Source: Deltaproteobacteria bacterium (GTDB taxonomy: Bacteria; Desulfobacterota; DSM-4660; Desulfatiglandales; HGW-15). Taken from it: a stretch of DNA of 53,327 nt. Positions 1 through 53,327 of the stretch are shown one piece after another; position 1 is the stretch's first letter; each line of letters starts with the position of its first letter. The notes under the pieces were generated by a model. The model did no database searches. It saw only the letters and a list, made by a program, of their open reading frames with translations, and was not told the DNA's origin. The position numbers were made by a program, and so were the translations under genes. Where the stretch lies: assembly GCA_016930835.1 (NCBI GenBank), contig JAFGGA010000149.1:1-53327 (forward strand), given 5' to 3'.

Positions 1-49
1 TCAGGGCCATGAGCTTGTCGAATGGCCGTTCCATGACATCCTGACAAAT

Positions 50-95
50 GGTGTGAAATTGAAAAGAGATCCCCGTACCCCCTTTCTCAATCGAT
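50..95. repeat. Partial copy of dispersed repeat R1
   Basis: The stretch with TTGAAAAGAGATCCCCGTAC resembles the 3' half of a roughly 100-bp repeat seen in full at 1494-1596 and 41193-41296. Only the TTGAAAAGAGAYCCC portion and a following pyrimidine-rich stretch are recognisable here. The remaining bases 1-246 show no other feature apart from the ribosome-binding site of the next gene. Confidence 0.4.
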
Positions 96-246
96 AAAAA
101 GAGAAACCTGAAATGAAAACGGTTATGGACGTTATTGAAAAACAATCACTGAAATAAACAAAAATCTCGAATTGAATCTATTTTGGACACCGATGATGCC
201 TTACCAAATCTAGACCGGCACGAAAATCCTAAATGATTGGAGCAGG

Positions 247-1326
247 ATGAGGATGGAAAACATAAAACGCGATCTGGCAGTCGTAATCATGGCGGGAGGG
301 GCGGGGACCCGGTTCTGGCCTTTGAGCACAGAGCAAAAACCCAAACAGTTTCTCAACCTTTTTCATGACAACCGGAGCTTGCTTCAGAAGAGTTATGATC
401 GGGTAGCCGGTCTTGTCCCCGATGACCGTATCCTTGTCCTGACCAACAAATCTTTCATGGATATGGTGGCGGAGCAGTTGCCGGAGATTCCCAGCGAAAA
501 TATTATCGGAGAGCCGATGAGAAGAGACACGGCTGCGGCGGTCTGCCTGGGTGCCGCTTTATGCCAAGAGCGTTTCGGTAACCCGGTCATTGCCACACTC
601 ACGGCCGATCACATGATTGAACCGATTGAGCTATTCCGGGGAACATTACTGTCGGCCATGGACGCCGGGCATCAAAACAGTGTTCTTTATACGTTTGGGG
701 TACAACCGTCGTATCCGGCAACGGGTTATGGATACCTGGAACTGGGCCGGAAGGTTCATGAAGACAATGGAATCGAACATTTTGAACTCCTGCGCTTCAA
801 GGAAAAACCGGATCTTGAGACGGCAGAAGCTTACCTGAGGTCCGGCCGATTCAGATGGAATTCGGGGATGTTCGTGTGGAGGACGGATACTATCCTCAAA
901 GAGATGGAGAGACACATTTCCCGCCACCTGGAAGCCATCTCTGACGCAGTTAGGTATGATTGCACGCCTCAGTGGCCTGAGATGCTGGAAAAGGCCTTCT
1001 CAGCCCTTGAGGCCATCTCCATAGATTACGCGGTGATGGAGAAGGCACAGGAGGTAAGATGCGTGGATTGCCGCTTCTCGTGGTCCGATGTGGGTGGCTG
1101 GAATGCCATGAAAGACTATATGCCCCGGGATAAGGCCGGCAATTATCTCAGAGGACAGGTAAAAAGCATGGACTCAAACGGGAACCTGGTCTTTTGCGAG
1201 GATCGGGACGAAAAGGTTTTGCTTATCAGCGTAAAGGATCTCATTGTCGTCCGTACTGGTGGTAAAACTCTTATCACGCATAAAGATCATACGGAGGATA
1301 TCAAAAAACTCGTTCAGGAAGATTAG
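247..1326 (+). CDS. manC: Mannose-1-phosphate guanylyltransferase
   Basis: Transfers GMP from GTP to mannose-1-phosphate, giving GDP-mannose for surface polysaccharide or O-antigen synthesis; a cytoplasmic enzyme. The nucleotidyltransferase signature runs from about G17 to K33 (GGAGTRFWPLS followed by KPKQFL). A LTADH metal-binding type motif lies near residue 120, an EKP motif near 189, and the FSWSDVGGW motif near residue 278, all in the family order. At 359 residues it has the length of the monofunctional GMP form, lacking the C-terminal phosphomannose isomerase domain of the bifunctional AlgA/ManC type. The start is ambiguous: GGAG at 239-242 favours the ATG at 253 over that at 247. It stands alone, and the following ABC genes are 500 bp away. 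The family call is firm; the glycan it serves is not visible. Confidence 0.93.
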   Translation: MRMENIKRDLAVVIMAGGAGTRFWPLSTEQKPKQFLNLFHDNRSLLQKSYDRVAGLVPDDRILVLTNKSFMDMVAEQLPEIPSENIIGEPMRRDTAAAVCLGAALCQERFGNPVIATLTADHMIEPIELFRGTLLSAMDAGHQNSVLYTFGVQPSYPATGYGYLELGRKVHEDNGIEHFELLRFKEKPDLETAEAYLRSGRFRWNSGMFVWRTDTILKEMERHISRHLEAISDAVRYDCTPQWPEMLEKAFSALEAISIDYAVMEKAQEVRCVDCRFSWSDVGGWNAMKDYMPRDKAGNYLRGQVKSMDSNGNLVFCEDRDEKVLLISVKDLIVVRTGGKTLITHKDHTEDIKKLVQED

Positions 1327-1836
1327 TTTGAATGCCCTATCAAGGTAAAGGAGAAGGTTAGTGATGAAGGAGACAAGTTTATCACCATTCATGAGGAGGT
1401 TACAGGAAGGCAGCGAAATGCCGTAAATATATCAGCAGCCCCATGCGGCATGGTCGCTTAAGCGCCGTTTGCTCTTTGTGCTTGTCCTCAATTCCATTGG
1501 TCGCGGCGATGGGTGCGGGGAAAAAGTCGTGTCGGCTTTTGGGCGGCGGACTTGAAAAGAGACCCCCTTACCAGCGAAAATCGTTTTTGGACAAGACCCA
1601 TATATATTCTAGCCTATATATTACCACTTAAAGTCAAGTCTTTTATGGCAGGAAACACTTTTCAGAAAAACGCCATCCAAACCGCTGAATAAAAAAGCCG
1701 ATTTGATCCAGTTCTCGCAAAAAACGAAAAGACATTTGCTTCCCGTGAAATGAGGGACTTGCAGTTGTTGAAAACAGGAAGTATATTGCGTCTTAGACCC
1801 CATGGAGAGAAAAACGCATAATTTTCTGGATTGCTT
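1327..1836. other. Gene-poor gap holding repeat R1
   Basis: No convincing gene. The short open frames here lack family signatures. The gap contains the full R1 repeat (1494-1596) and an AT-rich imperfect inverted repeat at about 1600-1622 (ATATAT arms around TTCTAGCC) upstream of the ABC transporter pair. No consensus promoter could be placed with confidence. Confidence 0.5.
1494..1596. repeat. Dispersed repeat R1, copy 1
   Basis: About 100 bp that align with 41193-41296 through several near-identical blocks: GCGATGGGxGCGGG, GTCGGCTTTTGGGCGG, TTGAAAAGAGA and TTTTTGGACAAG. No terminal inverted repeats or transposase are visible, so it may be a remnant of a larger mobile element or a dispersed non-coding repeat. 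Confidence 0.6.
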
Positions 1837-3591
1837 ATGAAATCCGTTGATTTGATCAAACCTTATTTTGTTGAAAATTATCTGAAGATTATCCTCGGGT
1901 TGTTGTCCCTGATTGTCGTGGACCTTTTGCAACTTTTGATTCCCAGGGTCATCAAGCGCGTGGTGGACGGGCTTACGGCCTTTCAGATCACTACGGGAGA
2001 ACTGTTGCGATACGCCCTTGTGATCGGGTTCATCGCTCTTATGATGGGAGTTTTTCGCTATGTTTGGCGACGCTGCCTGCTGGGGACCTCGCGGCGCGTC
2101 GAAGAGGGGCTGCGCAACACGCTCTTTTCCCACATCCAGACCCTTTCCACCTCCTACTTTGACCGGGCCAAGACGGGGGATCTGATGGCCCATGCCACGA
2201 ACGATATCCAGCAGGTGCGTATGGCGGCCGGCATGGGCCTGGTGGCCTTTAACGATGCCGTGGTGATGGGGGCAGCCGCCATCGGCTTCATGCTGTATAT
2301 CAATGTCCGCCTCACCCTGTTCGTACTGATCCCCATGCCGTTGATCGTGATCGGCACCCGTTTTTTCAGCCGGAAGATGCACAGGCGCTATCAGGATGTT
2401 CAGGCGGCATTTTCGGATGTCACGGAAGCGGCCCGGGAGCGGTTTTCCGGCATTCGCGTCATCAAGGCCTACAATCTGGAAGAAAACGAGTCCGGCAGGG
2501 TCGAGGAACTGTCCAGGGATTATATCCGTCGCAATCTCCGGCTGATAAAAATAACCGGCCCATTCGCCCCCATGATGATGCTTTTCTCCAATATCAGCCT
2601 TGCCATTGTCCTTTTTCTGGGCGGACGTGAGACCATCACCTTTAACATTACACCTGGAGATTTCGTGGCCTTCATCAGTTATCTCGGACTGCTGACCTGG
2701 CCCATGATGGCCATGGGGTGGGTCACAAACCTCATTCAGCGCGGGCGGGCTTCCCTGGACAGGCTCAAAAGCATCCTGCGCAACAGACCGGAGATCGTTG
2801 AGTCAAAGAAGGCCGCATCAGTAGAGAGGTCCAAAGGGGGACTGGTTTTTCAAGAAATCTCTTTTGCGTACCCGTCTTCCAATGGCCCTTCGCCATCCGT
2901 CATTGTTGATATCGATGTCAGCCTCGAAGCGGGGAAGGTTCTCGGGATTATCGGCCCGCCGGGGAGCGGTAAGACCACCCTGTTGAACCTGATCCCCAGG
3001 CTCTACGATGTGGGGAAGGGCAGGATTCTCCTGGATGGCCGGGATATCCGCGAGATCCGCCTGCGCGACCTCAGGGCTCAGATCGCCTTTGTGCCCCAGG
3101 AGCCGTTCTTGTTCGCCAGGACCATCCGGGAAAACATCGCGTTCGGACTCCAGAGCGTGGATGAGATCGATCTGTCCCGGGCCGTGGAAAATGCAGCGTT
3201 GCGGGATACCATCAAGGGCTTTTCCCATGGTCTTGATACCCTTGTGGGGGAAAGGGGGGTCATGCTGTCGGGCGGGCAAAAACAGCGCATCGCCCTGGCC
3301 CGCGGGCTTCTGGTGGACAGGCCGATCCTCATCCTCGATGATCCCATCAGCCAGGTGGACTTTGAAACCGGGGCCATGATCGTCAACACCCTCCGGTCGT
3401 TGACAGGCAGCCGGACCCTGATCATTGCCTCCCACCGGCTTTCGGCCGTTCGTTTCGCGGATCACATCATCACCCTTGAGCATGGGCGTATCGTGGAATC
3501 AGGGGTGCATCAGGCGCTCATGGAAAAGGGCGGATACTACGCGACCACTCACCGCCTTCAGGAGATCGAGGAGGGCATGGATGTATTCTGA
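1837..3591 (+). CDS. ABC exporter subunit with degenerate ATPase site
   Basis: A type IV (ABCB-like) half-transporter of 584 residues: six-helix membrane domain (about residues 1-310) followed by a nucleotide-binding domain. Walker A (GPPGSGKTT) starts near residue 373, a Q-loop FVPQEPFLF follows, and the signature LSGGQKQR starts near residue 477. The Walker B end reads LILDDP, so the residue after the Walker B Asp (D501) is Asp502 instead of the catalytic Glu. In characterised heterodimeric exporters (TM287/288, BmrCD) this marks the subunit that carries the degenerate ATP site. The ATG at 1837 is preferred over an in-frame TTG at 1831. It overlaps the next ABC gene by 11 bp, which implies co-translation and heterodimerisation. 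Substrate unknown; drugs or lipids are typical of the family. Confidence 0.9.
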   Translation: MKSVDLIKPYFVENYLKIILGLLSLIVVDLLQLLIPRVIKRVVDGLTAFQITTGELLRYALVIGFIALMMGVFRYVWRRCLLGTSRRVEEGLRNTLFSHIQTLSTSYFDRAKTGDLMAHATNDIQQVRMAAGMGLVAFNDAVVMGAAAIGFMLYINVRLTLFVLIPMPLIVIGTRFFSRKMHRRYQDVQAAFSDVTEAARERFSGIRVIKAYNLEENESGRVEELSRDYIRRNLRLIKITGPFAPMMMLFSNISLAIVLFLGGRETITFNITPGDFVAFISYLGLLTWPMMAMGWVTNLIQRGRASLDRLKSILRNRPEIVESKKAASVERSKGGLVFQEISFAYPSSNGPSPSVIVDIDVSLEAGKVLGIIGPPGSGKTTLLNLIPRLYDVGKGRILLDGRDIREIRLRDLRAQIAFVPQEPFLFARTIRENIAFGLQSVDEIDLSRAVENAALRDTIKGFSHGLDTLVGERGVMLSGGQKQRIALARGLLVDRPILILDDPISQVDFETGAMIVNTLRSLTGSRTLIIASHRLSAVRFADHIITLEHGRIVESGVHQALMEKGGYYATTHRLQEIEEGMDVF

Positions 3592-5551
3592 TTACGGATA
3601 TTCTGAGGAAAAGCATCTCGGTAAGCCCTATGACCTGAAGCTGCTGCGCCGTCTCTATCCCTATACCCGGCCCTACCGCCGCCTGCTTTGCATCTCCATT
3701 CTTATGGTCACGCTGATCACCCTTTTCGAGATCGCCCTGCCTTATGTCACCAAGATCGCCATTGACCAATATATCGTTCCCCGGACCGAATCCAACACCG
3801 CCAAAGAACCGGAAAGGCAGTTCGCCGTGGATATGGACGATCCCATGGCCGCGGCCGTGGTCCATCAATATCCGGGGCTCTTTACCATCAAAGGATCTTC
3901 CGCCTTTATCCCCTATGATGAACTTTCCGGGTTGAGCAAAAAGGATCTGTCGGTACTCCGAAAAGACGACCTCAACGGCGTGGCAGTGATCTCAGTGGTC
4001 TTTCTGGGCCTGATACTGGTCAATTTTTTGCTCAATTACCTGCAGGTCCTGATCATGGAATATGCCGGCAGGAGAATGATGCACGACCTGCGCATGAGGC
4101 TTTACAGGCACATCCAGGGGCTGTCGTTATCCTTCTTCAACAGAAACCCCGTCGGGAGACTCGTTACGCGGGTCAGCAATGATATCGACAACATGTATGA
4201 ACTCTTTACCTCGGTGATCGGCTTTGTTTTTACGGATGTCCTCCTGTTCCTGGGCATCGCGGGGGTTCTGATCAGTCTGAACTTCAAGCTCGCGGCAGTC
4301 TCGTTCGCGGTCATCCCCCTGGTGATCCTTGCATCCATCCGTTTTTCCCGCCAGGCAAGGGATATTTTCAGGATCCTGAGGATCAAGATAGCGGAGATCA
4401 ACACCTGGTTTTCCGAAAGCATCAGCGGGATCAAGGTGATCCAACTGTTTAACCGGGAAAGGGAAAATTATCAGGCCTTTGAGCGGCTGAACCACGACAA
4501 TTACCTGGTGGGCATGCGTCAGATCCATGTGCTGGCCGTCTTCCTGCCGGTGGTGGAATTGCTGGGGCTATGCGCCATTGCCCTGGTTGTCCTCCATGGC
4601 GGCAACAAGGTCCTGGATGGCTCTCTCACATTGGGGGCAATGGTGGCCTTTATCTCCTACATGCGCATGTTCTTCAGGCCGATCCGGGACGTGGCCGAAA
4701 AATACAATATTCTGCAGAACGCCATGGCCTCCGCGGAGAGGATCTTCCAGATCCTGGATACGACCAGTGATCATCCCGGCCTCTTACAGGGCTCCCTTTT
4801 GAAACCCATATATTTGGACAGAATTGAAGGACTTTCTCTGGAAGAGGTCTCCTTCAGCTATGTGCCCGGTGAGATGGTATTAAAAAACATCTCTTTTGAT
4901 CTGCGGGCCGGAAAAACCATTGCCGTCGTGGGTCCCACGGGGTCGGGCAAGACATCTCTCATCAACCTGATCCTGCGGTTTTATGACCCCATCGCGGGGC
5001 GGATCTTGGTCAACGGCCGCGATGCAAGGGATTATGATAAGGCTTCCCTCAGGGCCCGCATGGCCCTGGTTATGCAGGACCCGTTTCTCTTCTCGTCCAC
5101 CATACGGGAAAACATCTTCCGGGGAAAAGGGCGAGTCTCAGAAGCTGTAATTGGCCGTATCCTGGAAGCCGCTAATTGTAAATCCCTCGTGGAGCATCTG
5201 CCGGATGGATTGGATACGGTCCTGACGGAGGGCGGCGGATCGATCTCCAGCGGGGAGCGCCAGCTCCTCTCCATTGCCAGGGCCCTGGCCCATGATCCCC
5301 AGCTTATCTTGTTTGATGAGGCCACCTCATACATTGATTCGCAGACGGAGATCAAGATTCAGGAGGCCATGGCCAGGCTCATGAAACACCGGACCGCATT
5401 GATTGTTGCCCATCGCCTCTCCACGGTGCGGAATGCGGACAACATCCTGGTCATCAACCGCGGTGAGATCATCGAATCCGGCCCTCATGAAGCCCTGATG
5501 CGCCGCAAGGGATTCTATTTCAAGCTCTATAGGCTGCAAAATGCGCTTTGA
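3581..5551 (+). CDS. ABC exporter subunit with canonical ATPase site
   Basis: Partner half-transporter of 656 residues. The start at ATG 3581 lies inside the end of the upstream ABC gene, and the N-terminus (MYSDYGYSEEK) matches related proteins better than longer readings. An unusual soluble insertion of about 65 residues (roughly 68-132) separates the first two membrane helices. Walker A GPTGSGKTS starts near residue 451. The signature is degenerate (SSGER, residues 556-560), while Walker B is complete (LILFDE, E580). The upstream subunit shows the reverse pattern. Together the two proteins should form one consensus site (this Walker A/B with the partner's LSGGQ) and one degenerate site, as in known heterodimeric exporters. 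No regulator is adjacent. Confidence 0.9.
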   Translation: MYSDYGYSEEKHLGKPYDLKLLRRLYPYTRPYRRLLCISILMVTLITLFEIALPYVTKIAIDQYIVPRTESNTAKEPERQFAVDMDDPMAAAVVHQYPGLFTIKGSSAFIPYDELSGLSKKDLSVLRKDDLNGVAVISVVFLGLILVNFLLNYLQVLIMEYAGRRMMHDLRMRLYRHIQGLSLSFFNRNPVGRLVTRVSNDIDNMYELFTSVIGFVFTDVLLFLGIAGVLISLNFKLAAVSFAVIPLVILASIRFSRQARDIFRILRIKIAEINTWFSESISGIKVIQLFNRERENYQAFERLNHDNYLVGMRQIHVLAVFLPVVELLGLCAIALVVLHGGNKVLDGSLTLGAMVAFISYMRMFFRPIRDVAEKYNILQNAMASAERIFQILDTTSDHPGLLQGSLLKPIYLDRIEGLSLEEVSFSYVPGEMVLKNISFDLRAGKTIAVVGPTGSGKTSLINLILRFYDPIAGRILVNGRDARDYDKASLRARMALVMQDPFLFSSTIRENIFRGKGRVSEAVIGRILEAANCKSLVEHLPDGLDTVLTEGGGSISSGERQLLSIARALAHDPQLILFDEATSYIDSQTEIKIQEAMARLMKHRTALIVAHRLSTVRNADNILVINRGEIIESGPHEALMRRKGFYFKLYRLQNAL

Positions 5552-5577
5552 GTTTTTCCCCTAAGTCAGTCAACATG

Positions 5578-5609
5578 CCCCGGTATCCTGCCGCCTCCGG
5601 GGAGTTCTT
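5578..5609 (+). terminator. Possible terminator after the ABC pair
   Basis: CCCCGG (5578-5583) can pair with CCGGGG (5597-5602) across a 13-nt loop, and a short T-rich stretch (TTCTTT) follows. The stem is only 6 bp and the U tract is weak, so termination is plausible but not certain. Confidence 0.35.
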
Positions 5610-5656
5610 TCCGCTTCCATGAAGATCAACCTCAACGCCACTCGAACATATTTTTC

Positions 5657-5720
5657 TTGACAACAGACAAGTGGATATTCTAAAAAGAAAAATAATACAT
5701 TATATATAGTGTATAGTATA
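5657..5720 (+). promoter_or_regulatory. Promoter plus palindromic operator, site 1
   Basis: A TTGACA box at 5657-5662 is followed 16 bp later by a weak TCTAAA -10 candidate (5679-5684). The 20-bp near-perfect palindrome ATACATTATATATAGTGTAT occupies 5695-5714 (18 of 20 positions symmetric). The identical 20-mer lies at 10999-11018, and variants lie at 24500 and 39689. The arrangement suits repression of the CGGC/SDR unit by a shared regulator. The GntR/FCD protein encoded at 24669 is the best candidate, by position only. Confidence 0.75.
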
Positions 5721-5863
5721 ATATCTTTACCTTTTTTACCTGTTCTTTTTTGTGCGGATTCCAGTTGTCTTATCGAAACTCGACCCAAAATGCGAGGTTG
5801 TGAAGGCAGATATTGGGGAATTAAAAGGATTGAAGGCCGCTAATGAAGGAGAAAGGATATATT

Positions 5864-6208
5864 ATGGAGAAGGTTGTCATCATTGGATGCGGGGCCTATA
5901 TGGACAGTGGATACGGTTGCCCAGGAGAATGGCGATGTCTTAAGGCCGCCTCGTTGGGGCAGGGGAACTTTAACGGAGAGTCCTCTGTCGTATCCTTTGT
6001 AAGGTGTGAATGTCCCGGAAGGTCCCTGGTTTCAAATGTGGGCATGGCCATCAGATTATCCGAAATAAGACCCGACGTTATCTATTTGAGTTCCTGCCTC
6101 GTAAACGCCATGCCGTCTTGCCCTTATTCAACCCCTCAAGAAATAGCGAAAGCACTTGAAGAAAAAACCGGGATAAAGGTCGTTCAAGGGACCCATGACT
6201 ATCATTAG
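5864..6208 (+). CDS. CGGC-domain protein
   Basis: A 114-residue protein resembling the CGGC domain family, small cysteine-rich proteins found mostly in anaerobes and suspected of metal or redox roles; no biochemical function is established. Visible cysteines are at 9, 19 and 25, then CECPGR in the middle, and SCxxxxxPSCPY towards the end. The last blocks (CPGR, then paired Cys and CPY) are the family hallmarks. The ATG at 5864 is chosen because AAGGAGAAAGG lies just upstream; an ATG at 5843 would lie before that site. It is the first gene behind palindromic operator site 1 and is followed at 102 bp by an SDR. The family call is good; the function is open. Confidence 0.75.
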   Translation: MEKVVIIGCGAYMDSGYGCPGEWRCLKAASLGQGNFNGESSVVSFVRCECPGRSLVSNVGMAIRLSEIRPDVIYLSSCLVNAMPSCPYSTPQEIAKALEEKTGIKVVQGTHDYH

Positions 6209-6310
6209 ATTTGCAGTCTGGATGTATTTTGCATGATATTACTCGAAATAAAACTTATAGGGATCGATTTTTATTAGATAGCACATTGAGAAATTTCCAA
6301 AGGATAATCC

Positions 6311-7057
6311 ATGAATGTAAGATTGCAGAATAAGGTCTCAATAATAACCGGTTCATCTTCAGGAATAGGAAGAGAGGCTGCTTATTTATTTGGTAAGCAC
6401 GGGGCGAAAATAGTGGTCGTTGATATTCATGATGCCGGTGGTGAAGAGACGGTCTATCATATCAGGGCCAATGGAGGTGAAGCGATTTATGTGAAAGCGG
6501 ATGTCTCAGGTGCTACTGATATGCGGAATGTTATGCAGAAAACGGTCGGGACATTTGGTCGTATTGATATCCTTTTTAACAACGCCGGTATCCCAGGCAA
6601 TCGGGCCAAAGTGGAGAATGTTGATGAAGAATTTTGGGACAAAACCTATGCCGTACACGTTAAAGGGATTTTTCTTGCCGTTAAATACGCCGTCCCGGAG
6701 ATGCGTAAGACGGGTGGAGGGGTCATCCTCAGTACCGGTTCGATGCAGGGAGTCAGACCCCGTGTCGGATATGCGGCTTTTGCTAGCGCAAAGGGTGCAG
6801 TTAATGTGCTTACTAAGGAGTTAGCTTTAGAATTAGCCCCGGAAATCAGGGTGAATTGCATTAATCCCTGTCCCATCTTTACGCCAATGACCGGGGGGTC
6901 GTTTACGCCGCAGATGGAGAAGGATATTTTGGAGCTTCCTTTGAAACGCGGGGGAAAGCCCGAAGATGTCGCATACGCCGCACTATATCTATCGTCCGAT
7001 GAGTCTGCTTTTATTACCGGTTCGTGCATCAATGTAGATGGGGGGCGCGCCCTGTAA
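6311..7057 (+). CDS. SDR-family oxidoreductase with Phe at the catalytic Tyr
   Basis: A 248-residue classical-length short-chain dehydrogenase/reductase. The NAD(P)-binding motif TGSSSGIG lies at 13-20, D38 in the acidic position after beta-2 suggests NAD(H), NNAG lies near residue 90, and the C-terminal TGSCINVDGG is typical. The Ser of the triad is S144 and the Lys is K161, but the position that should be Tyr is F157 (codon TTT at 6779-6781), giving FxxxK. Y154 lies three residues earlier and could only substitute if the loop is rearranged. The enzyme may therefore be a binding or non-dehydrogenase paralogue, or catalyse an unusual step. It sits in the operator site 1 unit; the ATG follows a weak AAAGGA site. 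Confidence 0.85.
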   Translation: MNVRLQNKVSIITGSSSGIGREAAYLFGKHGAKIVVVDIHDAGGEETVYHIRANGGEAIYVKADVSGATDMRNVMQKTVGTFGRIDILFNNAGIPGNRAKVENVDEEFWDKTYAVHVKGIFLAVKYAVPEMRKTGGGVILSTGSMQGVRPRVGYAAFASAKGAVNVLTKELALELAPEIRVNCINPCPIFTPMTGGSFTPQMEKDILELPLKRGGKPEDVAYAALYLSSDESAFITGSCINVDGGRAL

Positions 7058-7359
7058 AAGCCTTTATATTATTATAGTGACTGTTTTGATTTTCCAGCGT
7101 TCATAGCTCATGACATCCCGATTCTAACAACCTGCAGGGTAGCAAGGTGTGCCGGTGAAACATGGGCTGATAACCTTTTAAAGACTGTAGCATTCCAGAG
7201 GATGACTCCTAGCGCCAGTGCTGGGCTGGAAAAAATCCGCGAACAATCAGTGCAATATGGAGCGAATGCTGGCGCATGGATTCACCGCGCGTCGAAGAGT
7301 GGACCGATATTCGTAACCAATTTTTAAATTTGTAACCTTTTATTTTTTCAAAACCTAAA

Positions 7360-7556
7360 CATTGATGGTCTCGTAAAAAGTAATCACCCGGGTCCCGTAT
7401 CAAGTAGGGGATAGACTGCGGTCGGGTCCAGAGCCAATGTGACTATCTAAAAAGACTGGATTCCGGCCTTCGCCTGTCTGCGTGCGGACACGAACAGGCA
7501 GGCCTGAATGACAAAAATGCGTTTTTTCTGACTTTTTATGAGATCGTCAAACATTG
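7360..7556. repeat. MITE-like element M2, copy 1
   Basis: Bounded by imperfect inverted repeats. The left end at 7360-7381 contains GATGGTCTCGTAAAAAGT, and the right end at 7531-7554 contains ACTTTTTATGAGATCGTC. The interior carries a palindromic ATTCCGGCC...GGCCTGAAT segment with TGTCTGCGTGCGGACA. A second copy with the same ends lies at 39946-40115. No coding capacity. Confidence 0.65.
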
Positions 7557-7664
7557 GATTCCGCGGTCAAGCTGCGGAATGACGCGCCAAAAAGAATAAT
7601 GACAAGTTATTGTTCCGTAATCGAGAACTATATTGGTCATTCCGCGGCTTGACCGCGGAATCCA
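7556..7664. repeat. Pair of inverted ATTCCGCGG palindromes
   Basis: GGATTCCGCGGTCAAGCTGC (from 7556) and its inverse TCATTCCGCGGCTTGACCGC (from 7637) face each other across about 50 bp. The same palindrome type forms the core boundaries of element M1 at 9673 and 10555. Confidence 0.6.
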
Positions 7665-7820
7665 TGAATTTGGCCAAGGTTTTCAAAAATTTGAAATCAG
7701 ACCTATTTTCATTTTTGGGAAGTCTTGTCTTGCCGTATGGATTCTTAAAAAAAAGAGGGGAAAATTTCAGAAGTTTGGCAAGTGGTCACAAACAACCTGT
7801 AACAAAGTTAGGAGGGCATT

Positions 7821-8849
7821 ATGTGTAGAGGGCAAAAAAACAAAGTTATGGTGATCTTATTATCCTTGATTGCAGTTGTAATGTTCATTATGACTCCACC
7901 CGTTTATGTTCAAGCACAAGAAACCTTTAATCTCAAATACGGAGGAATTCACAATTCGAATGATCCGATGGAAACCGCCCCGGCTTGGTGGGCTAATGAG
8001 TTAGAAAAACGCACCGGGGGAAGGGTTAAGATAAAACTGTATTTCAATTCCGCTTTAGGCCAACAATTTGATACGCCGAAATTATTAAGGTCGGGTATTG
8101 TTGATATCGTTTGGTTGAGTAATGCGATTGCCGAATTTCCCATGTTGAAGATTCTTAATATACATACTCCATATATTATACCTGATTGCGATCTGCGTAA
8201 GACTCAGGAAATATTTTGGGCTCTTTATGATAAAGGGTTTTTCAAAGAGCTGGATGATTTCAAGCCTCTCTGGTTTCAGCCAAACGATCCTTTTTATCCG
8301 GTTTTGCGCAAGAAAAAGGTGACGACGGTAGAAGAACTGAAAGGGATGAAGATGAGGGGGCTGCCTGGAACGAGTTCCGAACTCTGGGATGCCCTCGGTG
8401 CTACCGCAGTAGCCATGCCTGCCGCTGATGTTTATACTGCATTGGAGCGTGGTACCCTTGATGGACTGATGACGGTGCCGGCTTTTGTTCTGTATACCAT
8501 GCCTCTCCACGAAGTCGCAAAATACTGGATCTGGCAGCCCATGATGGGAGGTGGAAATCTCGTGGCCATGAGCCAGAAACTCTGGAACAGTTTTCCTCCC
8601 GATATTCAGGCTATTATAGAGAAGCTTAACAAAGAAGCGGAAGTCTGGTACGCAAAAAGTCTTCCAACGCCTGTCCAGCAAAGGGAGATGCTCAAGGAAA
8701 AAGGTTGGGAAGTCTATGATCTGAGTCCTGAGGTACGTGAGAAATGGAGAAATGGTTGTTACCCCGTTATTGAAAAGTGGGCTGAAGAAACAGAGGCCAA
8801 GGGACTGCCTGCCCGTCGTGCCATCGAATTCCTGAAGACGGCCAAATGA
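7821..8849 (+). CDS. dctP: TRAP transporter substrate-binding protein, DctP type
   Basis: Periplasmic solute receptor of 342 residues. A basic N-terminus and hydrophobic segment end at a VQAQ cleavage region near residue 33, giving an exported mature protein starting around ETFNLKY. The motif LKGMKMRGLPG near residue 178 holds the conserved Arg that in characterised DctP proteins forms a salt bridge with a substrate carboxylate, so an organic acid ligand is likely. The DVYTALERGTLDG motif that follows is also typical. No membrane subunits are adjacent; the only DctQ/DctM pair in the window is at 13.5-15.4 kb. AGGAGGG at 7810-7816 supports the ATG at 7821. Confidence 0.92.
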   Translation: MCRGQKNKVMVILLSLIAVVMFIMTPPVYVQAQETFNLKYGGIHNSNDPMETAPAWWANELEKRTGGRVKIKLYFNSALGQQFDTPKLLRSGIVDIVWLSNAIAEFPMLKILNIHTPYIIPDCDLRKTQEIFWALYDKGFFKELDDFKPLWFQPNDPFYPVLRKKKVTTVEELKGMKMRGLPGTSSELWDALGATAVAMPAADVYTALERGTLDGLMTVPAFVLYTMPLHEVAKYWIWQPMMGGGNLVAMSQKLWNSFPPDIQAIIEKLNKEAEVWYAKSLPTPVQQREMLKEKGWEVYDLSPEVREKWRNGCYPVIEKWAEETEAKGLPARRAIEFLKTAK

Positions 8850-9189
8850 CTAATGACTATGATAGGGGTGGACCGCTCGCTTTTTTCGGTCGCTGATTCG
8901 GTCCCCCTTATCAACGGTTTTCGAGTCTGCGGCTCATAATGGTGGCCGACCCTCACGTTTACACGTTTAATGGGAATGATAAGAATTTTCTTTCACAAGC
9001 TTCTCTCCTCGGGCTAAAACTATTGATCATCTTTTTCTCCTCAAAGAAATTTCTTCCTTCATTCCCTCGGTCAATAATGTGATGCAAGCGGTCCCTGCCC
9101 ACGGTTACAGCAGACGGAGAATGTCATTTTTGGTCAGATCAAAGTTTACAACGATAACTCTTTAACCCTGTAAAAAGGAGAAACTAACA
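8850..9189 (+). other. Gap before the first VOC gene
   Basis: No gene or recognisable repeat. GGACCG/CGGTCC near 8868-8901 could form a short hairpin, but the geometry and missing U tract do not make a convincing terminator. The gap ends in a good AAAAAGGAG ribosome-binding site for the next gene. Confidence 0.4.
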
Positions 9190-9630
9190 ATGGCTGAAAG
9201 TAAGCCGCTGGAAGGAGAAGAAACTCATATTGTTCAAATTGGAGTAGTAGTCAAGGATATAGAGAGAACGATTGAATTTCTTACGGGATTGGGGTTAGGA
9301 CCCTTTAAGGTCATGATCAATGATCACCCAACTGGTCAAGTGAGGGGTAAAAAAGCTTATTGGCGATCAAAAATAGCACTTTCACAACAGGGACCCGTTG
9401 AACTGGAATTGATCGAATTTCAAAAAGGCACAAGTATCCAGAAAGAATTTTTGGATGAGAAGGGGGAGGGAATTCATCATATCCTTTTTCGAGTCAAGGA
9501 CATTCATGCGACACTCGAAAAGTTTTCTGAAAAGGGAATACACCTCATTCAAGAGGATTTTGCTCGAAAAGGAGGTTATCTGGATACATCCGCAGTTGGA
9601 GGGATTGTTTTCGAGGTTTTTCAGAAGTGA
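9190..9630 (+). CDS. VOC-family protein (glyoxalase / methylmalonyl-CoA epimerase-like)
   Basis: A 146-residue vicinal-oxygen-chelate protein with two beta-alpha-beta-beta-beta modules. Candidate metal ligands are Gln in VQIGVVVKD near residue 16, Glu in ELELIE near residue 76, His in GIHHILF near residue 97 and Glu in VFEVF near residue 143. The first ligand is usually His in methylmalonyl-CoA epimerase; Gln occurs in other VOC enzymes such as human glyoxalase I. Because an acyl-CoA mutase and a carboxyltransferase are encoded in the same region, an epimerase role is attractive but unproven; a lyase or isomerase acting on another hydroxy-keto compound fits as well. AAGGAG at 9175-9180 supports the start. 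Confidence 0.8.
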   Translation: MAESKPLEGEETHIVQIGVVVKDIERTIEFLTGLGLGPFKVMINDHPTGQVRGKKAYWRSKIALSQQGPVELELIEFQKGTSIQKEFLDEKGEGIHHILFRVKDIHATLEKFSEKGIHLIQEDFARKGGYLDTSAVGGIVFEVFQK

Positions 9631-9672
9631 TTTAGGTCGTTTGAATTTCCAGCTTGAGAAAATGAAGAATCG

Positions 9673-9909
9673 GTAACACGTTAGCTGTTTTCAAAAAATC
9701 TAAACAACTGGATTCCGCGATCAAGTCGCGGAATGACCTGTCTACCGTATCGGGCGCGGCGCAGGTAGGCGGAAAAGGGGAAATCATAAGAAAAAATAAA
9801 ATGCGTGCTTCATCAAGGTATAGCGATCGTAAGATCAAACGTCATTCCGCGGCTTGACCGCGGAATCCAAGCTTTGCATCTCATAATTTTCAAAAGGCCA
9901 AACGGTTAC
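9673..9909. repeat. MITE-like element M1, copy 1
   Basis: A 237-bp element starting GTAAC and ending GTTAC. Order: outer arm A (9673-9710), palindrome GGATTCCGCGATCAAG with its inverse, a core of about 100 bp, palindrome CATTCCGCGGCTTGACCGCG, then outer arm B inverted (9870-9909). Copy 2 at 10555-10790 has the same core in the same orientation but arms B and A exchanged. No reading frame of interest. Confidence 0.75.
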
Positions 9910-10053
9910 AAGAATGGGTGTTTCCCTTTTCGGCAATTTAACGGTGCAACATATTGATTTCATTTTTGGTTATATCATTTAAGGGGTGCTGTCCAAGACC
10001 CATAAGTGATAGCGGGTTTTCATTAAAAAATATGAGACAAAGGAGAATATTAT

Positions 10054-10545
10054 ATGGGGACTATCAATATTGATACCCTTAACAAAAGCGAAATGCCTTT
10101 CGGAACGCTGAGTCAGATCGGGATCATTGTAAAAGATATGAATAAGGCTATGGAATTTCTCAAATCCATAGGGTTCGGGCCTTTTATTCCCCGTTTCAGA
10201 GAACCCTGCGATGAGGTTCGGGAAGGGGAAAAACGTGTTGATATCAATCTTGAGTTGATGTTTACCTACTTCAATAATCTGGAGTTGGAACTCATTCAAC
10301 CAAAGGGAGAAGGCTTGCACATGGATTTTTTAAGGAGCACCGGAGGGGGTATCCATCATCTTGGCTTCTGGGTGGACGATCTTGATGCTGCACTGACCAA
10401 TTTGAAAGAACAGGGAGTGAAAATTAAGCAAATTGGAAGAAGGAGCAAGGCGGGTGGCGGATTCGCTCTCTTAGACGCTCGGGATGATTGCGGATTGATC
10501 ATAGAGATCGCACAAGGCCCTGTTCGTCCGGGTAAGACTAAATAA
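10054..10545 (+). CDS. VOC-family protein, second copy
   Basis: A 163-residue VOC protein related to the one at 9190 but clearly diverged. Candidate ligands in order: Gln in SQIGIIVKD near residue 22, Glu in LELELIQ near residue 79, His in GIHHLGFWVDD near residue 104 and Glu in LIIEIAQ near residue 153. The LELEL and GGGIHH blocks resemble methylmalonyl-CoA epimerase, but the first-ligand His is again Gln. It is flanked on both sides by copies of element M1, so it may have been duplicated or moved as a unit. ACAAAGGAG ends 9 bp before the ATG. Epimerase of an acyl-CoA is one possibility; a dioxygenase role is unlikely in an anaerobe. Confidence 0.8.
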   Translation: MGTINIDTLNKSEMPFGTLSQIGIIVKDMNKAMEFLKSIGFGPFIPRFREPCDEVREGEKRVDINLELMFTYFNNLELELIQPKGEGLHMDFLRSTGGGIHHLGFWVDDLDAALTNLKEQGVKIKQIGRRSKAGGGFALLDARDDCGLIIEIAQGPVRPGKTK

Positions 10546-10554
10546 ATCGTTTTC

Positions 10555-10790
10555 GTAACAGGTTAGCCTTTTGAAAATTATGAGATGCAAGGCTTGGATT
10601 CCGCGATCAAGTCGCGGAATGACCTGTCTACCGCGTCAGGCGCGACGTAGGCAGGCGGAAAAGAGGAAATCATAAGGAAAAACAGAATGCGTGCTTCATA
10701 AAGGCATAGCGATAGTAAGATCAAACGTCATTCCGCGACTTGATCGCGGAATCCAGTTGTTAAGATTTTTGAAAATAGCTAAAGTGTTAC
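10555..10790. repeat. MITE-like element M1, copy 2
   Basis: A 236-bp element, again GTAAC...GTTAC. The left arm is type B (GTTAGCCTTTTGAAAATTAT onward) and the right arm is the inverse of type A. The core between the ATTCCGCG palindromes is colinear with copy 1 (shared CTGTCTACCG, GGAAATCATAAG, GCGTGCTTCAT and GTAAGATCAAACGTCATTCC blocks). A third, shorter relative with arm B lies at 19939-20030. Confidence 0.75.
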
Positions 10791-10965
10791 TGGTTTTCTT
10801 TGGTCTCACAAGTCGCCATCAATCATGTATATTGATTCATTTCATAACACTTTGCTCGGAGAATACATTTTCGCATAAACATCCCCAACTCCATGCTATC
10901 AACCATTATGATTTGATACCCGAATTTTCCACCTGGAAAAAAAATGAGTAAAAGGCTTTTTTTTA

Positions 10966-11018
10966 TTGACTAAGGGTTTATTCCACCCTATTATCATAAT
11001 ACATTATATATAGTGTAT
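10966..11018 (+). promoter_or_regulatory. Promoter plus palindromic operator, site 2
   Basis: TTGACT (10966-10971), a 17-bp spacer and TATTAT (10989-10994) make a good sigma70-type promoter. The palindrome ATACATTATATATAGTGTAT at 10999-11018 begins 4 bp after the -10 box, over the expected start of transcription. It is identical to site 1. The long leader to the first gene at 11230 carries no recognised riboswitch. This site should govern the TRAP/DhaKL/isomerase operon. Confidence 0.85.
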
Positions 11019-11229
11019 AGTGTAAAGTCTGTGTTGTTATCCTCAAAAATTATATTTAAATCCTTTATATTCAGCAAAGCTTAATAAAAATAGTATTAAA
11101 TTTCCTTTTTATCAATAAATTACCAAATGAAAGGAGGTGGTGAAAGAAACATATCGACGATTAGATGTCGTTTGATCGGGGTGGGCTTTGTATGTTTTCA
11201 GTGATTAATTATTTTATAAGGGGGAAAAA

Positions 11230-12261
11230 ATGGATATGAAGAGAAAAAACAAATTATTGATATCGGCGGTTTTGATGTTTTTGTTGGGCATCAATCTCAT
11301 CGCAGGCTCCTCAAATCTTGTTCTGGCACAAGAAAAGACCTTTAATCTAAAATATGCCGGCTTCATGCCTGCCACAGACACCCATGAACGTGTTGCTGCT
11401 TGGTGGAGCAAGGAAGTTGAAAAACGCACCAACGGCAGAGTAAAAGTCACCCTTTACCACGGTGCAACTCTTGGCAATTTATTTGACTTTCCAAAGATGT
11501 TGAAAGCGGGTGTATGCGATATTTCCCTGCTTCCTACGGCAGCAGCGGAATTTCCAATGTTTGCCCCTTTCTATGCTCCTAACATGGTTCTCAACAGTGC
11601 AATTGCGACTGATGTCTTCTGGACACTATATTACAAAGGACTATTCAAGGAATTGGATGACTATAAACCTCTTTGCTGGCAGTCGAACGATCCGTTCTAT
11701 TTTCTTTTCAAGGACAAAAAGGTGACCAGGATGGAGGACTTAAAAGGCCTGAAATTGAGGGGCCTTCCCGGATTTGGGGCTGCATATAATAATGCACTGG
11801 GGGCAACCGGGGTTGCATTGCCTGCTTCAGAAGTCTATATGGCAATAGATAGAGGGACCTTGGACGGGGCAAGTACAACAGCGAATTTCAGCAGAGGTGC
11901 AAAACTGCATGAAGTGATGAAATATTGGCTTTGGGAACCTCTTTTTACGGGGGGCAACATCCTGGCCATGACGAAAAAAACATGGGATCGCTTTCCAGCG
12001 GATATCCAGGTTATCATGCAGCAGCTCAATGATGAAGCAAGAGTTGTTTACATGGAAGGTATGAAGACACCTCCCCAGGAAAGAGAATCTCTAAGACAAC
12101 AAGGCTGGGAAATTTATCAGCTTAGTGATGCCGAGCGCATGAGATGGCAAAAGGTGGCCGATAAACTAATTGAAGATTGGATAGCTGAAAATGAAAAGAA
12201 GGGTTATCCAGCTAAAGAAGTGGTAAGTGCGATTAAGAGGGTTAACGAGTACTTTCAATAA
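11230..12261 (+). CDS. dctP: TRAP transporter substrate-binding protein, DctP type
   Basis: A 343-residue periplasmic receptor with an export signal ending near LVLAQ (about residue 34). The conserved Arg block LKGLKLRGLPGFG lies near residue 176 and DRGTLDG near residue 210, both standard for carboxylate-binding DctP proteins. It is the first gene of the operon behind operator site 2 and is followed at 72 bp by a second binding protein, so the operon has two receptors and one membrane pair. GGGGG just before the start acts as the ribosome-binding site. Ligand unknown; the context (tetrulose kinase and isomerases) points to a hydroxy or sugar acid. Confidence 0.93.
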   Translation: MDMKRKNKLLISAVLMFLLGINLIAGSSNLVLAQEKTFNLKYAGFMPATDTHERVAAWWSKEVEKRTNGRVKVTLYHGATLGNLFDFPKMLKAGVCDISLLPTAAAEFPMFAPFYAPNMVLNSAIATDVFWTLYYKGLFKELDDYKPLCWQSNDPFYFLFKDKKVTRMEDLKGLKLRGLPGFGAAYNNALGATGVALPASEVYMAIDRGTLDGASTTANFSRGAKLHEVMKYWLWEPLFTGGNILAMTKKTWDRFPADIQVIMQQLNDEARVVYMEGMKTPPQERESLRQQGWEIYQLSDAERMRWQKVADKLIEDWIAENEKKGYPAKEVVSAIKRVNEYFQ

Positions 12262-12333
12262 GAATCAAATAGATAAAGACCTTCAATAGTTGTCATATAT
12301 ATATGAGTCTCGAAATAAAAAGGAGGAGTAAAT

Positions 12334-13374
12334 ATGGGTTTAGATCAAAAGAAAAAATTCCTTATTAAGAAAACATTTATACCTTTCGTTTTGGTCATAC
12401 TTTTAATATTCATCACCTCGATATTTCAATCCGTTCCGGCTGCGGAAAAAACCTATAAGCTGAAATACGCCGGTGGATTGGGTCAAGGCACTGCATTGGA
12501 AGTTATTCCCGAGTGGTGGGGTAAGGAACTGGAAAAGAGGACAGGCGGAAGAGTTAAGGTGGAATACTATTTCGGTGAGGCGTTGGGGAGACAATTCGAT
12601 TATCCAAAGTTGCTCAGGGCTGGTGTCTGCGATTACGCGCTCCTCACCACCGCCATTGCGGAGTTTAAAATGCTTGGAGTCAGCATGGCCCCTTTTCTGA
12701 TGGCGAACCGGGCGGTCAATATGGAAGCGACCATGACACTGATCAATAGGGGATTGCTCAAAGAATTGGAAGATTTTAAGGTATTGTTTTATGAGCCGAC
12801 CGACCCGTTTTATTATTTCTTTAAAGATAAAAGGGTAACCAAACTGGAAGATCTCAAAGGGCTTAAGTTAAGAGGTCTGCCCGGTTTCGGTTCAGCGCTG
12901 AACAACGCATTGGGGGCGGTAGGTATAGCCATGCCGTTCCAGGATGTTTATACGGCTTTGGAGCGTGGGACTTTAGACGGACTGAGTACAACAGTCGAAG
13001 CGACCCAGGTGATGCATCTTGAGGAGGTGTTGAAGTACTGTCTTTGGGAACCGCTTTTCGGCAGCGGCAATATCGTCGCAATGACCAAAAAATTATGGGA
13101 TAGTTTTCCGGCTGATATACAGCTCGTCATGGAACAATTAAACGCCGAAGCCAGGCATCGGTTTATGGACAGCATCAAGACGCCGGCTGAACTCAAGGCG
13201 GATTTGGACAAAGCAGGGTGGATCGTGACCTCTCTGACTCCGGAAGAAAAGGCACGCTGGGAAAAAGCCAGTCAAGGGCTTCTGGAAGGATGGATAAAAG
13301 AGAACGAAGCAAAAGGTTATCCTGCCGCAAAGATCGTCGAGGTCATTAATAAAGTTAAAGATTATTATGACTAG
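12334..13374 (+). CDS. dctP: TRAP transporter substrate-binding protein, DctP type
   Basis: A 346-residue paralogue of the preceding gene, with a long hydrophobic signal segment ending near VPAAE (about residue 36). The Arg motif LKGLKLRGLPGFG is kept near residue 176, and ALERGTLDG follows. It lies directly upstream of dctQ and dctM, so it is the most likely partner of that membrane pair. AAAGGAGGAG precedes the ATG. A strong 15-bp-stem hairpin follows the stop codon and may stabilise the binding-protein mRNA relative to the membrane subunits. Confidence 0.93.
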   Translation: MGLDQKKKFLIKKTFIPFVLVILLIFITSIFQSVPAAEKTYKLKYAGGLGQGTALEVIPEWWGKELEKRTGGRVKVEYYFGEALGRQFDYPKLLRAGVCDYALLTTAIAEFKMLGVSMAPFLMANRAVNMEATMTLINRGLLKELEDFKVLFYEPTDPFYYFFKDKRVTKLEDLKGLKLRGLPGFGSALNNALGAVGIAMPFQDVYTALERGTLDGLSTTVEATQVMHLEEVLKYCLWEPLFGSGNIVAMTKKLWDSFPADIQLVMEQLNAEARHRFMDSIKTPAELKADLDKAGWIVTSLTPEEKARWEKASQGLLEGWIKENEAKGYPAAKIVEVINKVKDYYD

Positions 13375-13383
13375 GGCGCCCGA

Positions 13384-13426
13384 ATTCATCAGAAGGGATT
13401 AGAACCAGGTTTCCCTTCTGATGAAT
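13384..13426 (+). promoter_or_regulatory. Intercistronic hairpin between dctP and dctQ
   Basis: ATTCATCAGAAGGGA (13384-13398) pairs perfectly with TCCCTTCTGATGAAT (13412-13426) around a 13-nt loop. No U tract follows, so it is not a normal terminator. Its position behind the last binding-protein gene suits an mRNA-stabilising or partial-attenuation element, as known for solute-binding-protein operons. Confidence 0.7.
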
Positions 13427-13480
13427 GGAGTGCTATCCAAGGTGAGATGCACACTATTTTTGATGGAGGTTAAGTCGGAT

Positions 13481-14014
13481 ATGCAGCGCATCATTAATAC
13501 GATAGAAAAGATATTTCTTTCGATCTCTCTGGCTGTTCTTATCTTGATGACCTTCCTTACGACCTTTGATACGGGAGGCAGGTATTTGCTGAACAGCCCG
13601 ATTCCGGGATCTTATGAGTTGATTGAAAAATATTTTATGATATTCGCCATATTCTTGGCTCTGGGAACAACCTACCGTATGGGGGGGCATATACGGTTAA
13701 CCTTCATCGAAGGCATGCTCGTTAATAAACAAAGAACGAAACTGGCGTTTAACTATATTGCCCAAGCCATCTCAATATTTTTCAATGTTTTCCTCCTTGT
13801 CTCCTTAATCAAGCTTTGCATGATCGGTTATCACGAGGTTTGGGACGCCACCAAATTTAAGATTCCATTGTTTCCGGCCTATCTGGTCGCTACGATAGGA
13901 ATGTTTTTTGTCTGTGTATGCATGATCATTGATTTCTGGTGTATCAAAAGCGGCCAATCCTGTTTGTTTAAAGATGGTGAATCTGAAAATATAGAGGAAA
14001 CAACCGTGCTCTGA
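13481..14014 (+). CDS. dctQ: TRAP transporter small membrane subunit DctQ
   Basis: A 177-residue inner-membrane protein with four hydrophobic helices and the DctQ-family segment GRYLLNSPIPGSYELIE near residue 40, followed by the region GTTYRMGGHIRL typical of the family. It forms the small subunit that, with DctM, drives Na+-coupled uptake of the ligand delivered by DctP. The start at ATG 13481 is chosen because GGAGGT lies at 13465-13470; upstream in-frame starts extend into the intercistronic hairpin region. Followed 40 bp later by dctM. Confidence 0.92.
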   Translation: MQRIINTIEKIFLSISLAVLILMTFLTTFDTGGRYLLNSPIPGSYELIEKYFMIFAIFLALGTTYRMGGHIRLTFIEGMLVNKQRTKLAFNYIAQAISIFFNVFLLVSLIKLCMIGYHEVWDATKFKIPLFPAYLVATIGMFFVCVCMIIDFWCIKSGQSCLFKDGESENIEETTVL

Positions 14015-14054
14015 GGTTTGAGTCATATTCGATTCTATTAAGGAGAAAACCCGA

Positions 14055-15350
14055 ATGGACATAAACATCATCATACCATTTGTGCTTTTAATACTCTTTT
14101 TTTGTTTAGGTATCCCCATATCCTTCAGCCTGGGTGTGGCCGGCATTGTAGGTATCCTATTGGAGACAGGGAATCTAAACGCCTTGTATATGATGACGGG
14201 GTTAGTGACGTACAATTCCGTTGCGAATTATGTTTTGACTACCATTCCCATGTTTATCCTGATGGCATTTCTGTCAGCCGAGGGCGGACTTGCCAATGAT
14301 CTATTTGAGGCTGCTTCGAATTGGTTTTCAAATTTCAGGGGCGGCGTTGGAATCGCGACCGTATTTGCATGCGGTGTCTTTGGCGCCATGTCAGGCGTAA
14401 CCTCCGCGACCGCATCCGTGATGTCACAGATCGCGGTACCCAATATGCGGCGTCTTGGGTATTCGGATGTCTTGATAGGCGGTGTTATAGGCGTGGGGTC
14501 CACATTGGATCTTCTCATTCCACCGAGCATTGCCTTTGTCGTTTACGGCCTGATTACGAATACATCCATCGGCAAGATGCTTATCGCCGGGGTCATGCCC
14601 GGTATTATCCTGGGGATCATCCTGATTATCATCATCTCCATATGGGTCCATATCCGGCCTCAGGATGCTCCGGATACTTATGAAGTCTCCTGGCCCGCGC
14701 GTCTTAAGAGCCTGAACAAGGTGTGGGGCTCTTTATTCCTGATATTTATGGTTGCCTTTTTGTTGTATAGCGGTATCGCCACGCCTACCGAGGTCGGTGC
14801 CCTGGGGGCGTTTATCGCGGGAGTGATCGGGTTTGCAACAAGACGCCTGACCATCCGCAGGGCCATAAGGGCATGCAAACAGACCCTTCAAGTTTCCGGA
14901 ATGATCTTCATGATCATCATCGGGGGCATGCTTTTCGGCTATTTCATTACCCAGAGCGGCATCCCCGAGAGAATAATCAACTTTGTCACCGTATTGAACC
15001 TGAACCGGTGGGTCGTTATGTGGGGTATTATCATGAGCTACTTCATCTTGAGTATGTTCATGGATGAGCTTCCGCTAATGCTCATATATTTGCAACTCAC
15101 ATTCCCATTGGTCATCGAGCTCAATTTTGATCCCATTTGGTACGGGATCATTACGGGTTTCATGATTATGATGGGGTTGGTATTTCCACCTGTCGGCGTT
15201 TTGGCCTTTATCGTCAGCGGAGTCGGAAAGATAGACCTGGTCAAGGTCTATACGGGGACCAGTATTCTGATCATCGCCATATTTATTACCACAATATTAT
15301 GCATGATCTTTCCCCAGATCATTTTATGGCTCCCATCGACCATGAGATAG
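14055..15350 (+). CDS. dctM: TRAP transporter large membrane subunit DctM
   Basis: A 431-residue polytopic membrane protein, the translocation subunit of the TRAP system. Family blocks include GIPISFSLGVAGI near the N-terminus, TIPMFILMAFLSAEGG, GVFGAMSGVTSATASVMSQI, and IPPSIAFVVYGLITNTSIGK in the middle. The length matches DctM. AAGGAGAAAA precedes the ATG. It completes a dctP-dctQ-dctM set whose operon continues directly into DhaK, so transport and tetrulose or triulose phosphorylation are linked. Confidence 0.95.
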   Translation: MDINIIIPFVLLILFFCLGIPISFSLGVAGIVGILLETGNLNALYMMTGLVTYNSVANYVLTTIPMFILMAFLSAEGGLANDLFEAASNWFSNFRGGVGIATVFACGVFGAMSGVTSATASVMSQIAVPNMRRLGYSDVLIGGVIGVGSTLDLLIPPSIAFVVYGLITNTSIGKMLIAGVMPGIILGIILIIIISIWVHIRPQDAPDTYEVSWPARLKSLNKVWGSLFLIFMVAFLLYSGIATPTEVGALGAFIAGVIGFATRRLTIRRAIRACKQTLQVSGMIFMIIIGGMLFGYFITQSGIPERIINFVTVLNLNRWVVMWGIIMSYFILSMFMDELPLMLIYLQLTFPLVIELNFDPIWYGIITGFMIMMGLVFPPVGVLAFIVSGVGKIDLVKVYTGTSILIIAIFITTILCMIFPQIILWLPSTMR

Positions 15351-15390
15351 GATTGAAGGGAGTGATTGAACCAACTCCATGGAGGTCACA

Positions 15391-16395
15391 ATGAAAACAT
15401 CAAAAAAAATTCTCAACGACCCCAAAAATGTCGTTTCAGAGCTCATTGAAGGATTATCCGCGGCATCACATGGAAAATTGATAAAGATCGACGATGTCAA
15501 TGCACTGATCAAATCCAAACTTCCATCCAATAAAGTCGGATTATTGATAGGCGGCGGCAGCGGACATGAACCATTGTTCCCCGGCTTTATAGGGGAGAAT
15601 ATGGCGGATGGAGCGGCCATGGGGAATGTATTTGCGGCTCCTGCTCCCGACATTATTCTGGCAGCCACCAAACGACTGGATCAGGGGAATGGCGTACTTT
15701 ACGTATACGGAAATTACGCGGGCGATAATATGAATTTTGATATCGCCTCCGAAATGGCCCTCGATGAGAATATTAATGTGAAAACAGTCCGTGTGTGGGA
15801 TGATGTGGCTTCAGCGCCCCTGGATAAGATCAGCGAGAGAAGGGGTATCGCCGGAGACCTGTTTGTCATCAAAATCGCCGGGGCTGTTTCTTCCGTAAGT
15901 GCAGATCTAGAAGAGGCTTACCGTGTAACAGCCAAGGCACGCGATCATGTACGCTCCATGGGAGTGGCGGTGTCAGCCGGATCTATCCCGGAGACGGGGG
16001 AACCGACATTTGAGCTTCCTGATGATGAAATAGAAATCGGCATGGGGCTTCATGGTGAACCGGGTGTATCCAGAGAAAAGATGATGTCCGCTGATGAGCT
16101 GGTCGAAAGGATGATGACAAAAATTATGGATGATTTGCCGTTTCGCAAAGGTGATGAAGTCTGCCTCCTCATCAATAATCTGGGTTCAACGACATTCATG
16201 GAATTGCTTATTGTTAATAGAAAAGTCAGACAAGTATTGGCTGATGCCTCCGTTACAATCTACGATACCGTTATCGGCAGCTTCTGCACTTGTCAGGAGA
16301 TGGCGGGATTCTCCATTACCATGATGAAGGTGGATGATGAATTAAAAAAATATTATGACATGCCCGCGAATTCCCTGGCATTTGTAAAATCATAA
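15391..16395 (+). CDS. dhaK: Dihydroxyacetone-kinase-type substrate-binding subunit DhaK
   Basis: A 334-residue DhaK domain protein that binds a short ketose covalently through a hemiaminal to an active-site His. That His is H221 in GMGLHGEPGV, matching His218 of E. coli DhaK. The N-terminal GGGSGHEPLFPGFIG block is present near residue 50. The ATG at 15391 with GGAGG at 15381-15385 is preferred over the ATG at 15379. Together with the DhaL-like protein encoded next it forms a two-part kinase; no DhaM (PTS) partner is seen. Neighbouring EryH/LerI-like and EryI/DerI-like isomerases suggest L-erythrulose rather than dihydroxyacetone as substrate, by inference. Confidence 0.9.
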   Translation: MKTSKKILNDPKNVVSELIEGLSAASHGKLIKIDDVNALIKSKLPSNKVGLLIGGGSGHEPLFPGFIGENMADGAAMGNVFAAPAPDIILAATKRLDQGNGVLYVYGNYAGDNMNFDIASEMALDENINVKTVRVWDDVASAPLDKISERRGIAGDLFVIKIAGAVSSVSADLEEAYRVTAKARDHVRSMGVAVSAGSIPETGEPTFELPDDEIEIGMGLHGEPGVSREKMMSADELVERMMTKIMDDLPFRKGDEVCLLINNLGSTTFMELLIVNRKVRQVLADASVTIYDTVIGSFCTCQEMAGFSITMMKVDDELKKYYDMPANSLAFVKS

Positions 16396-16411
16396 TACAA
16401 AGGAAAAGATC

Positions 16412-17044
16412 ATGTTAACGATGGATAAGACAAAAGAGATGTTCATCCACGTATCCAGAAATATGGTGGAGAGCAAGGATATCCTGACACAAGCGGATAA
16501 AGCCATCGGAGACGGTGATCACGGTATAGGGATGGCAAGAGGTTTTGAGGCCGTTGAAAAAAAATTGGCGAATCAAGACTATGAAAATCTAAGCGATTTA
16601 TTGGCCTCGATCGGCATGACCTTGATGGGTTCTATCGGAGGGGCTGCCGGCGCGGTTTTCGGGACGTTTTTTAAAGGCGGGGCTAAAAACTTAAAGGATC
16701 AAAAATTTTTCGATATAAAGGCTCTTTCAATAATGCTCCAAGACGGGCTGCAGGCGGTGGAAGAAAGGGGCAAGGCAAAACCTGGTGATAAAACAATGAT
16801 CGATGCCCTTGAACCGGCAAAAATGAAATCCATCGAGGTGTCATCTCAACCACTCGTCGATGCTATTGAAAACATGGCCGAAGCCGCCCGGCAAGGCATG
16901 GAAAACACAAAAGACATGATAGCAACCACAGGGAAAGCCAAGACATTGGGCGAACGGTCATTAGGGCATCCGGACCCTGGTGCTGTTTCCATGTACCTGA
17001 TCCTGAAATTCATGCATGAATATGTATTAAAGGTCTCAAAATAA
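16412..17044 (+). CDS. dhaL: Dihydroxyacetone-kinase-type nucleotide-binding subunit DhaL
   Basis: A 210-residue DhaL domain protein holding the nucleotide. The Mg/phosphate-binding motif GDGDHG lies at residues 33-38 (D34, D36, H37), a GGAAGAVFGTFF block lies near residue 76, and KTMIDAL near residue 128, all family landmarks. It sits 16 bp after dhaK with AAAGGAAAAG as ribosome-binding site. Whether it uses ATP directly or a phosphoryl donor protein cannot be read from sequence; the absence of DhaM here favours ATP. It is followed by a GC-rich hairpin repeat and a TPI-like gene. Confidence 0.9.
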   Translation: MLTMDKTKEMFIHVSRNMVESKDILTQADKAIGDGDHGIGMARGFEAVEKKLANQDYENLSDLLASIGMTLMGSIGGAAGAVFGTFFKGGAKNLKDQKFFDIKALSIMLQDGLQAVEERGKAKPGDKTMIDALEPAKMKSIEVSSQPLVDAIENMAEAARQGMENTKDMIATTGKAKTLGERSLGHPDPGAVSMYLILKFMHEYVLKVSK

Positions 17045-17060
17045 GCTGGAATGTTCCACC

Positions 17061-17123
17061 CCCCCTCACCCCCACCCTCCTACCTTCTTCCCCAAACCCG
17101 GGGGAGAGGCCAGGGTGAGGGGG
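17061..17123. repeat. GC-rich hairpin repeat (CCCCCTCACCC family)
   Basis: CCCCCTCACCC (17061-17071) is matched by GGGTGAGGGGG (17113-17123), with an inner CCCCAAACCCGGGGGAGAGG stretch. A relative lies at 36646-36728. It separates dhaL from the TPI-like gene and could form a stable RNA stem. Confidence 0.7.
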
Positions 17124-17138
17124 ATTTACGACGGAGAG

Positions 17139-17909
17139 ATGATGAAAAAGATTTGGTTGGGCTCGGGATGGAAGATGAATAAGACACTTGAGGAGACCCG
17201 GTCTTATATTGGGATCCTCAAAGGTTATCTCAGTCAGGGAAAAAATGACCTGAACATTTTTATCGTGCCGCCTTTCACTGTTTTGCATGAGGCTGGTGAC
17301 CTGATAAAGGGATCGCCCATCAGCCTGGGCGCCCAGAACATGCACTGGGAAGATAACGGAAGCTTTACAGGGGAAATTTCTCCGATCATGCTTAAGGATT
17401 GTGGGGTAACCCTTGTCGAACTCGGTCACTCGGAAAGGCGTGCGAATTTTGGCGAAACCGATATATTTATCAATATAAAGGTTCAAGCCGCCATTAACCA
17501 TAATCTGAGACCCCTTATATGCGTGGGCGAGCGTGACTTTGAAAAGCAGTACGGTGCAGCAAAAGAATCGGTTATTCGGCAGATTAAGATTGCGCTAAAT
17601 GGTGTCCCTGAAAATAAAGTCGAGGAAATCCTGATTGCTTATGAGCCTGTTTGGGCTATAGGGGATAACGGCACGCCGGCGGAACCGGATTATGCGAACT
17701 GGATTCAGAGACGGATCAAACAGGAAGTATCCGAATCATATGGTGAAAAAACAGCATCCAGTATTACGGTTCTTTACGGCGGCAGTGTCAATCTAAAAAA
17801 TGCCCTGAGCTTTATTCAACAGCCGGATATCGATGGCCTTTTTATCGGGCGTGCATCCTGGGATGCAAACAACTTTATCAAAATTATTGAACTCATTAAT
17901 GGAGGATAA
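17139..17909 (+). CDS. Triosephosphate-isomerase-family enzyme, likely erythrulose-1-phosphate isomerase
   Basis: A 256-residue TIM-barrel isomerase. Catalytic residues are K12 (GWKMNKT), His in LGHSERR near residue 95 and Glu in AYEPVWAIG near residue 168; phosphate-binding YGGSV and GLFIGRASW are near the C-terminus. The Asn that precedes WKMN in glycolytic TPI is replaced (SGWKMNKT), and GAQNMHW and AIGDNGTPA are present. From memory these features match the EryH/LerI clade that interconverts L-erythrulose-1-phosphate and D-erythrulose-4-phosphate. The neighbouring DhaK/DhaL pair and the RpiB-like protein encoded at 23913 supply the preceding and following steps. The start is uncertain (17139 or 17142). 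It could still be a true TPI for DHAP. Confidence 0.85.
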   Translation: MMKKIWLGSGWKMNKTLEETRSYIGILKGYLSQGKNDLNIFIVPPFTVLHEAGDLIKGSPISLGAQNMHWEDNGSFTGEISPIMLKDCGVTLVELGHSERRANFGETDIFINIKVQAAINHNLRPLICVGERDFEKQYGAAKESVIRQIKIALNGVPENKVEEILIAYEPVWAIGDNGTPAEPDYANWIQRRIKQEVSESYGEKTASSITVLYGGSVNLKNALSFIQQPDIDGLFIGRASWDANNFIKIIELINGG

Positions 17910-17915
17910 AATCAA

Positions 17916-18881
17916 GTGATCGAACAGGTTCCAAAAGATATTTTACAAAAGATGTATCGTGATATGGTCACGGGCAGAAAATTGGATGAATTTTTTTTGA
18001 AGCTGGCGGCTTCAGGAGATTCCGATAAGGATGTGCCGCATCGTGGAGCCGGAGAAGAAGCTGTTGTCGTGGGGATCTGCGCGAACCTGAGAAAAGATGA
18101 CTATATCAAGGTGACTACTCGGACAAGGCATTGCCTTACGGCCAAAGGAATGTCAATAAAAGATGTTTTGGCTACCAAATCTTATAGAGATCAAAGGGGC
18201 GTTGGAGGACATTGCAATTATTACGACCATGAGTACGGTATTATACCTTACAGTGGAACACTGGGCGAAGATGTAATGGTTGCCACCGGCGCTGCTCTCG
18301 CCGCTAAACTGAGAAATACCGATCGAGTTGCGGTTGCCATCTATGGAGACGCATCGGGAAATCGTCCGAGTATTCATTCGTCCATGGTTTTTGCTTCGGC
18401 CTGGAAGTTGCCCATCATATTTGTCATTCAGAATAATCAATACGGCATGGGCACTTCGGTTCGAAAATCTTATGCCATTGAAGATCTATCCGATAGGGCC
18501 AAAGGTTTCGGCTTTCCGGGCAAAACCGTCGATGGTAACGATGTCCTGGAAGTTTATGAGGTGTCGAAAGCCTTTATTGAAAGGGCTCGCGAGGGGAATG
18601 GGCCGGCGTTAATTGCCGCTGAAACGTATCGCCTTTACGGACATTATGAGGGAGAAGGACAAAAATACAGGCCGGAAGGCGAGGCCGAGGAATGGTCAAA
18701 AAAGGATCCGTTGCCGCGATACACAAAACAGTTGTTGGATATGAATGTTCTCACAAAGAGCGATATTGAAAAATTGGACCATGAAATCGAGGCTGAAATA
18801 GAAGAGTCAATGAATTTTGCTCGATCCTTACCAAAATGGAAGATTGAAGATTATCATAAAAATTGCATTGCTGAATTATAA
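17916..18881 (+). CDS. Thiamine-diphosphate-dependent dehydrogenase E1 component, alpha subunit
   Basis: A 321-residue E1-alpha-like protein (pyruvate/acetoin dehydrogenase family). The ThDP/Mg motif starts GDASGN at G144-D145...N149, where the usual second Gly of GDG is Ala146, and closes with QNNQYGMGT near residue 171. The acceptor loop and a GHCNYYDHE segment near residue 98 are visible. It starts with GTG 10 bp after GGAGG. The beta subunit follows at 20 bp, but no lipoyl E2 or E3 gene is in the window. It may use an E2 encoded elsewhere or act as a stand-alone ketol-cleaving enzyme; neither is shown. Confidence 0.85.
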   Translation: MIEQVPKDILQKMYRDMVTGRKLDEFFLKLAASGDSDKDVPHRGAGEEAVVVGICANLRKDDYIKVTTRTRHCLTAKGMSIKDVLATKSYRDQRGVGGHCNYYDHEYGIIPYSGTLGEDVMVATGAALAAKLRNTDRVAVAIYGDASGNRPSIHSSMVFASAWKLPIIFVIQNNQYGMGTSVRKSYAIEDLSDRAKGFGFPGKTVDGNDVLEVYEVSKAFIERAREGNGPALIAAETYRLYGHYEGEGQKYRPEGEAEEWSKKDPLPRYTKQLLDMNVLTKSDIEKLDHEIEAEIEESMNFARSLPKWKIEDYHKNCIAEL

Positions 18882-18901
18882 AAAACAGGGAGATTCAATA
18901 C

Positions 18902-19891
18902 ATGGCTGCTAACCAATCAGTGACCTATGTCGAGGCCATTAACCAGGCCATTAAGGAAGAAATGCGGCGTGATGAAGATATCGCGGTATGGGGGGTGGAT
19001 GTCATCGGTGACTTCGAAGTCACCACCACCTTAGGGATTCTTGAAGAATTCGGTGAGCATAGGATTATGGATACACCCATCACGGAAGAGGGTATTGTGG
19101 GGTTGGCGGCCGGAGCGGCTTTTGCCGGTTTGAGGCCCATCGTGACGCTCATGCACGCTTCGTTTGTACCGCTCGCGCTTGATGCACTTTTTTTGAAACT
19201 CGGCTGCAATTACCAGGAATGGGGTTATGCCTTTCAACTTCCCGTTGTCGTCATGACACCGGTTTCAAGCGGCATAGGAATGGGAGCCGACCTTGCTTTG
19301 TCACCCGAGGCATTGGTTGTTCACAGCCCGGGCTTAAAGGTGGTGATGCCTTCCACCCCTTATGACGCAAAAGGTCTTCTGAAGACCTGTATCCGAGATG
19401 ATTATCCGGTGATCTTCATGCCGCATCTCGGACTGTATAATGATAACAAACAAGAGATCCCCGCTGATGAGTACACCATCCCGTTGGGAAAGGCCGATAT
19501 CAAACGGAAAGGTGCTGATATTACGATTGTTACCTATTCACGGATGGTTCTGACGGCACTTGAGGCATCCAATCGATTGAGTGAAGAAGGGATAGAGGCC
19601 GAGGTGATTGATCTAAGATCTCTCGTTCCCCTGGATATTGATATGATTGCAGCCTCCGTTAAAAAGACCGGCCGCCTGATCATCGTACATGAGGCTTATA
19701 AACGGGGCGGATTTGCCGGTGAGATTCTCTTTCGCCTCATTGAGAAAGCCCCAGAACTCATAAAAACATTGAAACATGACATCAAGCGGCTGACCGCTCC
19801 CAATATATCATTGCCGCATACCGCCTATCTTGAAAAGCAGATGATCCCCCAGGTTGAGGATATTTTCAGGACAGTAAAGGAGATGTTTTAG
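18902..19891 (+). CDS. Thiamine-diphosphate-dependent dehydrogenase E1 component, beta subunit
   Basis: A 329-residue E1-beta-like protein. The pyrimidine-binding part contains DTPITEEGIVGLAAGAAF near residue 58, with the Glu of ITEEG in the ThDP-activating position. The transketolase C-terminal domain begins around residue 200 with ADITIVTYSRMV and EAEVIDLRSLVPLD. The EE of ITEEGIVG is where acetoin and pyruvate E1-beta proteins read (S/A)E. It pairs with the alpha subunit just upstream to make an alpha2-beta2 enzyme. GGGAG precedes the ATG. A B-arm repeat (19939 onward) separates it from the next gene. Confidence 0.87.
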   Translation: MAANQSVTYVEAINQAIKEEMRRDEDIAVWGVDVIGDFEVTTTLGILEEFGEHRIMDTPITEEGIVGLAAGAAFAGLRPIVTLMHASFVPLALDALFLKLGCNYQEWGYAFQLPVVVMTPVSSGIGMGADLALSPEALVVHSPGLKVVMPSTPYDAKGLLKTCIRDDYPVIFMPHLGLYNDNKQEIPADEYTIPLGKADIKRKGADITIVTYSRMVLTALEASNRLSEEGIEAEVIDLRSLVPLDIDMIAASVKKTGRLIIVHEAYKRGGFAGEILFRLIEKAPELIKTLKHDIKRLTAPNISLPHTAYLEKQMIPQVEDIFRTVKEMF

Positions 19892-19938
19892 CGAAGGATC
19901 TTCTTACATGGATATGAGATAATTTGGATGAAATTTTC

Positions 19939-20030
19939 GCAACAGTTTAGCCTTTTGTAGATTGTGAGATGCAAGGCCTGGATTCCGGCCTTCGCCGGTC
20001 TGCGTTAGACACGCACAGACGGGCCGGAAT
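19939..20030. repeat. Partial M1-type element with ATTCCGGCC palindrome
   Basis: It begins with the B arm of element M1 (TTTAGCCTTTTG then GAGATGCAAGGC) and continues into a palindrome, ATTCCGGCC (19982-19990) pairing with GGCCGGAAT (20022-20030), with an inner GTCTGCGT/ACGCACAGAC stem. The opposite arm is absent, so it is a truncated or solo copy. Confidence 0.6.
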
Positions 20031-20099
20031 GACAGGGGTGTGGAGGATTATGAGACAGTGAATAACCATCGTAACGAATCATCAAAGCGGAGGTAAATG

Positions 20100-21044
20100 A
20101 TGGCAGATTTAAAGAGAAGATTGGCGCCTCCTGAAGGTTCCAGCAAGTCCTATGACGAGTATGTCCGTTTTCTTGAAGAGTGCTATGAACAATTCAGGAA
20201 GCATTATCTATATTTTGCACCCGAAGAGGATATCAATTCCATTGAACTGACCCACCTCATCCCCGAGGTTAATGAGACGACTCTTGCGATCTATTTAGGC
20301 ATAAATGACGCCGTTTGCAACAAGGGACTCATTGCCCCGGTCCTCCCCCAGCACAGTCATAACAATGTTTTTGTCTTTGATAATGATGTCTATGGCGGTG
20401 GAAGTCATGTCCCTGACGGCACCATCGATGCAAAAGCCGTTCTTGCTGAATTCCAAACACCCAATGACACATGGGATGATCAATGGACCTATGTCATGAT
20501 AGCGGACAAGAAAAGATCGTTTCAGAGTCTATGGCAAGAGAAGGGCTATGTCGATATGATCCCCGCAAAATTTGAAGATTTTACCATGCTAAGCGATCCC
20601 GAACGATCAAGGCTGTGTATTTTTGTTTCGGATAAATGCTTTGAACACCCCGTCAACCAATCAAGAGAATACCTGACAAAAGCCAGGAAGCTCGGTGAAA
20701 AAACGGCGGGTTCTTTTAGAATACCCGATGGGATAAGAGATGAATTTGAAGGACTCGTTCCGGTATTATTAAAGAGGGGCCAGAAATTATATATCGCAAC
20801 CACCGATTTTTCACCGTGTGCGCACGGATGGTCCAATGTACATCCGGATAATACCGAATTAGCGGTCGTGAATGAAAATTCCGCGGTGCCATTGGATCTG
20901 GTTATCGCAAAACCGACCGTACACTCAAAATATGCAAAGAATCTCATTCCTCCTAAGGGTAGCGCCGACATGACCACAGATTGGTGGTTCAGGGGAAGGA
21001 AAACAATACGAAAACCCTTGCTGGAAGGACTATTTAAAGGATGA
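20100..21044 (+). CDS. Protein of unknown function in the tetrulose operon
   Basis: A 314-residue protein that I do not recognise. The N-terminus is charged and helical (about 1-45). The middle contains QHSHNN near residue 81, GGGSHVPDG near residue 99 and a WDDQWTYVMIA stretch near residue 122. The later half has a TTDFSPCAHGW segment near residue 239 and TTDWWFRGRK near residue 296. There is no signal peptide or membrane helix, so it is probably cytoplasmic. The His/Asp-rich blocks resemble an enzyme core, but no catalytic family can be named. GGAGG at 20089-20093 favours ATG 20100 over 20097. The stop lies 27 bp before the FucI-like gene, implying a shared transcript and a linked step. Confidence 0.85.
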   Translation: MADLKRRLAPPEGSSKSYDEYVRFLEECYEQFRKHYLYFAPEEDINSIELTHLIPEVNETTLAIYLGINDAVCNKGLIAPVLPQHSHNNVFVFDNDVYGGGSHVPDGTIDAKAVLAEFQTPNDTWDDQWTYVMIADKKRSFQSLWQEKGYVDMIPAKFEDFTMLSDPERSRLCIFVSDKCFEHPVNQSREYLTKARKLGEKTAGSFRIPDGIRDEFEGLVPVLLKRGQKLYIATTDFSPCAHGWSNVHPDNTELAVVNENSAVPLDLVIAKPTVHSKYAKNLIPPKGSADMTTDWWFRGRKTIRKPLLEGLFKG

Positions 21045-21071
21045 TATTCGATGTTCAATCCGGAGGTGAAA

Positions 21072-22514
21072 ATGGTTACTGAAAAAAAATCAAAGTTGGG
21101 GATTATCATCGGAGACAGAGGCTTTTTCCCCAGGCACCTGATCAAATCAGGCAGGGAATCCATATTAAAGATCCTTTCAAGAGAAGGCATTGATGCCTTG
21201 ATATTAAACGTGGAGGACACTGCAAGCGGAGGCGTGGAAAGTCTCGGAGATGCAAGAAAATGCGGTGAACTCTTCAAGCAGCATGCCGGGGAACTGGATG
21301 GCATATTGGTCTCATTACCCAATTTCGGGGATGAGAAAGCCGTAGCGAACAGTATAAGGTTCTCAGGGCTCAAGCTTCCTGTGTTGGTTCATGCATTTCA
21401 TGACACCCCTGATAAAATGACTGGTGAAAACCGCAGGGATGCTTTTTGTGGCAAGATCTCGGTATGTAATAATTTAAGACAGTATGGTGTGCCATTCACA
21501 CTGACCAAGAATCATACCACTGATCCTGATTCGGACGATTTCAAGGAAGATCTGCATCGATTTATTGCGACCTGCCGCGTCGTCAATGGATTGAAAGGTT
21601 TGAGAATCGGGGCCGTAGGTGCGCGACCCGCTGCTTTCAATACCGTTCGATATAGTGAAAAAATGCTGGAACATTACGGCATATCCGTGGAACCCCTGGA
21701 CTTATCAGAAATAATCGGGATGATCGATACTATATCCGACAACGACCCGCAGGTTACGGAGAAGGTCCGGGAGATCGAAGATTACGCTGTAACGCGAAAT
21801 GTCCCGGCCCTGGCTTTAGTCAAGATGGCAAAATTAAGGATCGTCATAGAGAAATGGATGAATGAAAATGGGCTCCAGATCTTGACGATACAATGTTGGA
21901 CCGCGATGGAACAATATTTTGGAATCACCCCCTGCACCGTTATGAGCATGTTGAGTGATCAATTGATAGCCAGTGCCTGTGAGACCGATGTGGTTGGCGC
22001 TATCAGTATGTATGCCTTGTCCCTGGCTTCTCAACAGGCCGGTATGCTCCTTGATTGGAACAATAATTATGGGGAGGATTTGGAGAAGGCGGTTGTTTTC
22101 CATTGCGGCAATCTCCCTTCCCAGGTGCTCGAAGGTAGACCGGAAATCAAATATTCGGAGATATTTGCCGATTCCGTAGGGGCGGAGAACGCATACGGGA
22201 CCATCGCAGGCAGGATAAAGGAAGGCCCTTTTACGTTTTGTCGCGTTTCCACGGATGATCTCAACGGAACAATGCGAGCATATATCGGTGAAGGTCGTTT
22301 TACTTCCGATCCCATGAAGACGTTCGGCTGCTATGGAGTGGCTGAGATACCGGGCCTGCAGGATTTGATGAAGATCATATGCAACAACGGATTTGAACAT
22401 CATGTGGCAGCCACCTTGAGCCGAGTCGGCTCATCCGTTTACGAAGCCTTGGATAAATATCTCGGATGGGATGTTTATAGCCATTATATCGGACCTCTTG
22501 CACGCGGTCTTTAG
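21072..22514 (+). CDS. L-fucose/L-arabinose isomerase-like protein
   Basis: A 480-residue protein with the layout of the FucI/AraA-like superfamily: an N-terminal Rossmann-like domain (LGIIIGDRGFFPRHLI at the start), a middle domain with GARPAAFNTVRYSE near residue 185, and a C-terminal domain with IQCWTAME near residue 275 and MRAYIGEGRFTSDP near residue 407. Such enzymes interconvert aldoses and ketoses with Mn2+, but many homologues are not sugar isomerases. Candidate metal ligands (Glu and Asp near DVVGAISMYAL, His near HCGNLPSQ) are visible but not certain. ATG 21072 with GGAGGTG at 21062-21068 is preferred over ATG 21051. Confidence 0.75.
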   Translation: MVTEKKSKLGIIIGDRGFFPRHLIKSGRESILKILSREGIDALILNVEDTASGGVESLGDARKCGELFKQHAGELDGILVSLPNFGDEKAVANSIRFSGLKLPVLVHAFHDTPDKMTGENRRDAFCGKISVCNNLRQYGVPFTLTKNHTTDPDSDDFKEDLHRFIATCRVVNGLKGLRIGAVGARPAAFNTVRYSEKMLEHYGISVEPLDLSEIIGMIDTISDNDPQVTEKVREIEDYAVTRNVPALALVKMAKLRIVIEKWMNENGLQILTIQCWTAMEQYFGITPCTVMSMLSDQLIASACETDVVGAISMYALSLASQQAGMLLDWNNNYGEDLEKAVVFHCGNLPSQVLEGRPEIKYSEIFADSVGAENAYGTIAGRIKEGPFTFCRVSTDDLNGTMRAYIGEGRFTSDPMKTFGCYGVAEIPGLQDLMKIICNNGFEHHVAATLSRVGSSVYEALDKYLGWDVYSHYIGPLARGL

Positions 22515-22558
22515 GGCTTGTTTTGAGATTGATTTATGAGAAAGGCGAATATTCCACT

Positions 22559-23911
22559 ATGAACGTTACGGACACTGTCGCGGGCTTTATCGCTGAGTCG
22601 TCATTTGATAGGTTCCCGGAAAAAGTCGTTGAAGTCGCTAAGCAGGCTATACTGGATTGGGTCGCCGTCACCCTGGGCGGTGCAAGCGATCCTGTCGCTA
22701 AGATATTGATCGATCACATTGAGGAGATCGGGGGGGAAAAACAATCGACAATCCTTGGATATGGCATCAGGACCAGTACCTTGAATGCCGCTCTTGTCAA
22801 CGGCGCCATGTCCCATATCCTGGATTTCGACGACGCTCATGACGATGTAAGGACTCACCCGAGCGCACCATTGCTGCCGTCGATTATTGCAATAGCCGAG
22901 TATTATGGGCTGAGCGGCCAGGATCTATTGACGGCCTATATTATCGGTTATGAAGTCACGATACGAATCGGGCTGGCCCTGGGAAAAGAGTATTATGAAA
23001 AAGGGTGGCACAGCACTTCCATACTCGGTCGTTTCGGAGCTGCCGCGGGCGTTTCAAAATTATTGAGACTAAACCCGGAACAAATTTCTAATGCCCTGGG
23101 TCTTGCAGCCACACAGACGGGAGGGATAAGGAGCACATTCGGGACCATGGCCAAGCCTTTTCATGCAGGGAAAGCCGCGATGGACGGGATGCTTTCCGCA
23201 ATGCTCGCAAAGCGACATTTTACGGGCCCTCATCATGTGCTCGAGGAACACACCGATTTTGTGAACCTTTTTTCCGGGGAATATCATTCCGACAAGATAA
23301 CGAAGATGCTGGGCCGGGAATATCATGTCTTGCATAATCATTTCAAAATGCATGGGGCATGCCTCCTTATACATCCCGCTATAGATGCCTTGATTTACAT
23401 CAAGGAACATTTCAAGCCGGAGCCCGGATCAATAACCTCGATTGAAATTGAAGTGGCGCCCCTTTGCCTTGCGGTTACGAACCGGGAAAAGGTTACCGAC
23501 AGCTACGAAGCGAGATTCAGTATCCAGTTCTGTTCCGCCGTGGCATTGCAAAAGGGCATTGTAAGCCCCAGGGAAGTTTCCGGGGGACTTTTTTGGGAGG
23601 CCGATATCAAAGAATTGATGAAAAAAGTAAATCTCACGGTGAACGAGCAACTGGAAGAATGGGAAGCGGATGTAGTGGTACGGACTCGATCCGGTGAAGA
23701 ATACCGTAGGCACGCTTCCAATCCTAAAGAGAGGCTGGGAGATTCTTCATCTTTTGATGATATCATGGAAAAATTGAGGGGACTAACCATGGAATCGCTA
23801 TCCGCAGACACTATTGAAGAGATCGGCGCAACCGTGAAGCATATTGATAGTTTGGAAAATATTTCACGGTTGATGGATTTGTGCATTTTTCAAGATATCC
23901 GGAGGAAATGA
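22559..23911 (+). CDS. MmgE/PrpD family protein
   Basis: A 450-residue MmgE/PrpD-fold protein. The family includes 2-methylcitrate dehydratase, cis-aconitate decarboxylase and iminodisuccinate epimerase, acting on small hydroxy or carboxy acids without cofactor. Visible family blocks: HILDFDDAHDDV near residue 81, HPSAPLLPSIIA directly after it, GYEVTIRIG near residue 132, GWHSTSILGRFGAAAG near residue 152 and the FKMHGACLLIHPAIDA block near residue 262. ATG 22559 is preferred to the upstream TTG. It lies between the FucI-like and RpiB-like genes. A paralogue is encoded at 29457. The reaction is unknown; dehydration or epimerisation of a sugar-derived acid would suit the context. Confidence 0.88.
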   Translation: MNVTDTVAGFIAESSFDRFPEKVVEVAKQAILDWVAVTLGGASDPVAKILIDHIEEIGGEKQSTILGYGIRTSTLNAALVNGAMSHILDFDDAHDDVRTHPSAPLLPSIIAIAEYYGLSGQDLLTAYIIGYEVTIRIGLALGKEYYEKGWHSTSILGRFGAAAGVSKLLRLNPEQISNALGLAATQTGGIRSTFGTMAKPFHAGKAAMDGMLSAMLAKRHFTGPHHVLEEHTDFVNLFSGEYHSDKITKMLGREYHVLHNHFKMHGACLLIHPAIDALIYIKEHFKPEPGSITSIEIEVAPLCLAVTNREKVTDSYEARFSIQFCSAVALQKGIVSPREVSGGLFWEADIKELMKKVNLTVNEQLEEWEADVVVRTRSGEEYRRHASNPKERLGDSSSFDDIMEKLRGLTMESLSADTIEEIGATVKHIDSLENISRLMDLCIFQDIRRK

Positions 23912-23912
23912 G

Positions 23913-24386
23913 TTGAAAGAAATAGCTTTGGGGAGTGATCCCAACGCCTCTGATCTCAAAGAGACGATCAAAAGGCACCTTACTGATCTGGGCTATAAAT
24001 GGAAGGATTACGGAAGCGACGATCCCATTTATGCCAATGTGGCATTCGATGTGTGCAAGGCCATCACGAGCGGGCAAAGTGATCGCGGCATACTCATGTG
24101 CGGAACGGGGATAGGAATGTGTATCGCGGCCAACAAGGTTCCCGGTATCTATGCCGCAAATTGTTGGGACGCGTATTCGGTCGAACGTTCCAGGAAAAGC
24201 AACAATGCCAATATCCTCACATTGGGGTCTCAGGTCCTAGGCAAAGAAACAGCAAAGGTCCTGGTAACCATCTGGCTGCAATCCGAATATTCGCCCGGCG
24301 GCAGATCGGAGCCGAAAATAAATCGGATCATCGAATTTGAGAAGAACCGCTTTCATCAGGGAGGAGGTGTCATCCATACAGGGTAG
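23913..24386 (+). CDS. RpiB-family sugar-phosphate isomerase, likely erythrulose-4-phosphate isomerase
   Basis: A 157-residue RpiB-fold isomerase. The active-site loop CGTGIGMCIAANKVPG lies near residue 66 with the catalytic Cys (C66) in MCGTG, and SNNANILTLG follows near residue 101. The combination of YANVA near residue 46 and a C-terminal GGRSEPKI segment resembles, from memory, EryI/DerI enzymes that convert D-erythrulose-4-phosphate to D-erythrose-4-phosphate, more than ribose-5-phosphate isomerases. It starts at TTG 23913 with GGAGG at 23901-23905, 1 bp after the MmgE/PrpD stop, and is the last gene before the GntR unit. With DhaKL and the TPI-like enzyme it completes a route from erythrulose to erythrose-4-phosphate. 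Confidence 0.87.
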   Translation: MKEIALGSDPNASDLKETIKRHLTDLGYKWKDYGSDDPIYANVAFDVCKAITSGQSDRGILMCGTGIGMCIAANKVPGIYAANCWDAYSVERSRKSNNANILTLGSQVLGKETAKVLVTIWLQSEYSPGGRSEPKINRIIEFEKNRFHQGGGVIHTG

Positions 24387-24476
24387 GTGAAAACGATCAG
24401 GATTTTCCCGCCTCTTGGAATGAAAGGGGAATAGGGTTTGGGAATCTCAAGATCAAAAAGGCCATCGGTTTTATTC

Positions 24477-24517
24477 TTGAGCTTGAACAAAATAAAATGA
24501 TACTGTATATAGTGTAT
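24477..24517 (+). promoter_or_regulatory. Promoter plus operator-like site 3, in front of the GntR gene
   Basis: TTGAGC (24477-24482), a 16-bp spacer and GATACT (24499-24504) form a weak promoter. ATACTGTATATAGTGTAT (24500-24517) shares TATATAGTGTAT with sites 1 and 2 and has one half-site changed and a 2-bp shorter centre. The site overlaps the -10 box, which fits autoregulation of the GntR/FCD gene 150 bp downstream. Confidence 0.7.
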
Positions 24518-24668
24518 ATATTATTGATTTTGAAAACAATATTTATACACTTTCGGCACAGGAAGGGTTGAGAAATTCTCTTTTCCTGGATTTGAACGGT
24601 ATAGCTCATGTCAATAATGCACAATCAATTCATGGGATGACATTCAAGAAAAATAGGAGGCATTATAA

Positions 24669-25394
24669 ATGAATAAAACGGCTGGCATAAAAGACATAAT
24701 TGAACCTATGGAAGCATATTCCGCAAATAATTTATCGGTTGCCAAGAAAAGTCTCAATGATATCGTTTATGAAGATCTTAAAAAAAGGATATTAAAGGGA
24801 GAGATTACACGTGAACAGCGCTTGCAGGAAGATAATCTTGCAAGGAATTCCGGTCTAAGTCGAACACCTTTTCGAGACGCACTTAGACGATTGGAGCAGG
24901 AGAACATCCTGATCAAGCTAAAATACGGTGGTTATCAGGTTAAAGATTTGACGTTGGATGAGGTCAGTGAATTATTCGGGATCCGCAGTGTGCTTGAAAG
25001 TTATGCCGCTTTGTTGGCCGCGCAGCGTGTAACAAAAGCAGATATAAAAAAGATGGAGAGTTTGATAGCCAAATCAAAGGAAGCTTCAGCAAAAGAAGAT
25101 TATGAGATGTTTACGGACCTGAATACACAATTTCATGATTATTTATATGCCGCCAGCAAGAGCGAACATCTTTTGAAGATTCTGCAAAATTTGCGGGATT
25201 ATTTTTACCGATATCGGAAGGTCATCCTTCAAACAAAGACCAATCTGGAAGATTCGATACGTGACCATGAAATGATGATACAAAAGATGAAAGAAGGTGA
25301 GTATGAAACCGTGGAAAGGTTGGTAAAAGATCATATCAATCGTGCGCTTGAGGCTCTTAAAAAAGAGAATAAGAAGAAAAAGGTACTCACTTGA
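24669..25394 (+). CDS. GntR-family transcriptional regulator, FCD (FadR/VanR) type
   Basis: A 241-residue DNA-binding regulator. The winged helix-turn-helix spans about residues 28-95 (LKGEITREQRLQEDNLARNS, then LSRTPFRDALRRLE). The all-alpha FCD ligand-binding domain follows (about 100-225) with a typical FHDYLYAAS metal/ligand helix near residue 154 and a downstream DHEMMIQ block. FCD regulators commonly bind organic acids and repress catabolic operons. GGAGG precedes the ATG. It heads the acyl-CoA mutase unit and lies behind operator-like site 3. The three other copies of the palindrome in the window make it the likely master regulator of the region; direct binding is inferred. Confidence 0.9.
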   Translation: MNKTAGIKDIIEPMEAYSANNLSVAKKSLNDIVYEDLKKRILKGEITREQRLQEDNLARNSGLSRTPFRDALRRLEQENILIKLKYGGYQVKDLTLDEVSELFGIRSVLESYAALLAAQRVTKADIKKMESLIAKSKEASAKEDYEMFTDLNTQFHDYLYAASKSEHLLKILQNLRDYFYRYRKVILQTKTNLEDSIRDHEMMIQKMKEGEYETVERLVKDHINRALEALKKENKKKKVLT

Positions 25395-25457
25395 AAGCCG
25401 ATAAGGAGATCATGTCATACCATGCTTTCCATTTAATGGAATAAGACGGAAAGGAAG

Positions 25458-25868
25458 TTGAAAACAGAGATGAGAAGAATAAGGGTATTATTGGGAAAAC
25501 CCGGCCTGGATGGACATGACAGGGGCGTGAAGGTCGTTGCCTACGCTTTGAAAGACGCCGGTATGGAGGTGCTCTACACAGGCCTCCACAACACCGTTCA
25601 GGATATTGTCAATCAGGCCATGCAAGAGGATGTTGATGTCATCGGCCTTTCAATAATGTCAGGGGCACATATCCCGATTTGCAGGAAACTCATGGAGCTT
25701 ATCAAAAAAGAGGGTCTCACTGATATTTTGGTGGTTGTGGGCGGGGTCATACCATCAAGAGACATAGACGTCCTGAAGGAAATGGGGGTTGATGAAGTTT
25801 TTCCAAACGGAAGTAACTTTGATGAGATCATCCGTTTTATTCAAGAGCATGTAAAGCGGCAAGAGTAG
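25458..25868 (+). CDS. Acyl-CoA mutase small subunit, B12-binding
   Basis: A 132- to 136-residue cobalamin-binding domain. The DxHxxG signature, here LDGHDRG, supplies the His that replaces the lower axial base of B12. GLSIMSG and VVVGGVIPSRD, further landmarks of the fold, follow. It belongs to the adenosylcobalamin-dependent acyl-CoA mutases whose B12 domain is a separate subunit (as in isobutyryl-CoA and 2-hydroxyisobutyryl-CoA mutases and archaeal methylmalonyl-CoA mutase). The start is uncertain: TTG 25458 sits close behind GGAAAGG, while the ATG at 25470 gives MRRIRVLLGKPG. The large subunit is encoded 53 bp downstream. Confidence 0.93.
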   Translation: MKTEMRRIRVLLGKPGLDGHDRGVKVVAYALKDAGMEVLYTGLHNTVQDIVNQAMQEDVDVIGLSIMSGAHIPICRKLMELIKKEGLTDILVVVGGVIPSRDIDVLKEMGVDEVFPNGSNFDEIIRFIQEHVKRQE

Positions 25869-25921
25869 ATCGAAGATTTTCACTGATGAAGGTAATCAAT
25901 ATATGAAGAGAAAGAGGGAAT

Positions 25922-27550
25922 ATGGGAGTCGCCACTTATATCAAGGATGAGAAGGACGCCATAAAGGAGGTCATCCTGCAGTCCGGGATAAAGGTCAAGC
26001 CGGTTTATAAACCCGAAGATCTGGAGAGAATCGGTTTTGATTACGAAAAGGACCTTGGAGACCCGGGGGAATATCCGTTTACAAGGGGGATCCATCCCCT
26101 CGGATACAGGAGCAGAAATTGGACGGTTCGTCAGTACAGCGGGTTCGGTACCCCGAAAGAGACCAATGAAAGATTCAGGTTATTGATATCTCATGGCCAA
26201 ACCGGCTTGAATGTCGCTTTTGATCTGCCGACACAGATGGGATACGATTCGGACGATCCCATGTCTGAAGGGGAGGTCGGCCGCGTGGGCATGGCGGTGG
26301 ACAGCCTCAAGGATTTTGAAATCGCTTTTCAGGATATTCAACTCGACAAAATCGGATCGAGCTTAACGATCAACGCCATAGCAACGGTTATGCTGGCCAT
26401 GTATCAATCCGTGGCGGAGAAATTCGGTTATCGGAAAGAAGATATTTCAGCCACGCCCCAGAACGATATCCTGAAGGAGATGATAGGGAGAGGCGCCTGG
26501 ATCTATCCCGTGGAACCCGCGGTCAGACTGGTCGGCGACAGTATCGAGTATGCCATGAAGGCATTACCAAAGTGTAACCCCGTTTCCATCAGTGGATATC
26601 ATATCAGGGAGTCGGGGGGGACGCCCGCCCAGGAAATCGCTTACGCGCTCATGATCGCCTTTGCCTATATCGATAATGTCATCGCGAGAGGCTACAAGGC
26701 GGAAGAATTCGTCAGCCGGTTTTCTTTCAATCTCAATATCTACGGAAACCTCTGGGAAAATGTGGCTAAATTCCGGGCCGGGCGCAAGTTGTGGGCAAGG
26801 CTGCTCAGGGAAAGGTACGGGGTCCGGGACAAGAAATCTCTTTTTCTTCGTGGTATGTTCGGGGGAGGGGGATCGGGTTTGACCAAGCAGCAGCCTGAAA
26901 ACAATATCATGCGAGGCGCCTATTATGCGCTGACCGCGGCCTTGGCCGGGGGCCAGACGACAGGGCTCTGCTCCTTTGATGAGGCCTATACGATTCCAAC
27001 GGAACGGGCGGCCCTCCTTTCTTTGAGGACGTTTCAGGTCCTGATGGATGAAATCGGGTTGAGAGATACGGTTGATCCTCTAGCGGGTTCTTATTTTATG
27101 GAAACATTGACCAAGGAGATGGAAGAAAAAATTCTTGAAGAGATGGAAAAGATTGAAAAGATTGGGGGCATGATAGAAGCCGTATCTTCAGGGTTTGTGC
27201 AGAGCGAAGTCGCGAAACAGGCTTACGAGTTTGAAAAGAAACTCCAGAAAGGAGAGGTTATAAAGGTCGGAGTCAATAAATATACCGAAGGTACGGATAT
27301 GGAAGTGGAGTTGCATGAACATAACGAAGATTGGGTCCGGCGGCAGATTGACGGGCTAAAAAAATTGCGGAAGGATAGAGACAACAGCGCAGTGGCGAAT
27401 TCCCTCAAGGCGTTGGAAGATTCGGCAAAGGGACAACAAAATGTCATGCCCTATCTGGTCGATTGCTGTAAGGCCTACGCTACAGTAGGAGAGATGTCCA
27501 ATGTCTTCAGGGAGGCGTTCGGAGAGCATATTGAGCGTTTAATTTTTTAA
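25922..27550 (+). CDS. Acyl-CoA mutase large subunit
   Basis: A 542-residue TIM-barrel subunit of an adenosylcobalamin-dependent carbon-skeleton mutase. It holds RQYSGFGTPKETN with Y72 and AFDLPTQMGYDSD with A99, R202 in EPAVRL, and H227 in SGYHIRE. Y72 and R202 correspond to the Tyr and Arg that bind the free carboxylate in methylmalonyl-CoA mutase (Y89 and R207 in Propionibacterium). The Ile/Asp pair of 2-hydroxyisobutyryl-CoA mutase is absent. A dicarboxylic acyl-CoA such as methylmalonyl- or ethylmalonyl-CoA is therefore favoured, although the split-subunit form is common in other specificities. No MeaB-type chaperone is in the window. Confidence 0.92.
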   Translation: MGVATYIKDEKDAIKEVILQSGIKVKPVYKPEDLERIGFDYEKDLGDPGEYPFTRGIHPLGYRSRNWTVRQYSGFGTPKETNERFRLLISHGQTGLNVAFDLPTQMGYDSDDPMSEGEVGRVGMAVDSLKDFEIAFQDIQLDKIGSSLTINAIATVMLAMYQSVAEKFGYRKEDISATPQNDILKEMIGRGAWIYPVEPAVRLVGDSIEYAMKALPKCNPVSISGYHIRESGGTPAQEIAYALMIAFAYIDNVIARGYKAEEFVSRFSFNLNIYGNLWENVAKFRAGRKLWARLLRERYGVRDKKSLFLRGMFGGGGSGLTKQQPENNIMRGAYYALTAALAGGQTTGLCSFDEAYTIPTERAALLSLRTFQVLMDEIGLRDTVDPLAGSYFMETLTKEMEEKILEEMEKIEKIGGMIEAVSSGFVQSEVAKQAYEFEKKLQKGEVIKVGVNKYTEGTDMEVELHEHNEDWVRRQIDGLKKLRKDRDNSAVANSLKALEDSAKGQQNVMPYLVDCCKAYATVGEMSNVFREAFGEHIERLIF

Positions 27551-27692
27551 GCAATATTTTTTTCTCATTCTGATCTTCATCAAACGAATTTACCCCGGTA
27601 TTTTTTGATAAATCCTCTTGATCATCCTGTTATTGCTGCATAAACGATTTTCGTGGATGCACGTTCAAAGGGAAGGATCATCGTTCTATATC

Positions 27693-27777
27693 GGCTGATG
27701 CCCATCCGGAAATACCCGAATCTTCTCCTCCTGCCCCCTTTCCACAAGTGGAGGGGGGTAATGGATGGGCATCAGCC
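27693..27777 (+). promoter_or_regulatory. Perfect 15-bp inverted repeat in front of the ligase gene
   Basis: GGCTGATGCCCATCC (27693-27707) is exactly repeated in inverse at 27763-27777. The 55-nt interior can fold into a nested hairpin (CCCCCTTTCCAC/GTGGAGGGGG). It lies 30 bp before the ATG of the ligase gene. There is no U tract, so a translation- or stability-control element, or a small repeat, is more likely than a terminator. Confidence 0.6.
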
Positions 27778-27807
27778 AATCAACCAAAAGAGTAAGGAGC
27801 CATACTA

Positions 27808-29349
27808 ATGAATATTGGAGACTGGATCGTAAAATGGAGTAGAATAACACCCGATAAAACAGCAATCATGGATGATGAGCAGGAGTTCAGCTATAAGGAG
27901 CTTAATGACAGATGCAACAGGTTAACCAATTACCTTTTAAAGCAAGGCGTCGGCAAAGGCGATAGAATCGCGATCATTTCTCATAATTGCCATCAGTTCA
28001 TGGAAATATTTTTTGCCTCTTCAAAAGTAGGTGCGGTATTTGTTCCCTTAAACTGGCGTATGGCCGTGACCGAGATTGTCGGGGTTCTAAATGACTGCAG
28101 CCCGAAATTTATTTTTTTTGAAGGTGAATTTTCCGATTTGATTATTTCGGTAAGGGAAAAGGTCGAACATATAGAAAGATATATCGGTTTAGGGGACCAT
28201 GGTTTATCATGGGCGGATGCATATGATGATATTGAATCCTTTCCCGCCACGGAACCGTTCGGCCTTGCTCCCACGAGTTTTGAAGATCCTCATATTATTC
28301 TATATACTTCCGGGACCACGGGGGAACCGAAAGGGGCCATTCTCTCAATCAGAAAAGCCTTTTACAATACGCTGAATGCAAATATCTTCTTCGGTTTAAC
28401 CCCTGCCGATATTTTTTTGGTCTCAAGACCATTGTTTCACTCGGGCGGTCTGTTAATCGATAGTCTTCCGACATTATACAAAGGCGCTACCGTCATGTAT
28501 AAGAGACGTTTCAGCACCCGGGAATATTTGGAGGCAGTCGTACGATATCAAGTTACGATTTCTGAGCCTGCCGCGACCTTCTTGAATTTTCTTCTCAAAG
28601 AATCCGATTATGATCTCTCGTCGAATCTCCGTTCATTGAGATCGTTCTACACGGGCGGGGAAAGGGTTCCCCCTACCCTAATCAAGGCATATCATGAAAA
28701 AGGACTTCCCCTTTCCCAATTATTCGGGATGACGGAGACATCAACGGTAACTTGGCTGCCAGCCGAATATACCTATCGCAAGATCGGATCGGTCGGGAAA
28801 CCTGTATTCCACGGTGAGGTAAAGATCGTCAATAAAGAGGGTAACGAAGTGGCCCCCGGAGAGACGGGCGAGATACTGGTCGGTGGGCCGATATTGATGT
28901 CCGGGTATTGGAATAAGCCGGAGCAAACAAAGGAGTGCATAAAAGAGGGGTGGTTGTATACGGGGGACCTGGCAACCGTCGATGATGAGGGATTCATCTA
29001 TATTATCGATCGTTCAAAGGATACTTATATCAGCGGAGGAGAGAATATTCATCCGGCCGAGGTCGAGAAATCACTTTTGACGAACCCAAAAATATTTGAT
29101 GTTGCCGTATACGGGGTACCGGATGAGAAGTGGGGAGAGGTCGGTAAGGCCTCCATTGTTTTAAAAGACGGTCAGCAAATGACCCAAGATGAGGTGCTGG
29201 CGTTTTTGGACGGCAGAATAGGAAAATATAAGATTCCCAAGCACATTGAGTTCATTAAAGAACTTCCCATGACCGCCACCGGCAAGATCAAAAGGTATGT
29301 TTTGATCGAAGCGTTTAAAGCGGGGTTGGATCAGAAAGAAAAGGCCTAG
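27808..29349 (+). CDS. AMP-forming acyl-CoA synthetase (class I adenylate-forming)
   Basis: A 513-residue ligase that activates a carboxylic acid with ATP and CoA. The P-loop YTSGTTGEPKG lies near residue 171, the FGMTET adenine-binding motif near residue 309, YTGDLATVDDEGF near residue 390, and the catalytic Lys region PMTATGKIKR near residue 494, all in the expected order. AAGGAG precedes the ATG. In the unit behind the GntR gene it would generate the substrate for the CoA mutase or a downstream enzyme. Acid specificity cannot be read from sequence; medium-chain, aryl and hydroxy acids are all known in the family. Confidence 0.93.
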   Translation: MNIGDWIVKWSRITPDKTAIMDDEQEFSYKELNDRCNRLTNYLLKQGVGKGDRIAIISHNCHQFMEIFFASSKVGAVFVPLNWRMAVTEIVGVLNDCSPKFIFFEGEFSDLIISVREKVEHIERYIGLGDHGLSWADAYDDIESFPATEPFGLAPTSFEDPHIILYTSGTTGEPKGAILSIRKAFYNTLNANIFFGLTPADIFLVSRPLFHSGGLLIDSLPTLYKGATVMYKRRFSTREYLEAVVRYQVTISEPAATFLNFLLKESDYDLSSNLRSLRSFYTGGERVPPTLIKAYHEKGLPLSQLFGMTETSTVTWLPAEYTYRKIGSVGKPVFHGEVKIVNKEGNEVAPGETGEILVGGPILMSGYWNKPEQTKECIKEGWLYTGDLATVDDEGFIYIIDRSKDTYISGGENIHPAEVEKSLLTNPKIFDVAVYGVPDEKWGEVGKASIVLKDGQQMTQDEVLAFLDGRIGKYKIPKHIEFIKELPMTATGKIKRYVLIEAFKAGLDQKEKA

Positions 29350-29456
29350 GATATTTTTCCCAATCCCACAGGGAGATGCCTGTTGGATTAAAGAACTCAT
29401 CCCTTATTTTTATTTTGGACTGCAATGTCCATAAATAATGCAAGAGGAGGAAGATT

Positions 29457-30791
29457 ATGAGTGAAATAAGTGTTGCGAGGACTTTGGCGAGATTTTTGGA
29501 GAAGATTTCATGTGATACACTTGATACCGAGATCATAAGCAGGGCAAAGAACCTTATTCTGGATGCCCTGGGATGTTCCGTCGGCGGTATTGAAGAAGAG
29601 TGCTCAAGGATTGCCCTCAGGGTCATAGAGACGAATAGAGGGGACTGCACCGTTTTCGGTATGGGGATCAAGGCCCCTCTTCAAGACGCCGCTTTTGCCA
29701 ATGCGGTATCTACAAACGCGTTATCGTTGGACGACTTCCTTTACACATTTCATCCCGGAACGATCAATGTGCCCACGGCATTCGCAATCGCCGAGAAGGA
29801 AGGTCTTTCCGGCTCCGAACTGATCGGTTCCATCGTCGCCGGATATGAGGTGATGGGGAGGATGTATCTGGGGGGGCCGACTATCGCACCGAAATTCCGG
29901 GCGACTTCCGTGTACGGTCCTTTTGGAACCACGGTGACGGCAGGCAAGCTGTATCAATTCGATGAGGAGCTACTGATGAAGGGGATCTGTTATGCAGCCA
30001 ATTTCGGGTCGGGATTGACCCAGTGCTGGTTGAACGGAACCCTGGAGGGGTATTTTCATCCCGGCATGTCCGCAAGGGACGGCATATTAGCCGCGAGCCT
30101 CGTGAAAGAAAAGGCTAGGGCCGCGGAATTTACACTTGAAGGAAGACAAGGTTTTTATCTCGCCTATGCCGGAAACATGGATGAGATCGGGGCCGTCACC
30201 GCTGATTTGGGGTCAAAATATATGATCATGAACGCTTCATTCAAGCAATATCCAATATGTGCCCTATTGCAAATTCCAATCGATTTCATAGAAAAGCTTA
30301 AAAAGCAGCATAACATTTCAGCAAAAAAGGTCTCCAACATTGTCATAGAGGTTTCAGAATGGGATGCAAATTTCCCGGGAAGTAACTATGACGGTCCGTT
30401 CGAGAACGTAGGGCAAACCCTATTGAGTTCACAGTTCTGCACGGCCGCCGCATTACTGAATCATCCGGTTTGGGCCTATGATTTTTACCCGAAAAATTTT
30501 AGTGATCCCGATATCGCGGCGTTGGCCAAGAAAATCAAGCTGGTCGGGAAAGAGGGAAGAGAATTTCCCCTGATAACCGTCAACATGGAAGACGGTGAAA
30601 CATATCGTATGGAAGCCGATGAGCAAACAGACTCCCTTATCCCGACACCTGAAAAGACACATGATAAGTTTATGAATCTTACCACTGGATTCCTTGGGGA
30701 AGAAAGGGCCAAAGAAATCGTCGATATGGTGTCACGATTGGAAGAGATCGCGGACATCCGTGAACTGACGGGAAAGTTTATCAAGGATTGA
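29457..30791 (+). CDS. MmgE/PrpD family protein, second copy
   Basis: A 444-residue MmgE/PrpD-fold protein diverged from the one at 22559. Family blocks: SLDDFLYTFHPGTINVPTAFA near residue 90, where the first copy has DFDD and HP; GYEVMGRMYLG near residue 128; SVYGPFGTTVTAG near residue 150; and FKQYPICALLQIPID near residue 262. The DFDDAH of the first copy reads DDFLYTFHPG here, so substrates probably differ. GAGGAGGAAG precedes the ATG. It lies between the ligase and the AFOR gene. The reaction is unknown: dehydratase, decarboxylase or epimerase on a small acid. Confidence 0.87.
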   Translation: MSEISVARTLARFLEKISCDTLDTEIISRAKNLILDALGCSVGGIEEECSRIALRVIETNRGDCTVFGMGIKAPLQDAAFANAVSTNALSLDDFLYTFHPGTINVPTAFAIAEKEGLSGSELIGSIVAGYEVMGRMYLGGPTIAPKFRATSVYGPFGTTVTAGKLYQFDEELLMKGICYAANFGSGLTQCWLNGTLEGYFHPGMSARDGILAASLVKEKARAAEFTLEGRQGFYLAYAGNMDEIGAVTADLGSKYMIMNASFKQYPICALLQIPIDFIEKLKKQHNISAKKVSNIVIEVSEWDANFPGSNYDGPFENVGQTLLSSQFCTAAALLNHPVWAYDFYPKNFSDPDIAALAKKIKLVGKEGREFPLITVNMEDGETYRMEADEQTDSLIPTPEKTHDKFMNLTTGFLGEERAKEIVDMVSRLEEIADIRELTGKFIKD

Positions 30792-30833
30792 TAGGATTCT
30801 TAAAGAAACGATTCATCTTTTAAAAGAGAGAAA

Positions 30834-32735
30834 ATGGAAGAATCTTTTGGAAAAATCCTGAGGGTCGATCTAAGCTCCGGCAACATCAGCACGGAACGAT
30901 TGGATGAAAAGATACTACAGGACTATGTGGGCGGAGCGTGCTTGGGTATCCGAATCATCTATGATGAAGTGCCACCTGATGTCGCATGGTCTGACCCTGA
31001 AAACCGGTTGTTCCTCGGGACGGGTCCATTGGGTGGTACATTAATGGAAGGCTCGGGCGCGGTTGCCGTTGTGACCAAGGGAGCCATGACCAATGGAATA
31101 GCAAGTTCCCAGGCCAACGGCTTTTTCGGCGCATACCTGACGTCCTGCGGCCTTTATGGAATCATTTTACAGGGTGCGGCCCGCAAAGAGACATTCCTGC
31201 ATATTCAAGACGACAGGGTCGAAATAAGGGATGCCTCGCACCTTAAGGGACTGGATACCTTCCGTACCGAAGAGGTTCTCAAATCCGAGCTGAATAGAGG
31301 GAAAAAAGACGCAAGTGTTCTGACCATCGGACCGGCCGGAGAAAATCTGGTCAGATTCGCACTGATCTCAACGGATATGGGGCATATGGCGGCTCATAAC
31401 GGTGTGGGCGCCGTCATGGGCTCAAAAAGGCTGAAGGCCGTCGTTGTGGACAGGGGTAAGCATCGTGTGTTCGTAAAAGATAAAAAGACCCTGATCAATG
31501 CTACGAAAGAAGCCCGAAAAAGGATATCCGGAAGCAAATTTTATCTGATGGTTCATACGGAGGGAACCGTTGGTGGGGTCCAGGTAACCGCACCGACAGG
31601 CCTGTTGCCCATAAAGAATTATTCCACGAATATCGTCAATATTGAGCCTGAACAATTGGAGCAATACTCTTCCGAGAATATCCGGAACATGTTGGACGCG
31701 AAACCGACTCCATGCTGGATGTGTTCGGGTAATCATTGCCATATGGGAAGAATATCCGGAGGAAAATTGCTGGGCCGGGAGGTCGAAGAACCGGAATACG
31801 AAGCCATGTCCGCTTGGAGTACACTGGTGGGTATCAGTGATCCCATGGAGAGTGTTTCCATAGCGAATGAGGTTGATCGTCTGGGTCTCAATACCAATGA
31901 GGCCGGTTGGGTCATTTCATGGCTGATGGAATGCTATGAAAAAGGAATTCTCAATAAAAACGACTTGGACGGCATCGAGATGTCATGGGGAAATTTTGAT
32001 TCGATCGTAACCATGCTACGTAAGATTGCCCACCGACAAGGTTTTGGAAATGTCCTGGCTGAAGGTGTCAAACGGGCAAGTGAACGAGTCGGTAAGAATT
32101 CATCTTCCCTGGCCATTTATACGAAAAAAGGAAATACCCCGCGGACCCATGATCATCGGGTGAAATGGGTAGAGCTCTTTGATACCTGTGTGTCCAATAC
32201 GGGCACCCTTGAGATGCATGATATGCCCCCGTTCGATCTGCTGGGATTACCGCCCCTTCATGATCCATTTGATCCTTTGGCCGTTTCAACACTTGTCGCA
32301 AAGGCGAAAGGCGCCATGATATTTGAGGATTCAATGGTCACCTGTCGCTTCCGGACCATGACCCAACTGGATCTTTTGTGCCAAGCCATCAATGCGGTTA
32401 CCGGTTGGCATATGAATGTCACGGAGGCCATGCGGGTCGGCAAGAGGGCGGTTAATGTGGCAAGGGTATTTAATCTGAGAAACGGGATTGGGCCTGGACT
32501 GGATTCTCCGTCGCCCAGATATGGTTCAACACCTTTGGACGGCGTTGCAGAAGGAAAGGGGATCTTGCCTCATTGGGATCGCATGTTAAGCAATTATTAT
32601 CATCTTATGGGTTGGGACTCATCAGGAGTGCCGTTGGCCGAGACACTGGAAAACCTCGACCTTCAAGAGATCATCCCGGATCTTCTTGAATGGAAGGAAA
32701 AGGCCGGTTCCGGGAACGAGATGACCGGACAATGA
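30834..32735 (+). CDS. aor: Aldehyde:ferredoxin oxidoreductase (tungsten enzyme)
   Basis: A 633-residue AOR-family protein that would oxidise an aldehyde to the acid with ferredoxin, or reduce the acid, using a tungstopterin and a [4Fe-4S] cluster. The N-terminal GKILRVDLSSGNIS and YVGGACLGIRII blocks are typical. Cluster ligands are C294, C297, C302 and C504; the spacing CX2CX4C has one more residue than the CX2CX3C of Pyrococcus AOR (C288, C291, C295, C494). SRISGGKLLGRE-like and GVKRASERVGKNS blocks support the fold. It is the last gene of the GntR unit and ends 7 bp from the oppositely oriented antiporter gene. Substrate unknown. Confidence 0.92.
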   Translation: MEESFGKILRVDLSSGNISTERLDEKILQDYVGGACLGIRIIYDEVPPDVAWSDPENRLFLGTGPLGGTLMEGSGAVAVVTKGAMTNGIASSQANGFFGAYLTSCGLYGIILQGAARKETFLHIQDDRVEIRDASHLKGLDTFRTEEVLKSELNRGKKDASVLTIGPAGENLVRFALISTDMGHMAAHNGVGAVMGSKRLKAVVVDRGKHRVFVKDKKTLINATKEARKRISGSKFYLMVHTEGTVGGVQVTAPTGLLPIKNYSTNIVNIEPEQLEQYSSENIRNMLDAKPTPCWMCSGNHCHMGRISGGKLLGREVEEPEYEAMSAWSTLVGISDPMESVSIANEVDRLGLNTNEAGWVISWLMECYEKGILNKNDLDGIEMSWGNFDSIVTMLRKIAHRQGFGNVLAEGVKRASERVGKNSSSLAIYTKKGNTPRTHDHRVKWVELFDTCVSNTGTLEMHDMPPFDLLGLPPLHDPFDPLAVSTLVAKAKGAMIFEDSMVTCRFRTMTQLDLLCQAINAVTGWHMNVTEAMRVGKRAVNVARVFNLRNGIGPGLDSPSPRYGSTPLDGVAEGKGILPHWDRMLSNYYHLMGWDSSGVPLAETLENLDLQEIIPDLLEWKEKAGSGNEMTGQ

Positions 32736-32742
32736 TTCAGGC

Positions 32743-33723
32743 TTAGATCCTGATAATCAAATAGAAGATATATCCGACATAAAAGAACAATAGTATAAAA
32801 CCGCTACCCCTTGTAACGGTTAGACTCTTTCGCATGAAAAACCACGGCAGGAAACTGGTGAAAAGCATAACCAGGTAATCATAAATCAAACCGCTTTCAA
32901 AAAAACCACCCGGTACGGGGATGGGCCTCACCAAAGAGGCGGCTCCTAGCACACCCAGGATATTAAATACATTGCTCCCCACCAGATTGCCGATGCTGAT
33001 GTCCATCTCTTTTCGCAAGGCCGCGACAACGGACGTGGCCAATTCCGGCAGGGAAGTCCCGAAGGCCACAATGGTCAGACCGATAAATTTTTCATTCACG
33101 CCCAATATGGTCATTATCTTTATGGCCGATTCCACCACAATCTGGGCGCCGGCCACCACACCGATAATCCCGACCAATATCAGGGCCACCTGTTTAGGCT
33201 TGGAAGACACATAGCCGATCTCTTCCAGTTCTGATTCATATTCTCCAGCACTTTCTTCGAGTTCGAACGGGGCCTCCTTTACGGCCATATAATAATTAAA
33301 AAAGGTGTAGGCGATGATCCCCCCGAATAATGTGGCGCCTTCTATCCTCCCCAAGGTGGAATCCAGCGAGATGAGCAGGAGATACAAGGATATCCCCAGC
33401 ATGATGGGAATATCCCGTCGCACGACATGGCGATGACTGGTAATGGGATGAAACAGGGCGGCCAGGCCGAGGATCAGTGAGATGTTACAGATGTTGCTCC
33501 CCACCACATTGCCCACGGCGATCATACTCTTGCCCTGAATCGATGAAATCAGGCTTACCACCAACTCCGGAGCGGAAGTTCCGAATGCGACCACCGTCAA
33601 TCCGATGACCACCGGCGTGACACCAAGACTCTTTGCCAGGCTGGATGATCCCTTCACGAGCCATTCAGCACCATAATAAAGCAATAGGAATCCGATCAGG
33701 CAAAAAAGAATATAGGGTAACAT
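32743..33723 (-). CDS. Ca2+/Na+ antiporter, CaCA family (YrbG-like)
   Basis: A 326-residue membrane protein with about ten helices arranged as two inverted repeats. Each repeat has the cation-binding alpha motif: AFGTSAPELVVS with GSNICNISLILG in the first half and AFGTSLPELATS with GSNVFNILGVLG in the second. The Glu in each PEL is the expected ion ligand. The loop between the halves carries an acidic stretch (ELEESAGEYESELEE) that could bind Ca2+. AAGGAAGG precedes the start. It is the last gene of the minus-strand unit and converges with the AFOR gene. A link to sodium-coupled TRAP uptake is speculative. Confidence 0.92.
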   Translation of the reverse strand: MLPYILFCLIGFLLLYYGAEWLVKGSSSLAKSLGVTPVVIGLTVVAFGTSAPELVVSLISSIQGKSMIAVGNVVGSNICNISLILGLAALFHPITSHRHVVRRDIPIMLGISLYLLLISLDSTLGRIEGATLFGGIIAYTFFNYYMAVKEAPFELEESAGEYESELEEIGYVSSKPKQVALILVGIIGVVAGAQIVVESAIKIMTILGVNEKFIGLTIVAFGTSLPELATSVVAALRKEMDISIGNLVGSNVFNILGVLGAASLVRPIPVPGGFFESGLIYDYLVMLFTSFLPWFFMRKSLTVTRGSGFILLFFYVGYIFYLIIRI

Positions 33724-33870
33724 GGGACCTTCCTTGCGATTGGGTTATATTGGGTCGCAAAAACGGAAACAGCAACACTCCTCAGCGGAGAACATTCTAC
33801 AGGATGCATGGAGCATCGACTTCCGCGGGCATTTTTGGGTGATTCATAAAAGGTCAGTAAACCCTATTAT

Positions 33871-35574
33871 CTAACATTTTTCAAGGAAAACTTCGATCAC
33901 GTTCGGTTTGTTTGAGTCTATCGCCGAGGTCAGGACGGCCTCTAATTTTTCCGGGCCTTCCACCTTTTGAGCAGAAACGCCCATGGATTCGGCCAATTGA
34001 CTGAAATCAATCCCGGGTTCCTCAAAATCCGTCCGCTGATTACAACCCGTACCTTCCAGCAGCAACCCATCCGGCCCCATCTTCCTGCCTGCGCGATAGC
34101 CGGCATTGGCAATGATAATGTATGTAACCGGTATATGATAATGGGCGGCCACCCATAGAGACTGGTTCGACCACATGGCACTGCCGTCTCCGATCAGAGC
34201 CAGGACCGGACGATTCGGAACAGCAAGCTTCACGCCAAGGGCGGCAGGCATTCCCCAACCGATGCTCGCTCCACCACGGCCCCCTATAAAACCCAAAGGC
34301 TCAGCGAAATCCATTGTCAACCGAAAATCCGTTCTGTAGGATGGCGCTTCAAATACCAGAACCGCATCCTTTGGAAAGGCCTTTTTCAGTTCATTCGTGA
34401 AGCGGGAGAATGCCATGGGCATGTTGTCCTTTTCTTTTTCGGCTTTATCCATGTAAAATTTCATTATCTCCTTTTTTTGTTCGGCAACGGCCGCGGCCCT
34501 TTCTTTTATTTCCTCCCTCTTCCGGTCCGTCATCTTGTCTTTTAACAAGCCGTTTAATTCAGTTAGAGATATCTTGATAGAACCAAGCAATCCAGCGGTT
34601 ACCGGGTAGTTTTTTGCGATCTCCCAGGGATTATCATCAATCTGGATGATTTTGGTGCTTTTCGTTACTAGCGGTTTTTCTGGATGTCCAGGTTGCGCAA
34701 ACAGCGGAGCTCCGACAACAACGAGAACATCTTTGGTCTTGATCATATCCCGGAGTGCCATGGGACCGTCCGTCGTGGCGAAATAACCATTTTTGCTTTT
34801 CGCGTCAAAGAATCCCATATAATGGGGATGATTTGTGGGAAAGTCGACATCCGCCATCCACGGGTGGTATACAGGCGCCCCGATTGATTCGACCAGTTCT
34901 ACAATCTCGGGTAACGCCTCGTATTTGGTGATACCTTCTTCTACAATGACAAGCGGATCTTTTGCACCCGCGAGCAGTTTTGCCGCGGTTGCAACGGCCT
35001 CTTTGTCAGGATGGATGTTGTTGGATACGGCAGATTTTGATACATTTTCAAAATCAATCCGTTCCATCATGAGATTTTGAGGCAAAGAAACGTACACAGG
35101 GCCCGTAGGTGCCTGTTTGGCCACCTTAAAGGCACGACGCAGCGTTAAAGGAATGTTTTCCGCGTGAATGACTTCGGTAGCCCATTTGGTCAGATGACTG
35201 GTTAATCCAACCAGATCACCACTCATATGCGGCTCCTGGATCAGTGAGCGGGTGTCTTGTTGGCCCGTTATCACTACCAGCGGCTCTCCACCCAGGTAAG
35301 CATTCAAGAGCAGCGGAAATGTCGCAGTTAGCCCCGCGCAGGCATGAACAAGAGGAATCGCGAATTTTTTGCCGGACGAGGCCCTCGAGTAACCCATGGC
35401 CATACCCATGGCAACCGCTTCATTCAGGGTTATCATGTATTTGATATCCGAACGCTTTTCTATCGCATCAAGAAGCACATTCTCCGTTCCACCCAGTATC
35501 CCGAATATATATTCCACGTCTTCCTCACGCAGAAGCTCTAAAAACGCTTCCGCGCCGGTTATTTTTTTAGCCAT
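33871..35574 (-). CDS. Thiamine-diphosphate enzyme, benzoylformate decarboxylase / acetolactate synthase family
   Basis: A 567-residue ThDP enzyme with N-terminal pyrimidine domain (catalytic Glu E52 in LNEAVAMGMA), central domain, and C-terminal diphosphate domain with GDGSAMWSNQSLW near residue 440, the canonical GDG...N motif. The ALWVAAHYHIPVTYIII-like stretch that follows is close to benzoylformate decarboxylase. Family members decarboxylate 2-keto acids or ligate or cleave 2-hydroxyacyl units (including oxalyl-CoA decarboxylase and 2-hydroxyacyl-CoA lyase). GGAG ends 7 bp before the ATG at 35574, preferred over the ATG at 35580. It lies between an SDR and the antiporter gene. A C-C cleavage step of the pathway is the natural role. 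Confidence 0.9.
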   Translation of the reverse strand: MAKKITGAEAFLELLREEDVEYIFGILGGTENVLLDAIEKRSDIKYMITLNEAVAMGMAMGYSRASSGKKFAIPLVHACAGLTATFPLLLNAYLGGEPLVVITGQQDTRSLIQEPHMSGDLVGLTSHLTKWATEVIHAENIPLTLRRAFKVAKQAPTGPVYVSLPQNLMMERIDFENVSKSAVSNNIHPDKEAVATAAKLLAGAKDPLVIVEEGITKYEALPEIVELVESIGAPVYHPWMADVDFPTNHPHYMGFFDAKSKNGYFATTDGPMALRDMIKTKDVLVVVGAPLFAQPGHPEKPLVTKSTKIIQIDDNPWEIAKNYPVTAGLLGSIKISLTELNGLLKDKMTDRKREEIKERAAAVAEQKKEIMKFYMDKAEKEKDNMPMAFSRFTNELKKAFPKDAVLVFEAPSYRTDFRLTMDFAEPLGFIGGRGGASIGWGMPAALGVKLAVPNRPVLALIGDGSAMWSNQSLWVAAHYHIPVTYIIIANAGYRAGRKMGPDGLLLEGTGCNQRTDFEEPGIDFSQLAESMGVSAQKVEGPEKLEAVLTSAIDSNKPNVIEVFLEKC

Positions 35575-35785
35575 TATCATTCTCCTTTATCGAATCCCAA
35601 AGTGTCCTAAATAATTGGGTTGTTTAATGATAAGATGAATTATCTATTCTACCATACAAAAATTTCCGTCTCCCAAGTTGAAATAAATCCGGAACCGGCT
35701 CAACCACGGTTCCGGATGGATTATAAAGTTCAAGCGAGATCTTGAAAATTGCCGGTGGGAAATGTATTGTCGGCTTTGATCGTTT

Positions 35786-36601
35786 TTAATACATGAAAGA
35801 GCCACCGCTTACCACAAGCGTCTGGCCGGTCGTGAAGCTGCTGGCATCCGAAGCAAGAAAGACCGCGGCATTCGCTATTTCCCACGGCGTTCCCATTCTT
35901 CCCAGCGGCGTTCGTGCGACGACTTGATCATAGGTCAATTTCGCATATGCGGCTGTTTTCGCATCCTTGTCGGCGCTTGATTCAAGTCGTTCCATCCTTG
36001 TCGTCTTGGTGAGGCCGGGTGCAACGCAATTCACCCTTATCCCGGAGGGCGCAAGTTCATTTGCGAGGGTTCTGGAGAAAGCAACAACGCCCCCCTTACC
36101 CGCGCTGTACATCGTCGAACCCGGCAAACCCGCGGTCAGTCCCGCCTCGGAAACAATATTCACTATGGAACCGCTTTTCGCTTTCAGCATGGAAGGTAAC
36201 GCGGCCCGGGTACAAATGATCGTGCCGTGGAGGATGATATTCAGCTCGGGTGAATAGTCTTCGTCCTCTTTAAGGTCTTGGAAAAGCCTGCGCGTCGTAG
36301 GTTCTCCATTCACATAGACGATACCCGCATTGTTGATGAGAATGTCCAGTCTGCCGAATTGATCCATGGTTTCCCCGACCATCTTCTTCACTTCCTTCGG
36401 GCGCGTCACATCGGCCCTTATGGCCAGCGCACGCACATCAGCCGCCCGAGCCATATCGGCCACAAGTTGCGCTTCATGAAGATCGATATCTCCGATGACC
36501 AAATTCGCACCTTCAGAGGCAAATGTCAAAACAATGGCCTTGCCGATGCCTCTGGCTCCCCCTGTGATCACCGCTGTTTTCCCTCGTAACTTTAGATCCA
36601 T
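35786..36601 (-). CDS. SDR-family oxidoreductase
   Basis: A 271-residue short-chain dehydrogenase with intact features: TGGARGIGKA near residue 13, DIDLHEA with acidic D after beta-2 (NAD-type), NNAGIVYVNG near residue 93, Ser in IVNIVSEAG, and YSAGKGG (YxxxK) for catalysis; the end reads TGQTLVVSGGSFMY. In contrast to the SDR encoded at 6311 the Tyr is present. The start at 36601 follows AGAGG; an upstream ATG at 36637 would add an atypical N-terminus. It is part of the minus-strand unit and most likely oxidises a hydroxyl of a pathway intermediate. Confidence 0.88.
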   Translation of the reverse strand: MDLKLRGKTAVITGGARGIGKAIVLTFASEGANLVIGDIDLHEAQLVADMARAADVRALAIRADVTRPKEVKKMVGETMDQFGRLDILINNAGIVYVNGEPTTRRLFQDLKEDEDYSPELNIILHGTIICTRAALPSMLKAKSGSIVNIVSEAGLTAGLPGSTMYSAGKGGVVAFSRTLANELAPSGIRVNCVAPGLTKTTRMERLESSADKDAKTAAYAKLTYDQVVARTPLGRMGTPWEIANAAVFLASDASSFTTGQTLVVSGGSFMY

Positions 36602-36645
36602 TGATTTACCTCTAAACCGTCTCGAAATCATTTTCACGATGCACT

Positions 36646-36728
36646 CCCCCTCACCCTGCCACCTCTCCCAAAGTTGGAGGAGAGAGGGCTTCGGCGTGAG
36701 CTCAGCCGAACGGTTGGGGTGAGAGGGG
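36646..36728. repeat. GC-rich hairpin repeat (CCCCCTCACCC family), second copy
   Basis: CCCCCTCACCC (36646-36656) and GGGGTGAGAGGGG (36717-36728) form the outer arms, with an inner GGAGGAGAGAGG and an AGCTCAGCCGAACGG segment. Related to 17061-17123. It lies between the SDR and the fourth TRAP binding protein genes. Confidence 0.65.
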
Positions 36729-36832
36729 TGGAATATTATGCCTGGATTATTTTGAGTTTTTTAATACCTCCGCTGCTCGTGACCCATATTCTCGGTTTGA
36801 GCAGAGGATATGGTTATCAATAACCTGATGCA

Positions 36833-37864
36833 TTACTCCTTGATGTTTTTCAGTGCATCCACGGCTCGACGGGCAGGGTAACCCCTTGCTTCCAGGTCCG
36901 CGACCGCCTTATCCGTCACCTGTTTCGCTACTTGTTTCCATTTCTCATGTTCCTCAGGGCTCAGGTAGTATACCTCGTATCCCCGTTTCTGTAATTCCGC
37001 CTTATTTTCGACCATCTTGGTTTTCACCCTTTCCGCGTAACGGGCTTGTGCCTCACCATTGAGCTGCTGGATTATCTTCTGGATATCGGATGGGAAGCTG
37101 TTATAGAGTTTTTTGGTCATGGACATGATATTGCCCCCGTCGGCGAGGTCTTCCCAGAGCCAGTATTTGGATATCTCGAATAGCTTGCCGCCGATCCCGA
37201 AGGCGGGCACCGTTATCAGCCCTTCTATGGTTCCGCGATCCAATGCCGTATAGACCTCCGATGAAGGCAAAGCCACACTGGTCGAGCCAAATGCGTCCAG
37301 GAGAGCGCACTGCATTCCTGGCAGGCCTCTCATCTTCATCCCTTTCAACTCTTCGAGTTTTGTGACCTTCTTTTTCGCAAAAATCATATTGCGCGGTTCC
37401 ATCACCTGCCACCAGAGCGGTTGAAAATCATCCAATTCCTTGAGCAGGCCGTTATCGTAAAGTGTCCAGAATGCCTTTACGCTCGTAGTGACGGAAGAGG
37501 GGTTCGGGACGACATAAGGGGCCTCCGTGAGACCCAAAACGGCAAACTCGGGAGTGGCATTCGTGAACTGGGCAATATCGGCGACACCCGCCCTGAGCAT
37601 CTTGGGGCCGTCAAATATCTTGCCGAGCTGTTCACTGAAGTACATCTTGATCTTTACCCTGTCGTTCGTCCGCTTTTGCAGTTCCTCACAATACCAAATA
37701 GCTATGACCTCATTCTGGTCATGAGGTGCGAAAAAACCCGAGTATGTGAGATTGAATGTTTCCTGTGCCTGAACCGAAGCGGGTGAAGTCATCATGAACA
37801 TCATACCCGCGACAATCAGAAACAATGATATTACGAAAACTTTACTTTTTTTTATTCCGTACAT
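36833..37864 (-). CDS. dctP: TRAP transporter substrate-binding protein, DctP type
   Basis: A 343-residue periplasmic receptor, the fourth DctP in the window, with signal segment ending near VQAQE (about residue 33). The Arg block ELKGMKMRGLPGM lies near residue 177 and ALDRGTIEG near residue 211. It resembles the DctP encoded at 7821 more than the pair at 11-13 kb (shared QAQETFNL and MTSP-type signal end). AAAGGAGG lies 6 bp before the ATG at 37864. No DctQ/DctM is encoded on this strand, so it probably shares the membrane pair at 13.5-15.4 kb or one outside the window. Confidence 0.93.
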   Translation of the reverse strand: MYGIKKSKVFVISLFLIVAGMMFMMTSPASVQAQETFNLTYSGFFAPHDQNEVIAIWYCEELQKRTNDRVKIKMYFSEQLGKIFDGPKMLRAGVADIAQFTNATPEFAVLGLTEAPYVVPNPSSVTTSVKAFWTLYDNGLLKELDDFQPLWWQVMEPRNMIFAKKKVTKLEELKGMKMRGLPGMQCALLDAFGSTSVALPSSEVYTALDRGTIEGLITVPAFGIGGKLFEISKYWLWEDLADGGNIMSMTKKLYNSFPSDIQKIIQQLNGEAQARYAERVKTKMVENKAELQKRGYEVYYLSPEEHEKWKQVAKQVTDKAVADLEARGYPARRAVDALKNIKE

Positions 37865-38019
37865 AATAGCCTCCTTTGTTTTTTAAGGTTTGTTTGCGAC
37901 CACCGACATGCCTCCTAAACATTTCCCCCCTTTCTATCTAAACATTCATCTTATAAAATATGAAGAAGCCTTCATGATGCATTTTTTAAGGGAAAGGGCT
38001 GGCCGGGAAAAATTCTACC

Positions 38020-39585
38020 TCATAGAGGTATGTTCCCATGGGCCTTTGGAAACCGTTTATTCCTTCTTTTCGTTGAAAGGAAATGAAGTCCCTGGATCAG
38101 GACTTTCCGGGTTTCCCGCGGTTCAATAATATCTTCTATCCCCCAATTCGCCGATATCTCCCGCATCGGGTTTGAATAGTCTTCATAGAAGTCGTTGAGC
38201 CGCTGCTGCCTCATTTCATCGGGATTCGGCGCCTTCCTGATTTCATCTCCGAAATAAAGCTCAACGGATGCCTCCGCACCAAGGATTCCGACTTCCACGG
38301 TGGGCCAGTAATAAACCAGGTCCGTTCCAAGCCCCGGCATCACACCCATCCCAAGGTTCCCGCCACCATAGCATTTGCGTAAGACCAACGCGATTCTGGG
38401 AACGGTCGCCTCGCAAAGGGCGTATAATACCTTGGCGCCGTGCCTGATGATTCCCCTATGTTCCTGGGAACTTCCCGGCAGATAAGCCGGGGTGTCAACC
38501 AGCAGGACCAGGGGGATATTGAAGCAATCACAGAACCGAATGAATCGGCTCTGTTTGTCCGAGCTGTCTATGGTAAGACATCCCGCCCGAACCGTAGGCT
38601 GGTTGGCCACAATCCCTACCACTTTGTTGTCCATCCTCGCAAATCCCACAATGATCTCCCCGGCGAATTCCGGTTTGATTTCGAAAAATCTTCCCTGATC
38701 GACGATGGAATATATGACCCTGTGCATGTCATAGGACCTTTTCGGTGACTCGGGGACTATATCCATAAGGTCCTCATTCATCCTGTCGGCCTTGTCGGCC
38801 ATCTCATGGTCGGGGGGGGTCTCATCGGCATTGGACGGCAAATAACCGAGCAGTTCTTTGATCTTGTCCAGACATTCCCTGTCGCTTGAGAAGCGACCGT
38901 CCGCTACGCCGCTCAACTGGCAGTGTACTTTCGCACCACCTAAATCCTCAAAACTGATATCCTCGCCGATGACCGTCTTCACCATGGCTGGGCCGGTGAT
39001 GAACATCTCGCTCTGTTTGTCCACCATGAAGATGAAATCATTCAGGGCGGGCGAATAGACTGAGATGCCCGCGCATCTTCCCATAATTCCCGCGATCTGG
39101 GGGATGACCCCTGAAGCTTGGGTATTTGGATAGAAAACGGAAGTCCCCGCCTTTTCCATGACTTCCCCATGGACGGTCTTGGCCTCGCTGATCTTCGGCA
39201 ACCTGCCCCCCGGGGAATCATGCAATCCGATCAGCGGAACCCCCATCTCAAGGGCCCTTTCAACCGTCCTGTACATCTTATATCCATGTAAGGGGCCTAT
39301 TGAACCGCCCCGAACGGTCATGTCCTGGGAGTATATGCACACCGTCCGCCCGTCTATCTTCCCGTGACCGCACACAATACCGTCCCCGGGCGCGGTCTCC
39401 AGGTGATTCAGGATCATATTGAATTCCACGAAACTGCCCGTATCCAGAAGATATTCTATCCTTTCTCTTGCAGTGAGCTTCCCTTTTTTATGTTGAATGG
39501 CGATTTTTTCCTCATTCATGCCATGGATTGCTTTGCTTTTTATCTCTCTAAGTTGCTTGATTCGTTTTGACACGCTTATGGTCAT
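38020..39585 (-). CDS. Acyl-CoA carboxyltransferase (PccB/MmdA type)
   Basis: A 521-residue carboxyltransferase of the biotin-dependent acyl-CoA carboxylase/decarboxylase family. The N-terminal half has ARERIEYLLDTGSFVE, GSIGPLHGYKMYR and a GGRLPK oxyanion-hole-like segment; the C-terminal half has SSQEHRGIIRHGAKVLYA and KCYGGGNLGMG, the acyl-CoA binding blocks. It could add CO2 to propionyl-CoA or act in methylmalonyl-CoA decarboxylase, both of which fit the CoA mutase in the same region. No biotin carboxylase or biotinyl carrier gene is in the window. AAGGAAAC precedes the ATG. It is the first gene behind palindromic operator site 4. Confidence 0.92.
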   Translation of the reverse strand: MTISVSKRIKQLREIKSKAIHGMNEEKIAIQHKKGKLTARERIEYLLDTGSFVEFNMILNHLETAPGDGIVCGHGKIDGRTVCIYSQDMTVRGGSIGPLHGYKMYRTVERALEMGVPLIGLHDSPGGRLPKISEAKTVHGEVMEKAGTSVFYPNTQASGVIPQIAGIMGRCAGISVYSPALNDFIFMVDKQSEMFITGPAMVKTVIGEDISFEDLGGAKVHCQLSGVADGRFSSDRECLDKIKELLGYLPSNADETPPDHEMADKADRMNEDLMDIVPESPKRSYDMHRVIYSIVDQGRFFEIKPEFAGEIIVGFARMDNKVVGIVANQPTVRAGCLTIDSSDKQSRFIRFCDCFNIPLVLLVDTPAYLPGSSQEHRGIIRHGAKVLYALCEATVPRIALVLRKCYGGGNLGMGVMPGLGTDLVYYWPTVEVGILGAEASVELYFGDEIRKAPNPDEMRQQRLNDFYEDYSNPMREISANWGIEDIIEPRETRKVLIQGLHFLSTKRRNKRFPKAHGNIPL

Positions 39586-39688
39586 TAGCCGTTTCCTTTG
39601 ATTGATGAAAAAAGAACAGGTTTGGCTCCTCCTGGTCTCTTGGAAGAATTCATGTAAGCTATAAATATGATTACAGAAATTGAAGATT

Positions 39689-39734
39689 AAACATTATATA
39701 TAATGTATAGTATCAAGTCTTTACGATTTGTCAA
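39689..39734 (-). promoter_or_regulatory. Promoter plus palindromic operator, site 4 (minus strand)
   Basis: Reading the minus strand, TTGACA (39734-39729), a 16-bp spacer and TACTAT (39712-39707) are followed by the palindrome at 39708-39689. The inner ACATTATATATAATGT is a perfect 16-bp palindrome, and 18 of 20 positions of the full site are symmetric. It is the most symmetric of the four sites and lies in front of the carboxyltransferase unit. Confidence 0.8.
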
Positions 39735-39945
39735 GCAGATTTTGTTTTACTGAAGAAAAGCCACTGCGTTTTGTTTTAAAATCACATGATGATTTCGGTG
39801 AAGGCTTTCATTTTTTTCAGTACGCGGGTCTTGGCTCATGGTTTCATTGGATTCGATAGGCGCAATAAATTTTTTGAGATTTGAAAACTGAATCGAATTA
39901 AATTATTATGCCATAAGATCTTTTCGATCTGCTTGTCGATAAATG

Positions 39946-40115
39946 CTTGATGGCCTCGTGTAAGGTCGGAAAACGCCATTTTTCGTCATTCCGGCCTGCC
40001 TGTGCGTGCCCGCACGCAGACAGGCGAAGGCCGGGATCCAGTCTTCCGAGTGAGTTATATGATTCCTGGACCCCGGTATTCAATGGGGTGACGACCTTTT
40101 ACGAGATTATCAAAG
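39946..40115. repeat. MITE-like element M2, copy 2
   Basis: Left end CTTGATGGCCTCGTGTAAGG (39946 on) and right end GACCTTTTACGAGATTATC (40093 on) are inverted copies of each other and match the ends of copy 1 at 7360-7556. The interior again contains an ATTCCGGCCTG...CAGGCGAAGGCCGGGAT palindrome. It fills most of the gap between the carboxyltransferase promoter and the next gene. Confidence 0.65.
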
Positions 40116-40197
40116 CTTGAGATCGGAAAAAAGCTTCATATAAAACCGGCAACCAGGAAGGGAAGCCATTATCTGAATACTTTTTAGAGGATTTGAT

Positions 40198-40998
40198 ATG
40201 ACCGAACAGCCAAATGTCATTCTCCATTGGCAGGGCGCCATTTGCACGGTAACCATCAACAACCCCGAGAAACATAATATCCTGACACCCCCCTGTCTTC
40301 AGGAAATCGCCGGGACATTCAAGCGGCTTGGGGAAGAAGACTCCTCGATCGTAGTGATTCTTCGCGGCGCGGGCAGGGAGGCCTTTTCCGCCGGGGCCGA
40401 TATCAGAACCATGCCCACCAGGACTTCGGACCAGTCTGGCGCAGCACCCTTGCAACACGATGATGTGTCCACCGCTTTCAACGCCATCCTGAATTATCCC
40501 CATCCGGTCATTGCCATGATCCATGGATATGCTTTGGGCGCCGGATGCATGCTGGCCCTGGCCTGCGACATTCGGGTGGCATCAGACCGGGTTCAGATGG
40601 GCATTCCCACATCCCGAATGGGTCTTATCCCCTCCTGGGAAGAATTCAAACGGTTTTTGATCGTACTGGGCTACAACAGCGCCCTGGAAATCTTCCTAAC
40701 CGGTAAACAGTACGACGGCGAGACATGTCTCGCCAAGGGGATGATCAATTATCTGGTTGAAGATAACGAATTGGAGACATTCACCCATAAACTGGCCGAA
40801 GAGGTGACCCGCTGCGCCCCATTGTCCCTGCGAAGCGCCAAAAATATTCTGACAGCCATCGCGGAAAACCCGGCTCCTTCACCCGAAACGCTCGCACACT
40901 TCAGGATGTTGTTGGATCAAGCCAGGGACAGTGATGATCATGAAGAGGCCAAGTCTGCGTTCAAGGAAAAACGGCCCCCGGTGTTTAAAGGGAGATGA
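40198..40998 (+). CDS. Enoyl-CoA hydratase/isomerase (crotonase) family protein
   Basis: A 266-residue crotonase-fold protein that should bind an acyl-CoA. The oxyanion hole regions FSAGADIRTM near residue 65 and HGYALGAGC near residue 108 are present. The two catalytic glutamates of enoyl-CoA hydratase are missing: the GGGCE position reads GAGCM and the PE position reads PT (GIPTSRMG). It is therefore probably not a simple hydratase; decarboxylase, hydrolase or C-C-cleaving members of the family are alternatives. AGAGGA precedes the ATG. It stands between the repeat-rich gap and the selenoprotein gene. Confidence 0.87.
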   Translation: MTEQPNVILHWQGAICTVTINNPEKHNILTPPCLQEIAGTFKRLGEEDSSIVVILRGAGREAFSAGADIRTMPTRTSDQSGAAPLQHDDVSTAFNAILNYPHPVIAMIHGYALGAGCMLALACDIRVASDRVQMGIPTSRMGLIPSWEEFKRFLIVLGYNSALEIFLTGKQYDGETCLAKGMINYLVEDNELETFTHKLAEEVTRCAPLSLRSAKNILTAIAENPAPSPETLAHFRMLLDQARDSDDHEEAKSAFKEKRPPVFKGR

Positions 40999-41356
40999 CC
41001 TTTGCCCCGCTCTCAGGCTTCTACTTTCTGATCCCCCTTGTCGGTCAGAGCTGACAGCCCCTGAATCCATTATTGAAGATTTCATGACCGGCACGGTTGG
41101 AAACCACGATTTTTCATTGAAGCCCATATATCGGGTATGGTAGATGTTGTGCTTTAACAGCGTTTCCGGATCATTGGTGTCTAAAATAGATTTCATTCGT
41201 CGCAGCGATGGGGGCGGGTAAAAGGCAATGTCGGCTTTTGGGCGGAGGATTTGAAAAGAGATCCCCATACCCCCCCGACAGCCATTTTTGGACAAGCATG
41301 TTTTCGGATATCAAAATCATATCATTCATTCATCATCAACACACGGGAGGAGAATA
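40999..41356. other. Gap with repeat R1
   Basis: No supported gene. The minus-strand frame across this gap shows no family signature and runs into the repeat. The second half is repeat R1 copy 2 (41193-41296). The last 20 bp hold GGGAGGAG, the ribosome-binding site of the selenoprotein gene. Confidence 0.45.
41193..41296. repeat. Dispersed repeat R1, copy 2
   Basis: It aligns with 1494-1596 through GCGATGGGGGCGGG, GTCGGCTTTTGGGCGG, TTGAAAAGAGATCCCC and TTTTTGGACAAG. It ends 60 bp before the selenoprotein start codon. Confidence 0.6.
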
Positions 41357-42946
41357 TTGAAGAATTTGACGACAATAGTGCAACTCGGAAAATCAGGAGG
41401 GGACGCGGAGATCACCATTGATGTGCTGAACCCCAAGGGTGTGATCGACAAGGTCGAATGCCTGGGGCTTTCCCCCCGGATAGACGGCCTTGAGGGAAAG
41501 AAAATCGCTTTTATGCACAATAATAAGGCGGGATCCATCAACCTGTACAAGGTGCTGGAAGAATTGATCCGGCAGAGATATCCGTTAGCAAAAATTGTTC
41601 ACGGCTATGAGACGGGGCCGATCAATCCTCCTAAAGACCCCGATATGTACAAGAAGGCCGCCGCCGCGTGTGATGCCTTTGTCTTTGCCACGGGCGATTG
41701 AGGAACCTGCACATGGTGGGGTGCCCACCATACCATGCAGATGGAAAAACTCGGCATACCCGGCCTGTTATTCGTCAGCTCCAATTTTCTCCCGGATGCC
41801 AAATCCGCGGCATCGGACTATGCCATGCCGGGGATCCGGATGGTCGTGCTACCCTCTGAAAAATGGTACCGGTTGCGGAGGTCGGTGGAAGAGGTCCGTC
41901 CCATTGTTGAGGCCGCGTTTGATTCGGTCATCCATGCCCTGACGCACCCTCTTGGGGAGGAAGAGGTCCATCCTCCGCAAAGGGAAAAGCTCGATCTTCC
42001 GCCGTTCAAGATTTCGGGCAAAGGATGGTTGGGAGCGCTTGAAAATTTCAATGAGATCTTTCTTGAAAACCAGATGAGCGACGGTCTTCCCCTTGTGCCC
42101 CCGACCCGTGAGGCGGTGGATAGGATGCTGCGAGGCACGAAGCGTTCACCCGACGAGGTTATCGGCAAGATCCCCATGAAATTCGGTATCGCCACCATTG
42201 AAAAGATCGCCATCAATGCGGTTATGGCCGGGGCCAAGCCGGAGTACTTTCCGGTGATTATCGCGGCCATGGAGGCTTTCTGCGAAGGGGACTTCTTCCA
42301 CATGATGGGGTCATCAGGTGGTTTTACCCTGATCATCATGGTGAACGGGCCCATTGCGAAAAAGATCAATATGAATTCGGGAATCGGTTTCTTAGGTGAT
42401 TGCTGGCGTGCCAACAGCACCATCGGTCGCTCCATCCGACTGGCCACCCGGAATATCGGCCATACCTGGCCGGCCGTGAATGATATGGCATTGGTGGGAA
42501 GACCTTCCCCTCATATCTTCTATACCTTTGCCGAAAATGAAGAGATGAGCCCCTGGGAGCCTTTCCACGTGAGCCTGGGTTATCAGAAAGAAGACAGCAC
42601 CGTCACCGTCACCAAGGTCGGATCTTATTCGGAAACCGGCGCGACCGGTCAAAAGATAGGGGGAGGGGCTGTGGCCACATGGAATGAGCAGTCGATCCTG
42701 GACGGTATGGCGAAATATACCACCAGCAGCGAGCGCGGTTATTACGTGTTTTTCCACCCCAACGCAGCCCAGGGCATGGAAACGGTGGGCCTCAAGAGCC
42801 GCAAACAGGTGCAGGAATGGTTCGCGGAAAGGACAGGGGGATCACCGGATAACATTTCGGTTATTGTCGCGGGCGGCGAACCCGGTTATTCGCTAATTTG
42901 GGCCTATGATCTGAGGGCGCATGTGACCAAAAAGATCGAGGTGTAG
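41357..42946 (+). CDS. UGSC-family selenoprotein with in-frame UGA (Sec115)
   Basis: A 529-residue protein whose reading frame is interrupted by a single TGA at 41699-41701 and continues in the same frame to 42946. The local sequence GD-U-GTCTWW matches the UGSC motif after which the family is named (GD-U-GSCT/S-W), with Thr for Ser. The first 110 residues form a small domain with KIAFMHNNKAGS and a YETGP segment. After Sec the protein runs into a large C-terminal domain with SDGLPLVPPTREAV, PMKFGIATIEKIAINAVMAGAKPEYFPV and a GSSGGF stretch. A SECIS hairpin lies right after the UGA. The start is TTG 41357 with GGGAGGAG upstream. A UxxC pair suggests thiol/selenol redox chemistry; the substrate is not known. 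Automatic annotation would split it in two. Confidence 0.93.
41707..41740 (+). promoter_or_regulatory. Bacterial SECIS hairpin
   Basis: CTGCA (41707-41711) pairs with TGCAG (41736-41740). Above an asymmetric internal loop, ATGGTGGG (41713-41720) pairs with CCCACCAT (41724-41731) around the loop GTG. The apical loop lies about 20 nt after the UGA and carries a leading G, as expected for SelB-dependent bacterial SECIS elements. The stem lies wholly within the coding sequence. Confidence 0.85.
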
Positions 42947-42984
42947 ACCTTAAAATTACCCCCCATTTAGGGGAGTGAGATTTC

Positions 42985-43022
42985 AATGGGTTACTCAACA
43001 ATGTTGGGTAGCCCATTTTTTT
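42985..43022 (+). terminator. Rho-independent terminator after the selenoprotein gene
   Basis: AATGGGTTAC (42985-42994) pairs with GTAGCCCATT (43008-43017) with one G-U pair; an inner CAACA/TGTTG extends the stem. Seven T residues follow (43016-43022). Position and shape fit a strong intrinsic terminator. Confidence 0.85.
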
Positions 43023-43159
43023 GACTTGGCCCAATATGACAAGATCAAAAATATATATGACAGTTCGAAAAATTGAATTGTGAAGGAGATCCAACAGAAG
43101 GTTTCGGGGGGTCTCACTGGGGTCTGTATGTTTTCAACATGATTTTAATAGAAATTTGT

Positions 43160-43188
43160 TTGACATTTATTTCCAAATTTTCTATTTA
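43160..43188 (+). promoter_or_regulatory. Putative promoter of the TetR / molybdenum hydroxylase operon
   Basis: TTGACA (43160-43165), a 17-bp spacer and TATTTA (43183-43188) lie 50 bp before the TetR start codon. No strong palindromic operator is visible nearby. Confidence 0.55.
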
Positions 43189-43237
43189 TACCAATCAGTA
43201 CAAATTTTTAGCCCGGTATTGTAAACTTGGAGACGAT

Positions 43238-43849
43238 ATGGCCGCGGAAAGGAAAAAAAGCATACAAAAAAAGGAGGCGATTCTGGATGCAGCCATGCAG
43301 CTATTCCTTGAAAAGGGGTATAATGCCACTTCGACGAACGACGTTTGCAGGAAGGCGTACATCAACAAACCGTCCCTCTACAACTTTTTTGAAAACAAAA
43401 GGAATCTCTTTTTCGCTTGCCATATAAAAAGCATCAATTCACAACTGTTACCTTACCTGGAAAGGGCTTCCTCCGTCTCCGATCCGGAAGAACGGCTCGT
43501 TTTTATGGTCCGTGAGTTCACCAGGATGATTTGTGAAAGCCCTGAATTGAAGGTCCTGATCCATGAAACCATGTCTATGACGGATGACTATTTTTGGGAG
43601 ATCAGATCAATATGGAAAAAACACTTTGAGTTATTGAAAAGTACCATCTCGGAACTTCGTGATAAAGGATTGATCAAAACATCGCTCTCACCTTCAAGGG
43701 CGGCTCTGTTCCTGATCGGAATGATCACCTGGATTACATTCTGGTTTGATTACACGCGGGCAGATGAGATAGACGCTATAGCCGGATCTGCGGTGGAGTT
43801 CGTCTTTAAAGGGTTATCTTACAAGAGAAAAAAGCTGAATGTCGTATGA
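43238..43849 (+). CDS. TetR-family transcriptional regulator
   Basis: A 203-residue regulator. The N-terminal helix-turn-helix domain (about residues 8-55) contains ILDAAMQLFLEKGYNATSTNDV and KPSLYNFFENKRNLF, standard TetR landmarks; the C-terminal helical domain is the ligand pocket. The start at 43238 follows GGAG; upstream in-frame codons overlap the promoter. The stop codon overlaps the ATG of the next gene (ATGA), so regulator and MoaD-like protein are translationally coupled. It probably controls the molybdenum hydroxylase operon that follows; the ligand is unknown. Confidence 0.9.
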   Translation: MAAERKKSIQKKEAILDAAMQLFLEKGYNATSTNDVCRKAYINKPSLYNFFENKRNLFFACHIKSINSQLLPYLERASSVSDPEERLVFMVREFTRMICESPELKVLIHETMSMTDDYFWEIRSIWKKHFELLKSTISELRDKGLIKTSLSPSRAALFLIGMITWITFWFDYTRADEIDAIAGSAVEFVFKGLSYKRKKLNVV

Positions 43850-44139
43850 ATGAAAACCGGGCAAAAAGCATAAAGATAAAAAGTTGTTTTGCCATTTCCG
43901 GGCAGAATTCCGAGGATTTGGTTCTTCCGGAAAAAGTGAAGACAGTCCGGGATTTGTTGGCCTTTATAGGAGAGAAAATCGATTACAGTTTCCTGGACCC
44001 TCAGAACGATGGGATCGAAGATGACCTGGAGATCATTTTAAACCAAAAAGAGATATGGTTTTATTCAGAGGCCCTTAAGACGGAACTAAGGGATGGGGAT
44101 ATGGTGGAAATCTATCTGCTTCCCCTCGGGGGCGGATAG
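43846..44139 (+). CDS. MoaD/ThiS-like ubiquitin-fold protein
   Basis: A 97-residue beta-grasp protein ending in LPLGGG; the C-terminal Gly-Gly is the site of adenylation and thiocarboxylation in MoaD and ThiS sulfur carriers. DGDMVEIYLLP directly before it is the usual MoaD ending. The position between a TetR gene and molybdenum hydroxylase genes suggests a dedicated carrier for molybdopterin synthesis or cofactor sulfuration. A MoaE or MoeB partner is not in the window. Its start overlaps the TetR stop by 4 bp. Confidence 0.82.
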   Translation: MNENRAKSIKIKSCFAISGQNSEDLVLPEKVKTVRDLLAFIGEKIDYSFLDPQNDGIEDDLEIILNQKEIWFYSEALKTELRDGDMVEIYLLPLGGG

Positions 44140-44165
44140 GGTATTCAAATCAGGAGGAAAGAAAG

Positions 44166-45047
44166 ATGGTTACATTTTATCGAAGACTGCCGAAGATGGG
44201 TTATGTGAAGCCGGGAAGTCTGGAAGAGGCGCTTGAGCTTCTGGAGAAGAACCCGAATGGCCGGTACAGGGTCTATGCCGGAGGGACGGATGTGATCCCC
44301 AAATTGAAAGGAAGGGTGATTCAATCCCCCGAGATCCTGGTTGATCTGAAAGGGGTTTCGGATCTGGATCATATCGATTTTGATGAGCAGAAGGGGCTTT
44401 ATATCGGTGCCCTTGCAACGGTCCGCTCGGTGGAGACATCGCCCGTCATTAAGGAGAGATACCCGATCCTTTCTCAGGCCGCGGGGAGCATTGCTTCCAT
44501 CCAAGTCAGAAACAGGGGGACCATTACAGGCAACATCTGCAATGCCGTGCCGTCGGCGGATTCGGCACCTGCGCTTCTCTGCCTCGATGCGAGAGTATTA
44601 TTATATAGCAAAAACGGCGGCGAACGGACCGTGGATATCACTGATTTTTTTAAAGGGCCGGGGCTGACGGTTTTACAACCCAATGAAATACTCAGGGAAA
44701 TAAATATTTCCGCGAGCCCTGAAAACAGCCGTAGCGTGTATATCAAACTTTCACCGAGGAGCCGCATGGATCTGGCGGTTGTTGGGGTTGGTGTCCTTTT
44801 GACCAAGACCAACGGGACTTTTCGTAATGTCAGGATCGGCCTAGGGGCCGTGGCGCCGACGCCGATAAGGGCGTTGAAGGCCGAGGCCATGCTTGAAGGG
44901 TCTGAAGTGAATGATGACCTCATCATAAATGCGGCAAGGACGGCATCCGAAGAGTCCAGACCCATAGACGATCATCGGGCATCGGCGGAATACAGGAAGA
45001 TGATGGTGGAGGTGCTTGTGAAGCGCGCGATTCATCAATGTCTCTAA
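44166..45047 (+). CDS. Molybdenum hydroxylase FAD subunit (CoxM-like)
   Basis: A 293-residue FAD-binding subunit of the xanthine dehydrogenase family. The flavin-binding motif YAGGTDVIPKLKG lies near residue 38 and the second motif TITGNICNAVPSADSAP near residue 120; the C-terminal CO-dehydrogenase flavoprotein domain covers about 180-290. It passes electrons from the [2Fe-2S] subunit to NAD+ or another acceptor. AGGAGGAAAG precedes the ATG. Gene order FAD, iron-sulfur, molybdenum subunit is standard for CoxMSL-type enzymes. Confidence 0.93.
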   Translation: MVTFYRRLPKMGYVKPGSLEEALELLEKNPNGRYRVYAGGTDVIPKLKGRVIQSPEILVDLKGVSDLDHIDFDEQKGLYIGALATVRSVETSPVIKERYPILSQAAGSIASIQVRNRGTITGNICNAVPSADSAPALLCLDARVLLYSKNGGERTVDITDFFKGPGLTVLQPNEILREINISASPENSRSVYIKLSPRSRMDLAVVGVGVLLTKTNGTFRNVRIGLGAVAPTPIRALKAEAMLEGSEVNDDLIINAARTASEESRPIDDHRASAEYRKMMVEVLVKRAIHQCL

Positions 45048-45069
45048 CTTATTCATAGGAGATAATAAA

Positions 45070-45549
45070 ATGGCCATGAAAAAGATCAAGTTTGTATTGA
45101 ACGGTGAAACCTGCGAATGGGAAGTAAAACCCTGGAGGACGCTTTTGGAAATGCTACGAGAGGACTTTCAATTGACAGGGACCAAGGAAGGATGTGGTGA
45201 AGGGGAGTGTGGATCATGCACCGTGATCATGGGGGGGAAAACAGTCAACAGCTGTCTTGTCCCTGCGGTTGAGGCGGACGGTCAGGAGATTCTCACCATT
45301 GAGGGACTGGCCCATGGAGAAAACCTGCACCCTGTCCAGGAGGCGTTTGTGGAAAAGGCCGGGATGCAGTGCGGTTTCTGTACCCCGGGCATGATCATGT
45401 CCGCCAAGGCGCTCCTGGATGAGAATCCCGAGCCCAGCGAAAATGAGATCCGGGAAGGCATCGCAGGCAATTTCTGCCGCTGTACAGGATACACGAAGAT
45501 TTTCGAATCCATACAGGCAGCGGCAGAAGCTATGAAAGGGGGGAAATAG
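45070..45549 (+). CDS. Molybdenum hydroxylase [2Fe-2S] subunit (CoxS-like)
   Basis: A 159-residue two-cluster ferredoxin subunit. The N-terminal plant-type cluster is ligated by the cysteines of [10 protein letters not shown] near residue 40 and a fourth Cys (NSCLV) near residue 62; the C-terminal cluster by QCGFCTPGM near residue 102 and FCRCTGY near residue 138. It links the molybdenum centre to FAD. It ends 2 bp before the ATG of the molybdenum subunit gene, so the two are probably translated together. Confidence 0.95.
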
Positions 45550-45551
45550 GC

Positions 45552-47837
45552 ATGGAAGAATACTCTGTTATAGGGAAAAGGATTCCCCGTGTAGACGGGA
45601 GAGTGAAGGTGACGGGAGAGGCCCGGTATGCGGCCGATTATTCGATGCCGGGGATGCTTTGGTGCAAGATGCTCAGAAGTCCCTATCCCCATGCCAGAAT
45701 AGTGAGTATCGATACCAGCCGTGCGGAGAAGCTGCCCGGGGTCAAAGGGGTGCTTACGGGCAAGGATTTTAACGGCTGGACATGGGGCTGGATGCCGAAA
45801 ACCCGGGATGAACCGCCCCTGGCGGTGGATAAGGTCAGGTACCTGGCCGAGGCGGTTGCTGCGGTTGCCGCAATTGATGAAGATACCGCGGAAGAGGCCA
45901 CCGAGCTGATTAAGGTTGAATATGAAGAGCTGCCCGGGGTTTTTGATCCTGAAGAGGCCATGAAGGAGGGAGCGCCCCGGGTGCATGATTACGTGAAAAA
46001 CAATCTGAGCTGGGACTTCCATATGGATTTCGGGGATGTGGATAAGGGATTTGGCGAAGCGGATCTGGTTCGTGAAGATCGTTTTGAGACCGGCAGGGTT
46101 ATCACCGGCTATCTGGAGCCCCCCGCTGCGGTCGCCCTTTGGGACTCCGGCGGTATCACGATCTGGGCCGCAAAGCAGAGCCCCTATTTTGTCTACCGTC
46201 ATCTGGCCGCATGCTTTAACCTCCCGCTGAACAAGGTCAGGATTATCCAACCTTTTATCGGTGCGGGTTTCGGCGGCACCAAAAACGATTCCCTGGCGGG
46301 AGATTTCTGTTCCGTTCTTTTCTCAAAGAGGACCGGAAGACCTGTCAAATTTGTGTACAACATGCATGAGGTGCTGATGACCTGCCGGCGCAGGCACAAT
46401 ATGATCATCCATAACAAGATGGGCATGAAAAAGGACGGGATCATCACCGCCATGCAGAGCAAGGTGATAGCAGACGGGGGGGCCTATACGGCCATCGGAC
46501 CTTTGACCATGTATCTGACAGGAAGCATCAGCACGCTGCCCTATAAGCTTCCCCATTTCAGGCACGATGCCTATCGTATTTTTACGAATAACCCCATCGG
46601 AGCGGCCATGCGAGGGCATGGCGTCACCCATACCCGGTTCGCCGCTGAAATACAGATGGAGATGATGGCTGAGGAACTGGGAATCGATCCCATAGAGGTG
46701 AGGCTGAAAAATGCCATCACGGCTCCCTATGAAACCATCAACAAGGTGACGGTTCATACCTGCGGGCTCAAAGAAGGGCTGAAAACCCTGTCCGAAAATC
46801 CCAAATGGAAAAAGAGATCCGGAGGCAGCCCCCCCGAAGGACCTCTCTCCCACGGTGTGGGTATTTCGGGAACCGCTTACCTGGGAGGGGCTAGACAGCG
46901 GGGGCACCAGTCGTGCGGGGCCGTCGTCCGGTTGTGTGAGGACGGTACCATTGATTATCTGACGGGTGCCACGGACTGTGGCCAGGGTTCGGATACCGTC
47001 CTGGTACAGATTGTGGCCGAGGAACTGGGACTTGGTGTAGAGGATGTGGATATCAAAAGGGTAGACACGGCGGTCACCCCCTGTGACGCCGGGAGCTATG
47101 GGAGCCGGGTAACGGTCCTGGCTGGAGGGGCTGCCCGTAACGCAGCCCGGGACGTCAAGAGACAGCTTGCCGAGGTGGCGGCAAGGAATTGGGAGGTAGA
47201 CCCTGGAGATATTATCTTTAAAGACCAGAGGGTTTACGTAAAGGGGGAACCTGAAAAAGCCATGCCTTTTAGAAAGCTGGCCCAGGTTGCATGTTACGCA
47301 GGTTCCGGTGCAGTGATTATCGGAAGGGGTTACTCTCAATACGGCATAGAAGAACTTGATTTTGACAAGGGGATCGGAAATGCGGGCACATCCTATAGCT
47401 TCACATCCCAGTTGACCGAAGTGGATGTCGATCTGGAGACGGGATTTGTCAAATGCACGGATATGGTGATCGCTCATGACTGCGGAAGGCCCCTGAATCC
47501 GATCAATGTGGAGGCCCAGAACCAGGGCGGGGCCATACAGGGCATGGGCCAGGCCATGTATGAAAGATTCGCCATGGATCTTGGGAAGACCCTCAACGCC
47601 AATCTTGCGGATTATAAGATGCCTCTTTCTACAGATGTACCAAATATCGAGCTTATTGATATCATAACGGATGACCCAAATGGCCCCTACGGGGCCAAAG
47701 AGGCATCGGAAGGATCAACTGTAAGTTCACCGCCGTCCGTGGTGAGCGCCATCCACGATGCGACCGGTATCTGGTTCAAGGAACAGCCTGTGACACCGGA
47801 AAAAATAGTCATGGCGTTGAAAAAGAAAAGGGAATAA
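45552..47837 (+). CDS. Molybdenum hydroxylase catalytic subunit (xanthine dehydrogenase / CoxL family)
   Basis: A 761-residue molybdopterin-binding subunit. The N-terminal a/b hammerhead domain begins [22 protein letters not shown]. Further blocks include [14 protein letters not shown] near residue 235, [15 protein letters not shown] near residue 354, [13 protein letters not shown] near residue 474 and [16 protein letters not shown] near residue 714, where the Glu takes the place of the general base in the GxGE motif of xanthine dehydrogenase. The enzyme hydroxylates a heteroaromatic or activated C-H with water. Substrate not recognisable; nicotinate, purine and aryl-CoA enzymes share this form. 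The MFS carrier gene follows after 135 bp. Confidence 0.93.
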
Positions 47838-47972
47838 ACAGAGGATGATGGAATAGCGATTTTAGCGATTCTGGCTGAGATTGAACAATTACCAAAGCCA
47901 GGATTGGTGAATTTATTGGTGGTTACTGATTTCTCCTCTTTTTTCGATCCTCAGGGCCCATGAATTTTTCAT

Positions 47973-49229
47973 ATGGTTACAGTAAAGAAGCCCCTTTTTT
48001 ATGGATGGATTGTAGCAGGTGCCTGCTTTACTATTGCTACCTTGATTTTTGGATCCTTATTCACCTTTGGTGTATTTCTGGTTCCGTTTCAGAAAAATTT
48101 CGGCTGGACGACAGCCGGTGTCTCAGGTGCTTATTCGCTGGGCCTGTTGAATTACACTGTGTTCGGCATGTTATCCGGATGGGGTGTGGACAGATACGGC
48201 CCCAGGAAAACCGTCATTGCCGGTGCGGTCTTTATTGCCCTTGGACTTGTGTCTGCGAGCCGGATTAGCACGATATGTGGCCTTTATCTTGCGTATGTAT
48301 TGATCGGTGTAGGGGCGAGCGCGGGTTATGCACCGTTGACCACGACGGTGTCTCGCTGGTTTTCAAGGCACAGGGGCCTTGCGTTGGGAATATATAGTTC
48401 TGGTCTGGGTTTTGGCCCATTGTTGGCTGCGCCGGTATTAAGCCATATCATCGGCACCTCAGGGTGGAGGAGTGCCTACCTGTTTCTGGCTGCGACGACG
48501 ATCATTATCATTGCGGCGGCTGTTTTTTTGAAAAAAGGCCCGGCGCAGATAAGAGAAGTTTCCGACGGTATAAGTGAGAATAATAATGTTACTGCATCGT
48601 CACCAAAAAAGAGGAGAGAGATCATCATAGAAGATTGGGGATTGACCCTGAGGCAGGCAATGGTTACCAGAACATTCTGGTTATTGGCCAGCATGTATTT
48701 GATGACCGGCATCAGTATACAGATGGTTATGGCTCATATCGTTGCTTACGGTATTAACACAGGGATGTCACCCATTCGGTCATCGACCGTACTCAGTGCG
48801 ATCAGCGGCACCAGTATTGCGGGGAGACTGGTTATGGGTACGGCCTCTGATTGGATAGGGAGAAAAAGGGCACTTACCGCATGTTTGGCTACGGAAGGAG
48901 TTATGATATTCTGGCTGGCCGGTTCATCCCATATATGGATGTTGTTTTTGTTCGGGGTTGTTTTCGGCTTTGCTTATGGCGGTCATGCCACTGTGTACCC
49001 AGCCTTGGTGGGGGAGATTCTGGGACTTCGGCATATGGGCAAAATAATCGGCGTGATAGCTTTTTTTTGGGGAATAGGTGGTGCCTTCGGTCCGTTTCTA
49101 GCCGGATATCTACTTGACACTACCGGTAGTTATGCCAGGGCATTCCAGGTCGGTGCCATGGGGATGTTAATCGCGGGAATCCTGTCAATGATCGTTAAAA
49201 AACCTATAAGCGTTGAAAGCAATGCATGA
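47973..49229 (+). CDS. MFS transporter, oxalate/formate antiporter (OFA) type
   Basis: A 418-residue major facilitator with twelve predicted helices. The start FYGWIVAGACFTIATLIFGS is typical of the OFA/monocarboxylate branch; GWGVDRYGPRKTV near residue 70 is the MFS signature loop between helices 2 and 3, and GTASDWIGRKRAL near residue 290 is its repeat in the second half. Likely an organic acid or aromatic acid carrier for the neighbouring hydroxylase or UbiD-type pathway. The ATG at 47973 has only a weak ribosome-binding site. Confidence 0.88.
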   Translation: MVTVKKPLFYGWIVAGACFTIATLIFGSLFTFGVFLVPFQKNFGWTTAGVSGAYSLGLLNYTVFGMLSGWGVDRYGPRKTVIAGAVFIALGLVSASRISTICGLYLAYVLIGVGASAGYAPLTTTVSRWFSRHRGLALGIYSSGLGFGPLLAAPVLSHIIGTSGWRSAYLFLAATTIIIIAAAVFLKKGPAQIREVSDGISENNNVTASSPKKRREIIIEDWGLTLRQAMVTRTFWLLASMYLMTGISIQMVMAHIVAYGINTGMSPIRSSTVLSAISGTSIAGRLVMGTASDWIGRKRALTACLATEGVMIFWLAGSSHIWMLFLFGVVFGFAYGGHATVYPALVGEILGLRHMGKIIGVIAFFWGIGGAFGPFLAGYLLDTTGSYARAFQVGAMGMLIAGILSMIVKKPISVESNA

Positions 49230-49256
49230 TCGTGAGAATCTGGTCAGGATGGGACG

Positions 49257-49838
49257 TCATGTGATGACCGATGCGTGCTTATTCCCCCAGCGGGTAAACA
49301 GGTTATGTTCAATGCCCAAGTAATCAAAAATTTTACCGACGGTCTGGTTGATGATATCGTCGATGGTTTTCGGGCGGTGGTAAAAAGATGGTACGGGCGG
49401 CAGTATGTGGGCACCCATATCGGCTGCCATGGTCATCAACCGAAGATGTCCTTTATGCAGAGGCGTTTCTCTGATCATTAACACCAGTTTTCTCTTTTCC
49501 TTCAGTGTAACGTCTGCGGCCCTGACAATTAAATTTGTCGTATAGGAATTGGCGATCCCCGATAAGCTTTTAATGGTGCAGGGGGCGACAATCATTCCTT
49601 GAGTGAGAAACGATCCGCTTGCCAATGAGGCGGATACATCGGAGTTTTCGTAACAGAAATCCGCCATGGATTTTACATCATCAATACTGTAATTCGTTTC
49701 TATTCTGAGGTTGATTTCAGCGGCTTCCGACAGTATAAGGTGAGTCTCATAGTCTGTCTCCTTAAGCAAACTGAGTATGCGGATACCATATATCACTCCG
49801 CTGGCCCCTGCTATTCCAATGACGATTCTTTTTGACAT
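49257..49838 (-). CDS. ubiX: UbiX-type flavin prenyltransferase
   Basis: A 193-residue flavoprotein that prenylates FMN to make the prFMN cofactor of UbiD-type decarboxylases. The N-terminal Rossmann-like motif VIGIAGASGVIYGIRIL, the central FLTQGMIVAPCTIKSLSGIANSYT and the RETPLHKGHLRLMTMAADMGAHILPPVPSFYHRPKT region with its FYHRP motif are all family hallmarks. The start at 49838 is chosen because GAAAGGGAAATT precedes the ATG and the conserved domain begins there; the same frame is open upstream to 50165. A UbiD-type gene starts at 53277, so cofactor supply and use lie together. Confidence 0.93.
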   Translation of the reverse strand: MSKRIVIGIAGASGVIYGIRILSLLKETDYETHLILSEAAEINLRIETNYSIDDVKSMADFCYENSDVSASLASGSFLTQGMIVAPCTIKSLSGIANSYTTNLIVRAADVTLKEKRKLVLMIRETPLHKGHLRLMTMAADMGAHILPPVPSFYHRPKTIDDIINQTVGKIFDYLGIEHNLFTRWGNKHASVIT

Positions 49839-50165
49839 AATTTCCCTTTCTGATTCTTTCCTTTTCCATAAAGTGTGATGAGTCCTTTTTTTTGTAACCT
49901 TCTCAATGAGGATCTCCTTGTCTTCATTAATGATCTTTCGAATTCCTGCAGGAGGAATATCATCCCGGCGAATACCTGCTATGACACCAATGAATGTGTT
50001 CAAATCTACTGCTATATTTTCATCAATGGATTTCGCAATTTGGTCTTTCTTATGGCCAAGCATGCATAAAACGAGTGTCGATGCGCTGGTAAGGTCCGGA
50101 TCTTTCGATCTCGGTCTTGGCTGGGTGACGGCAACGGACCCGTGCGGGGCCTTTCGCCACTTCAT
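49839..50165 (-). other. Open extension upstream of ubiX
   Basis: The ubiX frame stays open for 109 codons upstream. The encoded stretch includes LVLCMLGHKKDQIAKSID and IGVIAGIRRDDIPPAGIR, which look protein-like, but I recognise no family. It may be a separate small gene read through in frame, a real N-terminal domain, or chance. No good ribosome-binding site was found at 50165. Confidence 0.25.
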
Positions 50166-50373
50166 ACGGCTATCAGGAGATCCTTTCCTATTTTGCGGAT
50201 CGAGGGATCAAGGTCGTATGATTTCAATAAATTGAATGTTCCATGCTCTGGAGTTGAAAAATCCATTGATCCGGATCATCGCCTGTCCGCCTTTATCCCT
50301 AGAAAGGCTCAATTCTTATTTAGTAAAAAGTATTTTGTCCACCGTTAAAATAGATATTATGAAATGGCTTCAA

Positions 50374-50385
50374 CCAACTGGTTGG
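50374..50385. promoter_or_regulatory. TetR-type operator, upstream copy
   Basis: CCAACTGGTTGG has 5-bp inverted arms and a TG centre. The same core lies at 50605-50616 in a longer palindrome. Confidence 0.6.
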
Positions 50386-50569
50386 CGAGTATCACTATTT
50401 CTATCAGTGATGCTTCATAAAAGCAACTCAAAAGCTAAAAAAGTCGATACAAATTGTTTTGCGCCGAATTTATAGTGATTTTAAATAGTTAAATCATCAA
50501 GAAATATCTTTTTCAGGACAGCACCTGAATTTTTGTGTCGAATTTTATTCTAAAAAATGATTTTTTTTA

Positions 50570-50618
50570 TTGACAAAATTAACCTTTTCTATTAAAAAAA
50601 TCCACCAACTGGTTGGTG
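50570..50618 (+). promoter_or_regulatory. Promoter and operator of the TetR gene at 50671
   Basis: TTGACA (50570-50575) and a weak TAAAAA -10 box 17 bp later (50593-50598) are followed by CACCAACTGGTTGGTG (50603-50618), a 16-bp palindrome with 7-bp arms and TG centre. The site covers the expected transcription start, which fits autorepression. Confidence 0.7.
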
Positions 50619-50670
50619 AATTTCAATGGATTTTCATTAAAGTGATCATTTTTTCGAGGCAAATATCTTA

Positions 50671-51231
50671 ATGGATCAAAGAAAAAAAATACTTCAGGTC
50701 GCCGGGGATCTGATGAGCAGGAGAGGATATAAGGGGACTTCCATTCAAGAAATTGCCAACCATGTTGGAATACATAAAACCACCATCTTCCATTATTTTA
50801 AAAACAAAGAAGAATTACTTTTGAACGTAATTGAAATCGGAATTCAAGAAAGTATCAGTGAACTGGAAAGTCTCATTGAGGACAAATCCCTATCTCCTGA
50901 AGAACGACTAAAGCGATTTATCTATAGCCACTTGGATGGGATTGTTAAATATAAGAATAATGTAAATGTTTATCACAATGACGTCATATTCCTCTCCAGA
51001 GAGCATCGAAAAAAGTATCTTGGGCTGCGGGAACATTATCGGAAATGTTTCGAAACCGCGGTTAAAGAAGTTATGAATTCAAGCTCGGAAACATTCAAGG
51101 AATTAGATCTTAAAATCGTTACTTTAGGGATACTGGGAATGCAGAATTGGGCCGTGAAATGGTATAAGAAATCAGGAAAATACAGCACAAAAGAAATCAC
51201 GGATATTTTCTATAAGATGCTCGTAAGATAA
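50671..51231 (+). CDS. TetR-family transcriptional regulator
   Basis: A 186-residue regulator with an N-terminal helix-turn-helix (about residues 5-50; LMSRRGYKGTSIQEIANHVG and KTTIFHYFKNKEELL) and a C-terminal helical domain ending RLKIVTLG-type segments typical of the QacR/FadR-like group. The autoregulatory palindrome lies just upstream and a second copy near the ubiX unit. It heads a unit with a muconate-cycloisomerase-like enzyme, a crotonase and a UbiD-type enzyme, and probably senses an acyl-CoA or aromatic intermediate of that unit. No clear ribosome-binding site; GAGGCAAATA is the best. Confidence 0.9.
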   Translation: MDQRKKILQVAGDLMSRRGYKGTSIQEIANHVGIHKTTIFHYFKNKEELLLNVIEIGIQESISELESLIEDKSLSPEERLKRFIYSHLDGIVKYKNNVNVYHNDVIFLSREHRKKYLGLREHYRKCFETAVKEVMNSSSETFKELDLKIVTLGILGMQNWAVKWYKKSGKYSTKEITDIFYKMLVR

Positions 51232-51262
51232 AGATAATCCAGAAAAATAAAAAAGAAAACTT

Positions 51263-52363
51263 ATGAAAATTTCAGCTATCGAGACAATCCCCTTTCGCAT
51301 CCCATTGAAGAAACCCAGTAAATGGGCAAGGGGAGAACAACTTGCGGCGGAACACTTGCTGGTAAAAATCTTCACAGACGAAGGTGTTGTGGGTATCTCG
51401 GAAGCCCTTCCTCGCCCTACCGTATATGGGGAATCCATTGAATCCATAAAATATGCAATCGATCAGTGGTTAGGTCCCATGGTTATAGGTATGGATCCAT
51501 TTGAACTAGAGAGAATCTGGGACAACTTTCACAGTATTGCATGGAACCCTGCAGCAAAATCTTCAATTGATATCGCCCTACATGACATCATCGGAAAGGC
51601 ATTGGGCCAGCCCTGTTATAAACTATTTGGGTGTTGGTCAAATAAGGTGAGTTTATCCTGGAATATAGGCTTGAATTCTCTGGTGGAGATGGTGAAAGAA
51701 GGCTTAGAAATGGTTGAAGCCTATGGATTTAAGGCCATTAAATTGAAAACCGGGATTGACCCGGCAAAAGATGTTGAAATGGTCAAAGCTATCAGAAGGG
51801 AACTGGGTGAGGATATCTTGATTTATATCGATGCGAACCAGGGTTATGATCCCTATACCGCCCTGAAGGCTATTCATAAAATGATGGAATATAATATCGC
51901 TTTTGTCGAAGAACCGTGTCCGGTCCGGGACATAAAAGGACGGAAAATGGTGAGTGAAAAACTCGATATTCCTTTGATGGGTGATGAAAGCTGTCTTACG
52001 CCTGCAGATGTTGCAAGGGAAATAGATGCAGGGTGTCTGAGGATAATAAGTATAAAGACGGCAAGAACCGGTTTTAGCCTTTCAAAAAAGATCATACATC
52101 TCTGTGAGGAGGCAGGGATCCGTAATCTCCTTGGCTTGCAGGGGGAGACGGGGATAGGGTCCATAAGCAGTGCCCATCTTTGCGCCGCATATAAAAATAC
52201 CAACTTCTATTACCCGAGTGAAAACTCATTTTTTCTTTTATTGACCGACGATATTTTGAAAAAGCCGTTAGAGATAAAAGAGGGTTTTCTGGAACTAACG
52301 GATGCCCCGGGGCTGGGGGTCGAGATCGATGAAGCCAGGTTTAAAAAGTTCAGGATGAATTGA
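51263..52363 (+). CDS. Enolase-superfamily enzyme, muconate lactonizing (MLE) subgroup
   Basis: A 366-residue enolase-superfamily protein with an alpha+beta cap (about 1-125) and a modified TIM barrel. Catalytic layout is complete: K160 and K162 (IKLKTG), metal ligands D190 (DANQGY), E216 (EEPCP) and D241 (GDES), and K265 (SIKTARTG) on the opposite face. This Lys-x-Lys/Lys pattern marks the MLE subgroup, which includes muconate cycloisomerase, o-succinylbenzoate synthase and dipeptide epimerases. It starts 31 bp after the TetR stop and touches the next gene. In this anaerobic context a racemisation or cycloisomerisation of a non-aromatic acid is plausible. Confidence 0.9.
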   Translation: MKISAIETIPFRIPLKKPSKWARGEQLAAEHLLVKIFTDEGVVGISEALPRPTVYGESIESIKYAIDQWLGPMVIGMDPFELERIWDNFHSIAWNPAAKSSIDIALHDIIGKALGQPCYKLFGCWSNKVSLSWNIGLNSLVEMVKEGLEMVEAYGFKAIKLKTGIDPAKDVEMVKAIRRELGEDILIYIDANQGYDPYTALKAIHKMMEYNIAFVEEPCPVRDIKGRKMVSEKLDIPLMGDESCLTPADVAREIDAGCLRIISIKTARTGFSLSKKIIHLCEEAGIRNLLGLQGETGIGSISSAHLCAAYKNTNFYYPSENSFFLLLTDDILKKPLEIKEGFLELTDAPGLGVEIDEARFKKFRMN

Positions 52364-53164
52364 GTGATGATCATGACGGATTACAAAAATATTATTTTTA
52401 GTAGGCACGAGTTTATCGGCAAGGTGATATTCAATCGTCCCGGAGTATTGAATGCTGTTGATTATGACACCATTATTGAGTTCAAGGACATACTCGCAAA
52501 GATTGCAGAGGACTCGGATATCCGCGTTCTTGTCATTACAGGTTCAGGGGAGAAGTCATTTATCGTAGGCGCTGACCAGAAGGAAATCAAAATGCAGTTC
52601 CATGATGAAGAAAGGGCAAAAAGTTTTGAAATGCAGTGCCGTCGCGGGTTTTCGATGTTAGCGGGGTTGGGAAAACCCTCTATCTGCGCGATAAACGGCT
52701 ACGCCTTTGGACTTGGGTTGCAACTAGCTCTTGCCTGTACATTCAGGATAATCTCTTTCGAGGCAAAAATGGGGTTGCCGGAAATCAATATGGGTTTTTT
52801 CCCCAGTATGGGGGCAACCCAGCGGCTGACCCGCATCGTGGGCGAAGCAAAAGCTATGGATCTGATCCTGACCGGTGAGACGATAGATGCCGATGAAGCC
52901 TTTCGTATTGGTCTTGCTTCGCGAATCGTTCCGCATGAGGAACTGGATGGATTTGTAGGAAACTTTGCTGAAAAACTTGCGGAAAAGAGTCCCCTGACCA
53001 TGGGATTGGCCATGGAGGCCGTGAGCAAAGGTGCAGATATGAGGATAGAAGACGGGCTGGAGCATGAGGCGAGGTTGTCGGATATTTGCCTAAAGAGTGA
53101 TGATGCAAAGGAAGGCATCAAGGCCAGGAATGAAAAAAGGAAACCCGATTTCCAGGGGCGTTAG
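52364..53164 (+). CDS. Enoyl-CoA hydratase/isomerase (crotonase) family protein
   Basis: A 266-residue crotonase-fold protein. Oxyanion hole segments: FIVGADQKEI near residue 63 and NGYAFGLGLQLALAC near residue 109. One catalytic Glu is kept (LPE near residue 140, equivalent to Glu164 of rat hydratase), but the other (Glu144) is Gln in GLGLQ, so water addition may be altered and isomerase or hydrolase activity is possible. The end FQGR is common in this family. It abuts the MLE-family gene (stop TGA then ATG-rich overlap) and precedes the UbiD-type gene. Confidence 0.88.
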   Translation: MMIMTDYKNIIFSRHEFIGKVIFNRPGVLNAVDYDTIIEFKDILAKIAEDSDIRVLVITGSGEKSFIVGADQKEIKMQFHDEERAKSFEMQCRRGFSMLAGLGKPSICAINGYAFGLGLQLALACTFRIISFEAKMGLPEINMGFFPSMGATQRLTRIVGEAKAMDLILTGETIDADEAFRIGLASRIVPHEELDGFVGNFAEKLAEKSPLTMGLAMEAVSKGADMRIEDGLEHEARLSDICLKSDDAKEGIKARNEKRKPDFQGR

Positions 53165-53276
53165 TGTGTGGAATGCGATATCCGGCATCTGTGGACACTC
53201 CATGCAATAGTCAGTGATTTCTGCAACATATGGAGTTTTAGATATGATTTGATATTTTATGAGAAAGGAAAGGAAA

Positions 53277-53327
53277 ATGGCTCATAAAGACCTAAGAGAA
53301 TGGATAGCAAAGCTGGAAGAAGAAGGA
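53277..53327 (+). CDS. ubiD: UbiD-type decarboxylase, N-terminal fragment
   Basis: Only the first 17 codons lie in the window (MAHKDLREWIAKLEEEG). The DLREWI/F...LEEEGEL pattern is the usual N-terminus of UbiD-family prFMN-dependent decarboxylases. AAAGGAAAGG precedes the ATG. The ubiX gene at 49257 supports the reading. Confidence is limited by the short visible part. Confidence 0.6.
   Translation, partial: MAHKDLREWIAKLEEEG

Follow-up and report, generated by a model that had tools for sequence, protein, structure and literature searches.

A UGSC-family selenoprotein fused to a large partner domain in a deltaproteobacterial genome, and its predicted kinship with the Sec domain of GrdB

The thioredoxin system is the reductant of the glycine/sarcosine/betaine reductase pathway, in which several protein B types serve glycine, sarcosine, and betaine. 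A GrdB-like protein, FarB, acts in fluoroacetate dehalorespiration, for which attack by selenocysteine (Sec) on a carboxylate that is not an amino acid has been proposed (PMC10838667). UGSC proteins are among the commonest selenoproteins of aquatic metagenomes, with 255 in the Global Ocean Sampling (GOS) survey; the 2008 paper on that survey (PMC2398784) describes the fusion of a UGSC domain to a conserved domain without a name (UGSC/Unknown_1) and assumes a thioredoxin (Trx)-like redox protein and fold for UGSC. A 2026 review places UGSC among the families with largely uncharacterized functions (PMC13188914).

Here, we analyzed a gene within a 53,327-nucleotide stretch of deltaproteobacterial DNA (the window, contig JAFGGA010000149.1), the features of which are collected in Table 1. 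The original prediction of a UGSC selenoprotein had been drawn from two open frames in the same frame separated by one TGA, a GD-U-GTC context resembling the UGSC motif, and an 8-bp stem with a GTG loop past the UGA, and each of these elements was borne out. The TGA at 41699–41701 is the lone internal stop in the frame, and reading it as Sec yields a 529-residue protein with U115 in the GD-U-GTC context and inside a Pfam UGSC match. The same frames could be read as two proteins, a short UGSC peptide that terminates at the TGA and a separate C-terminal protein starting from ATG 41735, and some relatives do encode the UGSC domain and the C-domain separately. In these split forms, however, the UGSC gene still contains the TGA, and it is preceded by the C-domain gene in L102 and in same-order relatives (the order is reversed in L101); in the protein studied here, residues 116–196, which lie past the TGA, complete the UGSC domain. 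We consider the two-protein reading exceedingly improbable.

Table 1. Features of the UGSC/C-domain fusion gene and its surroundings (window coordinates)
Feature	Position	Strand	Remarks
Shine-Dalgarno-like GGAGGAG ahead of the TTG start	41346–41352	+	sequence
UGSC/C-domain fusion selenoprotein gene	41357–42946	+	529 aa with Sec115; TTG start, TAG stop
N-terminal UGSC domain, residues 18–210	41408–41986	+	PF24696 match 23–196; GrdB profile match
UGA codon (Sec115), motif U-G-T-C with Cys118	41699–41701	+	TGA there in 59/75 homologs
Bacterial SECIS stem-loop, 8 bp, GTG loop, 11 nt past the UGA	41713–41731	+	
C-terminal partner domain, residues 229–529	42041–42943	+	no Pfam model, no clear PDB fold
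Intrinsic terminator-like hairpin 3' of the gene	42985–43017	+	15 pairs, T-rich tail

In the predicted SECIS element, positions 41713–41720 pair with 41724–41731 (8 of 8 pairs) around the loop at 41721–41723, and its minimum free energy of −18.0 kcal/mol compares with a mean of −13.1 kcal/mol for synonymous recodings, 2.7% of which are as stable. Canonical pairs in a fixed 8-bp stem (nucleotides 12–19 with 23–30 past the UGA) were also counted across 73 Sec genes, with 500 synonymous recodings under local codon use as the null. Of 584 possible pairs, the Sec genes formed 415, where 309 ± 9 were expected and none of the 500 recodings exceeded 335, and a non-redundant set of 35 sequences formed 177 of 280 (143 ± 6 expected). 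There was no excess in 13 homologs without Sec (61 of 104, with 60 ± 3 expected). Because the excess is found only in Sec genes, selection acts on the stem as RNA and is restricted to genes that use Sec. The count takes the stem position of the window's gene and the hairpin is placed differently in some Sec homologs, so the pair count is conservative.

The original prediction had pointed to selA, selB, selC, and selD as the genes to look for, and a search of the genome (4.70 Mb in 224 contigs, 95.5% complete) found selA (616 bits), selB (404 bits), tRNA-Sec (71.8 bits), and selD (374.5 bits). The selD gene (L021, G000:C103:21087-22016) carries one in-frame TGA, so SelD of this genome is probably itself a selenoprotein. 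An apparent second tRNA-Sec/SelB pair on contig C49 was set aside as probably EF-Tu and a 77-nt tRNA, judged by size and score. Since the genome encodes SelA, SelB, SelD, and tRNA-Sec and a selected SECIS element follows the UGA, position 115 is almost certainly selenocysteine.

Relatives are encoded by at least 583 loci in other genomes of one genome collection, and in hundreds of loci the conserved frame continues past the TGA. Among 75 parsed homologs, the residue at the Sec site is Sec (TGA) in 59, Cys in 4, Ser in 3, Asn in 2, Met in 2, and Thr and Ala in 1 each, with the other 3 being stand-alone C-domains; the first two counts agree with the Sec or Cys that had been expected at this site. 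The motifs of 63 other Sec homologs are UGSC (34), UGGC (11), USTC (9), UGAC (4), UGTS (2), and UGTC, UNVC, and USGC (1 each). The Thr in place of Ser that the original prediction had remarked on is a genuine variant, with UGTC itself in 1 of these 63, and UGTC is also the motif of a GrdB found in a host genome of UGSC relatives. Cys118 is present in 61 of the 63. Several subfamilies (L009, L010, L038, L039, and L042–L044) have Ser or Asn in place of Sec and have also lost Cys118, with the whole protein still conserved. A second TGA in L055, L074, L100, and L107 was considered as another Sec site and rejected, as the positions are unrelated.

A further source of the TGA at codon 115 would be a sequencing error or a nonsense mutation in a pseudogene, given that the genome is a draft and that other copies show damage (the TAG of L010 and the shifted C terminus of L013, described below). 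Against this, the same TGA is found in nine other paralogs and in 59 of 75 foreign homologs, the SECIS stem is selected, and the full Sec machinery is present; with the same codon kept in genomes other than this one, a base that resequencing would remove is a very unlikely explanation, and we give an error or pseudogene next to no credence. The conserved TGA, the selected SECIS, and the Sec machinery together support the original claim of a selenoprotein.

Residues 23–196 match the Pfam UGSC model PF24696 (E = 5e-26, 92.2 bits, cut-off 25, profile positions 2–171 of 172), and the score against the NCBIfam equivalog NF041046 is 74.5 bits, under its cut-off of 125. Family membership is thus upheld by PF24696, with a score below the equivalog cut-off, and because one model is matched and the other cut-off is missed, these profile scores place the protein in a divergent fused branch of the UGSC family. 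All 62 fused homologs in alignment A2 match PF24696 and no other Pfam model recurs among them, so the C-domain of about 300 residues is unmodeled in Pfam.

The large C-terminal domain that had been predicted as a fusion to the selenodomain is a partner module that occurs either fused or as a neighboring gene. Five same-order relatives encode the two domains in separate genes that lie side by side, the C-domain gene first, and in L101 (Dehalococcoidia) a DUF6282 gene lies between the two. Judged from these arrangements, the C-domain is the usual partner of the UGSC domain, fused or encoded nearby. Invariant residues of the C-domain are A285, VMAG 289–292, G331, E393, W400, and G408, with no Cys among them. 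Poribacteria contain stand-alone C-domains of about 315 aa (L094, L111, and L113), and no UGSC gene was noticed in the flanks examined.

An AF2 model of the whole protein (pLDDT 92.8) predicts a Rossmann-like N-domain, in which Sec115 lies at the start of helix 116–131 after strand 107–113, and a separate, mixed C-domain. When the N-domain was compared with solved structures, the top matches were Rossmann-like α/β proteins with middling Z scores (10.7 at best); the model predicts a Rossmann-like sheet for the UGSC domain, which makes the thioredoxin fold assumed in print less likely. The C-domain modeled alone (pLDDT 92.9) gave nothing convincing against solved structures, with a VIA-align Z of 5.5 at best. 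A class I fumarase fold came first in Foldseek for the C-domain, but the match is meaningless (TM 0.28, rmsd 16 Å). A PDB sequence search found no relative.

A search of the genome with the protein found 12 full or partial copies on eleven contigs, with an additional fragment at a contig end (L014). Ten of the 12 read through a TGA at the same site, with the motifs UGTC, UGSC, UGSF, USTC, UGVC, and UGIC, and in the other two (L009 and L010) the site holds neither Sec nor Cys. In the family tree, the 12 copies fall at scattered points among those of Acidobacteria, Chloroflexi, Proteobacteria, and others, and most are therefore old subfamilies and not the result of a recent local burst. Three same-family relatives have at least 16 copies each, in a search that scored 16 candidates, and copy numbers across four members of this bacterial family range from 12 to 16 or more per genome; one relative is the deltaproteobacterial MAG JAFGFY01. 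The Sec-less paralog L010 (G000:C68:34761-35948) has a TAG where others have Lys. Pyrrolysine was rejected as a reading of this codon, and because no pyrrolysyl-tRNA synthetase (PylS) was found above the cut-off, the TAG is probably a nonsense mutation or an assembly error. In L013 (G000:C129:4921-6111), the frame is lost in the C terminus shortly before the match ends, a probable frameshift, and tandem UGSC copies lie on the same contig. The MAG records of L065, L104, and L112 are titled Bordetella parapertussis or Klebsiella pneumoniae, names that look misassigned.

NCBIfam gave a weak betaine reductase match exactly at the Sec motif (E = 0.006). For profile comparison, GrdB sequences were taken from genomes of the UGSC family's hosts, one of which has STUGTCTRCG at the Sec site. 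The UGSC N-domain aligned with GrdB in hhalign at a probability of 94.6 (P = 7e-8), Sec on Sec, in a match confined to ∼90 columns around the motif. Reversed GrdB scored 6.9 and the best of 655 unrelated neighbor proteins 38.6, with the exception of a 161-aa piece beside the UGSC gene in L066 that scores 88.8 and may itself be UGSC. Comparison with a second, divergent GrdB gave a probability of 30, and that with two PrdB-like proteins was weak (probability 29). The 347-position GRDB model PF07355 was matched neither by the protein at E 1 nor by any of 65 family members at E 0.01. A GrdB search of this genome found no match, though the controls of that search gave none either. The profile comparison suggests that the Sec domains of UGSC and GrdB are likely homologous.

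The C-domain proteins of L102 (Henriciella) and L138 (a same-order relative) carry an N-terminal CATC domain, which in L138 matches thioredoxins in the PDB (E = 5e-4); a Pfam search of this domain gave no match. The fusion gene has a thioredoxin-reductase-like gene at a distance of 23 bp in L040, 35 bp in L041, and 62 bp in L089. On a single strand, L054 has the gene order selA-selB-trxB-tctC-fusion and L106 the order trxB-fusion-fusion-selA-selB, with selD adjoining the latter. In L102, selA-selB lies upstream, and a SelD fusion is encoded downstream. Sec genes cluster with the UGSC/C-domain family in several lineages. The TrxB link is observed in relatives from other phyla, with none in this window. 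Together, the TrxB/Trx linkage and the CATC fusions support a thioredoxin-fed enzyme. Co-occurrence with selA across the order was discarded as evidence, being uninformative because most genomes in that order have selA.

In the window, the fusion gene lies between an enoyl-CoA hydratase gene and a TetR regulator with a 4-hydroxybenzoyl-CoA-reductase-like set; nearby are TRAP receptors, an acyl-CoA ligase, MmgE/PrpD, an aldehyde:ferredoxin oxidoreductase, and a ThDP enzyme. A small ThiS/MoaD-like open reading frame with no Pfam match, followed by a three-gene molybdenum hydroxylase set (43846–45047 and 45070–47837), is present, and the best match of this set is to 4-hydroxybenzoyl-CoA reductase alpha, under the equivalog cut-off. 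In this genome, 5 of 17 MmgE/PrpD genes are within 5 kb of a UGSC paralog, and neighbors that recur elsewhere are MmgE/PrpD, glycyl radical enzymes, family III CoA-transferases, and organic-acid or dipeptide uptake systems. Glycyl radical enzymes adjoin UGSC-family genes in this bacterial family at L026, L126, L128, L129, and L132; they score below every named equivalog cut-off, and one of them has a radical SAM protein alongside. A single conserved operon that would name the substrate was sought and rejected, since neighborhoods vary and none is constant, with TctC receptors, PrpD, glycyl radical enzymes, and 4-hydroxybenzoyl-CoA-reductase-like genes being recurrent but inconstant. By annotation, the theme of the neighborhoods is the catabolism of small organic acids.

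Based on the above comparisons, the best explanation is that the fusion is a thioredoxin-fed, substrate-specific selenol reductase working like GrdB/PrdB, a proposal that we judge, as a whole, to be probable by a small degree. The substrate, a small organic acid, would be held by the C-domain at the tip of the Rossmann sheet, where the Sec115 selenolate would attack it and reductively cleave a polar bond. Cys118 would resolve the intermediate as a selenenyl sulfide, and electrons passing from NADPH through thioredoxin reductase to a thioredoxin-like CxxC protein would restore the selenol. The paralogs would be substrate-specific versions, comparable with the protein B types for glycine, sarcosine, and betaine. 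For reductive cleavage itself, we regard the sequence comparisons as leaving the case evenly balanced. The original prediction had assigned the family no function; the GrdB profile match and the TrxB/Trx linkage improve this to a model of a GrdB-like, thioredoxin-fed reductase.

The UxxC motif and the TrxB-like and thioredoxin-like partners would also suit a selenoprotein that acts in general redox or repair as a thiol/peroxide or disulfide oxidoreductase, cleaving no carbon substrate, in line with the Trx-like redox protein assumed in the 2008 paper (PMC2398784). This is unlikely given a predicted fold that is Rossmann-like and not Trx-like, a partner domain that is both large and conserved, the twelve divergent copies that this genome carries, catabolic and transport neighbors, and the rarity of Cys versions, though Cys is enough for many thiol oxidoreductases. 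Sec and Cys could instead bind a soft metal or metalloid ion or an organometallic compound, as some new selenoprotein families have been proposed to bind metals (PMC13188914). We hold metal binding to be a distinctly poor prospect, as metal-resistance genes are absent among the annotated neighbors, where catabolic and organic-acid uptake genes dominate, and the C-domain has no conserved ligand cluster.

If the reading as a selenol reductase is correct, the GrdB kinship, the recurrent partner, and the thioredoxin system would provide the first testable mechanism for the UGSC family and open a large unexplored set of probable Sec-dependent reductases, with 583 or more loci in a single genome collection. 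The great rarity of Cys in place of Sec makes the family well suited to asking which chemistry truly depends on selenium. More tentatively, UGSC and its partner may form a widespread, previously unrecognized group of selenoenzymes that resemble protein B and are fed by thioredoxin, present in anaerobes as well as in Alpha- and Betaproteobacteria, in which each paralog reductively cleaves a different carboxylate and the Sec machinery co-travels in several lineages. The literature searched contained nothing linking UGSC to GrdB and no description of split or thioredoxin-fused forms or of trxB/selAB islands, and other papers beyond it may exist.

Both the UGSC family and the fusion of its domain to an unnamed one are already known, and the protein described here is a well-supported, expanded variant. 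It resembles the family of PF24696/NF041046 in its domain match (23–196), Sec motif, and SECIS, and it differs in being fused to a partner of ∼300 aa and in having UGTC in place of UGSC. Like UGSC/Unknown_1, it joins a UGSC domain to an unnamed conserved domain, and Unknown_1 (PMC2398784) is likely the C-domain of this protein; a Trx-like fold was assumed there, whereas a Rossmann-like one is predicted here. With GrdB/GrdF/GrdH (PF07355), it shares the Sec-domain profile match, Sec on Sec, and the UGTCT motif, but the N-terminal half of GrdB is missing from it. GrdE has a pyruvoyl-forming Cys, whereas the UGSC partner domain has no invariant Cys for a pyruvoyl group. The D-proline reductase PrdB (TIGR04483) has the UxxC motif in common with UGSC, and its Sec attack with thiol resolution is the reaction type proposed for the fusion, with the weak profile match to PrdB-like proteins given above. 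FarB differs from the fusion in being a GrdB homolog with a GrdE-like partner, FarE, and parallels the mechanism proposed for UGSC as a GrdB relative proposed to act on a non-amino-acid carboxylate by Sec attack (PMC10838667).
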